Source of the DNA: Chloroflexaceae bacterium
Lineage (GTDB): Bacteria > Chloroflexota > Chloroflexia > Chloroflexales > Chloroflexaceae
Length of the DNA: 55,703 nt
Reading direction: 5' to 3'
Assembly (NCBI GenBank): GCA_028282325.1
Contig: JANQID010000138.1
Coordinates: forward strand, 1 to 55,703
Shown in pieces: positions 1 to 55,703 of this stretch. Made by a program: the position numbers and the translations under genes. Every line of letters starts with the position of its first letter. The first letter of the stretch is position 1. Below the pieces are notes generated by a model. That model worked only from the letters and a program-made list of their open reading frames with translations. It was not told where the DNA came from and did no database searches.

Positions 1-2
1 GC

Positions 3-2033
3 GCGACCGCGCTGGCGGAATTGTTCGCCGACCCGGCATGGTGCGCCGCCACCGATGCGTTGCGCCGCCTCGGACCGCACACGCCGCCCGGCGACCGCAT
101 CGGGGCGCAGGTGCGTGCTATTGTCGCGTGGCTGACCAGCGTCGATGCCGACACCGCGACCGCTGACGACTTCGCGGCGATAGAGGCGATTGATCTGCGC
201 TCCGGGAGTGCGAAGCATTGGGGCGGCAAGGAAGCGCTGGAAGAGGCCAAATCGGCGTTACGTACCCTGCGCGAAGCGTACAAGGCGATCAAGGAATGGC
301 TGGCCGCGCCCGACGATGACCTTGAACGACGGGCGGCTCGCGTGACGCTTGGCTTGCGTACGCTCTACGATTTGGCATCCGCCCGTTACCGTCGCGACAA
401 AGACGAACGCGACGCGCTCGACTTCGACGACCTGGAGCGACGCGCCCGCGATTTGCTGGTAAGCAACCCCGCCGTGCGCGCCCGCTGGCAGGCCGAGTTG
501 CGCGCTGTGCTGGTGGATGAATTTCAGGACACCAATGCTGACCAGCGCGACATCATCTATGCCCTGACCGGGCTGCTTGACGGCGAGGCCGGCGATGGTC
601 GCTCGCCCGAACTCTTTGTGGTTGGCGACGGTAAGCAGTCGATCTATCGATTTCGCGGCGCCGATGTGAGCGTCTTTCGCCAGGCGGCTGATGACATTGA
701 GCGGCAAGGCGGGCAGTCGACCTCGATGCAAATGTCCTTTCGCACCCACCAGACCCTGGTCGCGTGGGTCAACCAGGTGACGGAGGCGATATTCGCCCGC
801 CCCGGCGCGTTGCGTTCCTACGAGTTCCCCTTCGAGCCGCTGAACGCTTACCGCGACACGGCTCCGCTGAAGCGCTGCGTCGAATTGCACATCACCGGCG
901 GTGGTGACAGTGCCGATGAGCGGCGCGCCGCCGAGGCTCAAGCGATTGCCCGGCGGATCAAGGAGCTGTGCGAATCCGACGAGCCGATTGTCTTTGACGG
1001 CGCGGATCGCAACCATCGCTGGCGGGCGCCGAAGCCCGATGATTTCGCATTCCTCTTTCAGACCTCGACGGTCTTCGAGATCTACGAGCAAGCGCTGCGC
1101 GAAGCCGACATCCCGTTTCTGACCACTGCCGGGCGTGGGTATTACGGGCGCAAGGAAGTTCAGGACCTCATCCACCTGCTGCGCACGCTCGACGATCCCG
1201 CCGACGATCTGGCGCTGGTCGGCGTGTTGCGTGCGCCGCTTTTCGCTATCGATGACGCAAGCATTATAAGCCTGCGGCTGGCCAATCCGAACGGTGCGAT
1301 CTGGGATGCGTTGCAGGCCGGAAATAATGCAGCGGCGGCGGATGAGCGATCGGCGGCGCTGGATTTTGCGCGCGTGACGTTGCGCGATCTGCACGCCCGT
1401 CGCGCACGGGTAACGGTGGTTGAGTTGCTGCGTGCGGCGCTGGCGTCGACTGGCTACCTCGCGACGATCAGCGGTCTGCCCGACGGGGCGCGACGGCGGG
1501 TCAACGTCGAGAAGTTGCTCGAAGCGGTACGGCTGGCCGGCAGCAACGGCTTGAGCGCGCTGAGCGAATATCTGGAGGATTTGCTGCGGGCCGAACCGCG
1601 TGAAGGCGAAGCGCCGCTGGAAGCCGACGGCAGTGTGCGCCTGATGACGATCCACCGCAGCAAGGGGTTGGAGTTTCCGATTGTCGTGCTGCCCGACCTG
1701 ACCCGCACCCCGAACAGCCGCACCGACGCCTGGCTGGCCCGGCGCGACCTTGGCCTGGCGCTCAAGTTGCGCGATGCGGCCAACGAATGGCAGCCGTCGA
1801 TTGCCTACCGTCTCGCGATGGACGAGGAGCGCCGCATGGAGCAGGCCGAGCGCGAGCGGTTACTCTACGTTGCGTTAACCCGCGCGCGTGACTATCTGAT
1901 CCTGGGCGGCGCGACCGGGCGGATGCGCGGTGACAACTGGTTCAAGCGCATCGCTGCGGCGTTGGGCTGGTCGGGCGATGCGGACGCGCCGACCGCCGGG
2001 TCGTATGGAGCGCTGGAAGTGTTTGTGTACTGA
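3..2033 (+). CDS. UvrD/AddA-type ATP-dependent helicase, 5'-partial, short C-terminus
   Basis: This is a superfamily 1A DNA helicase of the AddA/RecB/UvrD type, acting in double-strand-break processing or repair. The reading frame is open to the window edge, so Walker A lies outside the window. Visible motifs, numbered from the first codon here, are motif II VDEFQDT near residue 171, motif III VVGDGKQSIYRFRGAD near 206, motif V TIHRSKGLEFP near 549 and motif VI LLYVALTRARD near 619. AddA proteins normally carry several hundred more residues after motif VI, including a PD-(D/E)XK nuclease domain. Here the protein ends about 50 residues after motif VI, at TGA 2031-2033. Either this lineage has a nuclease-less form or the 3' end was lost. 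The next gene begins one base after the stop. Confidence 0.85.
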   Translation, partial: ATALAELFADPAWCAATDALRRLGPHTPPGDRIGAQVRAIVAWLTSVDADTATADDFAAIEAIDLRSGSAKHWGGKEALEEAKSALRTLREAYKAIKEWLAAPDDDLERRAARVTLGLRTLYDLASARYRRDKDERDALDFDDLERRARDLLVSNPAVRARWQAELRAVLVDEFQDTNADQRDIIYALTGLLDGEAGDGRSPELFVVGDGKQSIYRFRGADVSVFRQAADDIERQGGQSTSMQMSFRTHQTLVAWVNQVTEAIFARPGALRSYEFPFEPLNAYRDTAPLKRCVELHITGGGDSADERRAAEAQAIARRIKELCESDEPIVFDGADRNHRWRAPKPDDFAFLFQTSTVFEIYEQALREADIPFLTTAGRGYYGRKEVQDLIHLLRTLDDPADDLALVGVLRAPLFAIDDASIISLRLANPNGAIWDALQAGNNAAAADERSAALDFARVTLRDLHARRARVTVVELLRAALASTGYLATISGLPDGARRRVNVEKLLEAVRLAGSNGLSALSEYLEDLLRAEPREGEAPLEADGSVRLMTIHRSKGLEFPIVVLPDLTRTPNSRTDAWLARRDLGLALKLRDAANEWQPSIAYRLAMDEERRMEQAERERLLYVALTRARDYLILGGATGRMRGDNWFKRIAAALGWSGDADAPTAGSYGALEVFVY

Positions 2034-2034
2034 T

Positions 2035-3126
2035 ATGCGGGTCTTGTTTCTCAACCCCTATCACGGCGGATCGCACGCCGCCGTCGCCGAAGGCTACGCC
2101 GCACGAAGCGAGCATCAGGTCGAACTGCTGACGATGCCCACGGCTGGCGGCTGGCGCTGGCGGATGCGCGGCGCAGCGGTGGCGCTGGCGCGTATGGCGC
2201 GCGAGCAGCGCCCAAAGCCCGACTGCATCCTCACCACCGATATGCTCGACGTAGCCGCGTTTCGCGCGCTCTATGGCGATCCGAGCGTGCCTGTAGCGAT
2301 CTATTTCCACGAAAACCAGTTGACCTACCCGCTGCCCGCCGGCCGCTCGCGCGACCTGAGCTTCGCTTGGGCCAACTACACCAGCGCGCTGGTCGCCGAT
2401 GCCGTGTTCTTCAACTCGGACTTTCACCGCCGGACATTCCTCGATGCACTGCCGGGGCTGCTGGGACGCTATCACGACTATCGTGAATTAGAGACGATCG
2501 ACGTTATCGCCGCGAAGTCGAGCGTGCTGCCGCCGGGCGTCGATCTGAAGCGGCACGATGGAGAAGAACTTGAATTCGATGTGCGAACTCCGACGCTCCT
2601 CTGGAACAGCCGCTGGGATTACGACAAACAACCTGAAACGTTCTTCGCTGCTCTGGAAACGCTGGAAGCGCGGGGCGTCACGTTCCGGCTGATCGTCGCG
2701 GGCGAACACGTCGATCCCAACGCCGCCGAGTTTGTCGCTGCGCGCGAGCGCTGGTCGCAGCACATCATCCATTGGGGTTACGCCGCCGACCCAGTTCGGT
2801 ACAGCCGATTGCTCTGGCAAGCCGACATCGTGGTCAGCACGGCGATCCAGGAGTTTTTTGGCATTGGTGTGATCGAGGCGCTCTACGCCGGTTGCATCCC
2901 GGTGCTGCCGCGCCGCCTGACCTACCCGGAGCTGCTGCCGACGGCGTATCATGCCGACTGCCTCTACGCCGCCGACGCCGACCTGGCCGACCGTCTGCAT
3001 CACGTCATCAGCCGCCGCGACGAGTTGCGGCGCCGCGATTGGCGCGCGATTGCCGAACCCTACGACTGGTCGCTGATTGCGCCGCGTTATGATGAGGCGC
3101 TTAATCGCTTGTTAACATCGCGTTAA
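2035..3126 (+). CDS. glycosyltransferase, tRNA-queuosine alpha-mannosyltransferase (QTMAN/DUF3524) type
   Basis: This 363-residue protein has the two-part layout of the QTMAN/GTDC1 family, whose animal member adds mannose to queuosine in tRNA(Asp). The N-terminal DUF3524 part starts MRVLFLNPYHGGSH and contains a W-R-W segment and YFHENQLTYP near residues 90-99, followed by the VADAVFFNS stretch. The C-terminal part is a GT-B glycosyltransferase domain with the E-X7-E donor-site motif in EFFGIGVIE (about residues 273-281). ATG 2035 is chosen because the family's conserved N-terminus begins exactly there; an in-frame upstream extension overlaps the helicase and is not conserved-looking. No good ribosome binding site precedes it, so translation may be coupled to the helicase stop. 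The bacterial acceptor is inferred, not shown; a small-molecule or other RNA acceptor is possible. Confidence 0.78.
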   Translation: MRVLFLNPYHGGSHAAVAEGYAARSEHQVELLTMPTAGGWRWRMRGAAVALARMAREQRPKPDCILTTDMLDVAAFRALYGDPSVPVAIYFHENQLTYPLPAGRSRDLSFAWANYTSALVADAVFFNSDFHRRTFLDALPGLLGRYHDYRELETIDVIAAKSSVLPPGVDLKRHDGEELEFDVRTPTLLWNSRWDYDKQPETFFAALETLEARGVTFRLIVAGEHVDPNAAEFVAARERWSQHIIHWGYAADPVRYSRLLWQADIVVSTAIQEFFGIGVIEALYAGCIPVLPRRLTYPELLPTAYHADCLYAADADLADRLHHVISRRDELRRRDWRAIAEPYDWSLIAPRYDEALNRLLTSR

Positions 3127-3138
3127 ACGATGTATAAT
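3109..3138 (+). promoter_or_regulatory. candidate sigma-70 promoter
   Basis: TTGTTA (3109-3114) and a perfect TATAAT (3133-3138) are separated by 18 bases. They lie across the end of the glycosyltransferase gene and about 110 bases before the zinc-ribbon gene, which they would transcribe. Confidence 0.45.
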
Positions 3139-3210
3139 CCCAACCGGATATGCTGCCCATCAGGATGGCGTGGATCTGCTCAGTCGTCTTTGAACTCTCC
3201 CAAACTATCA

Positions 3211-3243
3211 ATCGTTGACACTGACACCATCGTTGACACTGAC
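3211..3243 (+). repeat. 15-bp direct repeat, two copies
   Basis: ATCGTTGACACTGAC occurs at 3211-3225 and again at 3229-3243, an 18-base period directly before the start of the zinc-ribbon gene. It may be a slippage duplication or a pair of regulator sites. Nothing else supports a binding function. Confidence 0.6.
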
Positions 3244-3247
3244 GCCT

Positions 3248-3973
3248 ATGCAATGCCCTCATTGTGGAGTTGACCTGAAGTTCAAGGAGCGCGGCGGACG
3301 GCGCTGCTCCGTATGTCGGCGCGAATTCGCCTTTGAGCCACGCGGCCACTCGTTGCGTCTGACCGATAAGCGTTTTCGTCTCGTCACCGAGAAGTTGAGC
3401 GCGAATGGCGCTTTGCGCTACACTCCCGCCCAACTCCAGCATGCGCTCAGTCGCAAGATTATCGCCGAGCAAAAGCCGACGAATATTGGCTGCTTGATCA
3501 TCTTCTCGATCGTTTTCGGGTTGGCGGCGGGTGTGGTCATTGGGAGTGTCTTTCAGCCGCTCATTGGCGTGATCGCGTTTATGCTCGTTGCCGGGGGTGG
3601 TCTCTTTTGGAGTGCTCGTCAGCATCGGCGGCCTTTTTACCATTCCTTACCGATGCAGCTCAATACGTTTTATCGTGATGTCATTGATCGTTGGCAACAG
3701 GTGTACGGTTCGCCGCCAACAGGATTGATCGACCGCCAGATGCTCCAGCATTTGTGCTATGACACACCCGCGCCGGATCGCCTCCGTGCGGTGTTGGCTT
3801 GTCCCGAGCGCAGCGTGCTCGATTGCCTGTGCGCCAACGGCCTGCCTGAACGGCTTGGCCTGGGTTTGATCCCCGCCGCGCCCCCGTCGCACAAAAGGCG
3901 CGCATCACATTTTGACCAAGGTGGAGCGACTGACCGCTGCGTGCGAGCTGGAGGGGCGCTCGCCGCTGTTTGA
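3248..3973 (+). CDS. zinc-ribbon membrane protein of unknown function, chimeric C-terminus
   Basis: The N-terminus, MQCPHCGVDLKFKERGG, followed by CSVC, forms a zinc ribbon with Cys3, Cys6, Cys20 and Cys23. Two hydrophobic segments at about residues 80-125 look like transmembrane helices, and a soluble C-terminal part follows. ATG 3248 is preferred over an upstream TTG because the Cys pair lies immediately after it. The last 25-30 residues, after about position 3885, are low-complexity and read in another frame through an asparagine synthetase remnant. The natural C-terminus therefore seems to have been replaced at a DNA junction. I recognise no function; a membrane-anchored regulator or chaperone-like role would be guesswork. 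Confidence 0.6.
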   Translation: MQCPHCGVDLKFKERGGRRCSVCRREFAFEPRGHSLRLTDKRFRLVTEKLSANGALRYTPAQLQHALSRKIIAEQKPTNIGCLIIFSIVFGLAAGVVIGSVFQPLIGVIAFMLVAGGGLFWSARQHRRPFYHSLPMQLNTFYRDVIDRWQQVYGSPPTGLIDRQMLQHLCYDTPAPDRLRAVLACPERSVLDCLCANGLPERLGLGLIPAAPPSHKRRASHFDQGGATDRCVRAGGALAAV

Positions 3974-4409
3974 TCGCGAAGTGGTTGCGTATTCCTTCGC
4001 CATTCCGCCGAGCTACAAGCTGGCCGGCGTTACCGAGAAGTGGGTGTTAAAGCAGGCAATGCGGGATCTGCTGCCCGCGACGATCATCGATCGCCCGAAG
4101 AGCGGCATGCGGGTGTCGATCCAGCACTGGCTGCGCGGCCCGCTGCGCGAGCTTGCCGACGACCTGCTGCGCGGCCCGGAGGCGCAAGCGCGCGACCTTT
4201 TCCGCACGGAGACGATCCGCGCCTGGATGCACGGCGAAGGCCAGGTCTGGGCGCGCCAGGGGGCGTTGCTCTGGATTGTGCTGACCCTCGAACTCTGGCT
4301 GCGCGCCTACATCGACCGCGCCGAACTGACCGCCGACTACTTCGTGCGGCGGAGACAGTGGGCGTTTCCGGCATTGCGAAGCGCCGCCATCTGGCGAACA
4401 CGCCGCTAG
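3894..4409 (+). pseudogene. asparagine synthetase (glutamine-hydrolysing), 3' remnant
   Basis: The frame reads LTKVERLTAACELEGRSPLF, which matches the conserved C-terminal segment of AsnB-type synthetases where the (V/T)KVDR-SMA-LE-RSPLLD motif occurs. It continues through EKWVLKQAMRDLLPATIIDR and KSGM to a typical WLRGPLREL tail. The N-terminal glutaminase domain and the ATP-pyrophosphatase loop are missing: only about 165 of an expected 600 residues remain. The remnant begins inside or just after the end of the zinc-ribbon gene, in a different frame, so a deletion or recombination joined two truncated genes. Its stop shares bases with the stop of lysZ on the other strand (4406-4409), so the lysine operon end is intact. 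It is unlikely to make a working enzyme. Confidence 0.75.
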
Positions 4410-5209
4410 GCGATGACCGTCCCCTGGCCTTCCAGCGCGTGTGAGACGCACCCGGCGGCGCGCGCGTCGCCCAGGATGACTTCGCCGACGCCCTGCGATA
4501 TTGCCTCGCTCGCACCGAGTACCTTCTTTTTCATCCGGCCCTCGGCATATTGCAAGTACGACTCGACATCACTGGCGGGAATGCGTGTAATCAACGAGTC
4601 AACGTTGGGGAAATCTTGCAGCAGACCGGGAACGTTGGAGAGCAACAGCAGCTTGCTGGCCTTGAGCGCAATCGCAATCGCTGCCGCCGCACGATCGCCG
4701 TCTACATTCAACGCCTCGCCGTGTTCACTACAGGCCAGCGGAGCGATCACCGGCAGATACTCGCCGGCGAGTAACGTCTGCAACAACTCCGTATTCACCT
4801 GCTCAACCGTCCCGGTCCAATCATCACGCAGTATTTTCTGGCGACCATTCTCGACGATGCGAATCGCCGCCTTGCGCTTGCCTTGCAGCAACCGACCATC
4901 CAGACCGCTCAGCCCCAGCGCGTTGATCCCGCGCCCCTGCAATCGTTCGACCAATCCTTTGTTCGCGACGCCGCAATACACCATCTCGAAGATCTCCAGC
5001 GTGCGCCGGTCGGTGTAGCGGCTGGTATATCCGCTGGGCGAGGTGACAAAGCGCGGCGGATGCCCCAGCGCTTCTGCCACGCGATTGGTTTCATCGGAGC
5101 CGCCGTGCACCAGAACCAGCCGCTCGCCGGACTTCCAGAGCGTGGCCACATCATTGCAGAGCGCATCATAGTCGATGCCGGCGCTGCCGCCTACTTTGAC
5201 TACCAGCAT
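4406..5209 (-). CDS. lysZ: [LysW]-aminoadipate kinase (LysZ)
   Basis: A 267-residue amino-acid kinase-fold protein, the length usual for LysZ/ArgB-type kinases. It phosphorylates the distal carboxylate of alpha-aminoadipate while that substrate is attached to the carrier protein LysW. The N-terminus MLVVKVGGSAG and HGGSDE form the phosphate-binding region, and GDRAAAAIA with LLLLSNVPGLL are typical of the nucleotide-binding half. ATG 5209 is chosen over an upstream frame extension because AGGAGG lies directly before it (5215-5220) and the family starts at this Val-Lys-Val-Gly-Gly. It is the last gene of the lysine operon, 29 bases after lysY. Because LysW systems can also carry glutamate, a second role in ornithine synthesis is possible. 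Confidence 0.87.
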   Translation of the reverse strand: MLVVKVGGSAGIDYDALCNDVATLWKSGERLVLVHGGSDETNRVAEALGHPPRFVTSPSGYTSRYTDRRTLEIFEMVYCGVANKGLVERLQGRGINALGLSGLDGRLLQGKRKAAIRIVENGRQKILRDDWTGTVEQVNTELLQTLLAGEYLPVIAPLACSEHGEALNVDGDRAAAAIAIALKASKLLLLSNVPGLLQDFPNVDSLITRIPASDVESYLQYAEGRMKKKVLGASEAISQGVGEVILGDARAAGCVSHALEGQGTVIA

Positions 5210-5238
5210 AGCCGCCTCCTTATCGCTCGGTGAAACAA

Positions 5239-6297
5239 TTACACCGGATGCAAGCCGGGGAATTCCAATCCCGCCGTCTCGGCAAATCCGCACATCAGGT
5301 TCATACATTGCACTGCACTGCCCGATGCGCCTTTCATCAGATTATCAATGGCGCAGATGCTGACTATCCGTCCGGTATCGACGTCTAGGGCGAAGCCAAT
5401 GTCGGCGTAGTTGCCGCCCGCCAGGATCTTCGGCTCCGGGTAGCGATAGATGCCGGTGCGTTCCTTGGCGATGCGCACAAACGGCTGTTCACGCGCGAAG
5501 GCGCGAAATGCCTGCCAGAGATCCTTCTCAGCGATGGGTCGAGCCGCGAATGCCTGAACGGTTGCCAGCGCGCCGCGAACCAGTTCGACCGATGTTATCG
5601 ACAGATGCACGTTGGTCAAACCGGTGATCTGCTCAACTTCAGCCGTGTGGCGATGACCGACCGGCGCAAACGAGCGCACAGCGCCGGCGCGCTCGGGGTG
5701 ATGGCTGCTGTCGCTTGCTGCTGCGCCGCCTTCTGATGACCCAACCTTGATTTCGACCAGGATGGGTTGGTTTGTGTCTACCAACCCGGCTTGAACCAGC
5801 GGCAGCAGCGCCAGGTTGGTCGCCGTGGCGTTGCACCCGACGCCGCTCGCGTAGTGTGCGCTGCGCAACGCTTCACGGTTGACTTCCGGCAGACCGTAGA
5901 CAAAGCGCTCCAGCCAGTCGGGCGCGGGATGATCGCTGCCATACCATCGCCGATAAACCGCCGAATCGCGCAAACGAAAATCGGCGCTGCAATCAATGAG
6001 ACGAGGCGCGAGAGCGGCGTAGCGTTCGATAGCGCGCGCTGCTTCGCCGTGCGGTAATGCCAGGAACAGCGCGTCGCACGCCTCCAGGTTGTCCGGGTGA
6101 ATGAACTGCAATTTCGTTAGGCCGCGCAGGTTGGGATGTGCCTGATAGACATAACGACCGGCATTGCGTCCGCTGGTCGCCTGAACGACGGTCACGTGCG
6201 GATGACCCAGGAGCAATCGCAACAACTCGCCGCCGACGTAACCTGACGCGCCGACAATGCCGACGCGCAGGAGAGTGTTCGCTGGTGTGCTTTCCAC
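5239..6297 (-). CDS. lysY: [LysW]-L-2-aminoadipate 6-phosphate reductase (LysY)
   Basis: This ArgC-fold NADPH-dependent reductase converts the LysW-bound acyl phosphate to the semialdehyde, the step after LysZ. The Rossmann motif is VGIVGASGYVGGELLRLLLG near the N-terminus. The catalytic Cys is in SGVGCNATATNLALLPL, and HRHTAEVEQ supplies the conserved His region. The GTG at 6297 is the likely start: GGGAG lies 8 bases upstream, and the predicted product (352 residues) begins VESTPANTLLRVGIVG. A longer frame reaching 6384 has no ribosome site. It sits between lysX (187 bases upstream) and lysZ. It could be read as an ArgC, but the neighbours make LysY the better call. Confidence 0.87.
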   Translation of the reverse strand: MESTPANTLLRVGIVGASGYVGGELLRLLLGHPHVTVVQATSGRNAGRYVYQAHPNLRGLTKLQFIHPDNLEACDALFLALPHGEAARAIERYAALAPRLIDCSADFRLRDSAVYRRWYGSDHPAPDWLERFVYGLPEVNREALRSAHYASGVGCNATATNLALLPLVQAGLVDTNQPILVEIKVGSSEGGAAASDSSHHPERAGAVRSFAPVGHRHTAEVEQITGLTNVHLSITSVELVRGALATVQAFAARPIAEKDLWQAFRAFAREQPFVRIAKERTGIYRYPEPKILAGGNYADIGFALDVDTGRIVSICAIDNLMKGASGSAVQCMNLMCGFAETAGLEFPGLHPV

Positions 6298-6385
6298 TTG
6301 CCAAGCTCCCTTTTCGATATGTTCAGCGTGGATTGGGCGTCGTCGGAGCGAACATCGTAATAGCGCGCATAACCGCCGGGCCATC

Positions 6386-6414
6386 CTGGAAGGGAGAACG
6401 GCTCGCTCTTCCAG
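6386..6414 (-). repeat. hairpin in the lysX-lysY spacer
   Basis: CTGGAAG and CTTCCAG form a perfect 7-bp stem around a 15-base loop inside the 186-base lysX-lysY spacer, the longest internal spacer of the lysine operon. There is no U-tract, so it is not a classical terminator. It could affect mRNA processing or the relative output of lysY and lysZ. I saw no T-box sequence here. Confidence 0.4.
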
Positions 6415-6483
6415 CGCCAGCTACCTTGACCCAGGACATATTCGCGCTGCCAACATCCTTCGTTCCGACCAGCGCATCGTCGT

Positions 6484-7335
6484 TTAGCTCGTCTGTCCCT
6501 TCGCGACCGCGATGACATAGTCGATAATGCGGGCGGGGATGTCGACGCCGGTAGTCTCGATGCTGTTGCGAAACTCCATCGTGTAGTTGACTTCGTTCAC
6601 CAACAAGCGGCCATCAGGCGTCTCCAGCAGATCGATCGCGACCACGCCGCCGCCGATGGCATGCGCCGCTTTCACGCTCAGATCGGTAATTTCCGGCGTC
6701 AACTCACATTTGCTGGCGACCCCGCCGCGCGCCGTGTTCGTGATCCAGTGCGCGCTGGTGCGATAAATTGCACCGATGCACTCATCTCCTATCACGAAAC
6801 TGCGAATATCGCGCCCCGGCTTGTCGATATACTCCTGCACATAGAAAATCGCGTGCTGATAGCTGCCCAGCACATCGCGATGCTCTAGAATAGCTTCGGC
6901 GGCGTCACGGTCATTGACTTTGCTGACCATGCGTCCCCACGAGCCGACGACGGGCTTGAGCACCACCGGATAGCCGAGTTGTTCGATGGCTTTGATCGCG
7001 CTTTCCGGCGTGAACGCCAGCAACGTCCGTGGTGTCGGAACCCCGGCGTGGATCAATGCCTGCGTCGTCAGAAACTTATCGCCGCACGTCACCGCAGTCT
7101 GGTGTGGGTTGACCGTCGGCACACCGGCGTCGTTAAAGATCTTCAGCATATAGAGCGCGCGGCTGTGCTGAATACTGCGCTCTAGAACCACATCAAACGG
7201 ATAGTTGTACGCTTCCAGATCGAAGATCTGCTCGCGGTCATCAACCCGCGTATAACTCAAGTCCCGACGCTCCAATTCGCCCAAGAGCAGCTTCTCTTCA
7301 GCGCGGATACGCGAGCAGAGGACGGCGATATGCAT
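6484..7335 (-). CDS. lysX: alpha-aminoadipate--LysW ligase (LysX)
   Basis: This 283-residue ATP-grasp ligase joins the alpha-amino group of aminoadipate to the C-terminal glutamate of LysW, protecting it for the following steps. It begins [17 protein letters not shown], as LysX/RimK-like proteins do. [19 protein letters not shown] is the ATP-grasp nucleotide region, and [15 protein letters not shown] carries the metal-binding Glu and Asn near the C-terminus. The ATG at 7335 lies only 3 bases after the lysW stop, which suggests translational coupling with its partner protein. The ornithine-specific homologue ArgX is very similar; a single copy in this cluster may serve one or both substrates, and sequence by eye cannot decide. 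Confidence 0.88.
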
Positions 7336-7338
7336 AGG

Positions 7339-7506
7339 TTATTCTCCCCAATCTTCTTCGACCTCCGGCGCAAGCTCCAGTGTCGGTGGTTCGGTGCTCA
7401 TAACCTCCAACTCGGCGCCGCATTCGGGGCATGAAATAATCTCACCGGTCATTGTATCTTCGAGTATGTCGAACTCGCCACCGCATTCCGGGCATGTCAC
7501 GTTCAT
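7339..7506 (-). CDS. lysW: amino-group carrier protein LysW
   Basis: A 55-residue acidic carrier protein, full length for LysW. Two CPEC motifs (Cys5/Cys8 and Cys26/Cys29) make the zinc-binding globule. The C-terminus is EEDWGE, the family's conserved tail, whose last Glu is the attachment point for aminoadipate. ATG 7506 is chosen because a strong AAGGAG lies at about 7515-7520; an in-frame start 14 codons upstream lacks one. The intermediates made by LysX, LysZ and LysY all ride on this protein. Together with the neighbouring genes it fixes the pathway as the bacterial/archaeal LysW version of alpha-aminoadipate lysine synthesis, not the diaminopimelate route. Confidence 0.95.
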   Translation of the reverse strand: MNVTCPECGGEFDILEDTMTGEIISCPECGAELEVMSTEPPTLELAPEVEEDWGE

Positions 7507-7534
7507 AGGTTGAGTTCTCCTTAAGTGTCGCTCA

Positions 7535-8572
7535 TTATAGTTGACCAATCACAGCGTTTGTCAACTCGTTGGTTGTTGCTGTTCCATTCAGGTCGGGCGT
7601 ATGCGGACCTTCGTGCAGGACTGTGGCCATTGCCGCTCGCACGCGTCCGGCGGCGGGTGCGTAGCGTTGCTGAGCCGCGTCACTGCGTTGCGCCATCCAT
7701 TCCAGCAGCAGCGCCACGCACCCGATGGCTGCTAACGGATTGGCGATGCCCTTGCCGACAATATCGGGCGCGGCGCCATGCACCGGCTCGAAGAGCGCGC
7801 CTTGGTCGCCTTGATTCGCGCTGGCGGCCAGGCCCAGCCCGCCGCCGTGGATGCACGCAATGTCGGAGAGAATGTCGCCAAAGAGATTCGTCGTGGCGAT
7901 CACATCGAAGCGTTCCGGCGAACGGGCTGTGTGCATCGCCGCCGTATCCACCAGCAACTCTTCGACTGCGACCTGGGGATAATCCTGGGCGACTTCCAGC
8001 GCAACAGTGCGGAACAATCCATCGGTCACGCGCAGCACGTTGGCTTTATGCACGATCGTTACCCTGGCCTGGCGTTCGCCTGCCGTCGCCTGGCGCTGAA
8101 CGGCTAGCTCGAAGGCTTTGCGTATGATGCGTTCGCTGCCGCGGCGGGTGATGACTCGTTCGGCGATGGCGACATTGCCGCCATCTTCTTGCCGCTCGCG
8201 ACCGGAGTAGAGCCCCTCGGTGTTTTCGCGCACAACCACCATATCGACGGGCATCGGCGCGGCCAGACCTTCGCTGCGCACCGGACGAATATTGGCATAC
8301 AGATCGAGCGCTCGGCGCAGGGCGACGATCGGGCTACGATACCCCTCGACGGGGTGACTCGGCGACGCGACCGCGCCGAAAAAGACCGCATCTGCGTTTC
8401 GCGCTTCGGCGAGGGTCGCTTCCGGCAACGCGACGCCGGTTTCCTGGAATGTTCCCCAACCGGCCGACGCCTCGACGATCCTGATTTCAGGGGCGATAAC
8501 CTCCAGCGCCCGAAGTGCTGCTGCAATCACTTCGGGGCCGATGCCATCGCCCGGTATCACGCACAGTTGCAT
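7535..8572 (-). CDS. homoisocitrate dehydrogenase
   Basis: A 345-residue beta-decarboxylating dehydrogenase that oxidises homoisocitrate to 2-oxoadipate with NAD. The isopropylmalate/isocitrate dehydrogenase signatures are clear: IPGDGIGPEV at the N-terminus, LDLYANIRPV, VVRENTEGLYSG, IVHKANVL, FGDILSD for metal binding, and EPVHGAAPDIVGKGIANP for the nucleotide. The substrate loop (SPSHPVEGYRSPIVALRRAL) differs from typical LeuB and resembles Thermus homoisocitrate dehydrogenase. Placement between lysU and lysW supports this substrate. Relaxed activity on isocitrate or isopropylmalate is possible, as is known for Thermus. Confidence 0.87.
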   Translation of the reverse strand: MQLCVIPGDGIGPEVIAAALRALEVIAPEIRIVEASAGWGTFQETGVALPEATLAEARNADAVFFGAVASPSHPVEGYRSPIVALRRALDLYANIRPVRSEGLAAPMPVDMVVVRENTEGLYSGRERQEDGGNVAIAERVITRRGSERIIRKAFELAVQRQATAGERQARVTIVHKANVLRVTDGLFRTVALEVAQDYPQVAVEELLVDTAAMHTARSPERFDVIATTNLFGDILSDIACIHGGGLGLAASANQGDQGALFEPVHGAAPDIVGKGIANPLAAIGCVALLLEWMAQRSDAAQQRYAPAAGRVRAAMATVLHEGPHTPDLNGTATTNELTNAVIGQL

Positions 8573-8587
8573 ACCTGATCCTTCATC

Positions 8588-9091
8588 CTAGCTGGCAGGC
8601 TCGCCGGGGAACCGCCCATAAGCGCGATAGAACGGCACGATGCCGCCTGCAGCCCAGACCTCGCGCAAGAAACTCGGCGGCGGCGGCAGGTTAATGCGCG
8701 TGCCATTCTCGGTCGTGATCACGCCCGATTCGAGATCCAGCTCAACGTGCTGGCCATCGTGAAGCGTATTCGTCAGATCAGCAGTAAAACATGGTATGCC
8801 CAGGTTGAGCGCGTTACGGAAGAAAATGCGCGCGAAGAGCGGCGCGATTATCGCACCGACCCCAACCATTTTGAGCGCCAGCGGGGCATACTCACGCGAA
8901 CTGCCCGCGCCGAAATTCTTCCCGGATACGATCAGATCGCCGGGCTGCACGTTGGGCGCAAAATCGGGGCGCGCCTCAACAAACGGATATTTGCGCAGAT
9001 CATCCTCGTTTTTCAACATATAGGGGGCATAGCGGCCAGGAACAATCTGATCGGTGTTGACATCCTCGCCAAACATCCAAACCCTTGCCAT
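8588..9091 (-). CDS. lysU: homoaconitase small subunit (LysU)
   Basis: A 167-residue swivel-domain subunit of an aconitase-family hydro-lyase, the size expected for LysU/LeuD of the archaeal type. Characteristic segments are VNTDQIVPGRY near the N-terminus, the GKNFGAGSSREYAP active-site loop and ARIFFRNALNLGIP. With LysT it interconverts homocitrate and homoisocitrate through homoaconitate. A good ribosome site (AAAGGAG) lies about 9 bases before ATG 9091. It is 71 bases downstream of lysT and 15 bases upstream of the dehydrogenase that uses its product. Isopropylmalate isomerase (LeuD) is the main alternative; context favours LysU. Confidence 0.85.
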   Translation of the reverse strand: MARVWMFGEDVNTDQIVPGRYAPYMLKNEDDLRKYPFVEARPDFAPNVQPGDLIVSGKNFGAGSSREYAPLALKMVGVGAIIAPLFARIFFRNALNLGIPCFTADLTNTLHDGQHVELDLESGVITTENGTRINLPPPPSFLREVWAAGGIVPFYRAYGRFPGEPAS

Positions 9092-9162
9092 AAGAGATCA
9101 CTCCTTTACCTGGGATGCACATATGTCACGAACGCTGGCGGAGAAACAATGGTATTCTTCCA

Positions 9163-10404
9163 TCACTCCATGACCTCCCGCGGATGGGTGATGTAACCGG
9201 TCAGCGCAGTCGCGGCGGCTACTTCGGGTGAAGCGAGATAGATACTCGCTTCCGGGCTGCCCATTCGACCGCGGAAGTTGCGGTTGCCGGTGAACAGGCA
9301 GACCTCGTTGGGCGCGAGCACGCCCATATGGCGTCCGATGCAGGCGCCGCACCCCGGCGTACCGATAGCCGCACCCGCCTGAAGCAGCGTATCGAGCGAG
9401 CCGTCCTCGCTGGCCTGGCGCAAGCCTTCGCTGCTCGCCGGCGTGACAACCATCCGCACGCCCGGAGCAATCTTGCGGCCCTTGAGGATTTTCGCCGCTG
9501 CCGCCATATCTTCGTAGCGCCCGTTGGTGCATGTGCCCAGATACACGACATCGACCGCTACGTGGCCCAGATCGTTCAGATCGGCGACGTTATCGACATA
9601 ATGCGGGGCGCTGATCTGCGGTTCCAGTGTTTCCAGGTCAACCTCGATCACCTGCGCGTATGAAGCGCCTTCCTGGAAGCTCAACCAGTCGGGAACGCTC
9701 AAATCATCGGCTGCCACGCCCGTTGGAGGAACCAGTCCGGCTTTGCCGCCAACCTCGATCGAAAGCGTGGCCAGCGTCATCCGATCACCAATGCTCAGAA
9801 AATCGACGCCGTGCCATTCCACCGCCGCGTAGGTTGCGCCGTCGGCGCGGAGTAGCCGTGCAGCGCGCAGCGCCAGATCTTTCGCACTGATGCCGGGCTG
9901 GAACCGTCCGCTCGCTCGTACCAGCACCGTCTCCGGAACCCGGAACCAGGTGCGCCCGGTCGCCGCAGCCAGCGCAATGTCGGTTGTACCCATACCGGAG
10001 CCAAATGCGCCGACGCAGCCATAGGCCGTGCTGTGGCTGTCACTGCCGACAATCACCATGCCTGGACGGGCCAATTTCTCCTCGACCAGCACCTGGTGCG
10101 AGATGCCGCGCCCAACATCGAAGAAGTGCTTGATGCCCTGCTGGCGCACCCAACGCCGCAAATCGGCCTGCTTCTCGGCGGTCTGGATATTCGATGCCGG
10201 GGCGACGTGATCCACTACCACGGCGACGCGCTCCGTATCCCAAACGCCCTCTGTGCCTAATTCATCGTGTAACACCTTGATGATACTCGGCGAGAGACTG
10301 TCATGCATCATCACAAGGTCGACGTTGACCGTCGCCACATCGCCGGCCTTGACCGAGTAGCCGGCGGCGTGGCTCAAAATCTGCTCTGAAAGGGTCTGTG
10401 ACAT
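9163..10404 (-). CDS. lysT: homoaconitase large subunit (LysT)
   Basis: This 413-residue catalytic subunit carries the [4Fe-4S] cluster of homoaconitase. Cluster ligands are visible as the Cys in GTCTNGRYEDM and the pair in GCGACIG. The N-terminal region includes VNVDLVMMHDSLSP, and VIVGSDSHSTAYGCVGAFGSGMGTTDIA is the conserved substrate-binding stretch. Length agrees with the two-subunit archaeal/Thermus type rather than the single-chain fungal enzyme. It lies 106 bases after homocitrate synthase, the enzyme that makes its substrate. LeuC is the closest alternative family member. Confidence 0.87.
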   Translation of the reverse strand: MSQTLSEQILSHAAGYSVKAGDVATVNVDLVMMHDSLSPSIIKVLHDELGTEGVWDTERVAVVVDHVAPASNIQTAEKQADLRRWVRQQGIKHFFDVGRGISHQVLVEEKLARPGMVIVGSDSHSTAYGCVGAFGSGMGTTDIALAAATGRTWFRVPETVLVRASGRFQPGISAKDLALRAARLLRADGATYAAVEWHGVDFLSIGDRMTLATLSIEVGGKAGLVPPTGVAADDLSVPDWLSFQEGASYAQVIEVDLETLEPQISAPHYVDNVADLNDLGHVAVDVVYLGTCTNGRYEDMAAAAKILKGRKIAPGVRMVVTPASSEGLRQASEDGSLDTLLQAGAAIGTPGCGACIGRHMGVLAPNEVCLFTGNRNFRGRMGSPEASIYLASPEVAAATALTGYITHPREVME

Positions 10405-10510
10405 TACTCTGCACTCCTGGGTAAGTGTTCGTAAAATGATGATCGCGCGGCGCTAACGAGCGATGTCCCCGATGCCTGCGCACCATTCGCTCTATTCTGC
10501 CGCCTTCTGG

Positions 10511-11662
10511 CTACTCCGCATATTCATACAGTAATTCATCGATATCATCAACATCAAGCGCCTGTTCATCAGCCAACGCCTTGAGGCGGGCGGTCGCAGC
10601 GCGTGCCTGCGTCTCGCTCAGCGTAATGCCCAGCTCGCGCGCGCGCTCGGCGATGGCGTGCCAGCCGGTCAGGCGATGAGCTATAGCAACGGTCCGATTC
10701 TTTCCAAACATTGCCGGATCGAGCACTTCGTAGCTCGTCGGATCGGCCAGAACGGCTTTGGTGTGCAGGCCAGCTTTGTGCGTGAAAGCAGCGGTGCCGG
10801 TAATGTAGTTGTTAAAGGGAATGGGCACGCCGACCAGATCGGAGATAAGCTCGTCGAGATACGGCAGCATATCCAGGCGATAGCGTGACACTAGTTGTGG
10901 GTCGAGCGATGCCAAACGCGCGATGAAGCCTCCGAGGGGAGTGATTCCGTTGCGCTCGCCGATGCCGAGCACGGAAACGTCGATGTGCGTCGCGCCGGCT
11001 TCGAGGGCGCAGAAGGCGTTGGCAATCGTACAGCCGCTATCGTTGTGGCCATGAAACTCGATATCGCAGCCGACCGCCTGGCGCACAACACTCACGACTT
11101 CGGTAATCTGGCGCGGCGTTGCAATGCCGACCGTATCGGCCAGACCAACACGCGCGATGCCCATCGAGTCCATCGCGGTGTAAATACGAATCAAATCTTC
11201 AATCGGCGTGCGGAAAGAATCTTCGCATGAAAAACGAATTTCGACATCGTGCTGCTGAAGGTAGCTAACCACGTCCTGCGCTTGCTCGATGATTTCATCA
11301 AGCGTGCGGCCGTGGCTCACGCGACGGAGTTGTTCGGAAGTGGCGAAGAGCATATTGACGCCCTGCGCGCCGCTTTCGACGGCAAGACGAGCATCTTGCA
11401 TATGGGTGCGGATGTGGGTTAGTATTTTTGTCCGCAGTCCCATCCCGGCGATAGTTGCGAGGTCGTGGGCGCTCTGCGGCGAGGCGGCTGGGGAAGTCAA
11501 CTCAAGGTATTCAACGCCAAATTCATCGAGTGCGCGAGCAATCGTCAGGCGTTGTTCGCTCGTAAAGTGAGCAGTGGCGAACTGTTCACCTTCACGTAAC
11601 GTGGTTTCAACAAACTGAAAGTGCGCGAGGTGCGCCCAGGATGGGCGATCATGCAATTCCAT
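10511..11662 (-). CDS. homocitrate synthase
   Basis: The 383-residue DRE-TIM metallolyase condenses acetyl-CoA with 2-oxoglutarate, the committed step of alpha-aminoadipate lysine synthesis. FVETTLREGEQFATAHF is the N-terminal signature, FHGHNDSGC carries the metal-binding His residues, and LGIGERNGITPLGGF plus FNNYITGTAAFTHKAGLHTKA match Thermus homocitrate synthase closely by eye. This distinguishes it from isopropylmalate synthase, which is longer and has a regulatory domain. ATG 11662 is preceded by only a weak AAGG, but an upstream 37-codon ORF with an excellent ribosome site overlaps it by 14 bases, so its translation is probably coupled. The gene stands first in the operon, behind a promoter and a probable attenuator. 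Confidence 0.9.
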   Translation of the reverse strand: MELHDRPSWAHLAHFQFVETTLREGEQFATAHFTSEQRLTIARALDEFGVEYLELTSPAASPQSAHDLATIAGMGLRTKILTHIRTHMQDARLAVESGAQGVNMLFATSEQLRRVSHGRTLDEIIEQAQDVVSYLQQHDVEIRFSCEDSFRTPIEDLIRIYTAMDSMGIARVGLADTVGIATPRQITEVVSVVRQAVGCDIEFHGHNDSGCTIANAFCALEAGATHIDVSVLGIGERNGITPLGGFIARLASLDPQLVSRYRLDMLPYLDELISDLVGVPIPFNNYITGTAAFTHKAGLHTKAVLADPTSYEVLDPAMFGKNRTVAIAHRLTGWHAIAERARELGITLSETQARAATARLKALADEQALDVDDIDELLYEYAE

Positions 11663-11762
11663 ATGTATAGCCTTGTCTCACTTGACACGAACCAAAAAGC
11701 TCCGGGCGAACACGGCGAGGGGTCCAAGCGATTAAGACGATTTTGTATGTTCGCTGTTGCAT
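11649..11762 (-). CDS. 37-residue upstream ORF coupled to homocitrate synthase
   Basis: ATG 11762 follows an AAGGAGGAG ribosome site (11768-11776), the best in the operon. The predicted product begins MQQRTYKIVLIAW and ends QGYTYGIA. Its TGA stop (11649-11651) lies inside the homocitrate synthase gene in another frame, giving a 14-base overlap. The peptide is Arg-rich (five Arg) with only one Lys. I recognise no domain. It probably serves to load ribosomes for translational coupling, or as a second sensing peptide; a functional small protein cannot be excluded. It lies just downstream of the intrinsic terminator, so it is transcribed only on read-through. Confidence 0.5.
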   Translation of the reverse strand: MQQRTYKIVLIAWTPRRVRPELFGSCQVRQGYTYGIA

Positions 11763-11798
11763 TGGCTCCTCCTTATATCATTTGTTTTTGTTGCACAC

Positions 11799-11838
11799 AA
11801 AAGGCCCGCGGCACCTTTCTGGCCTGGTGCTGCGGGCC
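11799..11838 (-). terminator. intrinsic terminator / attenuator before the lysine operon
   Basis: On the minus strand GGCCCGCAGCACC (11838-11826) pairs with GGTGCCGCGGGCC (11815-11803): 13 positions with a single A-C mismatch and a 10-base loop. TTTT follows directly (11802-11799). It is a strong Rho-independent terminator for ftsZ transcripts and lies between the lysine promoter and homocitrate synthase, the position of an attenuator. Confidence 0.85.
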
Positions 11839-11867
11839 TGATTTGCGCGATTAGCAGGCAGGCGACG

Positions 11868-11930
11868 CTAACCAGACCCGTGGCCCAGTCGTTTCGCGTG
11901 CTTGAACTGCTTAGAGAATTGTCTCGACAT
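11868..11930 (-). CDS. 20-residue leader peptide with three Lys codons
   Basis: ATG 11930 opens a 20-codon frame, MSRQFSKQFKHAKRLGHGSG, ending in TAG 11868-11870. It has Lys at positions 7, 10 and 13 and Arg at 3 and 14. The ATG begins 9 bases after the -10 box, so the mRNA would be nearly leaderless and no ribosome site is needed. Its last codons and stop (11878-11871, GGUCUGGU) can pair with ACCAGGCC (11828-11821) at the tip of the following terminator. That fits ribosome-stalling control. Leader-peptide attenuation of the LysW lysine cluster has been reported in Thermus thermophilus (from memory). The peptide here is a prediction. Confidence 0.6.
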   Translation of the reverse strand: MSRQFSKQFKHAKRLGHGSG

Positions 11931-11939
11931 AGCGATAAG

Positions 11940-11968
11940 AGTATAGCAATAGAACGAATCGCTGTCAA
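11940..11968 (-). promoter_or_regulatory. near-consensus sigma-70 promoter of the lysine operon
   Basis: TTGACA (minus strand 11968-11963) and TATACT (11945-11940) are separated by exactly 17 bases. The -35 box starts 6 bases beyond the ftsZ stop codon. The expected start of transcription is near 11933, a few bases before the leader-peptide ATG. Confidence 0.85.
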
Positions 11969-11973
11969 ACCGA

Positions 11974-13143
11974 TCATTGGCGACCCCGGTTGCGGTTGCG
12001 CAGGAACGGCGGAATATCCAGATCATCTCCGCTGCTAATACCGCTTGGATTGCGCAGTTGCGGCGCTGCCGGCTGGCGGGGCTGCGGTACTGGCGCCGGC
12101 TGCTGCGCCGGCTTCGACTGCTGCGCCGGCGTTGTCGCCGGGTATGAGCGTGATCGTTGCGCGTGGCTGCCAGGGCGGTTGATCTCAAAGCCGGTAGCAA
12201 TCAATGTCACCTTGACCTGGCCAGCCGGATACGTTGGATCGATCACTGCGCCGACGATGATGTTGGCGTCAGGATCGACAGCTTTGGCGACTACATCGGC
12301 GGCTTCGTATACTTCCAGAATGCCCAGATCTTCACCGCCGGTAACGTTGAACAACACGCCTTTCGCGCCTTCGATGCTCACTTCTAGCAGCGGGCTGGCA
12401 ATGGCCTGGGTAACTGCATCGACCATGCGACTGTCGCCGCTGCCCTCGCCGATTGCCATCAACGCCGAGCCAGCTTGGGCCATAATCGTCTTCACATCGG
12501 CGAAATCGACATTGATCAATCCGCGCTGCGTGATCAGATCTGAGATGCCTTGAATGCCCTGGCGCAACACGTCATCGGCCATCTGGAATGCCTGAATCAT
12601 CGACGTATTCTTGCTCGCAGTTTGCAGCAGCCGATCGTTGGGGATGACGATCAGCGTGTCAACCACCGGTCGCAATTGCTCGATCCCTTCTTCGGCAATC
12701 TTGCGGCGATGGTTGCCTTCAAAGGTGAACGGGCGCGTCACGACGCCGACGGTCAACGCCCCCAGGTCGTGGGATACGCCGGCGATGATCGGAGATGCGC
12801 CGGTTCCGGTTCCACCGCCCATACCGGCGGCGACGAAGACCATATCCGCGCCTTTGAGCTGCTCGTAGATTTCCTCCTGGTTTTCCTCAGCGGCTTTTTG
12901 CCCGATAACCGGATTGCCGCCGCTTCCCAGGCCGCGCGTCAGTTTATCGCCGATACGGATCCGCATCGGCGCAACCGAATGCAAAAGTGCCTGTGCATCG
13001 GTGTTGACCGTTACGAACTCGACCCCCTGCACGCCGCTGTCGATCATACGATCGACGGCATTGCTCCCGCCGCCGCCAATGCCGACGACTTTTATTTGGG
13101 CGAAGTCTTCTAATGAGAAGCCATTGTTGCTGTAGTCTACCAT
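11974..13143 (-). CDS. ftsZ: cell division protein FtsZ
   Basis: A 389-residue tubulin-like GTPase that forms the Z ring. The tubulin signature [10 protein letters not shown] is at residues 107-116, the N-terminal nucleotide region is [15 protein letters not shown], and NDRLLQ and the T7-loop region [11 protein letters not shown] follow. A Gln/Pro-rich linker of about 45 residues precedes the C-terminal conserved peptide [11 protein letters not shown], which binds partners such as FtsA. A good ribosome site (AGGAGGG) lies upstream of ATG 13143. It is the last division gene of the cluster and stands 97 bases after ftsA. Confidence 0.97.
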
Positions 13144-13240
13144 TACCTTATTGTCCCTCCTGTGTGATTACCGATTGACAAGCTGCGCGTGGTGAATGAA
13201 GACTGACGATGTCTGATACGCGCCCCTTATCGTGTTCAAC

Positions 13241-14503
13241 TTAAGGCAAAAACTCTCGCAACCATCCTTTAAAACGCTCATACACATTGCTCAGTCCGCC
13301 GGTCTCAGCCTGGCTATGCGGCGAACCGATCGCTAACGCGCCGTGGCGCGCTCCCCAATGCAGCAATCCTATCCCCGTTGCATAGGGCGGACTGTCAAGC
13401 GAGTCCGCCAGTCCCGTGAGATCCGACGGGGCACCAATACGCACTGGAATACCCAACATATCGCGCATCAATTCATCGAAGCGCGGCAACTGCGAGCTTC
13501 CGCCGGTAAGCACGATGCCGGCAGGAAGCATACCGTCATAGCCGCTGCGCCGGATCTCGTTGTAGATCAGTTCGACGATTTGTTCTGCGCGCGCCTGCAA
13601 TATTTCGCAGAGAAGTTGGCGACTCACTTTTTGTTGTTCGCCGGCGTTCAGAGTCGCCACGTCGATCAAATCATCAGCTGTTTCGGCTTCATTCTCGCCT
13701 TCGGAAGCGATTGTGGCGATCGCACTGCCATACTTCAGCTTGAGATACTCGGCGGTATCCGGCGGCGTATGCAGGATATAGACCAGATCATTGGTGAAAT
13801 GGTTGCCGCCGACCGGAATGACGCCGGTGTGCCATACGCCGCCTTGAACGAAAATGGCGATGTCGGTCGTGTCACCGCCGATGTCAACCAGCATCACTCC
13901 CCGATCTTTATCCTCCGATGTAAGCACCGATTCGCCCGATGCGAGTGGTTGCAGCACCAGATCATCGATTTCAACGCCAGCTTTCTGCACGCTTTTGATC
14001 AGGTTCTGGATCGCCATCACTTCGCCGGTGACAATGTGGGTTTCCACTTCAAGCCGGAATCCGCTCATACCGATGGGATCGCGGATGCCCTCGTTACCAT
14101 CGACCATATAGGTGCGCGGGATCACGTGAATAATCTCGCGCTGGGTGGGAATGGCCACGGCTTGCGCCGATTCCACAGCCCTGGCGACATCGCCGCGCGC
14201 AATCTCGTGATCAGGCCGTCCGACTGCAACGACCCCGCGACTATTGAGCGAGGAGATATGTCGCCCGGCGACCCCGACAAATGCCGTGCCAATCCGATAG
14301 CCGCTCAAGCGCTCGGCTTTCTCAACGCTGGTTGCAATTGCATTGACGGCGTCTTCGATATTGACCACGACGCCCTTATCAATGCCTTTACTTTGCGTCA
14401 CGCCGACGCCCAGGATATTGGTCTTGCCATCGTTGCGCACTTGGGCCACAATCGTGCAGACCTTCGTCGTTCCGACATCAATTCCCACAATGGTTCGTTG
14501 CAT
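13241..14503 (-). CDS. ftsA: cell division protein FtsA
   Basis: A 420-residue actin-fold ATPase that tethers FtsZ to the membrane. GIDVGTTKVCTIVAQV is phosphate loop 1, VMLVDIGGDTTDIAIF is phosphate loop 2 and GIVLTGGSSQLP is the adenosine motif. The C-terminal end, RFKGWLREFLP, is an amphipathic helix of the membrane-targeting kind. Length and order (ftsQ-ftsA-ftsZ) are standard. Confidence 0.95.
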   Translation of the reverse strand: MQRTIVGIDVGTTKVCTIVAQVRNDGKTNILGVGVTQSKGIDKGVVVNIEDAVNAIATSVEKAERLSGYRIGTAFVGVAGRHISSLNSRGVVAVGRPDHEIARGDVARAVESAQAVAIPTQREIIHVIPRTYMVDGNEGIRDPIGMSGFRLEVETHIVTGEVMAIQNLIKSVQKAGVEIDDLVLQPLASGESVLTSEDKDRGVMLVDIGGDTTDIAIFVQGGVWHTGVIPVGGNHFTNDLVYILHTPPDTAEYLKLKYGSAIATIASEGENEAETADDLIDVATLNAGEQQKVSRQLLCEILQARAEQIVELIYNEIRRSGYDGMLPAGIVLTGGSSQLPRFDELMRDMLGIPVRIGAPSDLTGLADSLDSPPYATGIGLLHWGARHGALAIGSPHSQAETGGLSNVYERFKGWLREFLP

Positions 14504-14560
14504 ACACCCACTCCGACAAACGATGAGCAGCGAGCATAACGCGGCTGGTTTGGATATTCC

Positions 14561-15433
14561 TCAAGGTGAGGTCGCCGATGGCTGATCATTTCGATAAAAT
14601 GGATTCGATGGCCGCAAATCCAGATAGGTAAACGCGGTCTGGTCTTTAAGCAAACGTTCAAAAATCAGCAGTTTGCGTTCGAGATGGGCGGTTTGACCAA
14701 AGACGATGGTTTGCTGCGATGGCGAAAGTACATAGACGCCCAGCGCAAAATCCCATCCGATCATATTAGGCGTGAATGCGAGCTCGGTCGGCAATCGCAC
14801 CGTGAGCGCTTGCGCTAATGTCAGCGCGTCAGGGTCAATGTTGTCGCCTGGCTCTAGCAAGTGATTGGACGTATCGACGATCACCAGGTAAGGTTGGCCT
14901 TCATCGTCGGTCGTCGCCGCCGCCGAATCCTCGGCGATGCCCAGAACCTTGCCGGAGCTATCGACGAGGTATTGCACGTTATTGAGTTGCCAGCGCACTT
15001 CTGGCCGCCGCTCAGCAATATGGATCGTTGCCCGGTCGGGCATTGCCACGTGAATATGGACTTGTTCAATATATGGATTGTTCAGCAGGCGCTGCTGGAT
15101 TTGCTCCTGCTCGATAAACCAGATAGATTGTCCGATAATTCCTGCCTCGTCAATGATGTTGGCGCTGTTCAGCGCATTGTTGCCGGTTATTTCGACATGC
15201 TGCACGGAAAAGCGGGGCGCCGTGAACACGTAGAACAGCGCAATCACGGCTGTCAAAAGCAGGATCAGGCTGATGATCTTGCCGGTCTGTATCCACTGCA
15301 CCAGCGTTCGGCGAGGGCCAGGTCGCACGTACGAACCATTGCGTGTGGCGTGGTTTTTGCGCGTGTCGGGACCTTTACGTGTCTGACGCCGCGCGGCTAC
15401 TCGTTCGCGTGTGTTGGGGATGTTGTATTGCAT
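14561..15433 (-). CDS. ftsQ: cell division protein FtsQ/DivIB
   Basis: A 290-residue single-pass membrane protein of the divisome. A basic cytoplasmic N-terminus of about 45 residues leads into one hydrophobic helix (IISLILLLTAVIALFYVF), followed by a POTRA domain (FSVQHVEITGNNALN) and the beta domain typical of FtsQ. The start is placed at the ATG of 15433 rather than the in-frame TTG one codon earlier. The frame lies 14 bases after ddl and before ftsA. FtsQ sequences are poorly conserved, so the call leans on topology and position. Confidence 0.87.
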   Translation of the reverse strand: MQYNIPNTRERVAARRQTRKGPDTRKNHATRNGSYVRPGPRRTLVQWIQTGKIISLILLLTAVIALFYVFTAPRFSVQHVEITGNNALNSANIIDEAGIIGQSIWFIEQEQIQQRLLNNPYIEQVHIHVAMPDRATIHIAERRPEVRWQLNNVQYLVDSSGKVLGIAEDSAAATTDDEGQPYLVIVDTSNHLLEPGDNIDPDALTLAQALTVRLPTELAFTPNMIGWDFALGVYVLSPSQQTIVFGQTAHLERKLLIFERLLKDQTAFTYLDLRPSNPFYRNDQPSATSP

Positions 15434-15447
15434 CAACTGCCTCAGCC

Positions 15448-16554
15448 CTATCGTTGTTCCAGCGCCAAGTCGATCAGCTGATCGAGCAGGTCGCTATAGG
15501 ACAGCCCGCTGGCGGCCCACATCTTGGCGTACATGCTGATCGATGTAAAACCAGGCATAGTGTTGACTTCGTTGATCCAGATCTCGCCGCTGTGTTTGTC
15601 GAGCAGAAAGTCAACGCGCGCCAATCCTGCTCCGTCGATAGCGGCGAAGGCGCGCAATGCTAGCGATTGAACATGTGCGGCTAATTCGGGTGCAATCGGT
15701 GCGGGAATGATAATTTCCGATGCGCCGCTCAGATATTTCGCTGTGTAGTCGTACCATTCCCCCGAAGGAACCACCTCGCCGGGTAGACTGGCTTCCGGTT
15801 CATCGTTGCCCAGAACGCTGACTTCAATTTCGCGGGCGTCGATGCCTTGTTCAACCACAATCCGTCGATCGTAACGTACCGCTTCGTTGAACGCCGTCGC
15901 TAATCCGGCGCGATCTTCAGCTTTGCTGATTCCCACGCTGCTGCCGAGATTGGCCGGTTTTACAAATACGGGATAGCGCAGGCTCGCTTCGATCTGGCGA
16001 TACACATCTTGCGGATTCTGTTGCCACTCGTGGCGCCGAATCAGCTTCCACGGCAGCACCGGCAACCCGGCAGCGGCGAAGAGCGATCTGGCCAGCGCTT
16101 TATCCATCCCTGCTGCGCTCGCCGCGACCCCGCACCCGACATATGGCGCGCCTGCCAGCGTCAGCAGTCCCTGAATTGTGCCATCTTCGCCCATAGGGCC
16201 ATGCAGCACCGGGAAGACCACATCGATAGGCGTTGCGGGATGGAGCGCGGCAAACGGCGTCTGGGTCTCAATCATAGCTGTCGGCGCGTTGTCGGAATGT
16301 TGCGGTTGCGCGCTCATTGCTGTGGTTTGCTCCTCGACGCCGCCGGGAAGAAGCTGCGCATCTGCTGCGGAGAGCAGCGCGGGCAATGCCCCTGGCCCGA
16401 CGATCCAGCGACCATCTTTGGTGATACCGATCGGCAACACATCATACTTCTCGCGATTCAGCGCTGCCATAACAGCCTGGGCCGATACCAGCGAGACTTC
16501 GTGCTCGTTGCTCTGACCGCCGAATAATACGGCTATGGTGCGTTTTCGGGTCAT
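15448..16554 (-). CDS. ddl: D-alanine--D-alanine ligase
   Basis: This 368-residue ATP-grasp ligase makes the D-Ala-D-Ala dipeptide used by MurF. Family motifs are IAVLFGGQSNEHEVSLVSAQ at the N-terminus, HGPMGEDGTIQGLL, YVGCGVAASAAGMDK, FVKPANLGSSVGISK and WINEVNTMPGFTSISMY near the C-terminus. An insert of about 30 polar residues, around residues 70-100, makes it slightly longer than the Escherichia coli enzyme. It lies between murB and ftsQ, as in many division clusters. Confidence 0.95.
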   Translation of the reverse strand: MTRKRTIAVLFGGQSNEHEVSLVSAQAVMAALNREKYDVLPIGITKDGRWIVGPGALPALLSAADAQLLPGGVEEQTTAMSAQPQHSDNAPTAMIETQTPFAALHPATPIDVVFPVLHGPMGEDGTIQGLLTLAGAPYVGCGVAASAAGMDKALARSLFAAAGLPVLPWKLIRRHEWQQNPQDVYRQIEASLRYPVFVKPANLGSSVGISKAEDRAGLATAFNEAVRYDRRIVVEQGIDAREIEVSVLGNDEPEASLPGEVVPSGEWYDYTAKYLSGASEIIIPAPIAPELAAHVQSLALRAFAAIDGAGLARVDFLLDKHSGEIWINEVNTMPGFTSISMYAKMWAASGLSYSDLLDQLIDLALEQR

Positions 16555-16609
16555 TTGATCGTGCTCCGCAGTGTACGCTCAGGTTGCCGTGAGCGTAAAG
16601 CTTTCCAGG

Positions 16610-17575
16610 TTAAGTTTTGCTTACTATTGCGGTCATTGCGCCAATGATCTGAATTTCGAGCGCCAATTCAATGCCAAATTGTTGCATCACCGCGTTGCGA
16701 GCCAGGTCAATCAGACCCAGCACATCGGAACTGCTCGCGCCGCCCAGGTTGATGATGTAGTTGGCGTGTTGTTCGCTGATCTCCGCTGCGCCGATGCGGC
16801 GGCCTTTCAATCCGGTTTGTTCGATCAGGCGTCCGGCGCTTTCACCGGGCGGGTTTTTGAATACGCTGCCGCAAGTGCGACCCCAAGGCGTTTTGCGGCG
16901 TCGCTCGGCAGCGATCCGTTTCATCGTCGCCGCTAGCTCCTCCGGCGGAGCGCGATGCAGACGAAACTCGGCGGCGAGCACTATCGGCGGCAAGCGTATG
17001 CCCGACGAGTCGGCCAGATTGGAAGGTTGCGGCGTTTTCAATGCACTGGTGCGATAGCCGAAAGCGAATAGCTCGACGGGCCACTCGTCGATCACGAAAC
17101 GCTGGTTGCTATCGCTCCCGGCGTCGATTAGAACGCTGGCGCGCATCATCTGCGCTGCAACATCACCGCCATAGCATCCCGCGTTGCCATACGCTGCACC
17201 GCCGACGGTTCCGGGCAACCCTTCGGCCCACTCCAGGCCGCCCCAGCCTTGTGCGCACGTACGCCGGGCGATGTGAGCCATCGGCGCGCCGGCGCCAACC
17301 ATAACCAGGCCAGTCTCATCATCGTCATCGAGGGCGCTGATATTCCACGATGCGGCGCGATAGCGCACAACCAATCCGTTAAATCCGCTATCATCGACCA
17401 GCAGGTTCGTTCCGCCACCGAGCAGAAATACCGGCGTCTCGTGTTCGTTGGCCCAATGCAACGTCGCCTGAAGATTGTCAGGATCGGCGACTTCGGCGTA
17501 ATAGCGAGCTGGGCCGCCGATGCGCCAGGAAGTGTGCTTTGCGAGGCTCTCGTTGTTGATGATGTTTGGATGCAT
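16610..17575 (-). CDS. murB: UDP-N-acetylenolpyruvoylglucosamine reductase (MurB)
   Basis: A 321-residue FAD-dependent reductase giving UDP-N-acetylmuramate. FLLGGGTNLLVDDSGFNGLV is the FAD-binding motif, GLPGTVGGAAYGNAGCYGG is typical, and the catalytic Ser is in CGSVFKNP. The length and the Ser residue fit type IIb-like bacterial MurB. ATG 17575 is chosen because the family's first conserved block, NESLAKHTSWRIGGPA, lies just after it; a frame extension to 17689 overlaps the broken TPR gene. The C-terminus ends with IQIIGA followed by seven residues. Confidence 0.93.
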   Translation of the reverse strand: MHPNIINNESLAKHTSWRIGGPARYYAEVADPDNLQATLHWANEHETPVFLLGGGTNLLVDDSGFNGLVVRYRAASWNISALDDDDETGLVMVGAGAPMAHIARRTCAQGWGGLEWAEGLPGTVGGAAYGNAGCYGGDVAAQMMRASVLIDAGSDSNQRFVIDEWPVELFAFGYRTSALKTPQPSNLADSSGIRLPPIVLAAEFRLHRAPPEELAATMKRIAAERRRKTPWGRTCGSVFKNPPGESAGRLIEQTGLKGRRIGAAEISEQHANYIINLGGASSSDVLGLIDLARNAVMQQFGIELALEIQIIGAMTAIVSKT

Positions 17576-17595
17576 AATGCTGTCGCGGCCTCGAT

Positions 17596-18454
17596 TTACA
17601 GATGCCTTGTTCCGGCAACGCGATTGCGCAGCGCAATTGCTTCTTCGGAATGTCCTAGCGCCTCGCGAATGTTCAATGCCTGCTCCCAATGTGCGCGGGC
17701 CGCTTCGATTGCACCGTCGTCGTGAATCAGGTCGCCGAGCCGTTGATGCATACGCGCCAATGCAACCTGATCTTCGCTTTCCTGCGCCAGCGCAATCGCT
17801 TCCACATAGCTGGCGCGAGCACGCTCGAAATTGCCCAGCATTCTCTCGACATCGCCCAGGTTAATGAGCGCGATTGTCATACCGCGTTGATTTTGTACCA
17901 GCATTTCAAGATCACACGCCTGCTTGAAATGTTGCAACGCCTGTTCCGCGTGGCCCAGCCGACTCTGGATTGCCCCCAGGATGCTGTGAGAGCGGGCCTG
18001 ACCAACGCTGTCTTCCAGATTGGTGCGTAATTCGTCCGATGATCAGGTAGCTGCGCCCGCATGCCTTCACATTCTCGGAAGCTTCAGATAAGCGTACCAG
18101 CAGCCGGACATATCCCAACGCCTCGCGGTATTGCCCGCCGAATTCCAGCACAACAATCGTCAAAGCATACGCGCGCATCTCGTAGATGCATCGGTCGGCG
18201 GACTCCAGGCGATCCAGCCGCGCCAGCGCCCGCTCGGTCCATCGACGCGCTTCGATAAACGCCAATTCACCAGACCGCGTCTCGGCAACGGCAAGCGTTG
18301 CTGTAATAACTTCGCGATGTGCGCCGGCCTGCTCCCAATGCCATGCAAGCGTTTCTTGCCAGCCTTCAGGCGGGTTTTCGCTGTTTCCATAACGCTGTTG
18401 AAGTTCTTCAGCGGTGTGTCGATGGAATGCTTGTGCATCCGTACCCATATACAA
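17596..18454 (-). pseudogene. TPR-repeat protein, frameshifted and probably N-terminally truncated
   Basis: Two minus-strand frames encode consecutive TPR-like helical repeats: 18454 to about 18036 in one, and about 18036 to 17596 in another. The first contains AEELQQRYGNSENPPEGWQE and ARRWTERALARLDRLE; the second contains LRTNLEDSVGQARSHSILGA, GHAEQALQHFKQA and GDVERMLGNFERARASYVEA. At 18031-18037 (GGACGAA on the minus strand) removing one base would join YLIIG to ELRTNLED and give one continuous protein of about 285 residues. The N-terminus resembles the part that follows the ATPase domain in large AAA/TPR regulators. A single-base assembly error is the alternative to real decay. Confidence 0.62.
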
Positions 18455-18514
18455 AATCTGTTTCTCGATGGGGAGCGCCCGATGTCATTTACGATTGCGT
18501 CGCAGCGCTCCCGC

Positions 18515-19861
18515 TCAAACGGTCATATGGCGCAGGCGATCAAGTATGCGCTCACCAATCCGATAGCTATCTCCTGCGCCCAATGTCAGCAGCACATCGC
18601 CCGATCGAATACGTTCTTGCGTCATCATCGTCGCTTGGTCTAGTGCACCTGCGTATGTCACGTCAGGATGAATCTCCGCGATACGCTCAGCCAGGCGTTG
18701 CGCGAGGGCGGCAGGATCGCCGGTTTCGCGTGCGGCATAGATGTCGCCGATGAGCACGACATCAGCATTGACAAAGGCGGTTGGCCACTGCTCAAACAGC
18801 GCAGTAGTGCGGCTGTAGGTATGTGGTTGAACATAGACGACTATTCGCCGCCCGGTGTAACGTGCGCGCGCTGCTGCAAGCGTTGCCCGCGTTTCGGTAG
18901 GATGATGCGCGTAGTCATCGATGACGGTTATTCCTCCCGCCTCACCTTTCATTTCAAAGCGCCGCGCCGTGCCCCGAAACTCTCCCAACGCTGCGGCTGC
19001 AATGTGCGGAGATATGCCAAGCTGATCGGCTACAGCAATCGCCGCCAAGGCGTTGCGGACGTTGTGCATTCCCGGCGTTACCAGTGTGCATGCAGCGAAC
19101 CGATCTTTGAGTGCAGCTCCGCGTATCTCAAACTGGGCGTTGCGGATCATTCGCGCCTGATAATCGCTCTCGTCGGCGAAGCCATAGAGCAACATTCGGG
19201 CTGAGACAGATTCATGAGAGATGTGCGTCTCATCGTTGATCAGCAGCGCATTCTGGGTCTGGCCGGCAAAATGCTCGAATGCTGCTGTGTACGCTTCGGC
19301 TGTCGGAAAAATATCGGGATGATCCCACTCGATGTTGGTAATGACTGCGATCTGCGGCGTTAACGCAAGAAATGCATAATCGTATTCATCGGCTTCAATC
19401 ACCAACGGCGCTGTCGGATCGCCCCATTGCGCATTGCCACCTAGGTCAGGCGCCTCCGAGCCGATCAAGAAACCGGGGGCTAACCCGGCTCTTGTCAATA
19501 TCAAGGCAGTCATCGCTGTCGTGGTTGTTTTGCCATGCGTACCAGCGATTGCAATTATCGGGCGTTGTTGGGACCAATCGCGCCAGAGATCGGATCGCTT
19601 GAGCAACGGAATACCGGCTGCGCGGGCCGCTTCCAGTTCCGGATGATCACTACGCACTGCGGAAGTTGCGATCAGGGCATCTGCATGCGCCACATATGCC
19701 GGGTCGTGACCAGGATGAATAATTGCACCACGCTCTGCGAGCGTCGCGGTCAACCGATTCGTGTTCAGATCCGATCCGGTGACAACGTTCTTTTGATCCA
19801 ATAACAGATGGGCAATAGCGCTCATCCCTGCGCCAGCGATGCCGACAATGTGATAACGCAT
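18515..19861 (-). CDS. murC: UDP-N-acetylmuramate--L-alanine ligase (MurC)
   Basis: A 448-residue Mur ligase adding the first amino acid of the stem peptide. The N-terminal Rossmann motif is HIVGIAGAGMSAIAHLL, the ATP loop is AGTHGKTTTTAM, and VIEADEYDYAF and VIDDYAHHPTETRATL are the typical metal/substrate and C-terminal domain motifs. The start codon overlaps the stop of the upstream membrane protein (ATGA at 19863-19860), so the two are translationally coupled. Downstream lies the broken TPR gene instead of murB directly. Confidence 0.95.
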   Translation of the reverse strand: MRYHIVGIAGAGMSAIAHLLLDQKNVVTGSDLNTNRLTATLAERGAIIHPGHDPAYVAHADALIATSAVRSDHPELEAARAAGIPLLKRSDLWRDWSQQRPIIAIAGTHGKTTTTAMTALILTRAGLAPGFLIGSEAPDLGGNAQWGDPTAPLVIEADEYDYAFLALTPQIAVITNIEWDHPDIFPTAEAYTAAFEHFAGQTQNALLINDETHISHESVSARMLLYGFADESDYQARMIRNAQFEIRGAALKDRFAACTLVTPGMHNVRNALAAIAVADQLGISPHIAAAALGEFRGTARRFEMKGEAGGITVIDDYAHHPTETRATLAAARARYTGRRIVVYVQPHTYSRTTALFEQWPTAFVNADVVLIGDIYAARETGDPAALAQRLAERIAEIHPDVTYAGALDQATMMTQERIRSGDVLLTLGAGDSYRIGERILDRLRHMTV

Positions 19862-20547
19862 CAGGGCTTATTCCAGACCTTAGGCAAGTAGAACACAACA
19901 ATAGCGATGAGCAATAAGAAAAAGATCGTGATCAACGATGGGATAAAGATGCCAATATCGGGCAAGATATTCAAGATGTTCGCGACTGGTCCGCCAAGAG
20001 TTCCTCCGTTTGCGACGTAATCGCTCCAGAAAATCTCGGCGGCGCTTACCCAGATCAGTGCTGCGAGGGCGCCGGTAAACGCTCCCAATGCCGGCGCGAG
20101 CGGTTCATCTTTCGCTGGTGTTTTGCTGTACCAGCCTGGTTTTGCATTAAAGAACGAAGCAAGCGCGATCAACCCGATAAAGAGCACAACACGGAAAAAC
20201 AATGGCACCTGCACATCGCCGCTGATCAATGGGTCAAGCGGCGGCACGACGGCGGGATCGCGTCCCATTGCGAAAGCAACCAGCTTGGGGCCATTCACAT
20301 AGAAGCGATTGATCGCATTGATGAGATCTTCGCCCCCGCGCGCTGCAACGATATAGGCTATAACGCTCATTAGGGCAATCGTCAGGATTGCTCGAACACC
20401 CCTCTGAAACCCGATGCCGCCGCCGATCACCATAAAGATCAGTAACAGCACAATACCGTTTAACTGGATTGTGAGCGTCTCCTGAAACGCTGGTTGAAAA
20501 GCCGCAAGGTTCAGCAGCGCAATTCTGCTTGTCTCGACGAAAACCAT
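19861..20547 (-). CDS. CvpA-like integral membrane protein of unknown function
   Basis: A 228-residue protein with about five hydrophobic segments. LNGIVLLLIFMVIGGGIGF, followed by QRGVRAILTIALMSVIAY, resembles the N-terminal helices of CvpA-type proteins; the last helix, SLITIFFLLLIAIVVFYLP, ends just before the C-terminus. It overlaps murG upstream and murC downstream by ATGA junctions, so it is produced together with the two enzymes that make and use lipid-linked precursors. That placement suggests a wall or divisome role, but none can be read from the sequence. Confidence 0.7.
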   Translation of the reverse strand: MVFVETSRIALLNLAAFQPAFQETLTIQLNGIVLLLIFMVIGGGIGFQRGVRAILTIALMSVIAYIVAARGGEDLINAINRFYVNGPKLVAFAMGRDPAVVPPLDPLISGDVQVPLFFRVVLFIGLIALASFFNAKPGWYSKTPAKDEPLAPALGAFTGALAALIWVSAAEIFWSDYVANGGTLGGPVANILNILPDIGIFIPSLITIFFLLLIAIVVFYLPKVWNKP

Positions 20548-21770
20548 CAGCTACTACTCCTTGTTGCCAGGCTGATCAGCGTGTCTGCCAGCCTGTGAGC
20601 TGCATCCGGGCGGGCTAGGGCACGACTCTGCTCAGCCATTCGTCGTCGCTCGTGATTATCTTGTAAAAGCCGATCAAGTTGAGAAAACAATGGGCCGTCT
20701 TGAGGCCTTGCATCACCTAACATCATTGTGTTATTAACTTTTATCGCTGCGCCGTTACGCACCATATAGTCAGCGTTTTCGTCCTGGTGTACGCCTTCCA
20801 ACGGTACAAGAACGGCGGGCAGTCCCGCTGCCGGCAATTCGGCCATCGTGGAGGCGCCGCTGCGACAGAGCGTCAGTTCGGCGGCGCCAAACGCCTGAAC
20901 CATCGTTGGTTGAGGTTGTGTTGCTTCGTAGTCGTTGCAGCACGAGATGGGTTTCGCGTTGCTCTCCAGGTACGGATACAATCGGTATCGCGCACGATAA
21001 TCTTGCTGGAGTCGCTCGGCGGCGGCGCGGAGCCAGGCTTCATCGCCTTCGCGTCCACAAATGTGAATGATCTGCGCAATTTTCAGCAAATCCGGCAACA
21101 GCGCCTCAATCGCCCGATTAATGCTGCGCGCTCCGCGACTGCCGCCGTAGATGAGCAACACTGGCCACTCGTCGGTCAGTCCGAAGGCGGTGCGACAACC
21201 CGCGCGATCCTGGTCAAACAGCTCTTTGCGCACGGGATATCCGGTGACCACCATCTCTGACGGATTACGACGGAGATAAACGCGCGAGTCTTCAACGCTG
21301 CACGCAACTTGCGTCGTGATCCTTGACAGCAGGCGCACTGCCAATCCAGGCACAACATCGGGCAAATAGATCAGCGATGGTATGCCCAACTGCCGGGCGG
21401 CGAGAAATAGCGGTACACACACATACCCGCCTGTTCCTAGTATTGCCGCTGGATGCAGTTGGCGCAACAACTGTCGAGCCGCCGTCATCCCTGATGCAAG
21501 CGTCACAATGCCGCGAACGATGCCCAGCGGCCCGCGCCCGCGCATCGCTGCCGCCGGCAGTGCGCTGAAGGGTATATCGCTCTCGTGCGTCACAATCTGC
21601 TGTTCCATCCCGCCAATACTGCCAACGTACGCGAGATTGAACGAGCTATTTTGCGCGCGTATCGCGGCGGCGACCGCCAGAGCGGGATAGACGTGGCCAC
21701 CCGTGCCCCCGCCAGAAAGAACGAGCGTTGAAGAATGCGAGCGCGGGTGAGCGCCGGAAGATCGGGACAT
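20547..21770 (-). CDS. murG: UDP-GlcNAc:lipid I N-acetylglucosaminyltransferase (MurG)
   Basis: This 407-residue GT-B transferase converts lipid I to lipid II at the inner membrane face. LSGGGTGGHVYPALAVAAAI is the N-terminal glycine-rich signature, YGGSRGARSINRAI and CRSGASTMAELPAAGLPAVLVP are the donor-site motifs. ATG 21770 is chosen because GAGGAG precedes it by 7 bases; a longer frame lies within ftsW. An insert around NAKPISCCNDYEATQPQPT makes it about 50 residues longer than E. coli MurG. Its 5' end lies within the 3' end of ftsW over 125 bases. Confidence 0.95.
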   Translation of the reverse strand: MSRSSGAHPRSHSSTLVLSGGGTGGHVYPALAVAAAIRAQNSSFNLAYVGSIGGMEQQIVTHESDIPFSALPAAAMRGRGPLGIVRGIVTLASGMTAARQLLRQLHPAAILGTGGYVCVPLFLAARQLGIPSLIYLPDVVPGLAVRLLSRITTQVACSVEDSRVYLRRNPSEMVVTGYPVRKELFDQDRAGCRTAFGLTDEWPVLLIYGGSRGARSINRAIEALLPDLLKIAQIIHICGREGDEAWLRAAAERLQQDYRARYRLYPYLESNAKPISCCNDYEATQPQPTMVQAFGAAELTLCRSGASTMAELPAAGLPAVLVPLEGVHQDENADYMVRNGAAIKVNNTMMLGDARPQDGPLFSQLDRLLQDNHERRRMAEQSRALARPDAAHRLADTLISLATRSSS

Positions 21771-22905
21771 CTGACGACTCCTCGGTCTGGCGAGTTGTAA
21801 TATGGCGTGAGATGTTGAGCAAAATCCCTGCGCCAATCATACACATTATCAGCGATGAGCTGCCATATGAAATAAATGGCAATGTCAGCCCCGTAAACGG
21901 AACTAGCGATGTGATTACGGCGATATTAAACAACGCCTGGAATGCGAGCCAGGTTGTGATGCCGACTGCCGTCAGCGCCGCGAAAGGATCACGGCTGTGC
22001 CCGGCGATGCGGTACCCCCGATAGGCGATCAAGAGAAACGCTGTCACGATCAAGAGCGTGCCGATCAATCCCAGTTCTTCGCCGATGATCGCAAAGATTG
22101 CGTCGGTATGCGCCTGCGGCAACCACTGAAACTTCTGACGCGCCTGGCCTAATCCTTCGCCAAACAGCCCGCCGCTGCCGAGAGCGTACAGCGCATGGAT
22201 TGGCTGGTACCCGGAGCTGCTGTAATACTTCCAGGGATCCATAAATGCCTCAATCCGAGCGATTTTGCCGGTCAGTGAGACGAACCCCCAGAATGCCAAT
22301 CCAGCGACGCTCAGTGCCGCGCCCAGATGCAAGAGATTTGCTCCGGCGGCGAAGTAGATTGCTCCTGCGATAATGGCAAACACTACGGTCGTGCCCAGAT
22401 CGGGCTCAAGCATAATCAAACCGCATACGATACCAAGCATCACGGCGAAGGGAATGAGACCGTACGTGACGTTACCGAGTTGCTTACTGCGCCGTGAGAG
22501 CCAATCGGCGAAGTAGATAATCACGGCCAGCTTGGCAAACTCCGATGGCTGCATACTAAAGAAACCGCCGCCAAACCTGATCCATGAGCGTGAACCGTTC
22601 ACGCTCGTCATCGACTCGGGGAGCGCCAGCACCAGCAGGAGCAATGCTAGTGCCAATGCCATCATATGCACCGAATAACGTCGCCAGACCCGATAGTCGA
22701 TGCGTTGAGCGACCAGCAAACCGGCTGTGCCAATTGTCGCACCCGCCAACTGGCGCATCAAGTAGTAGAATTGCGTATCGCGATATGTGAAAGCCTCGAC
22801 GAAACTGGCGCTGTATACCATCACCAGACCGATGGAAACCAACGCCCCGGTTATCGCCAACAACACATAGTCGGGTTTGCGATTGGTTGTATCGAAGAAC
22901 ACCAT
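21646..22905 (-). CDS. ftsW: peptidoglycan glycosyltransferase FtsW (SEDS family)
   Basis: A 419-residue polytopic SEDS protein polymerising glycan strands at the septum with the class B PBP. About ten transmembrane segments are visible, with SRSWIRFGGGFFSMQPSEFAKL and VPFTGLTLPFISYGSSSLI as the family motifs. After the last helix comes an unusual polar, Arg-rich tail of about 45 residues. It is encoded by the same DNA as the start of murG in another frame (21646-21770). With no earlier stop the tail must be translated, but it may simply be permitted rather than functional. Confidence 0.95.
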   Translation of the reverse strand: MVFFDTTNRKPDYVLLAITGALVSIGLVMVYSASFVEAFTYRDTQFYYLMRQLAGATIGTAGLLVAQRIDYRVWRRYSVHMMALALALLLLVLALPESMTSVNGSRSWIRFGGGFFSMQPSEFAKLAVIIYFADWLSRRSKQLGNVTYGLIPFAVMLGIVCGLIMLEPDLGTTVVFAIIAGAIYFAAGANLLHLGAALSVAGLAFWGFVSLTGKIARIEAFMDPWKYYSSSGYQPIHALYALGSGGLFGEGLGQARQKFQWLPQAHTDAIFAIIGEELGLIGTLLIVTAFLLIAYRGYRIAGHSRDPFAALTAVGITTWLAFQALFNIAVITSLVPFTGLTLPFISYGSSSLIMCMIGAGILLNISRHITTRQTEESSDVPIFRRSPALAFFNARSFWRGHGWPRLSRSGGRRRDTRAK

Positions 22906-22953
22906 AGTCTCTGCTCATTTGCTTGCTTCAGGCGCCAGCTTGTCGCCGGGCGC

Positions 22954-23811
22954 TCAAGCGAGCGGTGGATTGATGACGATCACGAGCGCGATTAAGATGA
23001 GCAAGATGCCAGCAGCGCCGGGCCAACTCAACACGTTGAAACGCCGGACGATGGTCAGTTGAAGCAGACGCTGTTCAATTGCATAACGCGGCGACAATAT
23101 CCAGCCGGCTATTCCGCCGCCGATCAAGCCGCCGATATGCGCAAAGTTGTCAATAACTCCGCCGGCGCTGAAGCCAATCAACAAATTGATGGCAATGATT
23201 GTGACGATGCTTTGCAACTGGCGCTTGCCGAAGTCTCCCAGCACGTCGCGCGCCAGATAGTAGAACATTCCCAATCCGCCGATCAAGCCAAAGATTGCGC
23301 CGCTAGCTCCAACCGACGGATACGGCGAGAAAGCGTACGATGCAATACTGCCGGCCAATCCACCCAGAAAGTAGACTCCCAGAAAGCGAGTCGTTCCATA
23401 GATGCGCTCGGTTTCCAGGCCAAGAATGAACAGCGCATAGCCGTTGAAGAAAATGTGAACCAGATTGCCGTGCAAGAACATTGCCGTCAGCAAGCGCCAA
23501 TATTCGCCCTGAATGATCAGATCATTCTGCTTCCAACCGAGAAACTGCAACACATCTGAAGCAGGTGTAAAAAGGTTAAAGCTCAAAATGATGGTAACGA
23601 GATAAATCAGGGCGTTCAGCGCCAACAAGACCCAGGCGGCGCGAACCGGCCCGGTCGGCAAACGAATTTGCGTATATTGCAAGCGCGGATCAATCCCTTG
23701 CGGCATATGGCTCGGCGTCGTTCCAAATTCGTTATCTGGTCTTTGATTCACGGAATAACCATATCTTCTAGCATTGCCACGAGTTTTGCGTAACGCTGCG
23801 CCGTTTGCCAA
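22954..23811 (-). CDS. rhomboid-family intramembrane serine protease
   Basis: A polytopic membrane protein with the rhomboid catalytic pair: Ser in GASGAIFGLIGG and His in NFAHIGGLIGGG, plus HGNLVHIFFNGYALFILG in the helix that supplies the oxyanion side. Six to seven hydrophobic segments follow a soluble N-terminus. The start is unsettled: TTG 23811 gives 285 residues, GTG 23751 or ATG 23706 give shorter forms, and none has a good ribosome site. It lies between murD and ftsW, an unusual place for a rhomboid; substrates in the divisome are a guess. The fold and active-site residues make the family call secure. Confidence 0.88.
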   Translation of the reverse strand: MANGAALRKTRGNARRYGYSVNQRPDNEFGTTPSHMPQGIDPRLQYTQIRLPTGPVRAAWVLLALNALIYLVTIILSFNLFTPASDVLQFLGWKQNDLIIQGEYWRLLTAMFLHGNLVHIFFNGYALFILGLETERIYGTTRFLGVYFLGGLAGSIASYAFSPYPSVGASGAIFGLIGGLGMFYYLARDVLGDFGKRQLQSIVTIIAINLLIGFSAGGVIDNFAHIGGLIGGGIAGWILSPRYAIEQRLLQLTIVRRFNVLSWPGAAGILLILIALVIVINPPLA

Positions 23812-23840
23812 TCAGTTTGTATATACTGCCAACCTGGTTG

Positions 23841-25304
23841 TTATGTCTCATCTGTGCGAAGTTTGTGAACGAGACGTCGAAACTCCTCGCCTCGATGGAA
23901 TTCATTGCGAAACATACCAAAGCTGGCGCAGCCCGGCGAGAGCAAAACAGCGTCGCCGGGCATTGCATATCGCTGTGCTTCCTGGATTGCCGCGGTCAGG
24001 TTGTCAAATGGTCCGACTATGTGCGGAAATGCTGACCTCATGTTCGCATCCCTGGGCGTCTGATTTCCTGATATTGTATCATTCCAGACCCGACTCAGGG
24101 CGTTTTGAAGTCGATCAGTTGCGTTTCCATCCAGTAAAATGACAACTTTGACACGTTGGACGATAGCTCTAGCGAGTTCATCGAACGCGAGGCGTTTGTC
24201 TGCGCCGCCGGCCAGCAGTACAATCGGCCCCGTCACGCTTGCCAGGGCGGCTTGCGCCGCCGAGGGGTTCGTCGCTGTTGTGTCATTGATGTAGGTGACG
24301 CCGTCGATTTCGCGCACGATCTCCATGCGATGCTCCACGCCGGTAAATTCTCGTACGGCTGCGCGAATGTGTTCGGCTGTCACGCCAAACTCGCGTGCCA
24401 GTGCAGTCGCTGCCAGAACGTTGGCCCGATTATGCTCGCCCGTTAAACGTATGTCGGATACGTTGAACAGCACTTCGTCATGGTAGATGACTTCCCCCTC
24501 TTGCGTGATACGGCAGTTGGCTTCGTCATTGGGTCGCGGGCTGAAGGTGCGCAATTGACCGGGGCGGGCGTCGGCGAACCACGCCGCCGTGATCGGCGAC
24601 TCGCGCAGATCTTGGTTCAACACGACGATGCCATCTGCCGATTGGTGGGCGAAGATCTGCTGTTTGGCGTGGGCATACTCTTCCATTGTGCCGTGATAGT
24701 TCAGATGATCGGGCGATAGGTTGGTGACGCAGGCATAGCGTGGACTAATCCCGGCCTCGCCTAATCCTCCCAGTTGGAAGCTGCTTAGCTCCAGAACAAC
24801 CGGCGTTGTCGGCGTGATCCGTTCAAGCGCGTCGAGCGCCGAGACCCGCAGGTTGCCGGCGACAATAGCGTCCGGTGACTGACGTCGCAGCATCGCCCCG
24901 GTTAACATTGTCGTCGTCGTTTTGCCTTTGGTTCCGGTGATGCCGAGGATCGGGCCGGGGCAATGGCGAAAGAACAGGGTCATCTCGGTTTCGATAGTCG
25001 CCCCTGCCGCCCGCGCCATTGCCAGCCAGGGCGAGTCTGATCGTACCGCAGGGTTGGCCACGATAATCGCGTGGCCCGTAAAATCTTCGGCGCGGTGCTC
25101 GCCGAGAACATATCGCGCTGCTGTTCCGCACTCTGCTTCCGTCTGGTGCAACGCCGCCAGCGAGCCTTCCAGTGTTTTTGGATCGGCCATATCTGTGATG
25201 GTTACCTCGGCGCGCTGGCGTAGGAGCCAGCGCGCGACGCCGAGTCCGCCGCCATGCACTCCCAGCCCCATCACTAATACGCGTGTTCCGTTAAGCTGCT
25301 GCAT
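23841..25304 (-). CDS. murD: UDP-N-acetylmuramoylalanine--D-glutamate ligase (MurD)
   Basis: A 487-residue Mur ligase adding D-Glu to the stem peptide. The N-terminal motif is [20 protein letters not shown], the ATP loop is [18 protein letters not shown], and [17 protein letters not shown] and [19 protein letters not shown] are MurD hallmarks. ATG 25304 ([13 protein letters not shown]) is preferred to ATG 25349 because the family begins close to the Rossmann strand. Its ribosome site is weak. It follows mraY by 84 bases. Confidence 0.94.
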
Positions 25305-25388
25305 TGTCTTTCTTGACCCGAGGAATGTATGCGAAAGGCTGAGAGTCATGCCTCTTGCGACCCCCAGCCCGTGTCGTGTGCTGTGGGG

Positions 25389-26492
25389 TTATTGCCCTGC
25401 GGCTTCGATCGTCGTTGTCACCGGTATGGGGGCAACCTGGGGAGCCTGAAGATCGGCGGCAAAAGTCAGGGCCAGCGAGATGCCGATCATTGCTGCAACT
25501 GCGCCAATCAATACAAACCGTTGCATCACCTGTGTCTGGCTCCACCCCAGCAATTCAAAGTGATGGTGAAGCGGTGCCATTTTGAAAACCCGCCGTCCTT
25601 CGCCGAAACGACGCTTAGTCCATTTGAAATAGCCTGTCTGAATAATCACCGAGAGCGCTTCGGCGACAAATACGACGCCGACGACCGGCAGCAACAGCCA
25701 CTGTTGCGATTGCAACGCCACGATGGCCAGAACCGCGCCGAGGGCCAGTGACCCCGCATCGCCCATAAACACTTGCGCCGGGTGAGCGTTGTACCAGAGA
25801 AAGGCTGCGCAGGCGCCGACGAGTGTAAAGCTGAAAGCCATCAAGTTGGTGAGCCGGGGCTCCGACAGAAATGTCATTACGCCATAGGCGGCGAATGCCA
25901 GCGTCAAGCTCCAGCCGGCCAGACTGTCCAGCCCATCGGTAAGATTGACGGCGTTGGCGGTGCTGACAATAACCAGCGTGGCGAGCGGAATGAACCACAG
26001 GCCGATGTCCACGCTGCCGATGAACGGAATACGCACCAGACCATAGTTCTTCAAACCAAACGGGTCGGGCAAATAGAGCGCGAGACTGGCGATGAAGGCG
26101 ATCGCCAGCATCAAGATGAACTTGTAGCGGACGGTGAATCCATAGGTCTTCGAGGTTGACTTGGTCAACGACATCCAATCATCGATGGCTCCCAGTATCG
26201 CAAAGCTGATCAATACTGTCAGCGGCAACAGCATCGACCAGCGATCAACCAGATTGAACAACATCGTCAGAATGACCACCGTAAGCACGATCATCAGGCC
26301 GCCCATTGTGGGGGTGCCCATTTTGATCATATGCGTCTGGGGGCCTTCGACGCGAATTTGCTTGCCGATACGATGCTTGCGAGCAAAACGAACCCACAAC
26401 CCTTCGGTGATCAGCGTCAGCACGAAGGCCGCTGCCGCCAGCAGCAAGGCGCGGGCCATATCCTGAACCAGCACAGCGCGCAGAACTTCCAC
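25389..26492 (-). CDS. mraY: phospho-N-acetylmuramoyl-pentapeptide transferase (MraY)
   Basis: This 367-residue integral membrane enzyme transfers the muramyl-pentapeptide phosphate to undecaprenyl phosphate, making lipid I. About ten helices are apparent. The motifs are KMGTPTMGGLMIV, GAIDDWMSLTKSTSK with the Asp pair, NAVNLTDGLDSLAG and APLHHHFELLGW. It follows murF by one base. Confidence 0.95.
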   Translation of the reverse strand: MEVLRAVLVQDMARALLLAAAAFVLTLITEGLWVRFARKHRIGKQIRVEGPQTHMIKMGTPTMGGLMIVLTVVILTMLFNLVDRWSMLLPLTVLISFAILGAIDDWMSLTKSTSKTYGFTVRYKFILMLAIAFIASLALYLPDPFGLKNYGLVRIPFIGSVDIGLWFIPLATLVIVSTANAVNLTDGLDSLAGWSLTLAFAAYGVMTFLSEPRLTNLMAFSFTLVGACAAFLWYNAHPAQVFMGDAGSLALGAVLAIVALQSQQWLLLPVVGVVFVAEALSVIIQTGYFKWTKRRFGEGRRVFKMAPLHHHFELLGWSQTQVMQRFVLIGAVAAMIGISLALTFAADLQAPQVAPIPVTTTIEAAGQ

Positions 26493-26493
26493 G

Positions 26494-27975
26494 TTATCCT
26501 TCCTCTCCAGGGCGATGTTGTAAAGCGGTGACGATATGCTCCATCTCTACTCCGCGCGACCCTTTAATCAGGACATAGTCGTTTGGTTGCAACAATTCTT
26601 TGAGCGCCTCCACAGCATCGTTATTCTGTTCCACGCAGACGATCCGCTCCTCCGGCATACCGCTGGTTTGCGCTTCGTCGGCGATCCAACGCGCTCGCCT
26701 GCCAACACAGATCAGGTATTGGGCCACTTCGGCGGCGCGACGCCCGACGATGCGATGCCCCTCTTCTTCCATGCTGCCCAGTTCAAGCATATCGCCGAGA
26801 ATTGCGATGCGACGCCCGTCGAGATCGGCCAGCAAATTGAGGGCAGCCAGCGCTGAAATAGGAGCAGCGTTGTAAGTATCATCGATGATCGTCGATCCTC
26901 CGATGCCTGGGATGACAAACAGGCGAAGTTGAGTCAGACCGTCCTGAAGCCCGGCGATGATCTCATCCCAACTCAACCCGAGAACTAGCCCGGTGGCGAT
27001 GCCGGCCAGCGCCGCGTGGACGCTGTGCCGTCCCAACAACGGCAGTCGAATGAACACGTCATCATCGCCGTAGTGGACGCGGAAGGCGATGCCTTCTAGT
27101 CCGTGACTTTCAACAGCGTCGGCCCAGAGATCGGCGCTGGGGTCGAGACCGTAGCGAAACACCTGCGCATAGGTGCGGTCGGCCATTGCCGCGATGCGTT
27201 CATCATCGATATTCAAAATCGCTGTACCATCAGGTGGCAACGACTCGATCAATTCGGCTTTGGCATTTGCAATTGCCTCAATGCTCCGCATACGTTCGAG
27301 GTGAGACGGCCCAACATTGGTGACGATGCCAATTTGGGGCCGGGCGAGATTCGCCAAAAACCGGATCTCGCCCGGCGCCCACATACCCAACTCCAGCACG
27401 GCAACTTCGTGATCGAAGTCCATCTGGAGCAGGGTAGTTGGCACAGTGGCATCACTGTTATAGCTGCGTTTACTTTTTAAGGTGCGGAAGCGGCGGCTCA
27501 ATACCGCTGCCACAACCTCCTTGGTGGAGGTTTTGCCCACGCTGCCGGTGATACCAACAACAGTCAACGTGAGTTGTCGCCGATGATATGCGGCCAGCCG
27601 TTGCAGCGCCATTTGCGGATCGTCAACGGTGATAAGCAAAAAGGTGTCCGCAGCGCATGTTTCCAGGCCATCGGCAGTGGATGGATCAAGCAACAACCAG
27701 GGATGTTGCAGCGCCTCCAGATCGGAGCGCCGCCGCTCAACTTCGGAGCGTACGATCAATGCGCCCCGAGCGCCCTGGACTGCCGCTTCGACGAGAAAGT
27801 TGTGCCCATCTGTCCGTTCGCCGCGCAATGCTACGAACAGAGCATCCGGCGTTATCTCGCGCGAGTCAATCACGACTTCGGAAAAGCGCGCCTCTTGCCA
27901 ATGCGTTGGAATTCGCGGCATTTGCCGCGTCGCTTTGGGCTGGACGCCAAACAGAATATGCACCAGGTTGAGCAT
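26494..27975 (-). CDS. murF: UDP-N-acetylmuramoyl-tripeptide--D-alanyl-D-alanine ligase (MurF)
   Basis: A 493-residue Mur ligase adding D-Ala-D-Ala. SEVVIDSREITPDALFVALRG is the MurF/MurE N-terminal domain motif, GITGSVGKTSTKEVVAAVL the ATP loop, and IIDDTYNAAPISALAALNLL and RIAILGDMLELG the C-terminal domain. The latter two are characteristic of MurF, not MurE. No murE lies beside it, although ftsI-murE-murF is the usual order. It is 176 bases downstream of the penicillin-binding protein gene. Confidence 0.94.
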   Translation of the reverse strand: MLNLVHILFGVQPKATRQMPRIPTHWQEARFSEVVIDSREITPDALFVALRGERTDGHNFLVEAAVQGARGALIVRSEVERRRSDLEALQHPWLLLDPSTADGLETCAADTFLLITVDDPQMALQRLAAYHRRQLTLTVVGITGSVGKTSTKEVVAAVLSRRFRTLKSKRSYNSDATVPTTLLQMDFDHEVAVLELGMWAPGEIRFLANLARPQIGIVTNVGPSHLERMRSIEAIANAKAELIESLPPDGTAILNIDDERIAAMADRTYAQVFRYGLDPSADLWADAVESHGLEGIAFRVHYGDDDVFIRLPLLGRHSVHAALAGIATGLVLGLSWDEIIAGLQDGLTQLRLFVIPGIGGSTIIDDTYNAAPISALAALNLLADLDGRRIAILGDMLELGSMEEEGHRIVGRRAAEVAQYLICVGRRARWIADEAQTSGMPEERIVCVEQNNDAVEALKELLQPNDYVLIKGSRGVEMEHIVTALQHRPGEEG

Positions 27976-28151
27976 GCCTTCCTCCTCATTGCTACGACAT
28001 GCGGCGGCAATTGTAGCACAAAACCTGCCGCTTCTCTAGCTAAAGATAAGGAATGCAATTTGTGCGATGAGACCAGATCGCTCATCTCAATCTTGCGCAT
28101 CCATAATTTGAGAAGAGCGCGTTGTATGGTCTGGCGCACTTGATGCGCGAA

Positions 28152-29966
28152 CTAGCGTGCGATTTCTTGTCCCGGACTGAGCAGCCCTGGATCGGGCGCC
28201 AGCCGCTCATAGCGCATAAGCTGTTCGATAATGTTGTAAAAGACCGGAATAGCTGTTTGAACGCCCCAGATGTCATCCTTAGGGCGATCAATCTTTACGA
28301 GCACGACATAACGTGCATCTTCGGCGGGGGCGAAGCCTGCCACCGAGCCGATCGTAAAACTGGGATCATAGCCGCCCCCCGGCAGCGGTATCGACGACGT
28401 GCCGGTTTTGGCGCACACCTGGTATCCGGGAACCAGCCACTGGTCATCATAGTTGCGGGTGCGCGGCCCCCAGACGACGGGCGCGTAGTGGTTGGCCGCA
28501 TTGACAAGCATGCGCCGAATGGTCCAGGCTACCCCTGGCTCAATCACCTGGCGAACTTCGATTGGTTCCGTGCGTGTGCATTGTTCCCTGTCGCAACGTT
28601 CTTCAACGATGTAGGGTTGCATCATAACGCCGTCGTTAGCGATAGCCGCAACCGCGCGCACCATCTGCAGCGGCGTAACGGCGATGCCCTGTCCGTAAGA
28701 ATTGGTCAGCAGGGTCATATCGGTATAATTCGGCGAACCGGGAAAGTTAATCAGACCCTGCGCATCGCCATCCATATCCACGCCGGCGGGCAGATCGAAG
28801 CCAAACCCGCGAACAAGGGCGTAGAACTGTTCGGCGCCGGTCAATTCGTTGAGTTGTAATGCGCCAACGTTGCTGGAATGTCTGATCACTTCACCCGGAT
28901 CAATCATCCCGTTCGCACGTCCGTCCCAGTTGCGCAATGGCTCGCCATAGCGATAGATGACGCCGGTATCGTTGACCTGGGTGTCTGCGGTGAAGGCGCG
29001 TGATTGCAAGCCTGCCGCGACTGTAATGACTTTGAATGTGCTTCCCGGCTCATAGAGATCACTGATTGCCGGGTTGCGGTAGAATACATCTTCAGGGTAG
29101 GTATTGTAGTCATTGGGGTTAAATGCTGGCCAGCTCGCCATCCCGCGAATCGCGCCGGTGTTTGGGTCAATGACGATGATCGATCCGCCGTCCGCCTCGT
29201 GTTGTTCCACCGCCTGGCGCAGTTCTGTCTCGATTAAATGTTGGATCAGCGGGTCAATGGTCAGCCGCAAGTTAACACCATCCTGGGCCGGGGTTCGCTG
29301 CTGAGGAGCAATAGCTATCGGATTTTTGTAGGGATCAAATTCGGCCTGGAGCGTTCCCGTTACCCCTTTCAGAGTCGTGTTATAGAAGCTTTCAACGCCG
29401 CTTACCCCATCGCCGTTGAAGTTGACCGCGCCGATCACATGCGCCGCCGTGTCGCCCTGGGGATAGACGCGGCGGGGTTCGTACACCATGCGCAGGCCCG
29501 GCTCTTCTAACGCATCGATCTGCGCGGCGACCTCCGGATCAAGCCAGCGTTTTATCGGTGTCCAGTAATGTTCGCGATCGGTTAACGCCTCAAGAATAGG
29601 TTGGACCTCTTTGCCCAACAGGGCGGAGAGGGTCAACGCCAGCTTGGGCGCTCTTTCGGCTGGAATCAGCTCTGGAATAGCCCACAGGCTTTCGCGATCA
29701 ACATCCATCGCCAGCACGTTGCTCAGTCGATCGGTGATGACGCCGCGTCGGGGCTGCAATGTCACCTGCTGATCGATTTCGCCCCGCGCTTTATCGGCCA
29801 GCGCCTTGTGCTGCGTCACTTGCACGTCAACCAGACGCGCTGCAATTCCGGCGACGATTAACGCCGTGATGAACAGCATTGCTCGAATGCGCCATTTGGG
29901 CAGGCTGACCTGAGCGGCCTCTTCCCTGGCGGCTTTATGTCCTTTGGATTGTGCGATGCCTGCCAT
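28152..29966 (-). CDS. class B penicillin-binding protein, FtsI/PBP2-type transpeptidase
   Basis: A 604-residue septal DD-transpeptidase with a short cytoplasmic N-terminus, one transmembrane helix (MLFITALIVAGIAARLVDV), a dimerisation domain and the penicillin-binding domain. The catalytic triplets are STFK in YEPGSTFKVITVAA, SSN in RHSSNVGALQLNEL and KTGTS near the C-terminus. No PASTA repeat follows. Position after ftsL and before murF makes it the divisional transpeptidase partner of FtsW. Confidence 0.93.
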   Translation of the reverse strand: MAGIAQSKGHKAAREEAAQVSLPKWRIRAMLFITALIVAGIAARLVDVQVTQHKALADKARGEIDQQVTLQPRRGVITDRLSNVLAMDVDRESLWAIPELIPAERAPKLALTLSALLGKEVQPILEALTDREHYWTPIKRWLDPEVAAQIDALEEPGLRMVYEPRRVYPQGDTAAHVIGAVNFNGDGVSGVESFYNTTLKGVTGTLQAEFDPYKNPIAIAPQQRTPAQDGVNLRLTIDPLIQHLIETELRQAVEQHEADGGSIIVIDPNTGAIRGMASWPAFNPNDYNTYPEDVFYRNPAISDLYEPGSTFKVITVAAGLQSRAFTADTQVNDTGVIYRYGEPLRNWDGRANGMIDPGEVIRHSSNVGALQLNELTGAEQFYALVRGFGFDLPAGVDMDGDAQGLINFPGSPNYTDMTLLTNSYGQGIAVTPLQMVRAVAAIANDGVMMQPYIVEERCDREQCTRTEPIEVRQVIEPGVAWTIRRMLVNAANHYAPVVWGPRTRNYDDQWLVPGYQVCAKTGTSSIPLPGGGYDPSFTIGSVAGFAPAEDARYVVLVKIDRPKDDIWGVQTAIPVFYNIIEQLMRYERLAPDPGLLSPGQEIAR

Positions 29967-29993
29967 ATCGTTCGATGGGATGTTTGTTGTTGC

Positions 29994-30404
29994 TTATCGG
30001 GTGTTGGATTCGGACGCGTTTGCCCCTGCTGGCCCGATAGCATCATCAAATAGCTTGTCCTCGTCGATCGTCATATAGCGCACTTGATCCTTGGTGATAG
30101 GGCGCAATCCCAATTCCTCGGCGCGTGATCGTATTCGCTCTAACGATTGCGCTTCTGCAAGTTGGAGTTCCAGGCTTGCTCGCTCGCGCAACAGCTCGGT
30201 TTGTTGTTGCTCTAGCTGCGTGATCGCATAGCCTTTTGTCGCCACAACGCCGGTCTGCGCCAGTGCGATCAAACTCATCAGGCACAGCAGAATCACTACG
30301 CCCAGCAGATAGCGGCTACCGTCGAGGTTCAAATAGCTTGGAAGATTGAGTCGCCGTGTTCGCGCTTGCTGTATCGGCGAGAGACGTTGCATATTGACAG
30401 CCAT
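29994..30404 (-). CDS. ftsL: FtsL/DivIC-like divisome protein
   Basis: A 136-residue protein with a basic N-terminus, one transmembrane helix (YLLGVVILLCLMSLIALA) and a Gln/Glu-rich coiled coil of about 45 residues (ITQLEQQQTELLRERASLEL onward). It ends with the GLRPITKDQVRYM type of motif seen in FtsL/DivIC. GAGGAA lies 5 bases before ATG 30404. Identification rests on topology and its place between rsmH and ftsI. Confidence 0.83.
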   Translation of the reverse strand: MAVNMQRLSPIQQARTRRLNLPSYLNLDGSRYLLGVVILLCLMSLIALAQTGVVATKGYAITQLEQQQTELLRERASLELQLAEAQSLERIRSRAEELGLRPITKDQVRYMTIDEDKLFDDAIGPAGANASESNTR

Positions 30405-30448
30405 ACGATTTCCTCGCTTGAAATTACCTGTCGTTTATCCCGGTTCGC

Positions 30449-31417
30449 TCAAACTTTTTCGGCGATACGGAGCTTCGCGCTTCGACTGCGCGGGTTGCTT
30501 TGCACTTCCGCTTTGCCAGCCTCAATTGGTTTGCGTGTAATAATCTTCAGTCGAATCGGGCGATCCTCCGCCGCGTTGCCGCCATACCCGGACTCGGCGC
30601 GAAAGAAGGTCTTGACGATTCGATCCTCCAGCGAATGAAAGCTCAGAACCGCTAGCCGTCCGCCGGGTCGAAGCAGATCCACGGCTTGCGGCAAAGCCTG
30701 TTCTAAGTGTTCAAGTTCCCGATTGACCGCGATGCGCAACGCCTGAAACGTGCGCGTCGCCGGGTGAATGCGTTCCCGTCCTCGGCGTCCGCCGACAGCC
30801 TGGGCGACCAGACTGGCAAGATCGCCGGTGGTGGCAACCGGGCGTTCCTGCCGCCGTTCGACGATTCGGCGGGCGATGCGTCGCGATGCCCGTTCCTCGC
30901 CGTAGCGATAGATCACATCGGCCAGCGTACGTTCGTCCAGTTCGGCCGCCAGATCGGCGGCGGTTCGTCCCTGGGTTGGATCAAGCCGCATATCCAGCGG
31001 ACCATCGGCGTTGAACGAGAAGCCACGCTCCGGCGTGTCGAGTTGATACGACGAGACGCCAAGATCGAGCACTATCCCGTCGATGTCGGCAAACCCATAC
31101 GCGGCTGCGAGCTTGTCGATCTCGGCGAAATTGCCGTACGACAGCGTAAACGCCGCAGCGGGAAACTCCGCGCCCAGTCGTTCGCCGGCTGCCTGGATCG
31201 CCGCCGGGTCAGCGTCGATGCCCAGCAAGCGCCCGCCCGGCTGCGTTTGCCGCAACAACGCCAGCGCGTGGCCGCCGCCGCCGAGCGTGCCGTCGATATA
31301 GACGCCGCCCGGGTGGGGTTGGAGCGCCGCGCACACCTCATAAAGCAACACCGATGCGTGTTGAAAATCGGCGGACAATATGCGCGATCGGGTTGTTGCA
31401 TCACGGTCATCGGTCAT
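30449..31417 (-). CDS. rsmH: 16S rRNA (cytosine-1402-N4)-methyltransferase RsmH
   Basis: A 322-residue SAM-dependent methyltransferase. The SAM loop is [17 protein letters not shown]; further conserved parts are [44 protein letters not shown] and [21 protein letters not shown] 31417 is chosen because it follows the mraZ stop (31419-31421) directly; a longer frame to 31486 overlaps mraZ. The gene is second in the division cluster, as usual. Confidence 0.95.
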
Positions 31418-31418
31418 C

Positions 31419-31850
31419 CTATATGCCCAACTCCGAGAGTTGTTCGGCGATGATGCTGGCGCTGTCGTCAAGGTTGGACAACACATCGCCCCAGTTGTCG
31501 CGCGACCACAGCTCGAAGTACGTATCCATTCCGGCGATGACGGCCTGATCGCTCAATCCGGCATATTCGCGCAAGTTCTGGGGTATCAGAATGCGCCCTT
31601 GCCGATCCACCTCAACCTCAGCCGCCCCGGAGAAGAGCAAACGCCGCAGATTGCGCGCTTCACGATTGCCCATCGACATACTACTAATGCGTTGCGCCAG
31701 TGGTTGCCACGTCTGGCGCGGGAACGCTTGCAGACACCGATCGAAGCCGCGCGTTAATACCAGGCCTTCGCTGAGTCCCTCGCGAAAACGAGCCGGAATA
31801 GCTATCCGGCCTTTGTCATCGATAGTGTGTTCGAATTCGCCGAGAAACAC
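31419..31850 (-). CDS. mraZ: transcriptional regulator MraZ
   Basis: A 143-residue SpoVT/AbrB-fold protein with two MraZ domains. The first contains [13 protein letters not shown] and the second [19 protein letters not shown], both carrying the DxxGR motif. MraZ binds repeated TGGG boxes and controls its own cluster in other bacteria. The start codon is GTG 31850, preceded by AGGAGGG about 10 bases upstream. It is the first gene of the cluster, and its probable operator lies about 85 bases upstream. Confidence 0.95.
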
Positions 31851-31934
31851 GGCGTTGAGACCCTCCTGCGCGTTGGACGTCTAAAAGCTGGTTCAAAAGT
31901 GTCAAAGCGTAAAATTAGAAAATTTGTTCTTATT

Positions 31935-31960
31935 CCCCACTTTGCCCCACTTTGCCCCAC
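31935..31960 (-). promoter_or_regulatory. MraZ operator: three TGGGG boxes
   Basis: Three copies of GTGGGG lie on the minus strand at 31960-31955, 31950-31945 and 31940-31935, spaced exactly 10 bases apart; the first two are followed by CAAA. This matches the known MraZ operator pattern of direct TGGG repeats separated by 5 bases. The boxes lie immediately downstream of the -10 box, about +4 to +30, so bound MraZ would block RNA polymerase. Confidence 0.85.
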
Positions 31961-31970
31961 ATATATACAC

Positions 31971-31999
31971 ATTATATACCACTCGATCCGCAGTTTCAA
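31971..31999 (-). promoter_or_regulatory. promoter of the dcw cluster
   Basis: TTGAAA (minus strand 31999-31994) and a perfect TATAAT (31976-31971) are separated by 17 bases. This would be the main promoter for mraZ and the following cell wall and division genes. It lies in the 257-base divergent spacer with moaC. Confidence 0.82.
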
Positions 32000-32107
32000 G
32001 TCTTTTTTGTGCCAATTTTGGGGTCAGTATTCGGATCAATGTACGGAAACGCTTTACGGATCGTGCTACGATGATCGTATATCGGTATAGACAAGAAGGA
32101 GCAAATC

Positions 32108-32602
32108 ATGTCGGATCGTGATGAGTCGCCGCTTACTCATATCGATGCACACGGCAACGCCCGTATGGTTGATGTCGGCGCCAAAGCCGAAACTCGGCGC
32201 GAGGCGGTAGCCCGTGCGACGGTGCAGATGCAACCGGGGACGTTACAGCGGATTGTGGAGAGTGATATGCCGAAAGGTGATGTTCTGGCGACAGCGCGCA
32301 TCGCAGGCATTATGGCCGCCAAGCGCACGCCGGAACTGATTCCGCTCTGCCACACGCTGCCGCTCACCTATGCCGCCGTCATCCTGACGCCCGGCGCTGC
32401 GGGTGATGCGCTGCACATCGAAGCCGTTGTGCGCACGCACGGCCAGACTGGCGTTGAGATGGAAGCGTTGACCGCCGCGAGCGTCGCCGCGTTGACGGTC
32501 TATGATATGTGTAAAGCGATTGATCGGGAAATGCGCATAACCGATGTTCGCCTGGCGCGTAAAAGCGGCGGGCAAAGCGGCGACATCATTGTGGAAGAAT
32601 AG
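32108..32602 (+). CDS. moaC: cyclic pyranopterin monophosphate synthase (MoaC)
   Basis: This 164-residue enzyme performs the second step of molybdenum cofactor synthesis, forming cyclic pyranopterin monophosphate. The family motifs [32 protein letters not shown] and the C-terminal [11 protein letters not shown] are all present; the last contains the catalytic Lys region. AAGGAG lies 9 bases before ATG 32108. It stands alone here, divergent from mraZ, with no other moa gene nearby. Confidence 0.95.
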
Positions 32603-32625
32603 GGAAGCGCTGCATAGTCTGGGGG

Positions 32626-32970
32626 TCAGACCGCATCGTTGTTCTCATCGACGTCAGCGTGCGGCTGATTGCGCCGGATCTGGCTGTTCAGTTCATCGGT
32701 CTGGAGCATATGTTGAAGTAGGTGATCTTCGAGATCGCTGCGTTTCTGCTGCAACATGTGGATCTCGCGTTCGAGCAGCATATCGACCTTGTCTTCACGC
32801 AGGGCGATGAGCTCGGCCAGACGGTGTTCCACCTCGTCGAGCTCCCACGACAACTCATACCACCGGGCGTTCGCGCTTTTGACTTCATCCAGCAGATTGG
32901 TCTGCGAGCGAACCATGTGGTTGTACTCTTCGGCGGGCTTGCGGCTCGATTGTTCGTCACTGTTTTGCAT
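32626..32970 (-). CDS. small coiled-coil protein of unknown function, probably leaderless mRNA
   Basis: A 114-residue, highly charged protein that is almost wholly helical. The stretch from LLDEVKSANARWYELSWELD through LRRNQPH-like C-terminal residues has heptad-like Leu/Met spacing, and REIHMLQQKRSDLEDHLLQH is a clear coiled coil. There is no membrane segment. ATG 32970 is chosen because a promoter -10 box ends 7 bases before it, so transcription would begin at or next to the ATG. An upstream frame extension would cross the promoter. It is divergent from the gene at 33082. I recognise no family. Confidence 0.6.
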   Translation of the reverse strand: MQNSDEQSSRKPAEEYNHMVRSQTNLLDEVKSANARWYELSWELDEVEHRLAELIALREDKVDMLLEREIHMLQQKRSDLEDHLLQHMLQTDELNSQIRRNQPHADVDENNDAV

Positions 32971-32977
32971 AAGTATT

Positions 32978-33006
32978 AGCATAGCACACGCGTTATCTGA
33001 GTGCAA
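32978..33006 (-). promoter_or_regulatory. promoter for a leaderless transcript
   Basis: TTGCAC (33006-33001) and TATGCT (32983-32978) are 17 bases apart on the minus strand. Only 7 bases separate the -10 box from ATG 32970. Confidence 0.6.
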
Positions 33007-33009
33007 TAC

Positions 33010-33038
33010 TTGACTTAGAACTTTTGTTCTATTACAAT
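33010..33038 (+). promoter_or_regulatory. promoter of the 33082-33731 gene pair
   Basis: TTGACT (33010-33015) and TACAAT (33033-33038) are 17 bases apart. A 16-base palindrome fills the spacer. The two divergent -35 boxes are only 3 bases apart. Confidence 0.7.
33016..33031. promoter_or_regulatory. LexA-like palindromic operator
   Basis: TAGAACTTTTGTTCTA is a perfect 6-4-6 palindrome and contains GAAC-N4-GTTC, the core of the Gram-positive (Bacillus-type) LexA box. It lies between the -35 and -10 boxes of the plus-strand promoter and 10 bases from the -35 box of the minus-strand promoter, so a bound repressor would block the plus promoter. Whether LexA of this organism uses this box is inferred. 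Confidence 0.55.
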
Positions 33039-33081
33039 AGAGCTGTCTGAAACGCTCAAGGCATAGTACAAAAGGCGCGAA

Positions 33082-33414
33082 ATGATGTTGCACTTGTGGG
33101 GACAATCAGGGCCGATCGTTATGCCGTATTGGCAGCAACGTCTCGTCGAGTGGGCAAGTTTCTGGCGCTGGCGCGTCGAATCGATTGAGATGTTCGATCA
33201 ACGCTTTGGCTATCAGCCGGTGCGTTTCTTCTGGCGCGGGCGCACCTACCAGGTCTATGCGATTGATCGCGTGTGGGAGCGGCCGCCCCGGCGTCATCAG
33301 AATGCCCGGCGCTATTTCACGGTGCGTTGCCGCAACGGCGGTCGCTACACGATATTTCAGGATTTGCGGGTAGGCGTGTGGAGTTTTGTGTGGAGAGGAT
33401 TTGCGGGGGCGTAA
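33082..33414 (+). CDS. small basic protein, DUF6504-like, possible SOS gene
   Basis: A 110-residue protein rich in Trp, Arg and Tyr. The segment FGYQPVRFFWRGRTYQVYAIDRVWE, then RYFTVRC and YTIFQDLRVGVWSFV, follows the pattern of the small beta domain (DUF6504-type) encoded next to imuA/imuB/dnaE2 mutasome genes in Actinobacteria. That similarity is by eye only. ATG 33082 is used; ATG 33085 and 33121 are possible. The promoter holds a LexA-like box, consistent with a DNA-damage role. The next gene follows after 86 bases and is probably cotranscribed. Confidence 0.55.
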   Translation: MMLHLWGQSGPIVMPYWQQRLVEWASFWRWRVESIEMFDQRFGYQPVRFFWRGRTYQVYAIDRVWERPPRRHQNARRYFTVRCRNGGRYTIFQDLRVGVWSFVWRGFAGA

Positions 33415-33460
33415 GGGCGAGAGCAGATGTGTGAGAGGCGAAGGCGATTGCCGATGCGGC

Positions 33461-33479
33461 AGGGCGAAAGATGTTTCGC
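33461..33479 (+). repeat. dispersed palindromic repeat, copy 1
   Basis: AGGGCGAAAGATGTTTCGC is identical to 49980-49998. The core GCGAAA-GATG-TTTCGC is a 6-bp stem with a 4-base loop. It lies in the 86-base gap between two small genes. Confidence 0.65.
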
Positions 33480-33500
33480 TCCGACTGAAAGGGGCAGGTG

Positions 33501-33731
33501 ATGACGAAGCCGGTCTATTTGATGTGGTACAACGATAATCCGAAAATGTCTGCGACCAGCAAGATCGCGGAGGCGATTGATGCCTACGCCGATCATTTTA
33601 ATGGGATCACTCCCAATGTCGTGTTGGTGAACGAAGATGATGTCACCGAGTATCGTGACGTACAGGTACGCAGTGCGAGCTATATCCGGCGCAATATCTT
33701 TTGGGTTGGGCGGGAGCCGATCGAGTCATAA
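33501..33731 (+). CDS. conserved-looking small protein of unknown function
   Basis: A 76-residue protein starting MTKPVYLMWYNDNPKMSATS. It mixes aromatic and charged residues and ends YIRRNIFWVGREPIES. The regular alternation (KIAEAIDAYADHF, then NVVLVNEDD) suggests a compact alpha/beta fold with a helix followed by a strand. AAAGGGG lies about 7 bases upstream of ATG 33501; an overlapping GTG one codon earlier is less likely. It probably shares the promoter at 33010 with the gene before it. I do not recognise the family and give no function. Confidence 0.6.
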   Translation: MTKPVYLMWYNDNPKMSATSKIAEAIDAYADHFNGITPNVVLVNEDDVTEYRDVQVRSASYIRRNIFWVGREPIES

Positions 33732-33804
33732 ACAGGTCAGAACTGGCGTTGTCGGTTCGCATATCTGCATCGGCAACGCCAGCCGCGCCCCTGGCCTCTT
33801 CGCT

Positions 33805-34059
33805 TTACATCCCTTGTTGGGCAAGCCATTCCAGACCGCGTCGGGCGCTCTCGTTGCCCGGATCCAGCGTCAACACATTTTCGAGGGCGGTGCGCTGATC
33901 TTCAGGATCGTCCACTGCGCCGCTGAGCCAGAGCCAGGCTTCCGCAATGGTCTCGTCAGCGTCGGTTACTTTCATCAGCAGCTCGCACGCACGTTCCTTG
34001 TCCCCCTGGGTCAGCGCAACAGCGCCATCGTATAACCACTCAGCCAGTTGTTCATCCAT
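33805..34059 (-). CDS. short TPR-like helical repeat protein
   Basis: An 84-residue protein of about two tetratricopeptide-like repeats: WLYDGAVALTQGDKERACEL, then AWLWLSGAVDDPEDQRTALE, then NVLTLDPGNESARRGLEWL. The WLWLSG-DDPE-Q---LENVL-L-P-NE-ARRGLEWL pattern recurs at the N-terminus of larger Chloroflexota proteins; here it stands alone. ATG 34059 is preferred to GTG 34068, since AGAGGA is better placed for it. Probably a protein-interaction module. Confidence 0.62.
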   Translation of the reverse strand: MDEQLAEWLYDGAVALTQGDKERACELLMKVTDADETIAEAWLWLSGAVDDPEDQRTALENVLTLDPGNESARRGLEWLAQQGM

Positions 34060-34183
34060 ATGATTCACGTTCCTCTGGCGGATCGCTCCCAGGCAGGGCG
34101 CGCCGGGGACGATCAGCCGTTTCTGCTGCGGCGGCTATATTCTCTCTGGCCGTCGCATCTACGTTCTGGTTGCGCGTTGATGA

Positions 34184-34740
34184 TCACATTATACGCATCT
34201 TGTGCAAGATGTCGGGTTGCCGCGAGCGTCCCGCGCGGAGAAATAGGAAGAAGAGCAGCGCCAGCGCGTAGAAGCCCGGTGACGTAAAGCCGACCCAGGT
34301 CGGGAACGGCGCGCCGAACCGGGCGGCGAGCCATTCGATTATCTGCCAGTGAGGAATGCAGGTGAGCAGAAACGCGGGCAGGAGCATCCATATGCCGGCG
34401 TTGGGAATGACGTTGAGCGCGCGCAGTTCGGCGGCGGTGAACGGCGTATAGAGATCGCGCCGCTCAATGAGCCGTCGGGCGCCGATGTAGTCCTGGCGTA
34501 GATCGCGCCCTTCGGCGATCAAGGCCTGTTGCGCCGGCCACAGGACGACGAGGCTGCTATAGCAATCCTACCGCAGTCGTAAAGATTGCGTAGTGCCGCC
34601 TTCAGGCGGCGAAGGGAACCGCCTGAAGGCGGCACTACAGTGACTTCACAACCTGAGTAGGATTGCTATAGCAAAACCCAGCAGGACGATCATTTCAAGG
34701 CGCAGGCGCTTTATAGTTGCAGCGTTCAGAAATCGGCGAT
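34184..34740 (-). pseudogene. membrane protein gene interrupted by a MITE
   Basis: On the minus strand, codons up to 34674 read LRLEMIVLLGF, the start of a hydrophobic helix. The repeat element then intervenes, and from about 34554 the frame resumes as SLVVLWPAQQALIAEGRDLRQDYIGARR and runs to a stop at 34184. It has three further hydrophobic stretches, including GIWMLLPAFLLTCIP and GFYALALLFFLFL. Removing the element brings the two halves of one helix together, though the exact target duplication and frame could not be fixed. The DLY-P motif after a first helix recalls GT-C/DUF2029 mannosyltransferases, but the protein is far too short for one. The original start is not visible. Confidence 0.55.
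34555..34673. mobile_element. MITE-like repeat, copy 1 (119 bp)
   Basis: The ends are perfect 17-bp inverted repeats, TGCTATAGCAATCCTAC (34555-34571) and its complement (34657-34673). Inside, TAGTGCCGCCTTCAGGCGG pairs perfectly over 19 bases with its complement around an 8-base loop. The element can fold into one long hairpin, encodes nothing and interrupts a minus-strand gene. A second, end-trimmed copy lies at 43911-44006. Such an element would need a transposase in trans. Confidence 0.8.
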
Positions 34741-34835
34741 GTGCAGCCGCTACTATAGCACACGCCCGTCCGATCTCCACCGCGCCGATCGAAACGATGC
34801 GTCACCCAAACTGGTCAGTACAATGTGGCTATAGA

Positions 34836-34862
34836 ACTGGCAGTCCTTCAAAGACTGCCAGT
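34836..34862 (-). terminator. inverted repeat, possible terminator
   Basis: ACTGGCAGTC and GACTGCCAGT form a perfect 10-bp stem with a 7-base loop, 28 bases past the end of the lamin-tail-domain gene. Only a weak U-run follows on the minus strand, so termination is likely but not certain. Confidence 0.55.
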
Positions 34863-34890
34863 CCTCAATACGTCGCTTCAGACTTCTGGG

Positions 34891-35892
34891 CTACTCGTTA
34901 TCTTTCCAATAGCTGACAAGCTGGCCGTTAGCATTATAGAGCGCCCCATCGTCGGTATCGCTATTGCTCCAGATGTAGCCGCCCTGATGTTTAAAATCTT
35001 TCGTCTCGCCCGCCGCGAGCATGCCGCCGATGCCCAGGTGTTCCTGATTGCCTTTGATGCTACACATATGCCATCCGTCGAGATTGACCGCTTCGGTGCT
35101 GACGTTGCGCAGCATGACGCTCTCGGTCTCTTTATCGATGCTGACAATCATCACCGGATAGTTTGGTGCAGCATCGGGATTCGGATCAGGCTGGCAGTTA
35201 TTGAACGAGGGCGGCGGGAGCGGTTTGGGCTGGCTCGATGCCGCTGCTACCTCGCTGCCGAGCAACCCCAACAACACGTTGTACGGCGGCGCGTTTTCGG
35301 GATGCAATTCGAACCGGGCGCGCTCGAACCACTGAACCGTATACTGCTTGCCATCGCCGAGAGTCTCGGTGATCGGGTCAGACAGCGGCAGTCCGAAGAG
35401 GGCCAGGTTTTCCGCTTCCGTCTTGCCGGAATTTCCATCGATCTCCAGGCCATTAGCGCGCCAGGCGCTTAAAATATCGCCGCAGACGTTGTGACCGGTT
35501 TCGGGGAAAAAGCGGCATCCGGCTTGCGATTCGCTTTTCGGAAACAGAAATGGATCGCGACCTTGCAGCGTGAGCAGATCTGCGCCGAGCCGTCCGAGCA
35601 GCACGTCGTACGGGCGCGCATTTTCCGGGTGCAATTCCAGGCGGTTGCGTTGGAACCATTGCACCTGAAGCGATTGACCCTCAATTAACTCTTCGCGTTG
35701 TGGAGTGATGGGAAAGCCGAATACCGGCAACCCGCCGTTTTGTTCCCAAAACTCGCGAATACGTCCTGCGATGCAAAAGCCGGTTTCTGGAAAACAACGC
35801 TCGTCAGTTTGTGCGAAGACGGATAGTGAACCGGAGGGAATGATCAACCATATCAAGATTAGGGCAAAGAACAAACGAACGCGAGTGGTCAT
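34891..35892 (-). CDS. secreted protein with two FPETG repeats and a lamin-tail domain
   Basis: A 333-residue protein with a signal peptide: basic MTTRVR, a hydrophobic core LFFALILIWLIIP and a likely cleavage after VFAQ. Two repeats of about 75 residues follow, each with C-F-PETG, an FW/W-NGL segment, FG-P, QWF-R-R-ELHPEN and PY-VLLG-LG. The C-terminal 90 residues form a lamin-tail domain, with VSIDKETESVMLRNVSTEAV, LDGWHMCS and a final GQLVSYWKD. Such repeats are frequent in Chloroflexota surface proteins. ATG 35892 fits the signal peptide and has GGAAGGG upstream; a longer frame does not. It probably acts outside the cell, with role unknown. Confidence 0.75.
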   Translation of the reverse strand: MTTRVRLFFALILIWLIIPSGSLSVFAQTDERCFPETGFCIAGRIREFWEQNGGLPVFGFPITPQREELIEGQSLQVQWFQRNRLELHPENARPYDVLLGRLGADLLTLQGRDPFLFPKSESQAGCRFFPETGHNVCGDILSAWRANGLEIDGNSGKTEAENLALFGLPLSDPITETLGDGKQYTVQWFERARFELHPENAPPYNVLLGLLGSEVAAASSQPKPLPPPSFNNCQPDPNPDAAPNYPVMIVSIDKETESVMLRNVSTEAVNLDGWHMCSIKGNQEHLGIGGMLAAGETKDFKHQGGYIWSNSDTDDGALYNANGQLVSYWKDNE

Positions 35893-35931
35893 GAGACCCT
35901 TCCTTATCCTTGTTAAGATTGTCTCCTGGTT

Positions 35932-35960
35932 ATTATATACAGCCACGCATTGATATACAA
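35932..35960 (-). promoter_or_regulatory. promoter of the lamin-tail-domain gene
   Basis: TTGTAT (35960-35955) and a perfect TATAAT (35937-35932) are separated by 17 bases on the minus strand, about 40 bases before ATG 35892. No other clear signal was seen in the 35961-36168 spacer. Confidence 0.65.
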
Positions 35961-36168
35961 CTGTATTTAGGTGACAATTCTTTTAGAAAGGGGCGCCTCG
36001 TAGACCGAAACATATGCCTGTCTGCAAAATCGACCCGCAGCTTTCGCCTTGCCCGCTTCAGCGCCCCGCTTGTATAATGTTCTCCAGGAGCGGTCTCTGC
36101 AAAAAAGCAATCGTGCATCGTTCTGTTGTTCGTTTCAGCTAGCAAGCGCATAATACAGGCAAGGTAGC

Positions 36169-39100
36169 GTGGATCTGCAACCATCCTCCGCCCGCTCGCT
36201 CGAACGTGAAGTGTCGTCCGCCGAAACCCGCGACGCCGATGTCGCGTCGGTTCAGCCTTCGTACCGCGCCGTATGGGCGACGCGGGCCGCGCTGGCGGCA
36301 ATCTTGCTGATCGGCTTGTATTTTCGCACCCTCAGCCTGACCGACTGGGATGCGGGCACGGGCCAGCATCCCGACGAGCGCTTTTTCACCGATGTGTCTT
36401 CATCAGTGCATCTGCCCGCCGGTCTCGGCGAATACTTCGACTCGGCGCGGTCGCCCGTCAATCCGCGCAACTACGAGCAGTTCCCTCTCTTTGTCTATGG
36501 GCCGTTTCCTATGATGCTGACCCGGCTCACGGCAGTGCTGCTGACGCCGCCCGAAGCGCTGCCGGAGACCGTCCCGTCGATTACCGGCCCGCCCAACCCG
36601 CGCACCAGCACTGGCCCACCGATAGATAACCCCGAACGTGCGCTGCCCAGGCTCACGCTGCTGATGCCGCTGTTTAACCCGGACGGCGTCAACCTGACCA
36701 CCTACGGCGACATTGTCAAAGTGGGGCGCTCGTTGGCCGTGCTCTTCGATCTAGGATCGATCCTGCTGGTCTACTTGATCGCGCAACGGCTGTTTGATCG
36801 CCGGGTTGGCCTGCTGGCGGCGCTGTTCACGGCGCTGACGGTGATGCAGATCCAGCAGGCGCACTTCTTCGTCGATCCGATCTTCTCGACATTTTTCGTA
36901 TTGCTGGCGCTCTACTGGGCGGTGCGTGCGGCCCAGACCGGCGGCGTCTTCAGCTTCGCGATGCTGGGTGTCAGCATCGGCATAGGCATGGCCAACCGCA
37001 TCACGCTGGCGACGTTGGGACTGACGGCGATTGTCGCGGCGGCGATCTGGGCGTTGGGTGGTCGGAAAAGCGATGACGACGATGCGTCCTTCGTCTCTCG
37101 CTTCACGCAGCGGGGATTCCCGTTGCTGGCGATGGCGGGCGTCCTGACGCTGCTGACCTTCCGCATCTTCCAACCCGACGCCTTCATCGGCTCGCGGCCC
37201 GACTCTCCGCCGCCGGGGATCGATCCGGTCGGGCTGACGATGATGCACGGGTGGGGCTTCTTCGACCTGCGGCTTGACCCGCGCTTCATTGAAAATTTGG
37301 GCACGGTGCGCTCGCTTGTCACCGGCGAATATGATTATCCGCCTTCGCAACAATGGGTGCAGCGCCCGGCCTACTGGTTCCCCTGGAAAAACCTGATGCT
37401 CTGGGGGATGGGGCCGGCGCTCGGCCTGGCGGCGTGGAGCGGCTGGATCGCGGCGGCGTGGGCGATGCGGCGCTGGCGCCGTGCGTGGCGGCAAGGCGCG
37501 GCGGGATCGTTCGCGGCGCTGATCCTCTGGATCTGGGTCGGTTTCTATTTTGCCTGGCAGGGCGGGCAGTTCGCTATCACGATGCGCTACCTGTTGCCGA
37601 TCTATGGCGCGCTGACGATCTTCGCGGCATGGCTGCTCGTCAGGATGTGGGAATGGGCGAACGAGGTCGCCGCGCGGCGGGCGCGCACGCCCATTCGCGC
37701 CGTGCAGCAGTTCGTCGCGCGCGGGGCGCTAGTTCTGGTCGTCATCGTCACCCTTGGCTGGGCCTACGCCTTTTCGCGGATCTACGACCAGCCACATTCG
37801 CGCGTGATCGCGGCGCGCTGGCTGCTCGATCACGCGCCCGCCGGATCGCGGATCGCGTCGGAACGCTGGGACGACCCGCTGCCGCTGCAAGTCGATGGCA
37901 TCAATCCCTGGGGATCGATTTATCAAGGTGTGGGTATGGCGCCCTACGCCGAGGACGAGGAGCGCAAATACTTTGGCGCGTACAACAGCTCCGGGCAGTA
38001 CGAATCCGGCCTGCTGGATCAGCTCGAAGAGGCCGACTACATCACCCTGACCAGCAACCGGGTATATGGTTCGACCGTCCGGCTGCCGATGCGCTACCCG
38101 GCGTTGATGCGCTACTACCACTATTTGTTCGCGGGCGAGCTAGGCTTTGAACTGGTCGCCGATATCACCTCCTACCCGTCGATTCTAGGCATTGACATTC
38201 CCGACCAGAGTGCGGAAGAAGCGTTCACGGTCTATGACCACCCGCGCGTGCTAATCTTCAAGAAGACGGCGGATTTCTCGCGCCAACGCGCCGCCGAGCT
38301 GATTACGAGCGATGTGAACTGGGACGAAGTCTATAAGCTGCCGGTGCATGTCGCCGATCGCACCGCCACCGCCCTGCGTCTCACCACAAGCCAGTGGCCC
38401 GACTATCGCGCGGCGGGAACCTGGTCGCGCTTGTTCGATCCGCAAAGCTTGTCCAATCGTTTCGCGCCGCTGGTCTGGCTAATCGTGCTGGAGGCGTTGG
38501 GCCTGGCGGGATTTGCGCTGTTGTTCCATGTACTGCCCGGCCTGCCCGATCGTGGCTTCGCCCTGGCGCGGGTGCTGGCGCTTCTGCTGGTCGCTTACGC
38601 CGCGTGGCTATTGGGCAGCCTGCACCTCGCACCGTTCACCCCGGCCACGCTCTGGCTCTGCGCGACGCCGCTGCTGGTCGCGGGAGCGTGGGTCGGGTGG
38701 CGTTCACGCAAGGAATTGCTCGCCTTCTGGCGCGCGCGGCGCGGAGCGTTGCTCACCGCCGAGGCCATCTTCCTGGCGTTTTTCGCGCTCGGTCTGCTGT
38801 TGCGCTGGTTCAACCCCGATCTGTGGCATCCGGGGCGCGGCGGTGAGAAGCCGATGGACTTCGCCTACCTCAACGCGGTGCTGAAGAGCGCGGCGTTTCC
38901 GCCCTACGACCCGTGGTATGCCGGGGGCTACATCAACTACTACTACTTTGGCTTCGTGATCGTCGGCGCGCTGATCCACCTCACCAACATCGCACCGAGC
39001 GTCGCCTACAATCTGGCCGTGCCGACGCTCTTCGCGCTGACGGCCCTGGGTGCGTGGGGTGTGGCGTACAACCTGCTTGCGCCGCGCGTCGTCGCGCAGC

Positions 39101-42100
39101 GCGCCGCCGAATGGCGCGCTCGCTGCGCTGGGCTGCTCGCGCCGGTCTTTGTCTTGCTGCTGGGCAGTCTCACCCAGGCGATCTGGTTTGTCGACGGCTA
39201 CGCCGCCGCGCAGGCGCAGCGGCCCGAATGGGCGTTCTGGGACGCAACGCGCATTATTCCCGGTACGGTCAACGAATTCCCCTTCTTCACGTTTCTCTTC
39301 GCCGACTTGCACGCGCATATGATCGTGATGCCGTTCGCGTTGGCGCTGCTGGGGCTGAACGTCGTGTTGGCGCGTGGCAGCCGCCTCTGGGCCAGTCGCC
39401 GCGCGCGTGATCTGCTGCCGTCGGTGGTTGTTCTGTTGCTGTTGGGCTTGCTCGCCGGGGCGCTGCGCGCCGCCAATACCTGGGACTATCCGACCTACGT
39501 CGCGTTGACGGCGGCGACGATCGGGCTGGTGGCGTGGCGCGGGCGCGCGTCCGGGCTCTTTCGGCGCATCCTGGCTTTTGGCGGTCAGGTCGCGGCGGTC
39601 GTCGTGATCGGCAACATTCTGTTCCTGCCGTTCACCAGCAACTTTGCCACCGAGTCGTCGGGCGCCGAGTTGCTGCGCGAGGGCCTGGCGCCGACGCTGC
39701 TCGAACAGGTGTGGCTTGCGCAACGCACGGCGCTCTGGGATCTTCTGCGCATCCACGGGCTGTGGATCTTCTTGATCGGCAGCGCCGGCATCCTGCTGAT
39801 GGGGCGCTTCGCCGGGGCGCGCTATCGTGTTCCGGTGTACGGCGCGCTGGCGGGTGGCCTGGCGCTGCTGGCGCTTGTCGGCGCGGCGCGTGAATGGACA
39901 GCGCTGACCTTGCTGACGCCGCTGGTAATTGGCGCCGCCGCGCTGGCCTGGCGCATGCGTCGAATGCCGCCGCGTGTCCTCTTGCCGCTGCTCTGGGCCG
40001 GTGCGGCGCTCGGTCTGAGTCTGTTGGTCGAGGTCGTCGTGGTAAAGGGTGATGTGGGGCGGATGAATACTGTCTTCAAGTTTGGCCTGCATGCCTGGAT
40101 TTTATTCGCGCTGGCGGCGGCGGCGACGCTACCGTGGATGTGGACATGGTTCGCGCGCCGCGCCGCGCCCGTTGTACGTTATGCCTGGAGCGGCGCGGTC
40201 GGGCTGCTGATCGTCGCTGCGCTGGCCTATCCGCTCACGGCCACGCCGGCCCGCCTCGCCGACCGCTACGCAGCCGATCTGCCCAACACGCTCGACGGCG
40301 CGGCGTTTATGCACTACGTCGACGGCAACGAAAACGGCGTCGATTTCCCGCTGGCCGAAGACGCATCGGGCATCGCATGGCTCCAGAGCCACGTCACCGG
40401 CACGCCGATTATCGTAGAGGCGCACCTGCCCTCGTACCGCTGGGCCGGACGGGTGGCGACCTACACTGGCCTGCCGACGCTGCTCGGCTGGGAGTGGCAC
40501 CAGATCCAGCAGCGCAACGCGGTCAACGCTCAACCGGTGATCGCCCGCCGCCAGGCGATGATCGGCGAGATCTTCAACAGCACGGATACAGTGCGCAAGC
40601 TGAAGTTGCTTGACGACTACGGCGTCGAATATGTCTACGTCGGCGGTGTGGAACGGGCGGTCTACGCCGCCGACGGGCTGGCGGCGTTTGATACGCTGGC
40701 GCAGTCGGGCGCACTGGAGGTTGCGTTCAGCGAGAGCGCCACGCGCATCTACCGCGTGGTCGAGCCGGGCGCGCCGACGATGCTGACCAGCGACCTGGCG
40801 GTGCAACCGCCGCACGCCGACACACTGCCGGCGCTGATGCTTGATCGCCCGGTAAACGAGTTGCCCGCCGTGAATGAATACACCTGGAATGGCTGGGCCA
40901 GTGCGAACTCGTGGACGGCGGCGCTGGTCTGGCTCACGGCAATCTACGGGCTGGGGCTGCTCGGTTTGCCGCTGGCGATCACGATTTTTGGGCATTGGCG
41001 CGACGGCGGTGTGATCTGGGCGCGTGTGATTGGTCTGCTCCTGTTTGGCTACGCGGTCTGGCTGCCGGTTAGCCTGGGCATCTTGCGCTATGACCGCTGG
41101 GGCGTCTTTATTGGCTTTATCCTGATGCTAGCGCTGAATGTCTGGCTGACGGCGTTGATCGCCATCCGACGACAACGCCAGGAGGGCGATTTGGAAGCCC
41201 GGCGCAGCCTACTTGACACGCTGGGCCAGGGTGTGCGCCTGATCGGAGCGCACCTGCGTAATCGTGGACGGGCAGCGCTGATTGGCGAGGGCGTGTTCCT
41301 GATCGGATTCGCGCTGTTCACGCTGCTGCGTGCGTTCAACCCCGACCTGTGGCATCCAACCTGGGGCGGCGAAAAGCCGATGGAGTTTGGCTTTCTTAAT
41401 GCGATCCTGCGTAGCCCGGTGATGCCGCCCTACGATCCCTTCTTCAGCGGCGGGTATGTCAACTACTACTACTACGGCTTTTTCCTGGTCTCGCTGCCGA
41501 TCAAGATCACCGGCATCGATCCTGCGCTGGCCTACAACCTGGTCATCCCTACGCTGGCCGGCGTGACGCTGGCCGGGGCCTATGGGCTGGTCGCGCGGTT
41601 GACCGGGCGTGTGCGCTATGGGCTGCTCGGCGCGGCGTTCCTGGCGTTGCTGGGCAATCTGGCCGGCGTCATTCCCATTGGCTGGTCGCGAGGCGTCGGC
41701 CCGGTGATCGATGCGCTGGCGCAGGGCGGGCTGACCGGGATGGGCGAACGCCTGGGCGATTGGTATGTCGGCCCCAGCCGGGTGATCGCCAATACCATCA
41801 ACGAGTTCCCGTTCTGGTCGTTCTTATTCGCCGATCTGCATCCCCACCTGATCGCGCTGCCGGTCTCGCTACTGGCCATCGCGCTGGCGTTGCAGATTGT
41901 CGAACGGAGAGCGACGACTGGCGGCGATGGATGGGGTGTGGATCATCTGCCCGCCGTCCTCGGCTATCTGCTCATCGCGCTAACACTGGGTGCGCTGGCG
42001 GTGACAAATTCATGGGATTTCCCGACCTACGCGCTAGTATTCGGCGCGGCGTCGCTGGGCGCGGCGTGGCGCACAGCCGGTGAGCGGGGCATTCCCTGGG

Positions 42101-43908
42101 CGGCGCTGCTACGTGCGGCGCTGCTGGCGCTGGTTGTCACCGTCGGCGCGCTGGCGCTCTATACGCCGTTTTTCGATCGCTTTCACGCCTTCGTCGGCGG
42201 AATCGGGCTCGTCAACGCAGGCACAACGCCGACCGAATATCTGATTGTCTACGGCCTGTTCCTGGCGATACTGCTGCCGGTGAGCTTTGGCGCGTTCTGG
42301 CGCGTGATCGCCCGCCGCCAATCAGCGCGCCTGGCCGGTCAGACCATGATCGTAATCATCGGCATGCTGGGTGCTGCGGCGATTGTCGCTCCCGCGCAGA
42401 GCTTGCGGCTCTGGCTGGGCGCGCTGCTGCTGATCGGTATTATGCTGTTGCTCCAGCGGCGGATTCGCACCGAAACCTGGTTCGTCCTGCTGCTGGCAAT
42501 GCTCGGCTGGGCGGTGTCGATCGGCATCGAGGTGATCTTCGTGCGTGATCACCTGGTGGACAACGATTGGTGGCGGATGAACACCGTCTTCAAATTCGGC
42601 GTCCAGATCTGGACATTGCTATCCCTGGCAGCGGCGGCGAGCTTGCCGCAGTTGTTGCGCGCGTTGCGTCGCGATTCGCGTATGCCGATCATCGCGGCGT
42701 TGCGTCCAGCGTACGGATTGGCGCTGGCGGCGCTCGTTGCGTTGGCGGCGGTCTTCCCGCTGGCCGGTACACCGAGTCGGCTGGCCAATCGCTTCCCGGT
42801 CGATCTCCCGCCGACGCTCGACGGGCTGGCGTTTCTGCGCGAGACTGACTTCGATTACTCCTGCCAGGCGTTCGGCGGCTGCGCGGCGGATGTCGAGCAG
42901 ATCAACATCGACCTGCGCGGCGATGCTCAGGCTATCGACTGGCTCAATCGCAATATCGAGGGAACGCCGATCGTAGCGCAGTCGAACCTCGGGTTCTACC
43001 GCGGCTATGGCGTGCGCATCGCCGCGAATACGGGCTTGCCGACCATCGTCAGTGCTTTGCACGTCAACGAACAACGCGATCCTTTCCTGGCTGGCGTGCG
43101 CGACCGTGATGTCGAGACGTTGTTCAATACCGCCGACATCGAGACAGCGCTGCACCTGCTGGCGAAGTATCGGGTAGATTATGTGTATATCGGCGGGGTG
43201 GAGCGTGCGCTGTACAATGCGGACGGGCTGGACAAATTCACGCAGTTAAATGGATCGTACCTTGACGTTGTCTACGACACGCCCGACGTGCAGATCTACC
43301 GAGTGCGAGACATTCCTCGCCAGTATGCGCTGGAAGCGCCTGCGGAATTTACCGCGATCACGCCGCCGGAGCCGCCGACGCCCGATAGCGCGATTCCGGC
43401 CGGCCTTGAGGAAATGGAACAGGCTCTGTCCGCCGACCCGACCGATAGCTCGCTGGCGTTTGGTCTGGCCGAGAGCTATCGGGCGATGGGGCGGCTGGAA
43501 GACGCCGCGCGTGTGCTGAAGATCGCCGCCCAGGCCAACCCCGACGATATCGGGCTGCACCATCTGTGGGGCGATATTCTGACCGAGGCGGGGCGCTACG
43601 ACGAAGCCGAGCAAGCCTATACCCAGGCGGCTCAAGTCAGCTCGACCGCCGGAAACTGGAACAAACTGGGCGTAGCGCTGCTGGGGTGGGGTGAACTCGA
43701 CAAAGCCGAGATTGCGCTCACCAAAGCGCTGGCGATCGATGCTGGCGCGCCGGAGCCGTACTTCTTCCTGGGTCGGCTCTATGCACAACGCGGCCAGTAT
43801 GACCAGGCGATCGCGGCGCTCGAAACCTGCCTGGCGCTCGCTCCCGACGGCTATCTCGGCCCGGAAGCGCGCGAACTGCTGGCGCAAATCCAGGCCGCCC
43901 GCAACTGA
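36169..43908 (+). CDS. giant membrane protein: GT-C-like domain, two DUF2298 units, TPR tail
   Basis: The product is 2,579 residues with dozens of transmembrane helices. Residues 1-700 resemble a PMT/ArnT-type GT-C glycosyltransferase, with DAGTGQHPDERFF near residue 61 just after the first helix. Two Chlor_Arch_YYY/DUF2298 units follow, about 854-1534 and 1697-2382. Each starts with FNPDLWHP-GGEKPM-F, then GGY-NYYY-GF; each contains RMNTVFKFG and ends with Y-V-YVYIGGVERA-Y. Residues about 2420-2570 hold three to four TPR repeats (ALAIDAGAPEPYFFLGRLYA, among others). The start is GTG 36169 with AAGG four bases upstream. It is presumably a lipid-linked-sugar glycosyltransferase complex in one chain; acceptor and donor are unknown. 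Confidence 0.82.
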   Translation: MDLQPSSARSLEREVSSAETRDADVASVQPSYRAVWATRAALAAILLIGLYFRTLSLTDWDAGTGQHPDERFFTDVSSSVHLPAGLGEYFDSARSPVNPRNYEQFPLFVYGPFPMMLTRLTAVLLTPPEALPETVPSITGPPNPRTSTGPPIDNPERALPRLTLLMPLFNPDGVNLTTYGDIVKVGRSLAVLFDLGSILLVYLIAQRLFDRRVGLLAALFTALTVMQIQQAHFFVDPIFSTFFVLLALYWAVRAAQTGGVFSFAMLGVSIGIGMANRITLATLGLTAIVAAAIWALGGRKSDDDDASFVSRFTQRGFPLLAMAGVLTLLTFRIFQPDAFIGSRPDSPPPGIDPVGLTMMHGWGFFDLRLDPRFIENLGTVRSLVTGEYDYPPSQQWVQRPAYWFPWKNLMLWGMGPALGLAAWSGWIAAAWAMRRWRRAWRQGAAGSFAALILWIWVGFYFAWQGGQFAITMRYLLPIYGALTIFAAWLLVRMWEWANEVAARRARTPIRAVQQFVARGALVLVVIVTLGWAYAFSRIYDQPHSRVIAARWLLDHAPAGSRIASERWDDPLPLQVDGINPWGSIYQGVGMAPYAEDEERKYFGAYNSSGQYESGLLDQLEEADYITLTSNRVYGSTVRLPMRYPALMRYYHYLFAGELGFELVADITSYPSILGIDIPDQSAEEAFTVYDHPRVLIFKKTADFSRQRAAELITSDVNWDEVYKLPVHVADRTATALRLTTSQWPDYRAAGTWSRLFDPQSLSNRFAPLVWLIVLEALGLAGFALLFHVLPGLPDRGFALARVLALLLVAYAAWLLGSLHLAPFTPATLWLCATPLLVAGAWVGWRSRKELLAFWRARRGALLTAEAIFLAFFALGLLLRWFNPDLWHPGRGGEKPMDFAYLNAVLKSAAFPPYDPWYAGGYINYYYFGFVIVGALIHLTNIAPSVAYNLAVPTLFALTALGAWGVAYNLLAPRVVAQRAAEWRARCAGLLAPVFVLLLGSLTQAIWFVDGYAAAQAQRPEWAFWDATRIIPGTVNEFPFFTFLFADLHAHMIVMPFALALLGLNVVLARGSRLWASRRARDLLPSVVVLLLLGLLAGALRAANTWDYPTYVALTAATIGLVAWRGRASGLFRRILAFGGQVAAVVVIGNILFLPFTSNFATESSGAELLREGLAPTLLEQVWLAQRTALWDLLRIHGLWIFLIGSAGILLMGRFAGARYRVPVYGALAGGLALLALVGAAREWTALTLLTPLVIGAAALAWRMRRMPPRVLLPLLWAGAALGLSLLVEVVVVKGDVGRMNTVFKFGLHAWILFALAAAATLPWMWTWFARRAAPVVRYAWSGAVGLLIVAALAYPLTATPARLADRYAADLPNTLDGAAFMHYVDGNENGVDFPLAEDASGIAWLQSHVTGTPIIVEAHLPSYRWAGRVATYTGLPTLLGWEWHQIQQRNAVNAQPVIARRQAMIGEIFNSTDTVRKLKLLDDYGVEYVYVGGVERAVYAADGLAAFDTLAQSGALEVAFSESATRIYRVVEPGAPTMLTSDLAVQPPHADTLPALMLDRPVNELPAVNEYTWNGWASANSWTAALVWLTAIYGLGLLGLPLAITIFGHWRDGGVIWARVIGLLLFGYAVWLPVSLGILRYDRWGVFIGFILMLALNVWLTALIAIRRQRQEGDLEARRSLLDTLGQGVRLIGAHLRNRGRAALIGEGVFLIGFALFTLLRAFNPDLWHPTWGGEKPMEFGFLNAILRSPVMPPYDPFFSGGYVNYYYYGFFLVSLPIKITGIDPALAYNLVIPTLAGVTLAGAYGLVARLTGRVRYGLLGAAFLALLGNLAGVIPIGWSRGVGPVIDALAQGGLTGMGERLGDWYVGPSRVIANTINEFPFWSFLFADLHPHLIALPVSLLAIALALQIVERRATTGGDGWGVDHLPAVLGYLLIALTLGALAVTNSWDFPTYALVFGAASLGAAWRTAGERGIPWAALLRAALLALVVTVGALALYTPFFDRFHAFVGGIGLVNAGTTPTEYLIVYGLFLAILLPVSFGAFWRVIARRQSARLAGQTMIVIIGMLGAAAIVAPAQSLRLWLGALLLIGIMLLLQRRIRTETWFVLLLAMLGWAVSIGIEVIFVRDHLVDNDWWRMNTVFKFGVQIWTLLSLAAAASLPQLLRALRRDSRMPIIAALRPAYGLALAALVALAAVFPLAGTPSRLANRFPVDLPPTLDGLAFLRETDFDYSCQAFGGCAADVEQINIDLRGDAQAIDWLNRNIEGTPIVAQSNLGFYRGYGVRIAANTGLPTIVSALHVNEQRDPFLAGVRDRDVETLFNTADIETALHLLAKYRVDYVYIGGVERALYNADGLDKFTQLNGSYLDVVYDTPDVQIYRVRDIPRQYALEAPAEFTAITPPEPPTPDSAIPAGLEEMEQALSADPTDSSLAFGLAESYRAMGRLEDAARVLKIAAQANPDDIGLHHLWGDILTEAGRYDEAEQAYTQAAQVSSTAGNWNKLGVALLGWGELDKAEIALTKALAIDAGAPEPYFFLGRLYAQRGQYDQAIAALETCLALAPDGYLGPEARELLAQIQAARN

Positions 43909-43910
43909 GG

Positions 43911-44006
43911 ATCGCAGTCGTAAAGATTGCGTAGTGCCGCCTTCAGGCGGTGAAGGGAGCCGCCTGAAGGCGGCACTACAGTGGCTTTACAGCCTGAATA
44001 GGATTG
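43911..44006. mobile_element. MITE-like repeat, copy 2 (end-trimmed)
   Basis: From CGCAGTCGTAAAGATTGCG onward it is nearly identical to copy 1, including the GCCGCCTTCAGGCGG arms; the 17-bp terminal repeats are degenerate or missing. It fills the 114-base gap between two DUF2298 genes and could form a hairpin between them. Confidence 0.75.
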
Positions 44007-44022
44007 ATTGGCCGCGCACACG

Positions 44023-46440
44023 ATGTTCTGGCAAATCGCAATCTGGTGGCTCATCGCACAGGCGCTCGGCTTGTTGGCGCTGCCGCTGACAACCTTTCTC
44101 TTGCGTCGCCTGCCCGACCACGGCTACGCCTTTAGCAAAAGCCTCGGTCTGCTGCTGATCGGCTATGGCGCGTGGCTGCTGGCGATGTTCGGGCTGGCTT
44201 CGTTCGGCGCACCACTGCTGATCGTCGTCGCGCTGCTGGTCGGTGTGGCCGGTATGCTGACGTGGCGCGCCGAACGTGCGCACGGCGCGGTGTCGCTGCG
44301 TGCGCCGCCCTGGACGACGGTGCTGGCCTATGAAGCGATCTTTCTACTGGCGCTGGTCTTCGTGGCCTGGATGCGCTCGTACAACCCCGCGCCCTGGGGT
44401 ACCGAGCGCCCGATGGACTTCGCGTTCTTCAATGCCATCCAGAACAGCGCGGCGTTTCCGCCGAACGACCCCTGGCTGGCGGGCTTCAGCATCAACTACT
44501 ACTACTTTGGCTACCTGCTGATGGCCGTGATGGCGCTGCTCAGCGGTCTCGAACCGAGCGTCGCCTATAATCTCGCGCTGGCGCTCATCTTCGCGCTCAC
44601 GGCGCTGGGAGTTTCCGGCATCATCGTCAATCTGATTGCGATCGCGCGAGCGCGTGATGACAGGCCGCAGAAGCGCGTCGGCGTCGGTGTCTGGGCCGGC
44701 GCGCTTCTGGGAGTCATTCTGGTGTTGTTTGCCGGGAACCAGTCCGGCGTCTTGCAGATCATCGTCGGCAATGAGCGCGTCGTGGCTCTCGACGGCCTGC
44801 AACTGGGATCGGCGCTGGTTCAGGCGATCAACGGCGCGGATGCGATCGAACTGCCGTCCTCAGTCATCACAACCGACTTTGGCGCGTTTACGACCCTGGA
44901 GCGCAGCGACAAACTGCGCGACTTCAACTGGTGGTGGCCGTCGCGCGCATTGTGGGACGAATACCCCGACGGGATGCGCTCCTACAACATCGTCGAGTTT
45001 CCCTTCTTCAGCTTCTGGCTCGGCGATATGCACCCGCACGTGATGGCGCTGCCGTTCGGTCTCCTGGCGTTGGCGCTGGCGCTGGCCACCCTGAACCGCG
45101 CCGCGCTGCCCGCATTTAGCGTCGGCTGGCGCGGCTGGCTGGAACTGGCGCTCACCGGCATCGTGATCGGCAGTCTCTATGTGATCAACAGTTGGGATTT
45201 GCCTACCTACATGTTGCTCTGGCTGGGGGCGCTGTTGCTGCTCTACATTCGGCTGGCGCGGCAAAAGCCCGAAGCGCCGGCGTGGAGCGATCTGCTGACA
45301 CAGGCGGTCCTCGGCGTGATCGCCATCTTCGTCCTTTTTGCGCCCTTCTACCTGACATTCCGCTCGCTGGTCGGCGCACAAGCGCCGCTCATCGATTGGC
45401 CCGTGATCGGGCGGTTGAGCCAGCTCATCGCCCTGTTCACCGCCGGTCGCAGCGGGTTGCACGCCTTCGTCATCATTTTCGGCCTGTTTGCACTGCCGCT
45501 AACGGCCTATGTCTACCTGGGAGGCCAGCGTACCGGCGTCACGCCGCCTAGCCGATTGCAAACCGCGCTGCTCTGGTTGCCGCTGCTGCTGCTGATCGTC
45601 GGCCTGCTCATCCAATTCCCGCTGTTGGCATTGTTGGGGCTGGGCCTGCTCGCCGCCAATCGCGCCCTGCGCGAGGCCGAAGATCCCGCTCGATCCTTTA
45701 GCCTGCTGGTCACGGCGCTTGGTTGCGCGATCCTGGTCGGCGTCGAACTCATCTTTATCCGCGACGTATTTGGCAACCGGATGAACACCGTCTTCAAGTT
45801 CTATTACCAGATCTGGTTGCTCTGGGGGACCCTCGCGCCCTTCGCGCTCTGGCGGTTGCTGGCGCGCGAAGGAGCGGCGCAGCGTGCGGTTGCGGCAATC
45901 ACGATGGCGGGCGTCGTCGTTCTGCTGGTCGGCGCACTGGTCTACCCGGCGGTCAACCTGTACACGCTGGACTCTGCGGGCCAATCGTCCGGACTGAATG
46001 GGCGCACGCCGCGCGAGAATTCGCCGGATGAAGCCGCGGCGATCAACTGGCTGCGCGCGAACGCCGCGCCGGGTAGCGTGGTACTAGAAATGATTGGCCC
46101 GGGCGGCGGCTCCTACAACGGCGCGGGGTTTGCGGGCGTTTCGGCCAGCACCGGCTTGCCGACGGTGCTCGGATGGGCGGGGCACGAACAACAATGGCGT
46201 GGCGGCGACGCAGCAGCGCGCGCAGAAATCGACCCCCGCCAGCGCGACGTGGAACTTATCTACAGCACGACCGATCCGCTGCAAGCGCGCGATCTGTTGG
46301 GCGAATACGACGTTGACTACATCTATGTCGGCGAGCTGGAACGCGCACATTATGCTTTGGAAAGCCTGAGCAAATTCGAGCATATTGCGACGCCGGCTTT
46401 CCAATCCGGCGCGGTGATCGTTTACAAATTTTTGCCATAA
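44023..46440 (+). CDS. DUF2298 (Chlor_Arch_YYY) family membrane protein
   Basis: An 805-residue polytopic membrane protein that is a single stand-alone copy of the unit present twice in the preceding giant protein. Shared marks are NPAPWGTERPMDFAFFNAI near residue 121, GFSINYYYFGYLL, NRMNTVFKFYYQIW and YDVDYIYVGELERAHY near the C-terminus. ATG 44023 is preferred over the TTG 15 bases earlier, since that lies in the MITE edge. It has no TPR tail. The family resembles GT-C transferases, but its reaction is not established. It is likely cotranscribed with the giant gene unless the hairpin stops transcription. Confidence 0.8.
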   Translation: MFWQIAIWWLIAQALGLLALPLTTFLLRRLPDHGYAFSKSLGLLLIGYGAWLLAMFGLASFGAPLLIVVALLVGVAGMLTWRAERAHGAVSLRAPPWTTVLAYEAIFLLALVFVAWMRSYNPAPWGTERPMDFAFFNAIQNSAAFPPNDPWLAGFSINYYYFGYLLMAVMALLSGLEPSVAYNLALALIFALTALGVSGIIVNLIAIARARDDRPQKRVGVGVWAGALLGVILVLFAGNQSGVLQIIVGNERVVALDGLQLGSALVQAINGADAIELPSSVITTDFGAFTTLERSDKLRDFNWWWPSRALWDEYPDGMRSYNIVEFPFFSFWLGDMHPHVMALPFGLLALALALATLNRAALPAFSVGWRGWLELALTGIVIGSLYVINSWDLPTYMLLWLGALLLLYIRLARQKPEAPAWSDLLTQAVLGVIAIFVLFAPFYLTFRSLVGAQAPLIDWPVIGRLSQLIALFTAGRSGLHAFVIIFGLFALPLTAYVYLGGQRTGVTPPSRLQTALLWLPLLLLIVGLLIQFPLLALLGLGLLAANRALREAEDPARSFSLLVTALGCAILVGVELIFIRDVFGNRMNTVFKFYYQIWLLWGTLAPFALWRLLAREGAAQRAVAAITMAGVVVLLVGALVYPAVNLYTLDSAGQSSGLNGRTPRENSPDEAAAINWLRANAAPGSVVLEMIGPGGGSYNGAGFAGVSASTGLPTVLGWAGHEQQWRGGDAAARAEIDPRQRDVELIYSTTDPLQARDLLGEYDVDYIYVGELERAHYALESLSKFEHIATPAFQSGAVIVYKFLP

Positions 46441-46452
46441 ATCGCTCGCAAT

Positions 46453-46468
46453 GTGATATACTAATCAC
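46453..46468. promoter_or_regulatory. palindrome around a -10-like box
   Basis: GTGATATACTAATCAC is a 5-6-5 inverted repeat that contains TATACT (46457-46462). A poor TTGCCA lies 19 bases upstream. It is 46 bases before the CBM48 gene, so it could be an operator overlapping its promoter. Confidence 0.4.
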
Positions 46469-46514
46469 GATCACAACGACGATGTTGTTATCGCATGTAC
46501 AAAGGAGTGTCACT

Positions 46515-46976
46515 ATGATAACCAAAGCCCCTGGGAACCCAGGCAAAGTTCGCGTTACCTTCTCTATGCCAGCCGCGATATGGGCCGATCACATTTATCT
46601 TGTCGGCGACTTCAATGACTGGAATATAACCGCGACGCCCCTTCGCTTGAATGACACCGGCTGGAGCGTTACTCTGGATCTTGATATTGGAAAAGAATAT
46701 CAATATCGTTATTTACTAAATGGCTGCGACTGGCATAACGACTGGCAGGCCGACCGGTATGTGCCGAATGAGTATGGCGGCGACAACTCCGTGGTGGTTG
46801 CAGAGCTGCCGCAGCAATGGCAAATGGCGCCATACAAACCAGCTATCGTCGAGCTTGAGAATGAACGGGCGGATGTAGTTGCGCAAGACGATCACGAAGA
46901 ATTTGTATTAGAAGCAGCGGTTGGCGCGCGCAAACCATTCAAGCGATCCCGTTACACCGTATCGCTAAATCGCTAG
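46515..46976 (+). CDS. CBM48 (isoamylase N-terminal-like) domain protein
   Basis: A 153-residue protein. Residues 10-95 form a CBM48-type beta domain: [26 protein letters not shown], then [20 protein letters not shown] with the conserved aromatic residues. The remaining 50 residues are acidic and then basic, with no second domain. AAAGGAG precedes ATG 46515 by 7 bases. CBM48 domains usually sit on glycogen-branching or debranching enzymes; small stand-alone forms exist, including AMPK-beta-like glycogen-binding proteins. No glycogen enzyme is nearby, so it may bind glycogen or another partner. Confidence 0.8.
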
Positions 46977-46992
46977 TTTTGAAAACTCTGGT

Positions 46993-48534
46993 ATGACGTC
47001 CGCAAGCATTCCAGTTCTTGATTTTGGCTCACAGACCGCCCAACTCATCGTACGTCGCGTACGAGAGTTGGGCGTCTATAGTGAATTGCTCCCTCACGAT
47101 GCGACCGAAGCCAGTGTTCACGCCCTCAACCCGCGCGGCATCATCCTTTCCGGCGGCCCGGCCAGCGTTTATGAGCTGGGTGCGCCGGGTATGGCAGAAT
47201 GGTTGCGCGATGTTGATCTGCCGGTGTTGGGCATCTGCTATGGTATGCAACTGCAAAGCTACGCCCTCGGCGGAGTCGTGCAGGGGGCTGATTGGCGCGA
47301 ATATGGCCCGGCGACGATTGCGACGCTCGAAGATCACCCGTTGTTCGCCGATCTGCCGCGCGAACAGTCTGTCTGGATGAGCCACGGCGACCGCATCGAG
47401 CGATTGCCGCCCGGTTTCCGCCCGCTGGCGCAGAATGCCAGCACGCCCTTCGCCGCCGTCGGCAACGATGATCGATGCTGGTACGGTGTTCAGTTCCATC
47501 CCGAAGTCGTTCATACCATCCACGGTCGGGACATCCTGCGCAACTTTCTCTATAACATCTGCGACTGCGAAGGCGACTGGCGACCGGCGCATTTTGTGGC
47601 GCAAGCGGTTGAGCGCGTGCGCGAACGGGTTGGCGACGAGCGCGTGCTCTGCGCGCTGTCCGGCGGCGTCGATTCCGCCGTGGCTGCGTTGATCGTCCAT
47701 CGCGCCATCGGCGACCGGCTGACCTGCGTGTTTGTTGACAACGGCCTGTTGCGGTTGGGCGAAGCCGAGCAAGTCATCGATACATTCCGCGAGCATTTTC
47801 ACATTCCCCTCGTCGCCGTGAATGCTGCGGAAGAGTTTCTCTCGGCGCTCGAAGATGTGTCTGATCCCGAACGGAAGCGCAAGATCATCGGCGAGAAGTT
47901 CATCCGCATCTTTGAACGCGAGGCGTGCCGCCTCGAAGATGTCGCCTTTCTTGCGCAAGGCACGCTCTATCCCGATGTTATCGAGAGCAAAGCGCCCGAT
48001 CGCTCCAAAGGCATCACGATCAAGACTCACCACAACGTTGGCGGCTTGCCCGCCGATATGCAGATGACGCTGGTGGAGCCGTTGCGCTATATGTTCAAAG
48101 ATGAAGTGCGTGCGGCGGGCCTCGAACTGGGTTTGCCGGAGTCCTGGGTCTGGCGGCATCCCTTCCCCGGACCCGGCCTCGCGGTGCGGGTGATCGGAGC
48201 GGTGACCTGGGAGCGTCTGGAAAAACTGCGCCGCGCCGATGCGATCTTTATGGAAGAGTTGCGCGTGGCGGATCTCTATCGCGCTACGCAGCAGGCGTTT
48301 GCCGTGTTGCTGCCGGTGCAGAGCGTCGGCGTGATGGGCGATGGACGCACCTACGCCGATACGATTGCTTTGCGCGCCGTCTCCACCGAAGATTATATGA
48401 CCGCCGACTGGACGCGCCTGCCGTATGATCTGCTGGCCCGCATCAGCAGCCGCATTGTCAACGAAGTTCCCGGCGTCAATCGGGTGGTCTACGACATCTC
48501 CTCCAAACCTCCGGCCACTATCGAATGGGAATAG
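46993..48534 (+). CDS. guaA: GMP synthase (glutamine-hydrolysing)
   Basis: The 513-residue enzyme aminates XMP to GMP. Its N-terminal class I glutaminase has the oxyanion strand [11 protein letters not shown], the catalytic Cys in GICYGMQL and the His-Glu pair in [10 protein letters not shown]. The ATP-pyrophosphatase domain has the P-loop [14 protein letters not shown]. The C-terminal dimerisation domain holds [15 protein letters not shown], and the protein ends [10 protein letters not shown] as GuaA does. No strong ribosome site precedes ATG 46993, 16 bases after the CBM48 gene. Confidence 0.97.
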
Positions 48535-48549
48535 CGCGGAGGCGTTCAC

Positions 48550-49875
48550 GTGAACGGATGGCTACGCTGGCTCGGCGTCTCGCTGGTTGTGTTGCTGTGG
48601 GCGTGCGCCGGCGAACCGCAAACGCCCACGCCTCCGCCGGTTCAACCCACCACCCCGCCGGTTGAATTGCCCACCGCGACTGTCAGCGCGCCAACGCCGA
48701 TTGCATTGGCGACCAGCTCCCCGGAGCAGGCGAACGTATTGCCCGCGCCGCTCTATGTGATCGACGATGGGCAGATTCAACGCTTCGAGTCCGATGCAAT
48801 CACCCGGATGCGCATCACCGCCGAGACGCCGGTGCGCAGCACGGCCAGCGCCGTTGCCGCCTTTGATATTTCGCCGCTGGATGGAACCCTGGCCTACATC
48901 ATCGAGCGCGATGACCGCAGCGAGTTGATCCGCAGCGATGCGTTCGGCCAGGATCGTACGGTACTGCTCTCGCTGCCCGGCGTGCGCGTCGCCGCGCCGC
49001 GCTGGTCGCCGCAGGGCGCAACGCTGGCCGTGCGGCTGAGCGCCGATCCCGATGCGGAAACGTCTTTCGCTGGCGGCGTATACCTGATCGACGCCGGCAG
49101 TGCGGCAATCGCCGCGCCGCCCGCGCAGGAGATCGCGTCGCCGCAAGTGTTTCTCCCGCTGGTGACAGGCGAAGACGGCTTGCAACTCCTCCAGCCCGAC
49201 GACCCGGTCGATCCGGAATATCTGCCCGCGCCGCGTTCGTATGCGCCGTTGGCCTGGTCGCCCGACGGATCGCGGTTGCTGCTGAACGGTTTCTTTCACT
49301 TCATTCCTCAATGCGGACTGGTGGTCAAACATCTGGATACCGGCGCGTTAATCGCGCTGACGGCGCCCAACGGCGACCTGGGGACGCTCTGCGACCGGGG
49401 CGCGTGGCGGTCGGACAGCGCGGCTCTCTACATCAACCTGCGCCCGGCCAGCCTCTCCATACCGGAGCCGGGGCTCTGGCTGGCCGATCCCGACAGCGGC
49501 GCGGTGACACCGCTGATCCCCGGTCGTTCCGGCGACGAGTCGCTCTTGGTTATGGCCCCCCATCCGGGCCGCGATGGCCGGCTCTACCTCTTCCTCAGCC
49601 GAACGACTCAGGTTCCCGCGGAAGCTTCCTACAATCCGCCCTTGCGTTATACTATGCACCGTGCGGTCGGGAACGCCGCCGAGCTGGAGGCGTTGCGCGA
49701 TGATGACGCCGTCATTCGCTCGGTGCTCTGGAGCAGTCGCGATGACGGGGCGGTCGTCGTTCGCCTGGAGCGGCAGACGCCGACGCTCGTCTGGCTGCCT
49801 GCCAATGGCGGGCCGGTGGTTCCCCTCGCCGCGAGCGGCTATGATCTGCACAATGTTCGGTGGGGAATGCCCTGA
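48550..49875 (+). CDS. lipoprotein with TolB-like beta-propeller
   Basis: A 441-residue lipoprotein. A hydrophobic N-terminus (LRWLGVSLVVLLWACAG) ends in a lipobox with Cys about residue 19, followed by a Pro/Thr-rich linker of about 40 residues. The remainder shows repeated blade motifs such as FDISPLDGTLAYI, APRWSPQGATLAVRL, PLAWSPDGSRLLLNGF and GAWRSDSAALYIN, as in six-bladed WD40-like/TolB propellers. GTG 48550 is 15 bases after guaA and has GGAGG 7 bases upstream. It is probably surface-anchored; ligand unknown. Confidence 0.8.
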   Translation: MNGWLRWLGVSLVVLLWACAGEPQTPTPPPVQPTTPPVELPTATVSAPTPIALATSSPEQANVLPAPLYVIDDGQIQRFESDAITRMRITAETPVRSTASAVAAFDISPLDGTLAYIIERDDRSELIRSDAFGQDRTVLLSLPGVRVAAPRWSPQGATLAVRLSADPDAETSFAGGVYLIDAGSAAIAAPPAQEIASPQVFLPLVTGEDGLQLLQPDDPVDPEYLPAPRSYAPLAWSPDGSRLLLNGFFHFIPQCGLVVKHLDTGALIALTAPNGDLGTLCDRGAWRSDSAALYINLRPASLSIPEPGLWLADPDSGAVTPLIPGRSGDESLLVMAPHPGRDGRLYLFLSRTTQVPAEASYNPPLRYTMHRAVGNAAELEALRDDDAVIRSVLWSSRDDGAVVVRLERQTPTLVWLPANGGPVVPLAASGYDLHNVRWGMP

Positions 49876-49980
49876 TACGCCAAGAATCTGTTTGAGCAGT
49901 CGGGATCACGCCTTGGCATGCCATATGCGGGTGAGCCGTCGCGGGGACAGAGGCGAAAATCGTTGCGGGGACAGGGGACA

Positions 49981-50000
49981 GGGCGAAAGATGTTTCGCCC
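49981..50000 (+). repeat. dispersed palindromic repeat, copy 2
   Basis: GGGCGAAAGATGTTTCGCCC is a perfect 8-bp stem with a GATG loop; 19 bases overlapping it (49980-49998) are identical to copy 1 at 33461-33479. It could fold in the RNA after the lipoprotein gene and may act as a terminator, although no U-run follows. Confidence 0.65.
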
Positions 50001-50032
50001 CTCCTCTGCACGGCGACGCGGCATATGCAACT

Positions 50033-50092
50033 GATCTCTGATCTCTGATCCCTGATCCCTAAACACTGATCCCTGAACACCGATCCCTGACC
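50033..50092 (+). repeat. degenerate tandem CTGATCCC-type repeat
   Basis: At least seven imperfect units of CTGATCYC, CTGAACAC and similar octamers run head to tail just before the mevalonate kinase gene. The 49876-50118 spacer contains no credible gene; besides this and the palindrome nothing else was seen. Confidence 0.6.
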
Positions 50093-50118
50093 ACTCGTGT
50101 AGAAGGAAGATGCGCCCT

Positions 50119-51102
50119 ATGACCCTCGCTTCCGCTCCTGCCAAGCTGATATTGTGCGGCGAGCACGCCGTGGTCTACCAGCGACCGGCGATTGCTCTGC
50201 CGCTGGGTGACATACGCGCCTATGCCCGCGTCGCCGATGAGGAGACCGGGCGTGGCATCCGCTTCAGCGCGCCGGATCTGAATCGCACCTGGTCGGCTGC
50301 CGACGCGCCCAACGAGACGTTGAGCGAACTGGCGCGCGCCACGCTGCACGCCATTGGCGTCGCGCCGGCTGACGTACACATCACGCTGACCGCCGACATT
50401 CCCATCGCCAGCGGAATGGGCAGCGGTGCGGCGATTGCCACGGCGCTCGTGCGCGGGCTGGCCGCGCACTTCGGGCGCGCGCTCCCGCCCGCCGACATCT
50501 CCGCGCTGGTTTACGCGAGCGAGCGCCGGTTCCACGGCACGCCCAGCGGCATCGACAACACCGTGGTCGCCTACGAGCAAGCCATCTGGTTCGTTCGCCA
50601 GGCCGAAACCGCGACCGGCGCGCCCCCGCCCGTCATCGAGCCGATCCGCGTCGCCGCGCCGTTCATACTGGTGATCGGCGACACGGGCCGGCGCAGCGCC
50701 ACGCGCCTGCCGGTCGGTGAGGTGCGCCGGCGCTGGCAAGCCGATCCGGCGCATTACGAGGACTTGTTCGACCAGGTGGGCGCGATTGCGCTTCAGGCGC
50801 GTGCGGCCCTCGCCGACGGCGCTGTCGGGCAACTCGGCGCACTGCTGAACGACAACCAGCGCCTGCTGGAGCAGATCGGCGTTTCTTCGCCCGAACTGGA
50901 ACACCTGATCGCCGCCGCGCGTGCAGCCGGAGCGGCGGGGGCCAAGCTCTCCGGCGCCGGCTGGGGCGGTGTGATGCTGGCCCTGGTCGATGCCGACGCG
51001 CGTTCGCGTGTTGGCGAGGCGCTGCGTCAGGCGGGCGCGACACGCGTTCTGGAGACGGTGGTCGGCGGGGATGCGGGGGTGGAGGGTGTTGGAGGTGGGT
51101 AG
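50119..51102 (+). CDS. mevalonate kinase
   Basis: A 327-residue GHMP kinase making phosphomevalonate for isoprenoid synthesis. The N-terminal motif is APAKLILCGEHAVVYQRPAI, motif 2 is DIPIASGMGSGAAIATALV, the FHGTPSGIDNTVVAYEQ segment is specific to mevalonate kinase, and motif 3 is KLSGAGWGGVMLALV. ATG 50119 is favoured over ATG 50110 because AAGGAAG is then 9 bases away. No other mevalonate-pathway gene lies in the window. The last ten residues are a Gly/Val-rich tail. Confidence 0.92.
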   Translation: MTLASAPAKLILCGEHAVVYQRPAIALPLGDIRAYARVADEETGRGIRFSAPDLNRTWSAADAPNETLSELARATLHAIGVAPADVHITLTADIPIASGMGSGAAIATALVRGLAAHFGRALPPADISALVYASERRFHGTPSGIDNTVVAYEQAIWFVRQAETATGAPPPVIEPIRVAAPFILVIGDTGRRSATRLPVGEVRRRWQADPAHYEDLFDQVGAIALQARAALADGAVGQLGALLNDNQRLLEQIGVSSPELEHLIAAARAAGAAGAKLSGAGWGGVMLALVDADARSRVGEALRQAGATRVLETVVGGDAGVEGVGGG

Positions 51103-51401
51103 AGGATAGGCTCATCTGTAGTCAGAGTGCAAAATCAAACAAGTGTGCAAAACTCACCTTTCGATAGTGATTGAGGGGTATTGGGTTTTTTCCCGGCCTG
51201 ATTTGCAACAACTGGCACGGTTTTTCAGCCCCTTACTGATCAACGAAGGCACGAAAACCACCAGAGTGCGCCACCAATATTGAGCTATGTTCCACCGTGG
51301 CAGCTGCTCATTTGTTCTATTCCTGACTGGAATGCCAGAGAAAAATAGTGTATTCAAGCCCGGCATCTATCCCCTTTGAATGCCGCGGTGATAATGCAGC
51401 G
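51103..51401. other. intergenic region with no recognised feature
   Basis: About 300 bases between mevalonate kinase and mazF. Base composition falls to a more AT-rich level here. A 70-codon minus-strand frame at 51154-51366 has no recognisable motif or good ribosome site. I see nothing else. Confidence 0.5.
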
Positions 51402-51746
51402 TCAGACGATCCCCAAGGTAAACAGCACGCAGCGTTCTACCGCCAAAATCGTCTGCCGATTCACGCTTCCCAAACGCCGGATTAAGCGCGTGGCATCCAG
51501 GACGCGGAGTTGGTGACATAATGCCACTGAGTCGCTGGTCAAACCACCATCGCCCACCGCCACGCGTACACATGACGGTAAGGCGGCACGACGCAGATTG
51601 GTTGTAAAGGGGATGGCTAGCATCGTGGCCGAGACGGCGTTAATAGTATCGTTCTGGAAGATCAACACAGGACGGATGCCTGCTTGCTCAGATCCGCGAA
51701 TCGGATTGAGATCGGCGAACCATACCTCACCCCGCTTTACGGTCAT
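51402..51746 (-). CDS. MazF/PemK-family mRNA interferase toxin
   Basis: A 114-residue toxin of the type II MazF/PemK family. MTVKRGEVWFADLNPIRGSE is the classic N-terminus, RPVLIFQNDTIN carries the Arg and the strand before the loop, and SATMLAIPFTTNL and DSVALCHQLRVLDATRLI are the catalytic Ser/Thr region and the later strand. It overlaps the antitoxin stop by four bases (ATGA), the usual coupled order with antitoxin first. Such toxins cut mRNA at short sequences; target sequence cannot be read here. Confidence 0.9.
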   Translation of the reverse strand: MTVKRGEVWFADLNPIRGSEQAGIRPVLIFQNDTINAVSATMLAIPFTTNLRRAALPSCVRVAVGDGGLTSDSVALCHQLRVLDATRLIRRLGSVNRQTILAVERCVLFTLGIV

Positions 51747-51991
51747 TGTGCGTCCTCATCGTGCAAGTGGGCGCGGTATGCCTCCAACCCTTCCTCCGCC
51801 AAGGCGCGATCCTCATCCGCAAATTCGGCATAGAGGGTAGCAAGCTGGGTTGTATCGACCACTGGCTGTGGGGCAACCCGTGCCCGGAAGCGCAGAAAGG
51901 TGACATATTCCGCTACCTGTTGAAGCTCGGCTTCACTGAGTGTGTCAAGGGCTTGGGTCACTTGCTCTTTGACTGACGTGACGGGCATCAT
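51743..51991 (-). CDS. antitoxin partner of MazF
   Basis: An 82-residue protein that begins MMPVTSVKEQVTQALDTLSE with a helix-rich, DUF2281-like layout (AELQQVAEYVTFLRFRAR), followed by an acidic C-terminal tail (FADEDRALAEEGLEAYRAHL) as expected for the region that wraps a toxin. GGGAGG lies just before the two adjacent ATGs (51991, 51988). It lacks an obvious AbrB or RHH DNA-binding domain, so autoregulation is unclear. Confidence 0.75.
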   Translation of the reverse strand: MMPVTSVKEQVTQALDTLSEAELQQVAEYVTFLRFRARVAPQPVVDTTQLATLYAEFADEDRALAEEGLEAYRAHLHDEDAQ

Positions 51992-52074
51992 CAACCTCCC
52001 ATAAACGAAGCGGAACGTTGCTTATGAGCATGTCCGTATTGTATCACCTTTACAGGAAGTCGGTCGTAGCAGGC

Positions 52075-52124
52075 GCTAATGGCCTGCGCCCAACGCTGGG
52101 CGTCCGCTCTAGCGAGTTGTTAGC
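52075..52124 (-). other. attC-like recombination site candidate
   Basis: On the minus strand GCTAACAACTCG opens and ATTAGC closes a 50-base imperfect palindrome whose centre CGCCCA-GCGT-TGGGCG is a perfect 6-bp hairpin (52087-52102). It begins at the GNAT stop codon. The outline recalls integron attC sites; the core boxes are not canonical. Confidence 0.35.
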
Positions 52125-52608
52125 TGCCCTCGTTGCCCACCGCGAACTCGAATTCAATCTCATCTTCAATGGGCACGCCCTGCTCATCAAACGCGGGAAT
52201 ATCGGGCTTGAGTTCTCTCGCTTCCCGGACAGCTCCCTTATGCGCCGCAACCATGCGTCCCCCGACTGCTGCATAGAACGCGAGCGCCGCGCGATTGTTG
52301 TTCGTCGTCATCAGCCACACCCGCTTCAGGCGCCGATCACACGCTAGCTCCTGGGCCGCGCTTAGGAGTCGTCTGCCGATTCCCTGGCGTTGCGGAACAG
52401 CAATGAGGATGACAATCTCGCACTGACCGCCCTGCACATCGTACTGCAGGAGACCTACACGCTCCTCGCCCGATTCCGCAATCAACCCCGGCAATGTACG
52501 CACGTCATGGAGAATATGACGGGATACAACGTGCGGGGAGCCGAAGTACTTGGTCACGATGGCTTCGATCCAAGGAATGTCTTCTGAAGTGAGTTCTCGA
52601 ATGATCAT
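52120..52608 (-). CDS. GNAT-family N-acetyltransferase
   Basis: A 162-residue acetyltransferase that starts MIIRELTSEDIPWIEAIVTK. The acetyl-CoA loop is AVPQRQGIGRRLLSAAQELA (the Q-x-x-G-x-G/A type), preceded by the beta strand CEIVILIAV and followed by VWLMTTNNNRAALAFYAAVG, the motif B region. The acidic C-terminus, IEDEIEFEFAVGNEGS, ends in a TAA that lies within an 11-bp inverted repeat. It is a single gene between repeats, typical of mobile cassettes; substrate unknown. Confidence 0.87.
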   Translation of the reverse strand: MIIRELTSEDIPWIEAIVTKYFGSPHVVSRHILHDVRTLPGLIAESGEERVGLLQYDVQGGQCEIVILIAVPQRQGIGRRLLSAAQELACDRRLKRVWLMTTNNNRAALAFYAAVGGRMVAAHKGAVREARELKPDIPAFDEQGVPIEDEIEFEFAVGNEGS

Positions 52609-52619
52609 CTTGCTTGGTT

Positions 52620-52630
52620 GGGCAGCTAAC
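52620..52630. repeat. 11-bp inverted repeat flanking the GNAT gene
   Basis: GGGCAGCTAAC here and its exact complement GTTAGCTGCCC at 52119-52129 enclose the GNAT gene. In integron cassettes the first bases of the cassette are complementary to the start of its attC, which this pair reproduces. Confidence 0.55.
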
Positions 52631-52858
52631 GGTGCGCTTCAGCGCCGCTGGCGGCCTCCCTTGATCGGCACGTATGAGCGGGCGAACCTGTGCGTCAACC
52701 ACGCGAAGGATCATGGTCGATCGCCGAAAGAAAAGGCCGTGTCATCGGCCTGTCGAGCACCCTGCTCCACGCTTCCGACCCTCACACTTCCGCCAAAATC
52801 TTCGCTCGCCGCAACTGGCACGCCTCGTCGCTCACCAGGCCCTGCGTCAGTGGTGTCT
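52631..52858. other. intergenic region, no clear gene
   Basis: This GC-rich stretch begins GGTGCGCTTCAGCGCC, a small palindrome in the same style as the attC-like site. Several overlapping plus-strand frames exist, but none has a ribosome site or a recognisable motif. Confidence 0.45.
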
Positions 52859-54634
52859 CTAACGGCTTCGAAGAAGCATCTGATCCGGTGCGCTTAGTTC
52901 CTCGCGCACATAAGGCCTCAATTCGTCTATCATGCGACGCGTCGTAAGAATGATCTGCCAATCCATATCGCTGGCATCCGTGCTCTCTTTGCCGTGTTGT
53001 AAGGACGCGATATATCGTAGGAGCTGATCATGGCTCGTGTCATTGAGATCGCCGACCCCGGGCGAGTCAATGACGAGCATGCGGGGGAAGAACGTGTCTT
53101 CTTGTCGGGATAAATCGAAGAGTGCAAGATGATATGCGAGTGTCGCAAGACCTTTGAAGGCTGTGCCGGTATGAATATACATACTGCCATTAATGTCTGG
53201 CATCAACGATTTGCTATTGATAGAACTAGATTGGTAATCAGGAAATTCCACAGCCCGCAAGACTCGGTCATAATACTGATCGAGAAGGCTTAAACGCTCA
53301 CGGTTTGCTTTTTTCTGCTCTCGCAGTTCATCTTCTAATTGAGCCTGTTGCCGTTGAGCCATCTGCAAGCGCTCCCGGACCTCATCCAACGCTAGAGCTT
53401 GCTTGTAGAGATATCGTGCTTGTGCAAGATCTGCTTCCCGTTGTGAAATCGCATGAGCTTGGGCAAGTAGGCGATCAACTGCAGGTGCAACAAACGCTTC
53501 GAGCTCCTGATCGAGCTGTTGTGCAGCAATCTGTTCGTCCTGTCTCAGTTGTTCAAGAACTTGATGTGCGTCTTGCAGTTCGGAACGAACATCATCCAAG
53601 ACCTGTTGAGCCTCGGTAATCTGCGAGTCAATATCATCAACTCTCGGAATCCGTCTTGGCAAGGAGTCAGATGTTGTACGCAGAGGTCGATTGCAGAGAG
53701 AGCAGCGGGCATATTGCTCCCGTTGGTGCATTTCCTCAGAAATCTCCAGCAAGCATCTTGGGCAAGCAGAGAACTCAACGCTGCTTAGAATGGTGCTTGA
53801 AGTCTGTAGCCGCTGAGCTTTCTTGCGATCACTTTCGAGGGATGCAAGGATATCTTGCAGCCGCTCCTCTTCCGATCTAAGCCCCGTCAGGTTGTGCTGC
53901 GACTGAGCTATTCGTTCTTTCGTCGCCAGCAAACTCTCGCGCAGTACATCCAATCTGCCAGGCTGTTGAACGCCAGTTTGTGCTGCATTGCCTATATTCC
54001 TCTGAAGTTGCTTCTGCTGCCGTTGCGCAGTATTCAGTGACTCTTCAGCGTTACGCATTCGTGCTTCTGCTTCGATCAGAGTTGGTACATCGTTCTCTTT
54101 GAGAAAATCCGCCACATTACCAAAATACTCTTGCAGTTCTTGTGTGTTTCTTTGCGCCTCACCGAGTTTGTCTTCTAGACCGTAGCGTCCTTCAGGGGTA
54201 ATCCTGCTCAAGAAGCCAATAATGTCAGCTTTACGCTGCTCGGGCTGTACCTTATCGAGGATCGCACCGTAACTATCCTCCTGATGAAGAATGAATCCTC
54301 GCATCAATAATGGGAACGATAGAGGATCAGGATCGCCATCTGCTTTTTTTACTGACACGATGGGTATGTTAAGTGCTTGAAGAAAGAACAGTGATATGTC
54401 TTCAACGCTGATGAGTTCTGAAAGGGCAGCATCGGTACCAGAGAAATACATCCCTTCTCGTACCTTCATTGCGCCAGTAATGACCTGCATAGATCGTTCA
54501 ATGGTGAAGATCTTATCGTTTAGTTCAACTTCTAGCCACAGTGTTTCTAGCTGTTCCATCAAGGATGCAAAGTGAAATTTCGCCTTTGACTTCTGCCTTT
54601 TGCCTAGGTTCTCATCTTCCGACCGGTTACTCAT
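52859..54634 (-). CDS. SMC/Rad50-like coiled-coil ATPase without visible Walker A
   Basis: A 591-residue protein. Residues 1-170 resemble the N-terminal lobe of SMC-like ATPases after the P-loop (LEVELNDKIFTIERSM, then RGFILHQEDSYG). Long Gln/Glu/Arg coiled coils follow on both sides of a zinc ribbon, CPRC and CSLC, at the hinge. The C-terminal lobe has FPRMLVIDSPGVGDLND, a Walker B-like strand, and WQIILTTRR. No G-x-x-x-x-G-K-[S/T] is found before residue 40, so the P-loop is missing or on another chain. ATG 54634 is 11 bases after the previous gene; an upstream frame start lies inside it. It looks like the ATPase of an ABC-three-component-type system. Lower GC suggests transfer. Confidence 0.6.
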   Translation of the reverse strand: MSNRSEDENLGKRQKSKAKFHFASLMEQLETLWLEVELNDKIFTIERSMQVITGAMKVREGMYFSGTDAALSELISVEDISLFFLQALNIPIVSVKKADGDPDPLSFPLLMRGFILHQEDSYGAILDKVQPEQRKADIIGFLSRITPEGRYGLEDKLGEAQRNTQELQEYFGNVADFLKENDVPTLIEAEARMRNAEESLNTAQRQQKQLQRNIGNAAQTGVQQPGRLDVLRESLLATKERIAQSQHNLTGLRSEEERLQDILASLESDRKKAQRLQTSSTILSSVEFSACPRCLLEISEEMHQREQYARCSLCNRPLRTTSDSLPRRIPRVDDIDSQITEAQQVLDDVRSELQDAHQVLEQLRQDEQIAAQQLDQELEAFVAPAVDRLLAQAHAISQREADLAQARYLYKQALALDEVRERLQMAQRQQAQLEDELREQKKANRERLSLLDQYYDRVLRAVEFPDYQSSSINSKSLMPDINGSMYIHTGTAFKGLATLAYHLALFDLSRQEDTFFPRMLVIDSPGVGDLNDTSHDQLLRYIASLQHGKESTDASDMDWQIILTTRRMIDELRPYVREELSAPDQMLLRSR

Positions 54635-54644
54635 TTGCCTGGAT

Positions 54645-55610
54645 CTAGTGATCGAATGCGTTCCACCAAATGGTGCACTGATTAGTCTCATTCCAGATCG
54701 TGCCGAGGCAGAACTGCTCACCTAATTCCAACTCTGGATGATCTGGGAAACCCTGGTTAGTGATACTTCCTAGTGAATCACGAAGGTTCCTCAATATCTT
54801 TGGGCCGGGTCGTTCAATTACGCCGTCTTCTCGGCAGATGCTGTCGCGGAGAATGCTTTGTGCGTCAATAAGCTTCATCGTAAGTGTTTCTAGCATGTTC
54901 TCATATCCCAGCAACTGCAATTGCCTTCTGCGTCCGTACGCAAAAACCTTTTGTCGATGAAATAGCCTCATCTCCGTTGGGTCAAACCCTCCAAGATATA
55001 GCTTCTTGTCAAGATTCGTTTCGCCCGGCACTTTGTCAAGTTTGATATTGCTCGCGATGGGTGGCCCGGGACTGGAACAACAGTCCAGAACATCCTGGGC
55101 CTCAATTTGTCTGTCGTTGACCTTACCGGAGAATGTCTTGCGCATAATCATGACGATGATGCGAACATAGATGTCCTGTAGTTGCGTTATCGTGAATGGT
55201 GTCCCAGGGAATATCTGCTGTAGCGCGAGCCCTAACTCTTCTATGTTGTTGGGTTGTCGAAGATGGCTCTCGTCTGTCCGAATGTAGGTTTGTTTGAATA
55301 GATACTCTGCTGTTGCAACATCAATGTTTTGTTTGTGGTTTTTTAACATCAGATGTTGTATCTGTGGGATAATCTTCTCTTTGAGCTTCTTCCATTCATT
55401 TGCTTCCTCGATATTATGCGATTGTCTCTCATGTTGAATGTCGAGCAAGAACTTCAATCTATAGAGTGCACCATAGGAATTCTTCTGCAACTTTGTTTTG
55501 GTGTCAGCCCGATGGTCTGATACAAAATGGAAGCAATAAGGTTTGGTGAATGCTGCTCTGCCATAGTATAGCTTACAAAGGATGGGCAGCACGTCGGCCG
55601 TTGTCCTCAA
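54645..55610 (-). CDS. ABC-three-component-like effector/C-terminal-domain protein, possibly N-truncated
   Basis: A 321-residue soluble protein. Its C-terminal 150 residues, with KLYLGGFDPTEMRLFHRQKV, FAYGRRRQLQLLGYENML and a final CLGTIWNETNQCTIWWNAF, follow the pattern of the C-terminal domains shared by ABC-3C defence proteins. The N-terminal half is helical and polar, with no nuclease or protease motif that I recognise. The frame starts at a TTG right after a stop codon, with no ribosome site, so an N-terminal effector domain may have been lost, or the true start is a later Met. It precedes the SMC-like ATPase by 10 bases, a two-gene operon. Confidence 0.5.
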   Translation of the reverse strand: MRTTADVLPILCKLYYGRAAFTKPYCFHFVSDHRADTKTKLQKNSYGALYRLKFLLDIQHERQSHNIEEANEWKKLKEKIIPQIQHLMLKNHKQNIDVATAEYLFKQTYIRTDESHLRQPNNIEELGLALQQIFPGTPFTITQLQDIYVRIIVMIMRKTFSGKVNDRQIEAQDVLDCCSSPGPPIASNIKLDKVPGETNLDKKLYLGGFDPTEMRLFHRQKVFAYGRRRQLQLLGYENMLETLTMKLIDAQSILRDSICREDGVIERPGPKILRNLRDSLGSITNQGFPDHPELELGEQFCLGTIWNETNQCTIWWNAFDH

Positions 55611-55703
55611 ACCCTATCACCTAGAAAATGGAGGTGTTCACAACGCCCAACACGGCTATCATGAGGGGTGCTATCTCACCTCAGAACCGCTTGGAGGGCA
55701 TCA
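55611..55703. other. window-end region without a recognised gene
   Basis: All minus-strand frames are interrupted by stops here. GTTGGGCGTT on the minus strand recalls an integron core site (GTTRRRY), but nothing else supports it. Confidence 0.35.

Follow-up and report, generated by a model that had tools for sequence, protein, structure and literature searches.

The window (the whole stretch of 55,703 nucleotides that we analyzed, from a Chloroflexaceae bacterium) carries on its minus strand an operon which, judged by its sequence, is a LysW-type (alpha-aminoadipate) lysine operon. The genes run in the order hcs (homocitrate synthase), the large and small subunits of a homoaconitase-like enzyme, a homoisocitrate/isopropylmalate dehydrogenase, lysW, lysX, lysY (argC-like, an ArgC-type reductase), and lysZ (argB-like, an ArgB-type kinase). 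A preliminary description of this DNA had already assigned the operon to lysine synthesis, and both hcs and lysW do score above the TIGR cut-offs. The features of the locus are:

11940-11968, minus strand: sigma70-type promoter TTGACA-N17-TATACT, from the sequence (-35 box TTGACA at 11968-11963, 17-nt spacer, -10 box TATACT at 11945-11940)
11868-11930, minus strand: leader peptide ORF of 20 codons, MSRQFSKQFKHAKRLGHGSG-TAG, with its ATG at 11930, 9 nt past the -10 box; Lys codons 7, 10 and 13 are at 11912-11910, 11903-11901 and 11894-11892
11893-11912, minus strand: Lys-codon region, the 5' arm (A) of the extended pause hairpin
11882-11890, minus strand: 5' arm of the pause hairpin P1 (GACUGGGCC), which pairs with E (p = 0.018 against shuffles)
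11871-11878, minus strand: E segment (GGUCUGGU), both the 3' arm of P1 and the 5' strand of the antiterminator
11852-11866, minus strand: post-stop segment B, the partner of the Lys-codon region
11821-11828, minus strand: ACCAGGCC, the 3' strand of the antiterminator, within the terminator arm and loop
11799-11838, minus strand: strong intrinsic terminator GGCCCGCAGCACC-loop-GGTGCCGCGGGCC-TTTT, from sequence and folding, with a helix that covaries in relatives (5' arm 11838-11826, loop 11825-11816, 3' arm 11815-11803, TTTT 11802-11799)
11649-11762, minus strand: ORF2, MQQRTYKIVLIAWTPRRVRPELFGSCQVRQGYTYGIA-stop, between the terminator and hcs, with a strong Shine-Dalgarno sequence (AAGGAGGAG) at 11774-11766
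10511-11662, minus strand: hcs, the first gene of the operon (TIGR02146, 438.5 bits, cut-off 413.55)
7339-7503, minus strand: lysW, encoding a carrier protein with C-terminus EEDWGE (TIGR01206, 66.7 bits, cut-off 53.2)

The preliminary description had interpreted the region upstream of hcs as a lysine-sensing transcription attenuator, and its promoter, 20-codon Lys leader, E segment, terminator, and alternative helix are all located where it had placed them. In the window, the terminator stem has 13 positions with one A/C mismatch, and ACCAGGCC and E pair over 8 bp with one G-U. We also found two helices that were missing from that account: P1, which hides E by pairing 11890-11882 with 11878-11870, and a helix between the Lys-codon region and the post-stop segment. 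Compared to shuffled sequences, the significance of these helices in the window is modest (p = 0.010 for the Lys-codon arm with the post-stop segment, p = 0.018 for P1, and p = 0.048 for the antiterminator). But the doubt that these values leave is removed by conservation in about 35 related loci and by covariance model E-values down to 1e-27.

We retrieved the homocitrate synthase loci of relatives and inspected their upstream regions. The lysine architecture precedes homocitrate synthase or the LysW cluster in nearly all Chloroflexaceae, and it is also present in Roseiflexaceae-like genomes and in several other lineages of Chloroflexota. As the attenuator interpretation implied, the operon is accompanied across these lineages by Lys codons, by GGTCTGGTTAG, and by a terminator with a loop that pairs with GGTCTGGTTAG. 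A promoter of the form TTGACA-N17-TATnnT precedes nearly every related lysine leader. The consensus of the Chloroflexaceae-type leader is KQxKRxKKPxxRSG-stop or similar, with GGTCTGGTTAG as the DNA at its end, and ACCAGAC(C) lies within the terminator arm and loop. Counting codons from the stop, lysine is found at -14, -11, and -8 (31 of 36 leaders each) and at -7 (30 of 36); Q at -13, R at -10, P at -6, and R at -3 are conserved as well. The window's own leader lacks the second K of KKP (its codons -8 and -7 encode K and R), which counts against a lysine sensor. The core pairs of the antiterminator are kept in 33-36 of the 36 sequences at six positions. Wherever the leader has the serine (32 of the 36), its codon is TCT, as compared to 3% of the serine codons across twelve of the window's genes, which argues that the leader's nucleotides are under constraint. 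Among the related loci that we compared, ftsZ is upstream of the element in the window only, which ties the element to the lysine genes rather than to ftsZ.

A covariance model that was trained on 27 Chloroflexaceae lysine leaders only had matches with E <= 0.1 in 63 of the 80 relatives, and families outside the training set had E-values of 1e-13 to 1e-17. Matches that trace to training sequences are not independent; the independent matches are those in family f4 (again with E of 1e-13 to 1e-17), in Caldilineaceae-type genomes, and in further genomes with arginine or glutamine versions. In family f4, the lysine version lies ahead of homoaconitase, lysW, or a LysE-family gene. We also searched with a loose DNA pattern (TCTGGTTAR-gap-CCAGA), which gave many chance matches, in some genomes roughly equal in number to those of the reversed control, so we used only those model matches that had a fitting peptide and target gene. 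Five candidates (L257, L172, L175, L177, and L178) appear to be chance matches, and model matches on the opposite strand are a product of the palindromic terminators. As a separate observation, five loci of family f4 (L163, L159, L160, L162, and L171) have a LysE-family gene inside or just behind the lysine-attenuated unit, which is odd for an exporter.

ORF2 was also absent from the preliminary description. In the window, its end overlaps the start of hcs by 14 nt. The frame is found in 29 related Chloroflexaceae loci, where it ends in TPR..RPELFG[SA]CQ[VL]R... with a stop that overlaps the hcs start. Across these loci, the entropies at the three codon positions are 0.38, 0.17, and 1.08, which implies that ORF2 encodes a conserved peptide. 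This peptide has no match in Pfam or NCBIfam, and convincing matches to it are confined to the regions upstream of hcs in Chloroflexaceae-type loci. ORF2 is apparently missing from one locus (L176, genome G017), and in another (L014) the expected ATG is followed immediately by TAA. Given its position, ORF2 may provide translational coupling into hcs or a second control of hcs. In three other loci from Chloroflexota (L053, L057, and L058), lysW lies between the attenuator and hcs, in the place that ORF2 occupies in the Chloroflexaceae.

The Caldilineaceae-type genomes separate the E segment from the peptide. Their leader, AKKKSKKQKPD-stop or a close variant, is too short to reach E, but both E (CCUGUCUGG) and the loop (CCAGACAGG) are retained. 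Early-stop loci with E (CCTGTCTGG), from Caldilineaceae-type and related genomes, are L061, L065, L077, L078, L081, L083, L084, L092, and L106. In the early-stop loci, the Lys-codon strand GAGCAAG is still opposite CTTGCTC past the stop. Because E is kept where the frame stops before it, the antiterminator strand is conserved as RNA and not as peptide, and the SG that ends the Chloroflexaceae peptide arises as a by-product of the helix.

In the genome from which the window comes, the lysine-only model also identified a second copy of the element (G000:C94:590-705, E = 3.1e-5). This element precedes argG (above the cut-off of TIGR00032), and its leader ends in RRIRSRRQPVCWSG-TAG, with Arg codons in the same register. 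Arginine versions lie ahead of argG, argJ/argH, or argC in about 25 genomes. Leaders before argG, from family f2 as well as further Chloroflexaceae, include VLRRFRRCQPARRSG, RQLRRQPAYWSG, RRRPRRQPALCPG, MLRFRRRTQPDDPSG, and PRRLRRTQPDQTSG; Chloroflexus and Oscillochloris have an arginine version before an argJ-argH operon (YDRRRHRRQPVTRTG and HRRRRRCRRQPIARSG); and two distant genomes have one before argC-argB-argD (we confirmed the identities of ArgJ and ArgC). With a combined lysine and arginine model, many Chloroflexaceae genomes have two elements, one of each kind. In six of the Chloroflexus and Oscillochloris loci (L242, L243, and L245-L248), the Arg-attenuated argJ-argH operon is headed by what looks by eye like a phosphoglycerate-mutase-like gene.

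Between 45 nt upstream of the stop codon and about 17 nt downstream of it, the alignment of lysine and arginine elements is gapless, except for one gap column in the two Roseiflexaceae-like sequences. At the nine control codons, the lysine leaders have 41% Lys and 9% Arg, while the arginine leaders have 1% Lys and 46% Arg. The conserved Arg positions use the synonymous codons CGT, CGC, CGA, AGG, and CGG, and this variation points to translation of the leader. We also found Gln-rich leaders (SQQRGQQQPDRRSG, NNSQRQQPASRSG, SRDQRQQPDPGSG, NQQRQPVPMPDLRFG, and others) before LysE-family genes (PF01810 where tested) at nine loci (L167, L170, L251, L254, L255, L256, L259, L260, and L261). It would be odd for an exporter to be induced by glutamine starvation, which suggests import, another substrate, or some other role for these proteins. 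Elsewhere, the scaffold carries a Pro/Glu-rich leader (MPMRLPSPPEPEKPDRRSG-stop; L168, G254:C97:33540-33655) upstream of a gene that by eye is metallophosphatase-like.

By these sequence comparisons, the element in the window is a member of a Chloroflexota family of attenuators on one RNA scaffold, in which the control codons correspond to the amino acid that the downstream gene serves (Lys or Arg), with Gln codons before LysE-family genes. We consider it somewhat probable that the lysine, arginine, and glutamine versions share a common descent. With about the same modest confidence, we favor the view that copies of one ancestral scaffold arose within Chloroflexota genomes and became tuned to lysine, arginine, or glutamine through changes in their control codons alone, while the position of the stop, E, the loop, and the targets shifted around.

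Covariation supports the terminator and the antiterminator. Across 27 lysine leaders, the terminator and the pause hairpin together had a covariation score of 0.151, versus 0.120 for shuffled alignments (0 of 500 reached it), and the terminator contributed most of it. For the Chloroflexaceae lysine leaders alone, covariation of the antiterminator was not significant, because it is almost invariant there. In the combined lysine and arginine alignment, the antiterminator's score was 0.197 versus 0.146 shuffled (0/500), 93.2% of its positions were paired versus 90.4% shuffled (0/500), and there were 8 double-change cells (1/500); the pairing was lost when the partner strand was slid. P1 pairing is present throughout and beats the shuffles in most of the sequences tested, and its covariation is not significant. 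At one locus (L236), E is GUUUGGG and both of its partners are altered to match (CCAAAC in P1 and CCCAAA in the loop). Shuffle tests on individual sequences also support the helices in distant lineages. The helix between the control codons and the post-stop segment had no support in the arginine leaders. Duplex energies within and across species did not discriminate, because the antiterminator hardly varies. Pairing of the post-stop segment with the terminator base, as a further hairpin in the Chloroflexaceae, was suggestive but no better than shuffles.

We propose that the LysW lysine operon is, very probably, controlled by a trp-type ribosome-mediated transcription attenuator; this rests on sequence conservation and on folding. 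P1, extended by pairing between the Lys codons and the post-stop segment, would hide the end of the leader. If lysine is plentiful, the ribosome would reach the stop codon and cover E, and the terminator would form. If lysyl-tRNA is scarce, the ribosome would halt on the Lys codons just before P1, which would free E; while the terminator still lacks its 3' arm, E would then pair with its loop, and transcription would continue. The best stall position is the KK directly before P1 (codons -8 and -7). It counts against the model that P1 could still form if the ribosome halted at the first Lys codons.

We folded 33 lysine leaders in silico, either as transcripts that ended before the 3' arm of the terminator or at full length. 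In the shortened transcripts, the antiterminator formed in 33 of 33 with the ribosome at codon -8 or -7, and in 0 of 33 with the ribosome at the stop codon (RNA masked to 12 nt past the start of the stop codon). Together with the conserved Lys codons, terminator, and pairing of E with the loop, this prediction favors the lysine-sensing attenuator of the preliminary description. Other folds count against it: in full-length transcripts with a stalled ribosome, the terminator was still favored in 26 of 33, and with no ribosome, the antiterminator formed in 26 of the 33 shortened transcripts and the terminator in 29 of the 33 complete ones. Because the terminator wins in full-length folds, the decision must be kinetic. 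In the same ribosome-placement test, the terminator also wins in full-length folds of E. coli trpL, whose sequence we confirmed. The preliminary description had listed as a weakness that the antiterminator disrupts just three pairs of the terminator. This is not special to the element, as E. coli trpL folds alike, and it implies kinetic control.

E and the loop are conserved more than the peptide is, and E is untranslated in the Caldilineaceae-type genomes. So we also considered that the pairing of E with the loop might be an RNA signal for a protein or for Rho/NusG, rather than for a translating ribosome, with the leader frame incidental. However, this seems improbable: the Lys or Arg codons are in register, they fit the pathway behind, their third positions are synonymous, and the end of the leader frame is always at E or directly ahead of it. 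Another idea is that the leader peptide itself is the effector, as an arrest peptide or acting in trans like peTrpL, and that the level of charged tRNA is not sensed. Conservation of the Q, R, and P residues beside the Lys codons would fit with this. But the P and the SG are accounted for by RNA pairing (CC of the Pro codon with GG of the Gly codon, and the TCT codon bias), the swaps between Lys, Arg, and Gln track the target operon, and the SG is missing where the frame stops early, so we view a peptide effector as slightly less probable still. A known riboswitch class (L-box or T-box) at this site has a negligible chance: although lysine operons of other bacteria use the L-box, no Rfam family matched the window at its gathering score, and none matched 11640-11990 up to E = 1. 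A ribosome-mediated attenuator fits these observations best.

The preliminary description had emphasized that the leader is nearly leaderless. The 9-nt distance from the -10 box to the start codon is confined to the window and six Chloroflexus loci; in most others, it is 27-55 nt. As judged from these distances, the near-leaderless start is a local variation and not the core of the finding. For comparison, among 12 Chloroflexi genomes, leaderless genes were detected in 4, where they made up 4.7% of genes (PMC3160421).

Trp-type attenuation is itself known; what is new is a Chloroflexota-wide scaffold with lysine, arginine, and glutamine versions. The early stop in Caldilineaceae-type genomes reveals conservation of the antiterminator strand at the RNA level. 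Textbook attenuators are usually regarded as having been invented separately for each amino acid. If our proposal is correct, then this is a naturally modular family of attenuators that is programmed by codons. A single genome has the scaffold with Lys codons before lysine genes and with Arg codons before argG, which amounts to a natural codon-swap experiment. The scaffold thus offers a directly testable, and possibly programmable, sensor of amino acids. It also predicts how lysine and arginine synthesis are regulated across an understudied phylum, including the phototrophic Chloroflexus.

The E. coli trpL attenuator, like those of the his, leu, and thr operons, combines a leader peptide of control codons, alternative hairpins (1:2, 2:3, and 3:4), and an intrinsic terminator. 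The lysine element shares these parts with the trpL type, as well as its behavior in ribosome-placement folds, and differs from it in amino acid, phylum, and sequence. Furthermore, the Chloroflexota scaffold can carry Lys, Arg, or Gln codons, and its antiterminator mostly uses the loop of the terminator. Another similar system is that of the LysW lysine cluster of Thermus thermophilus, for which Tsubouchi and colleagues reportedly described leader-peptide attenuation by lysine in 2005. The pathway and the leader-peptide attenuation by lysine are the same in that system, which is not known to include counterparts to the arginine and glutamine versions of Chloroflexota. In Actinobacteria, comparative genomics identified leader-peptide attenuators for trp, ilv, trpS, and leuS, and the same survey reports no conserved RNA structure ahead of lysine and arginine operons (PMC1262725). 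Our search of the open literature found no relevant paper on lysine, arginine, or Chloroflexus attenuators. An ORF at or near the 5' end of the transcript, as in the window, also occurs in Sinorhizobium meliloti, where rnTrpL (of the rnTrpL/peTrpL system) begins at the ATG of trpL (PMC7298713), and in mycobacteria, where leaderless polycysteine sORFs act as attenuators according to the title of Canestrari et al. 2020 (cited in PMC13236596). Those systems concern other amino acids and other phyla, and the near-leaderless start that they share with the window is not a constant of the Chloroflexota family.
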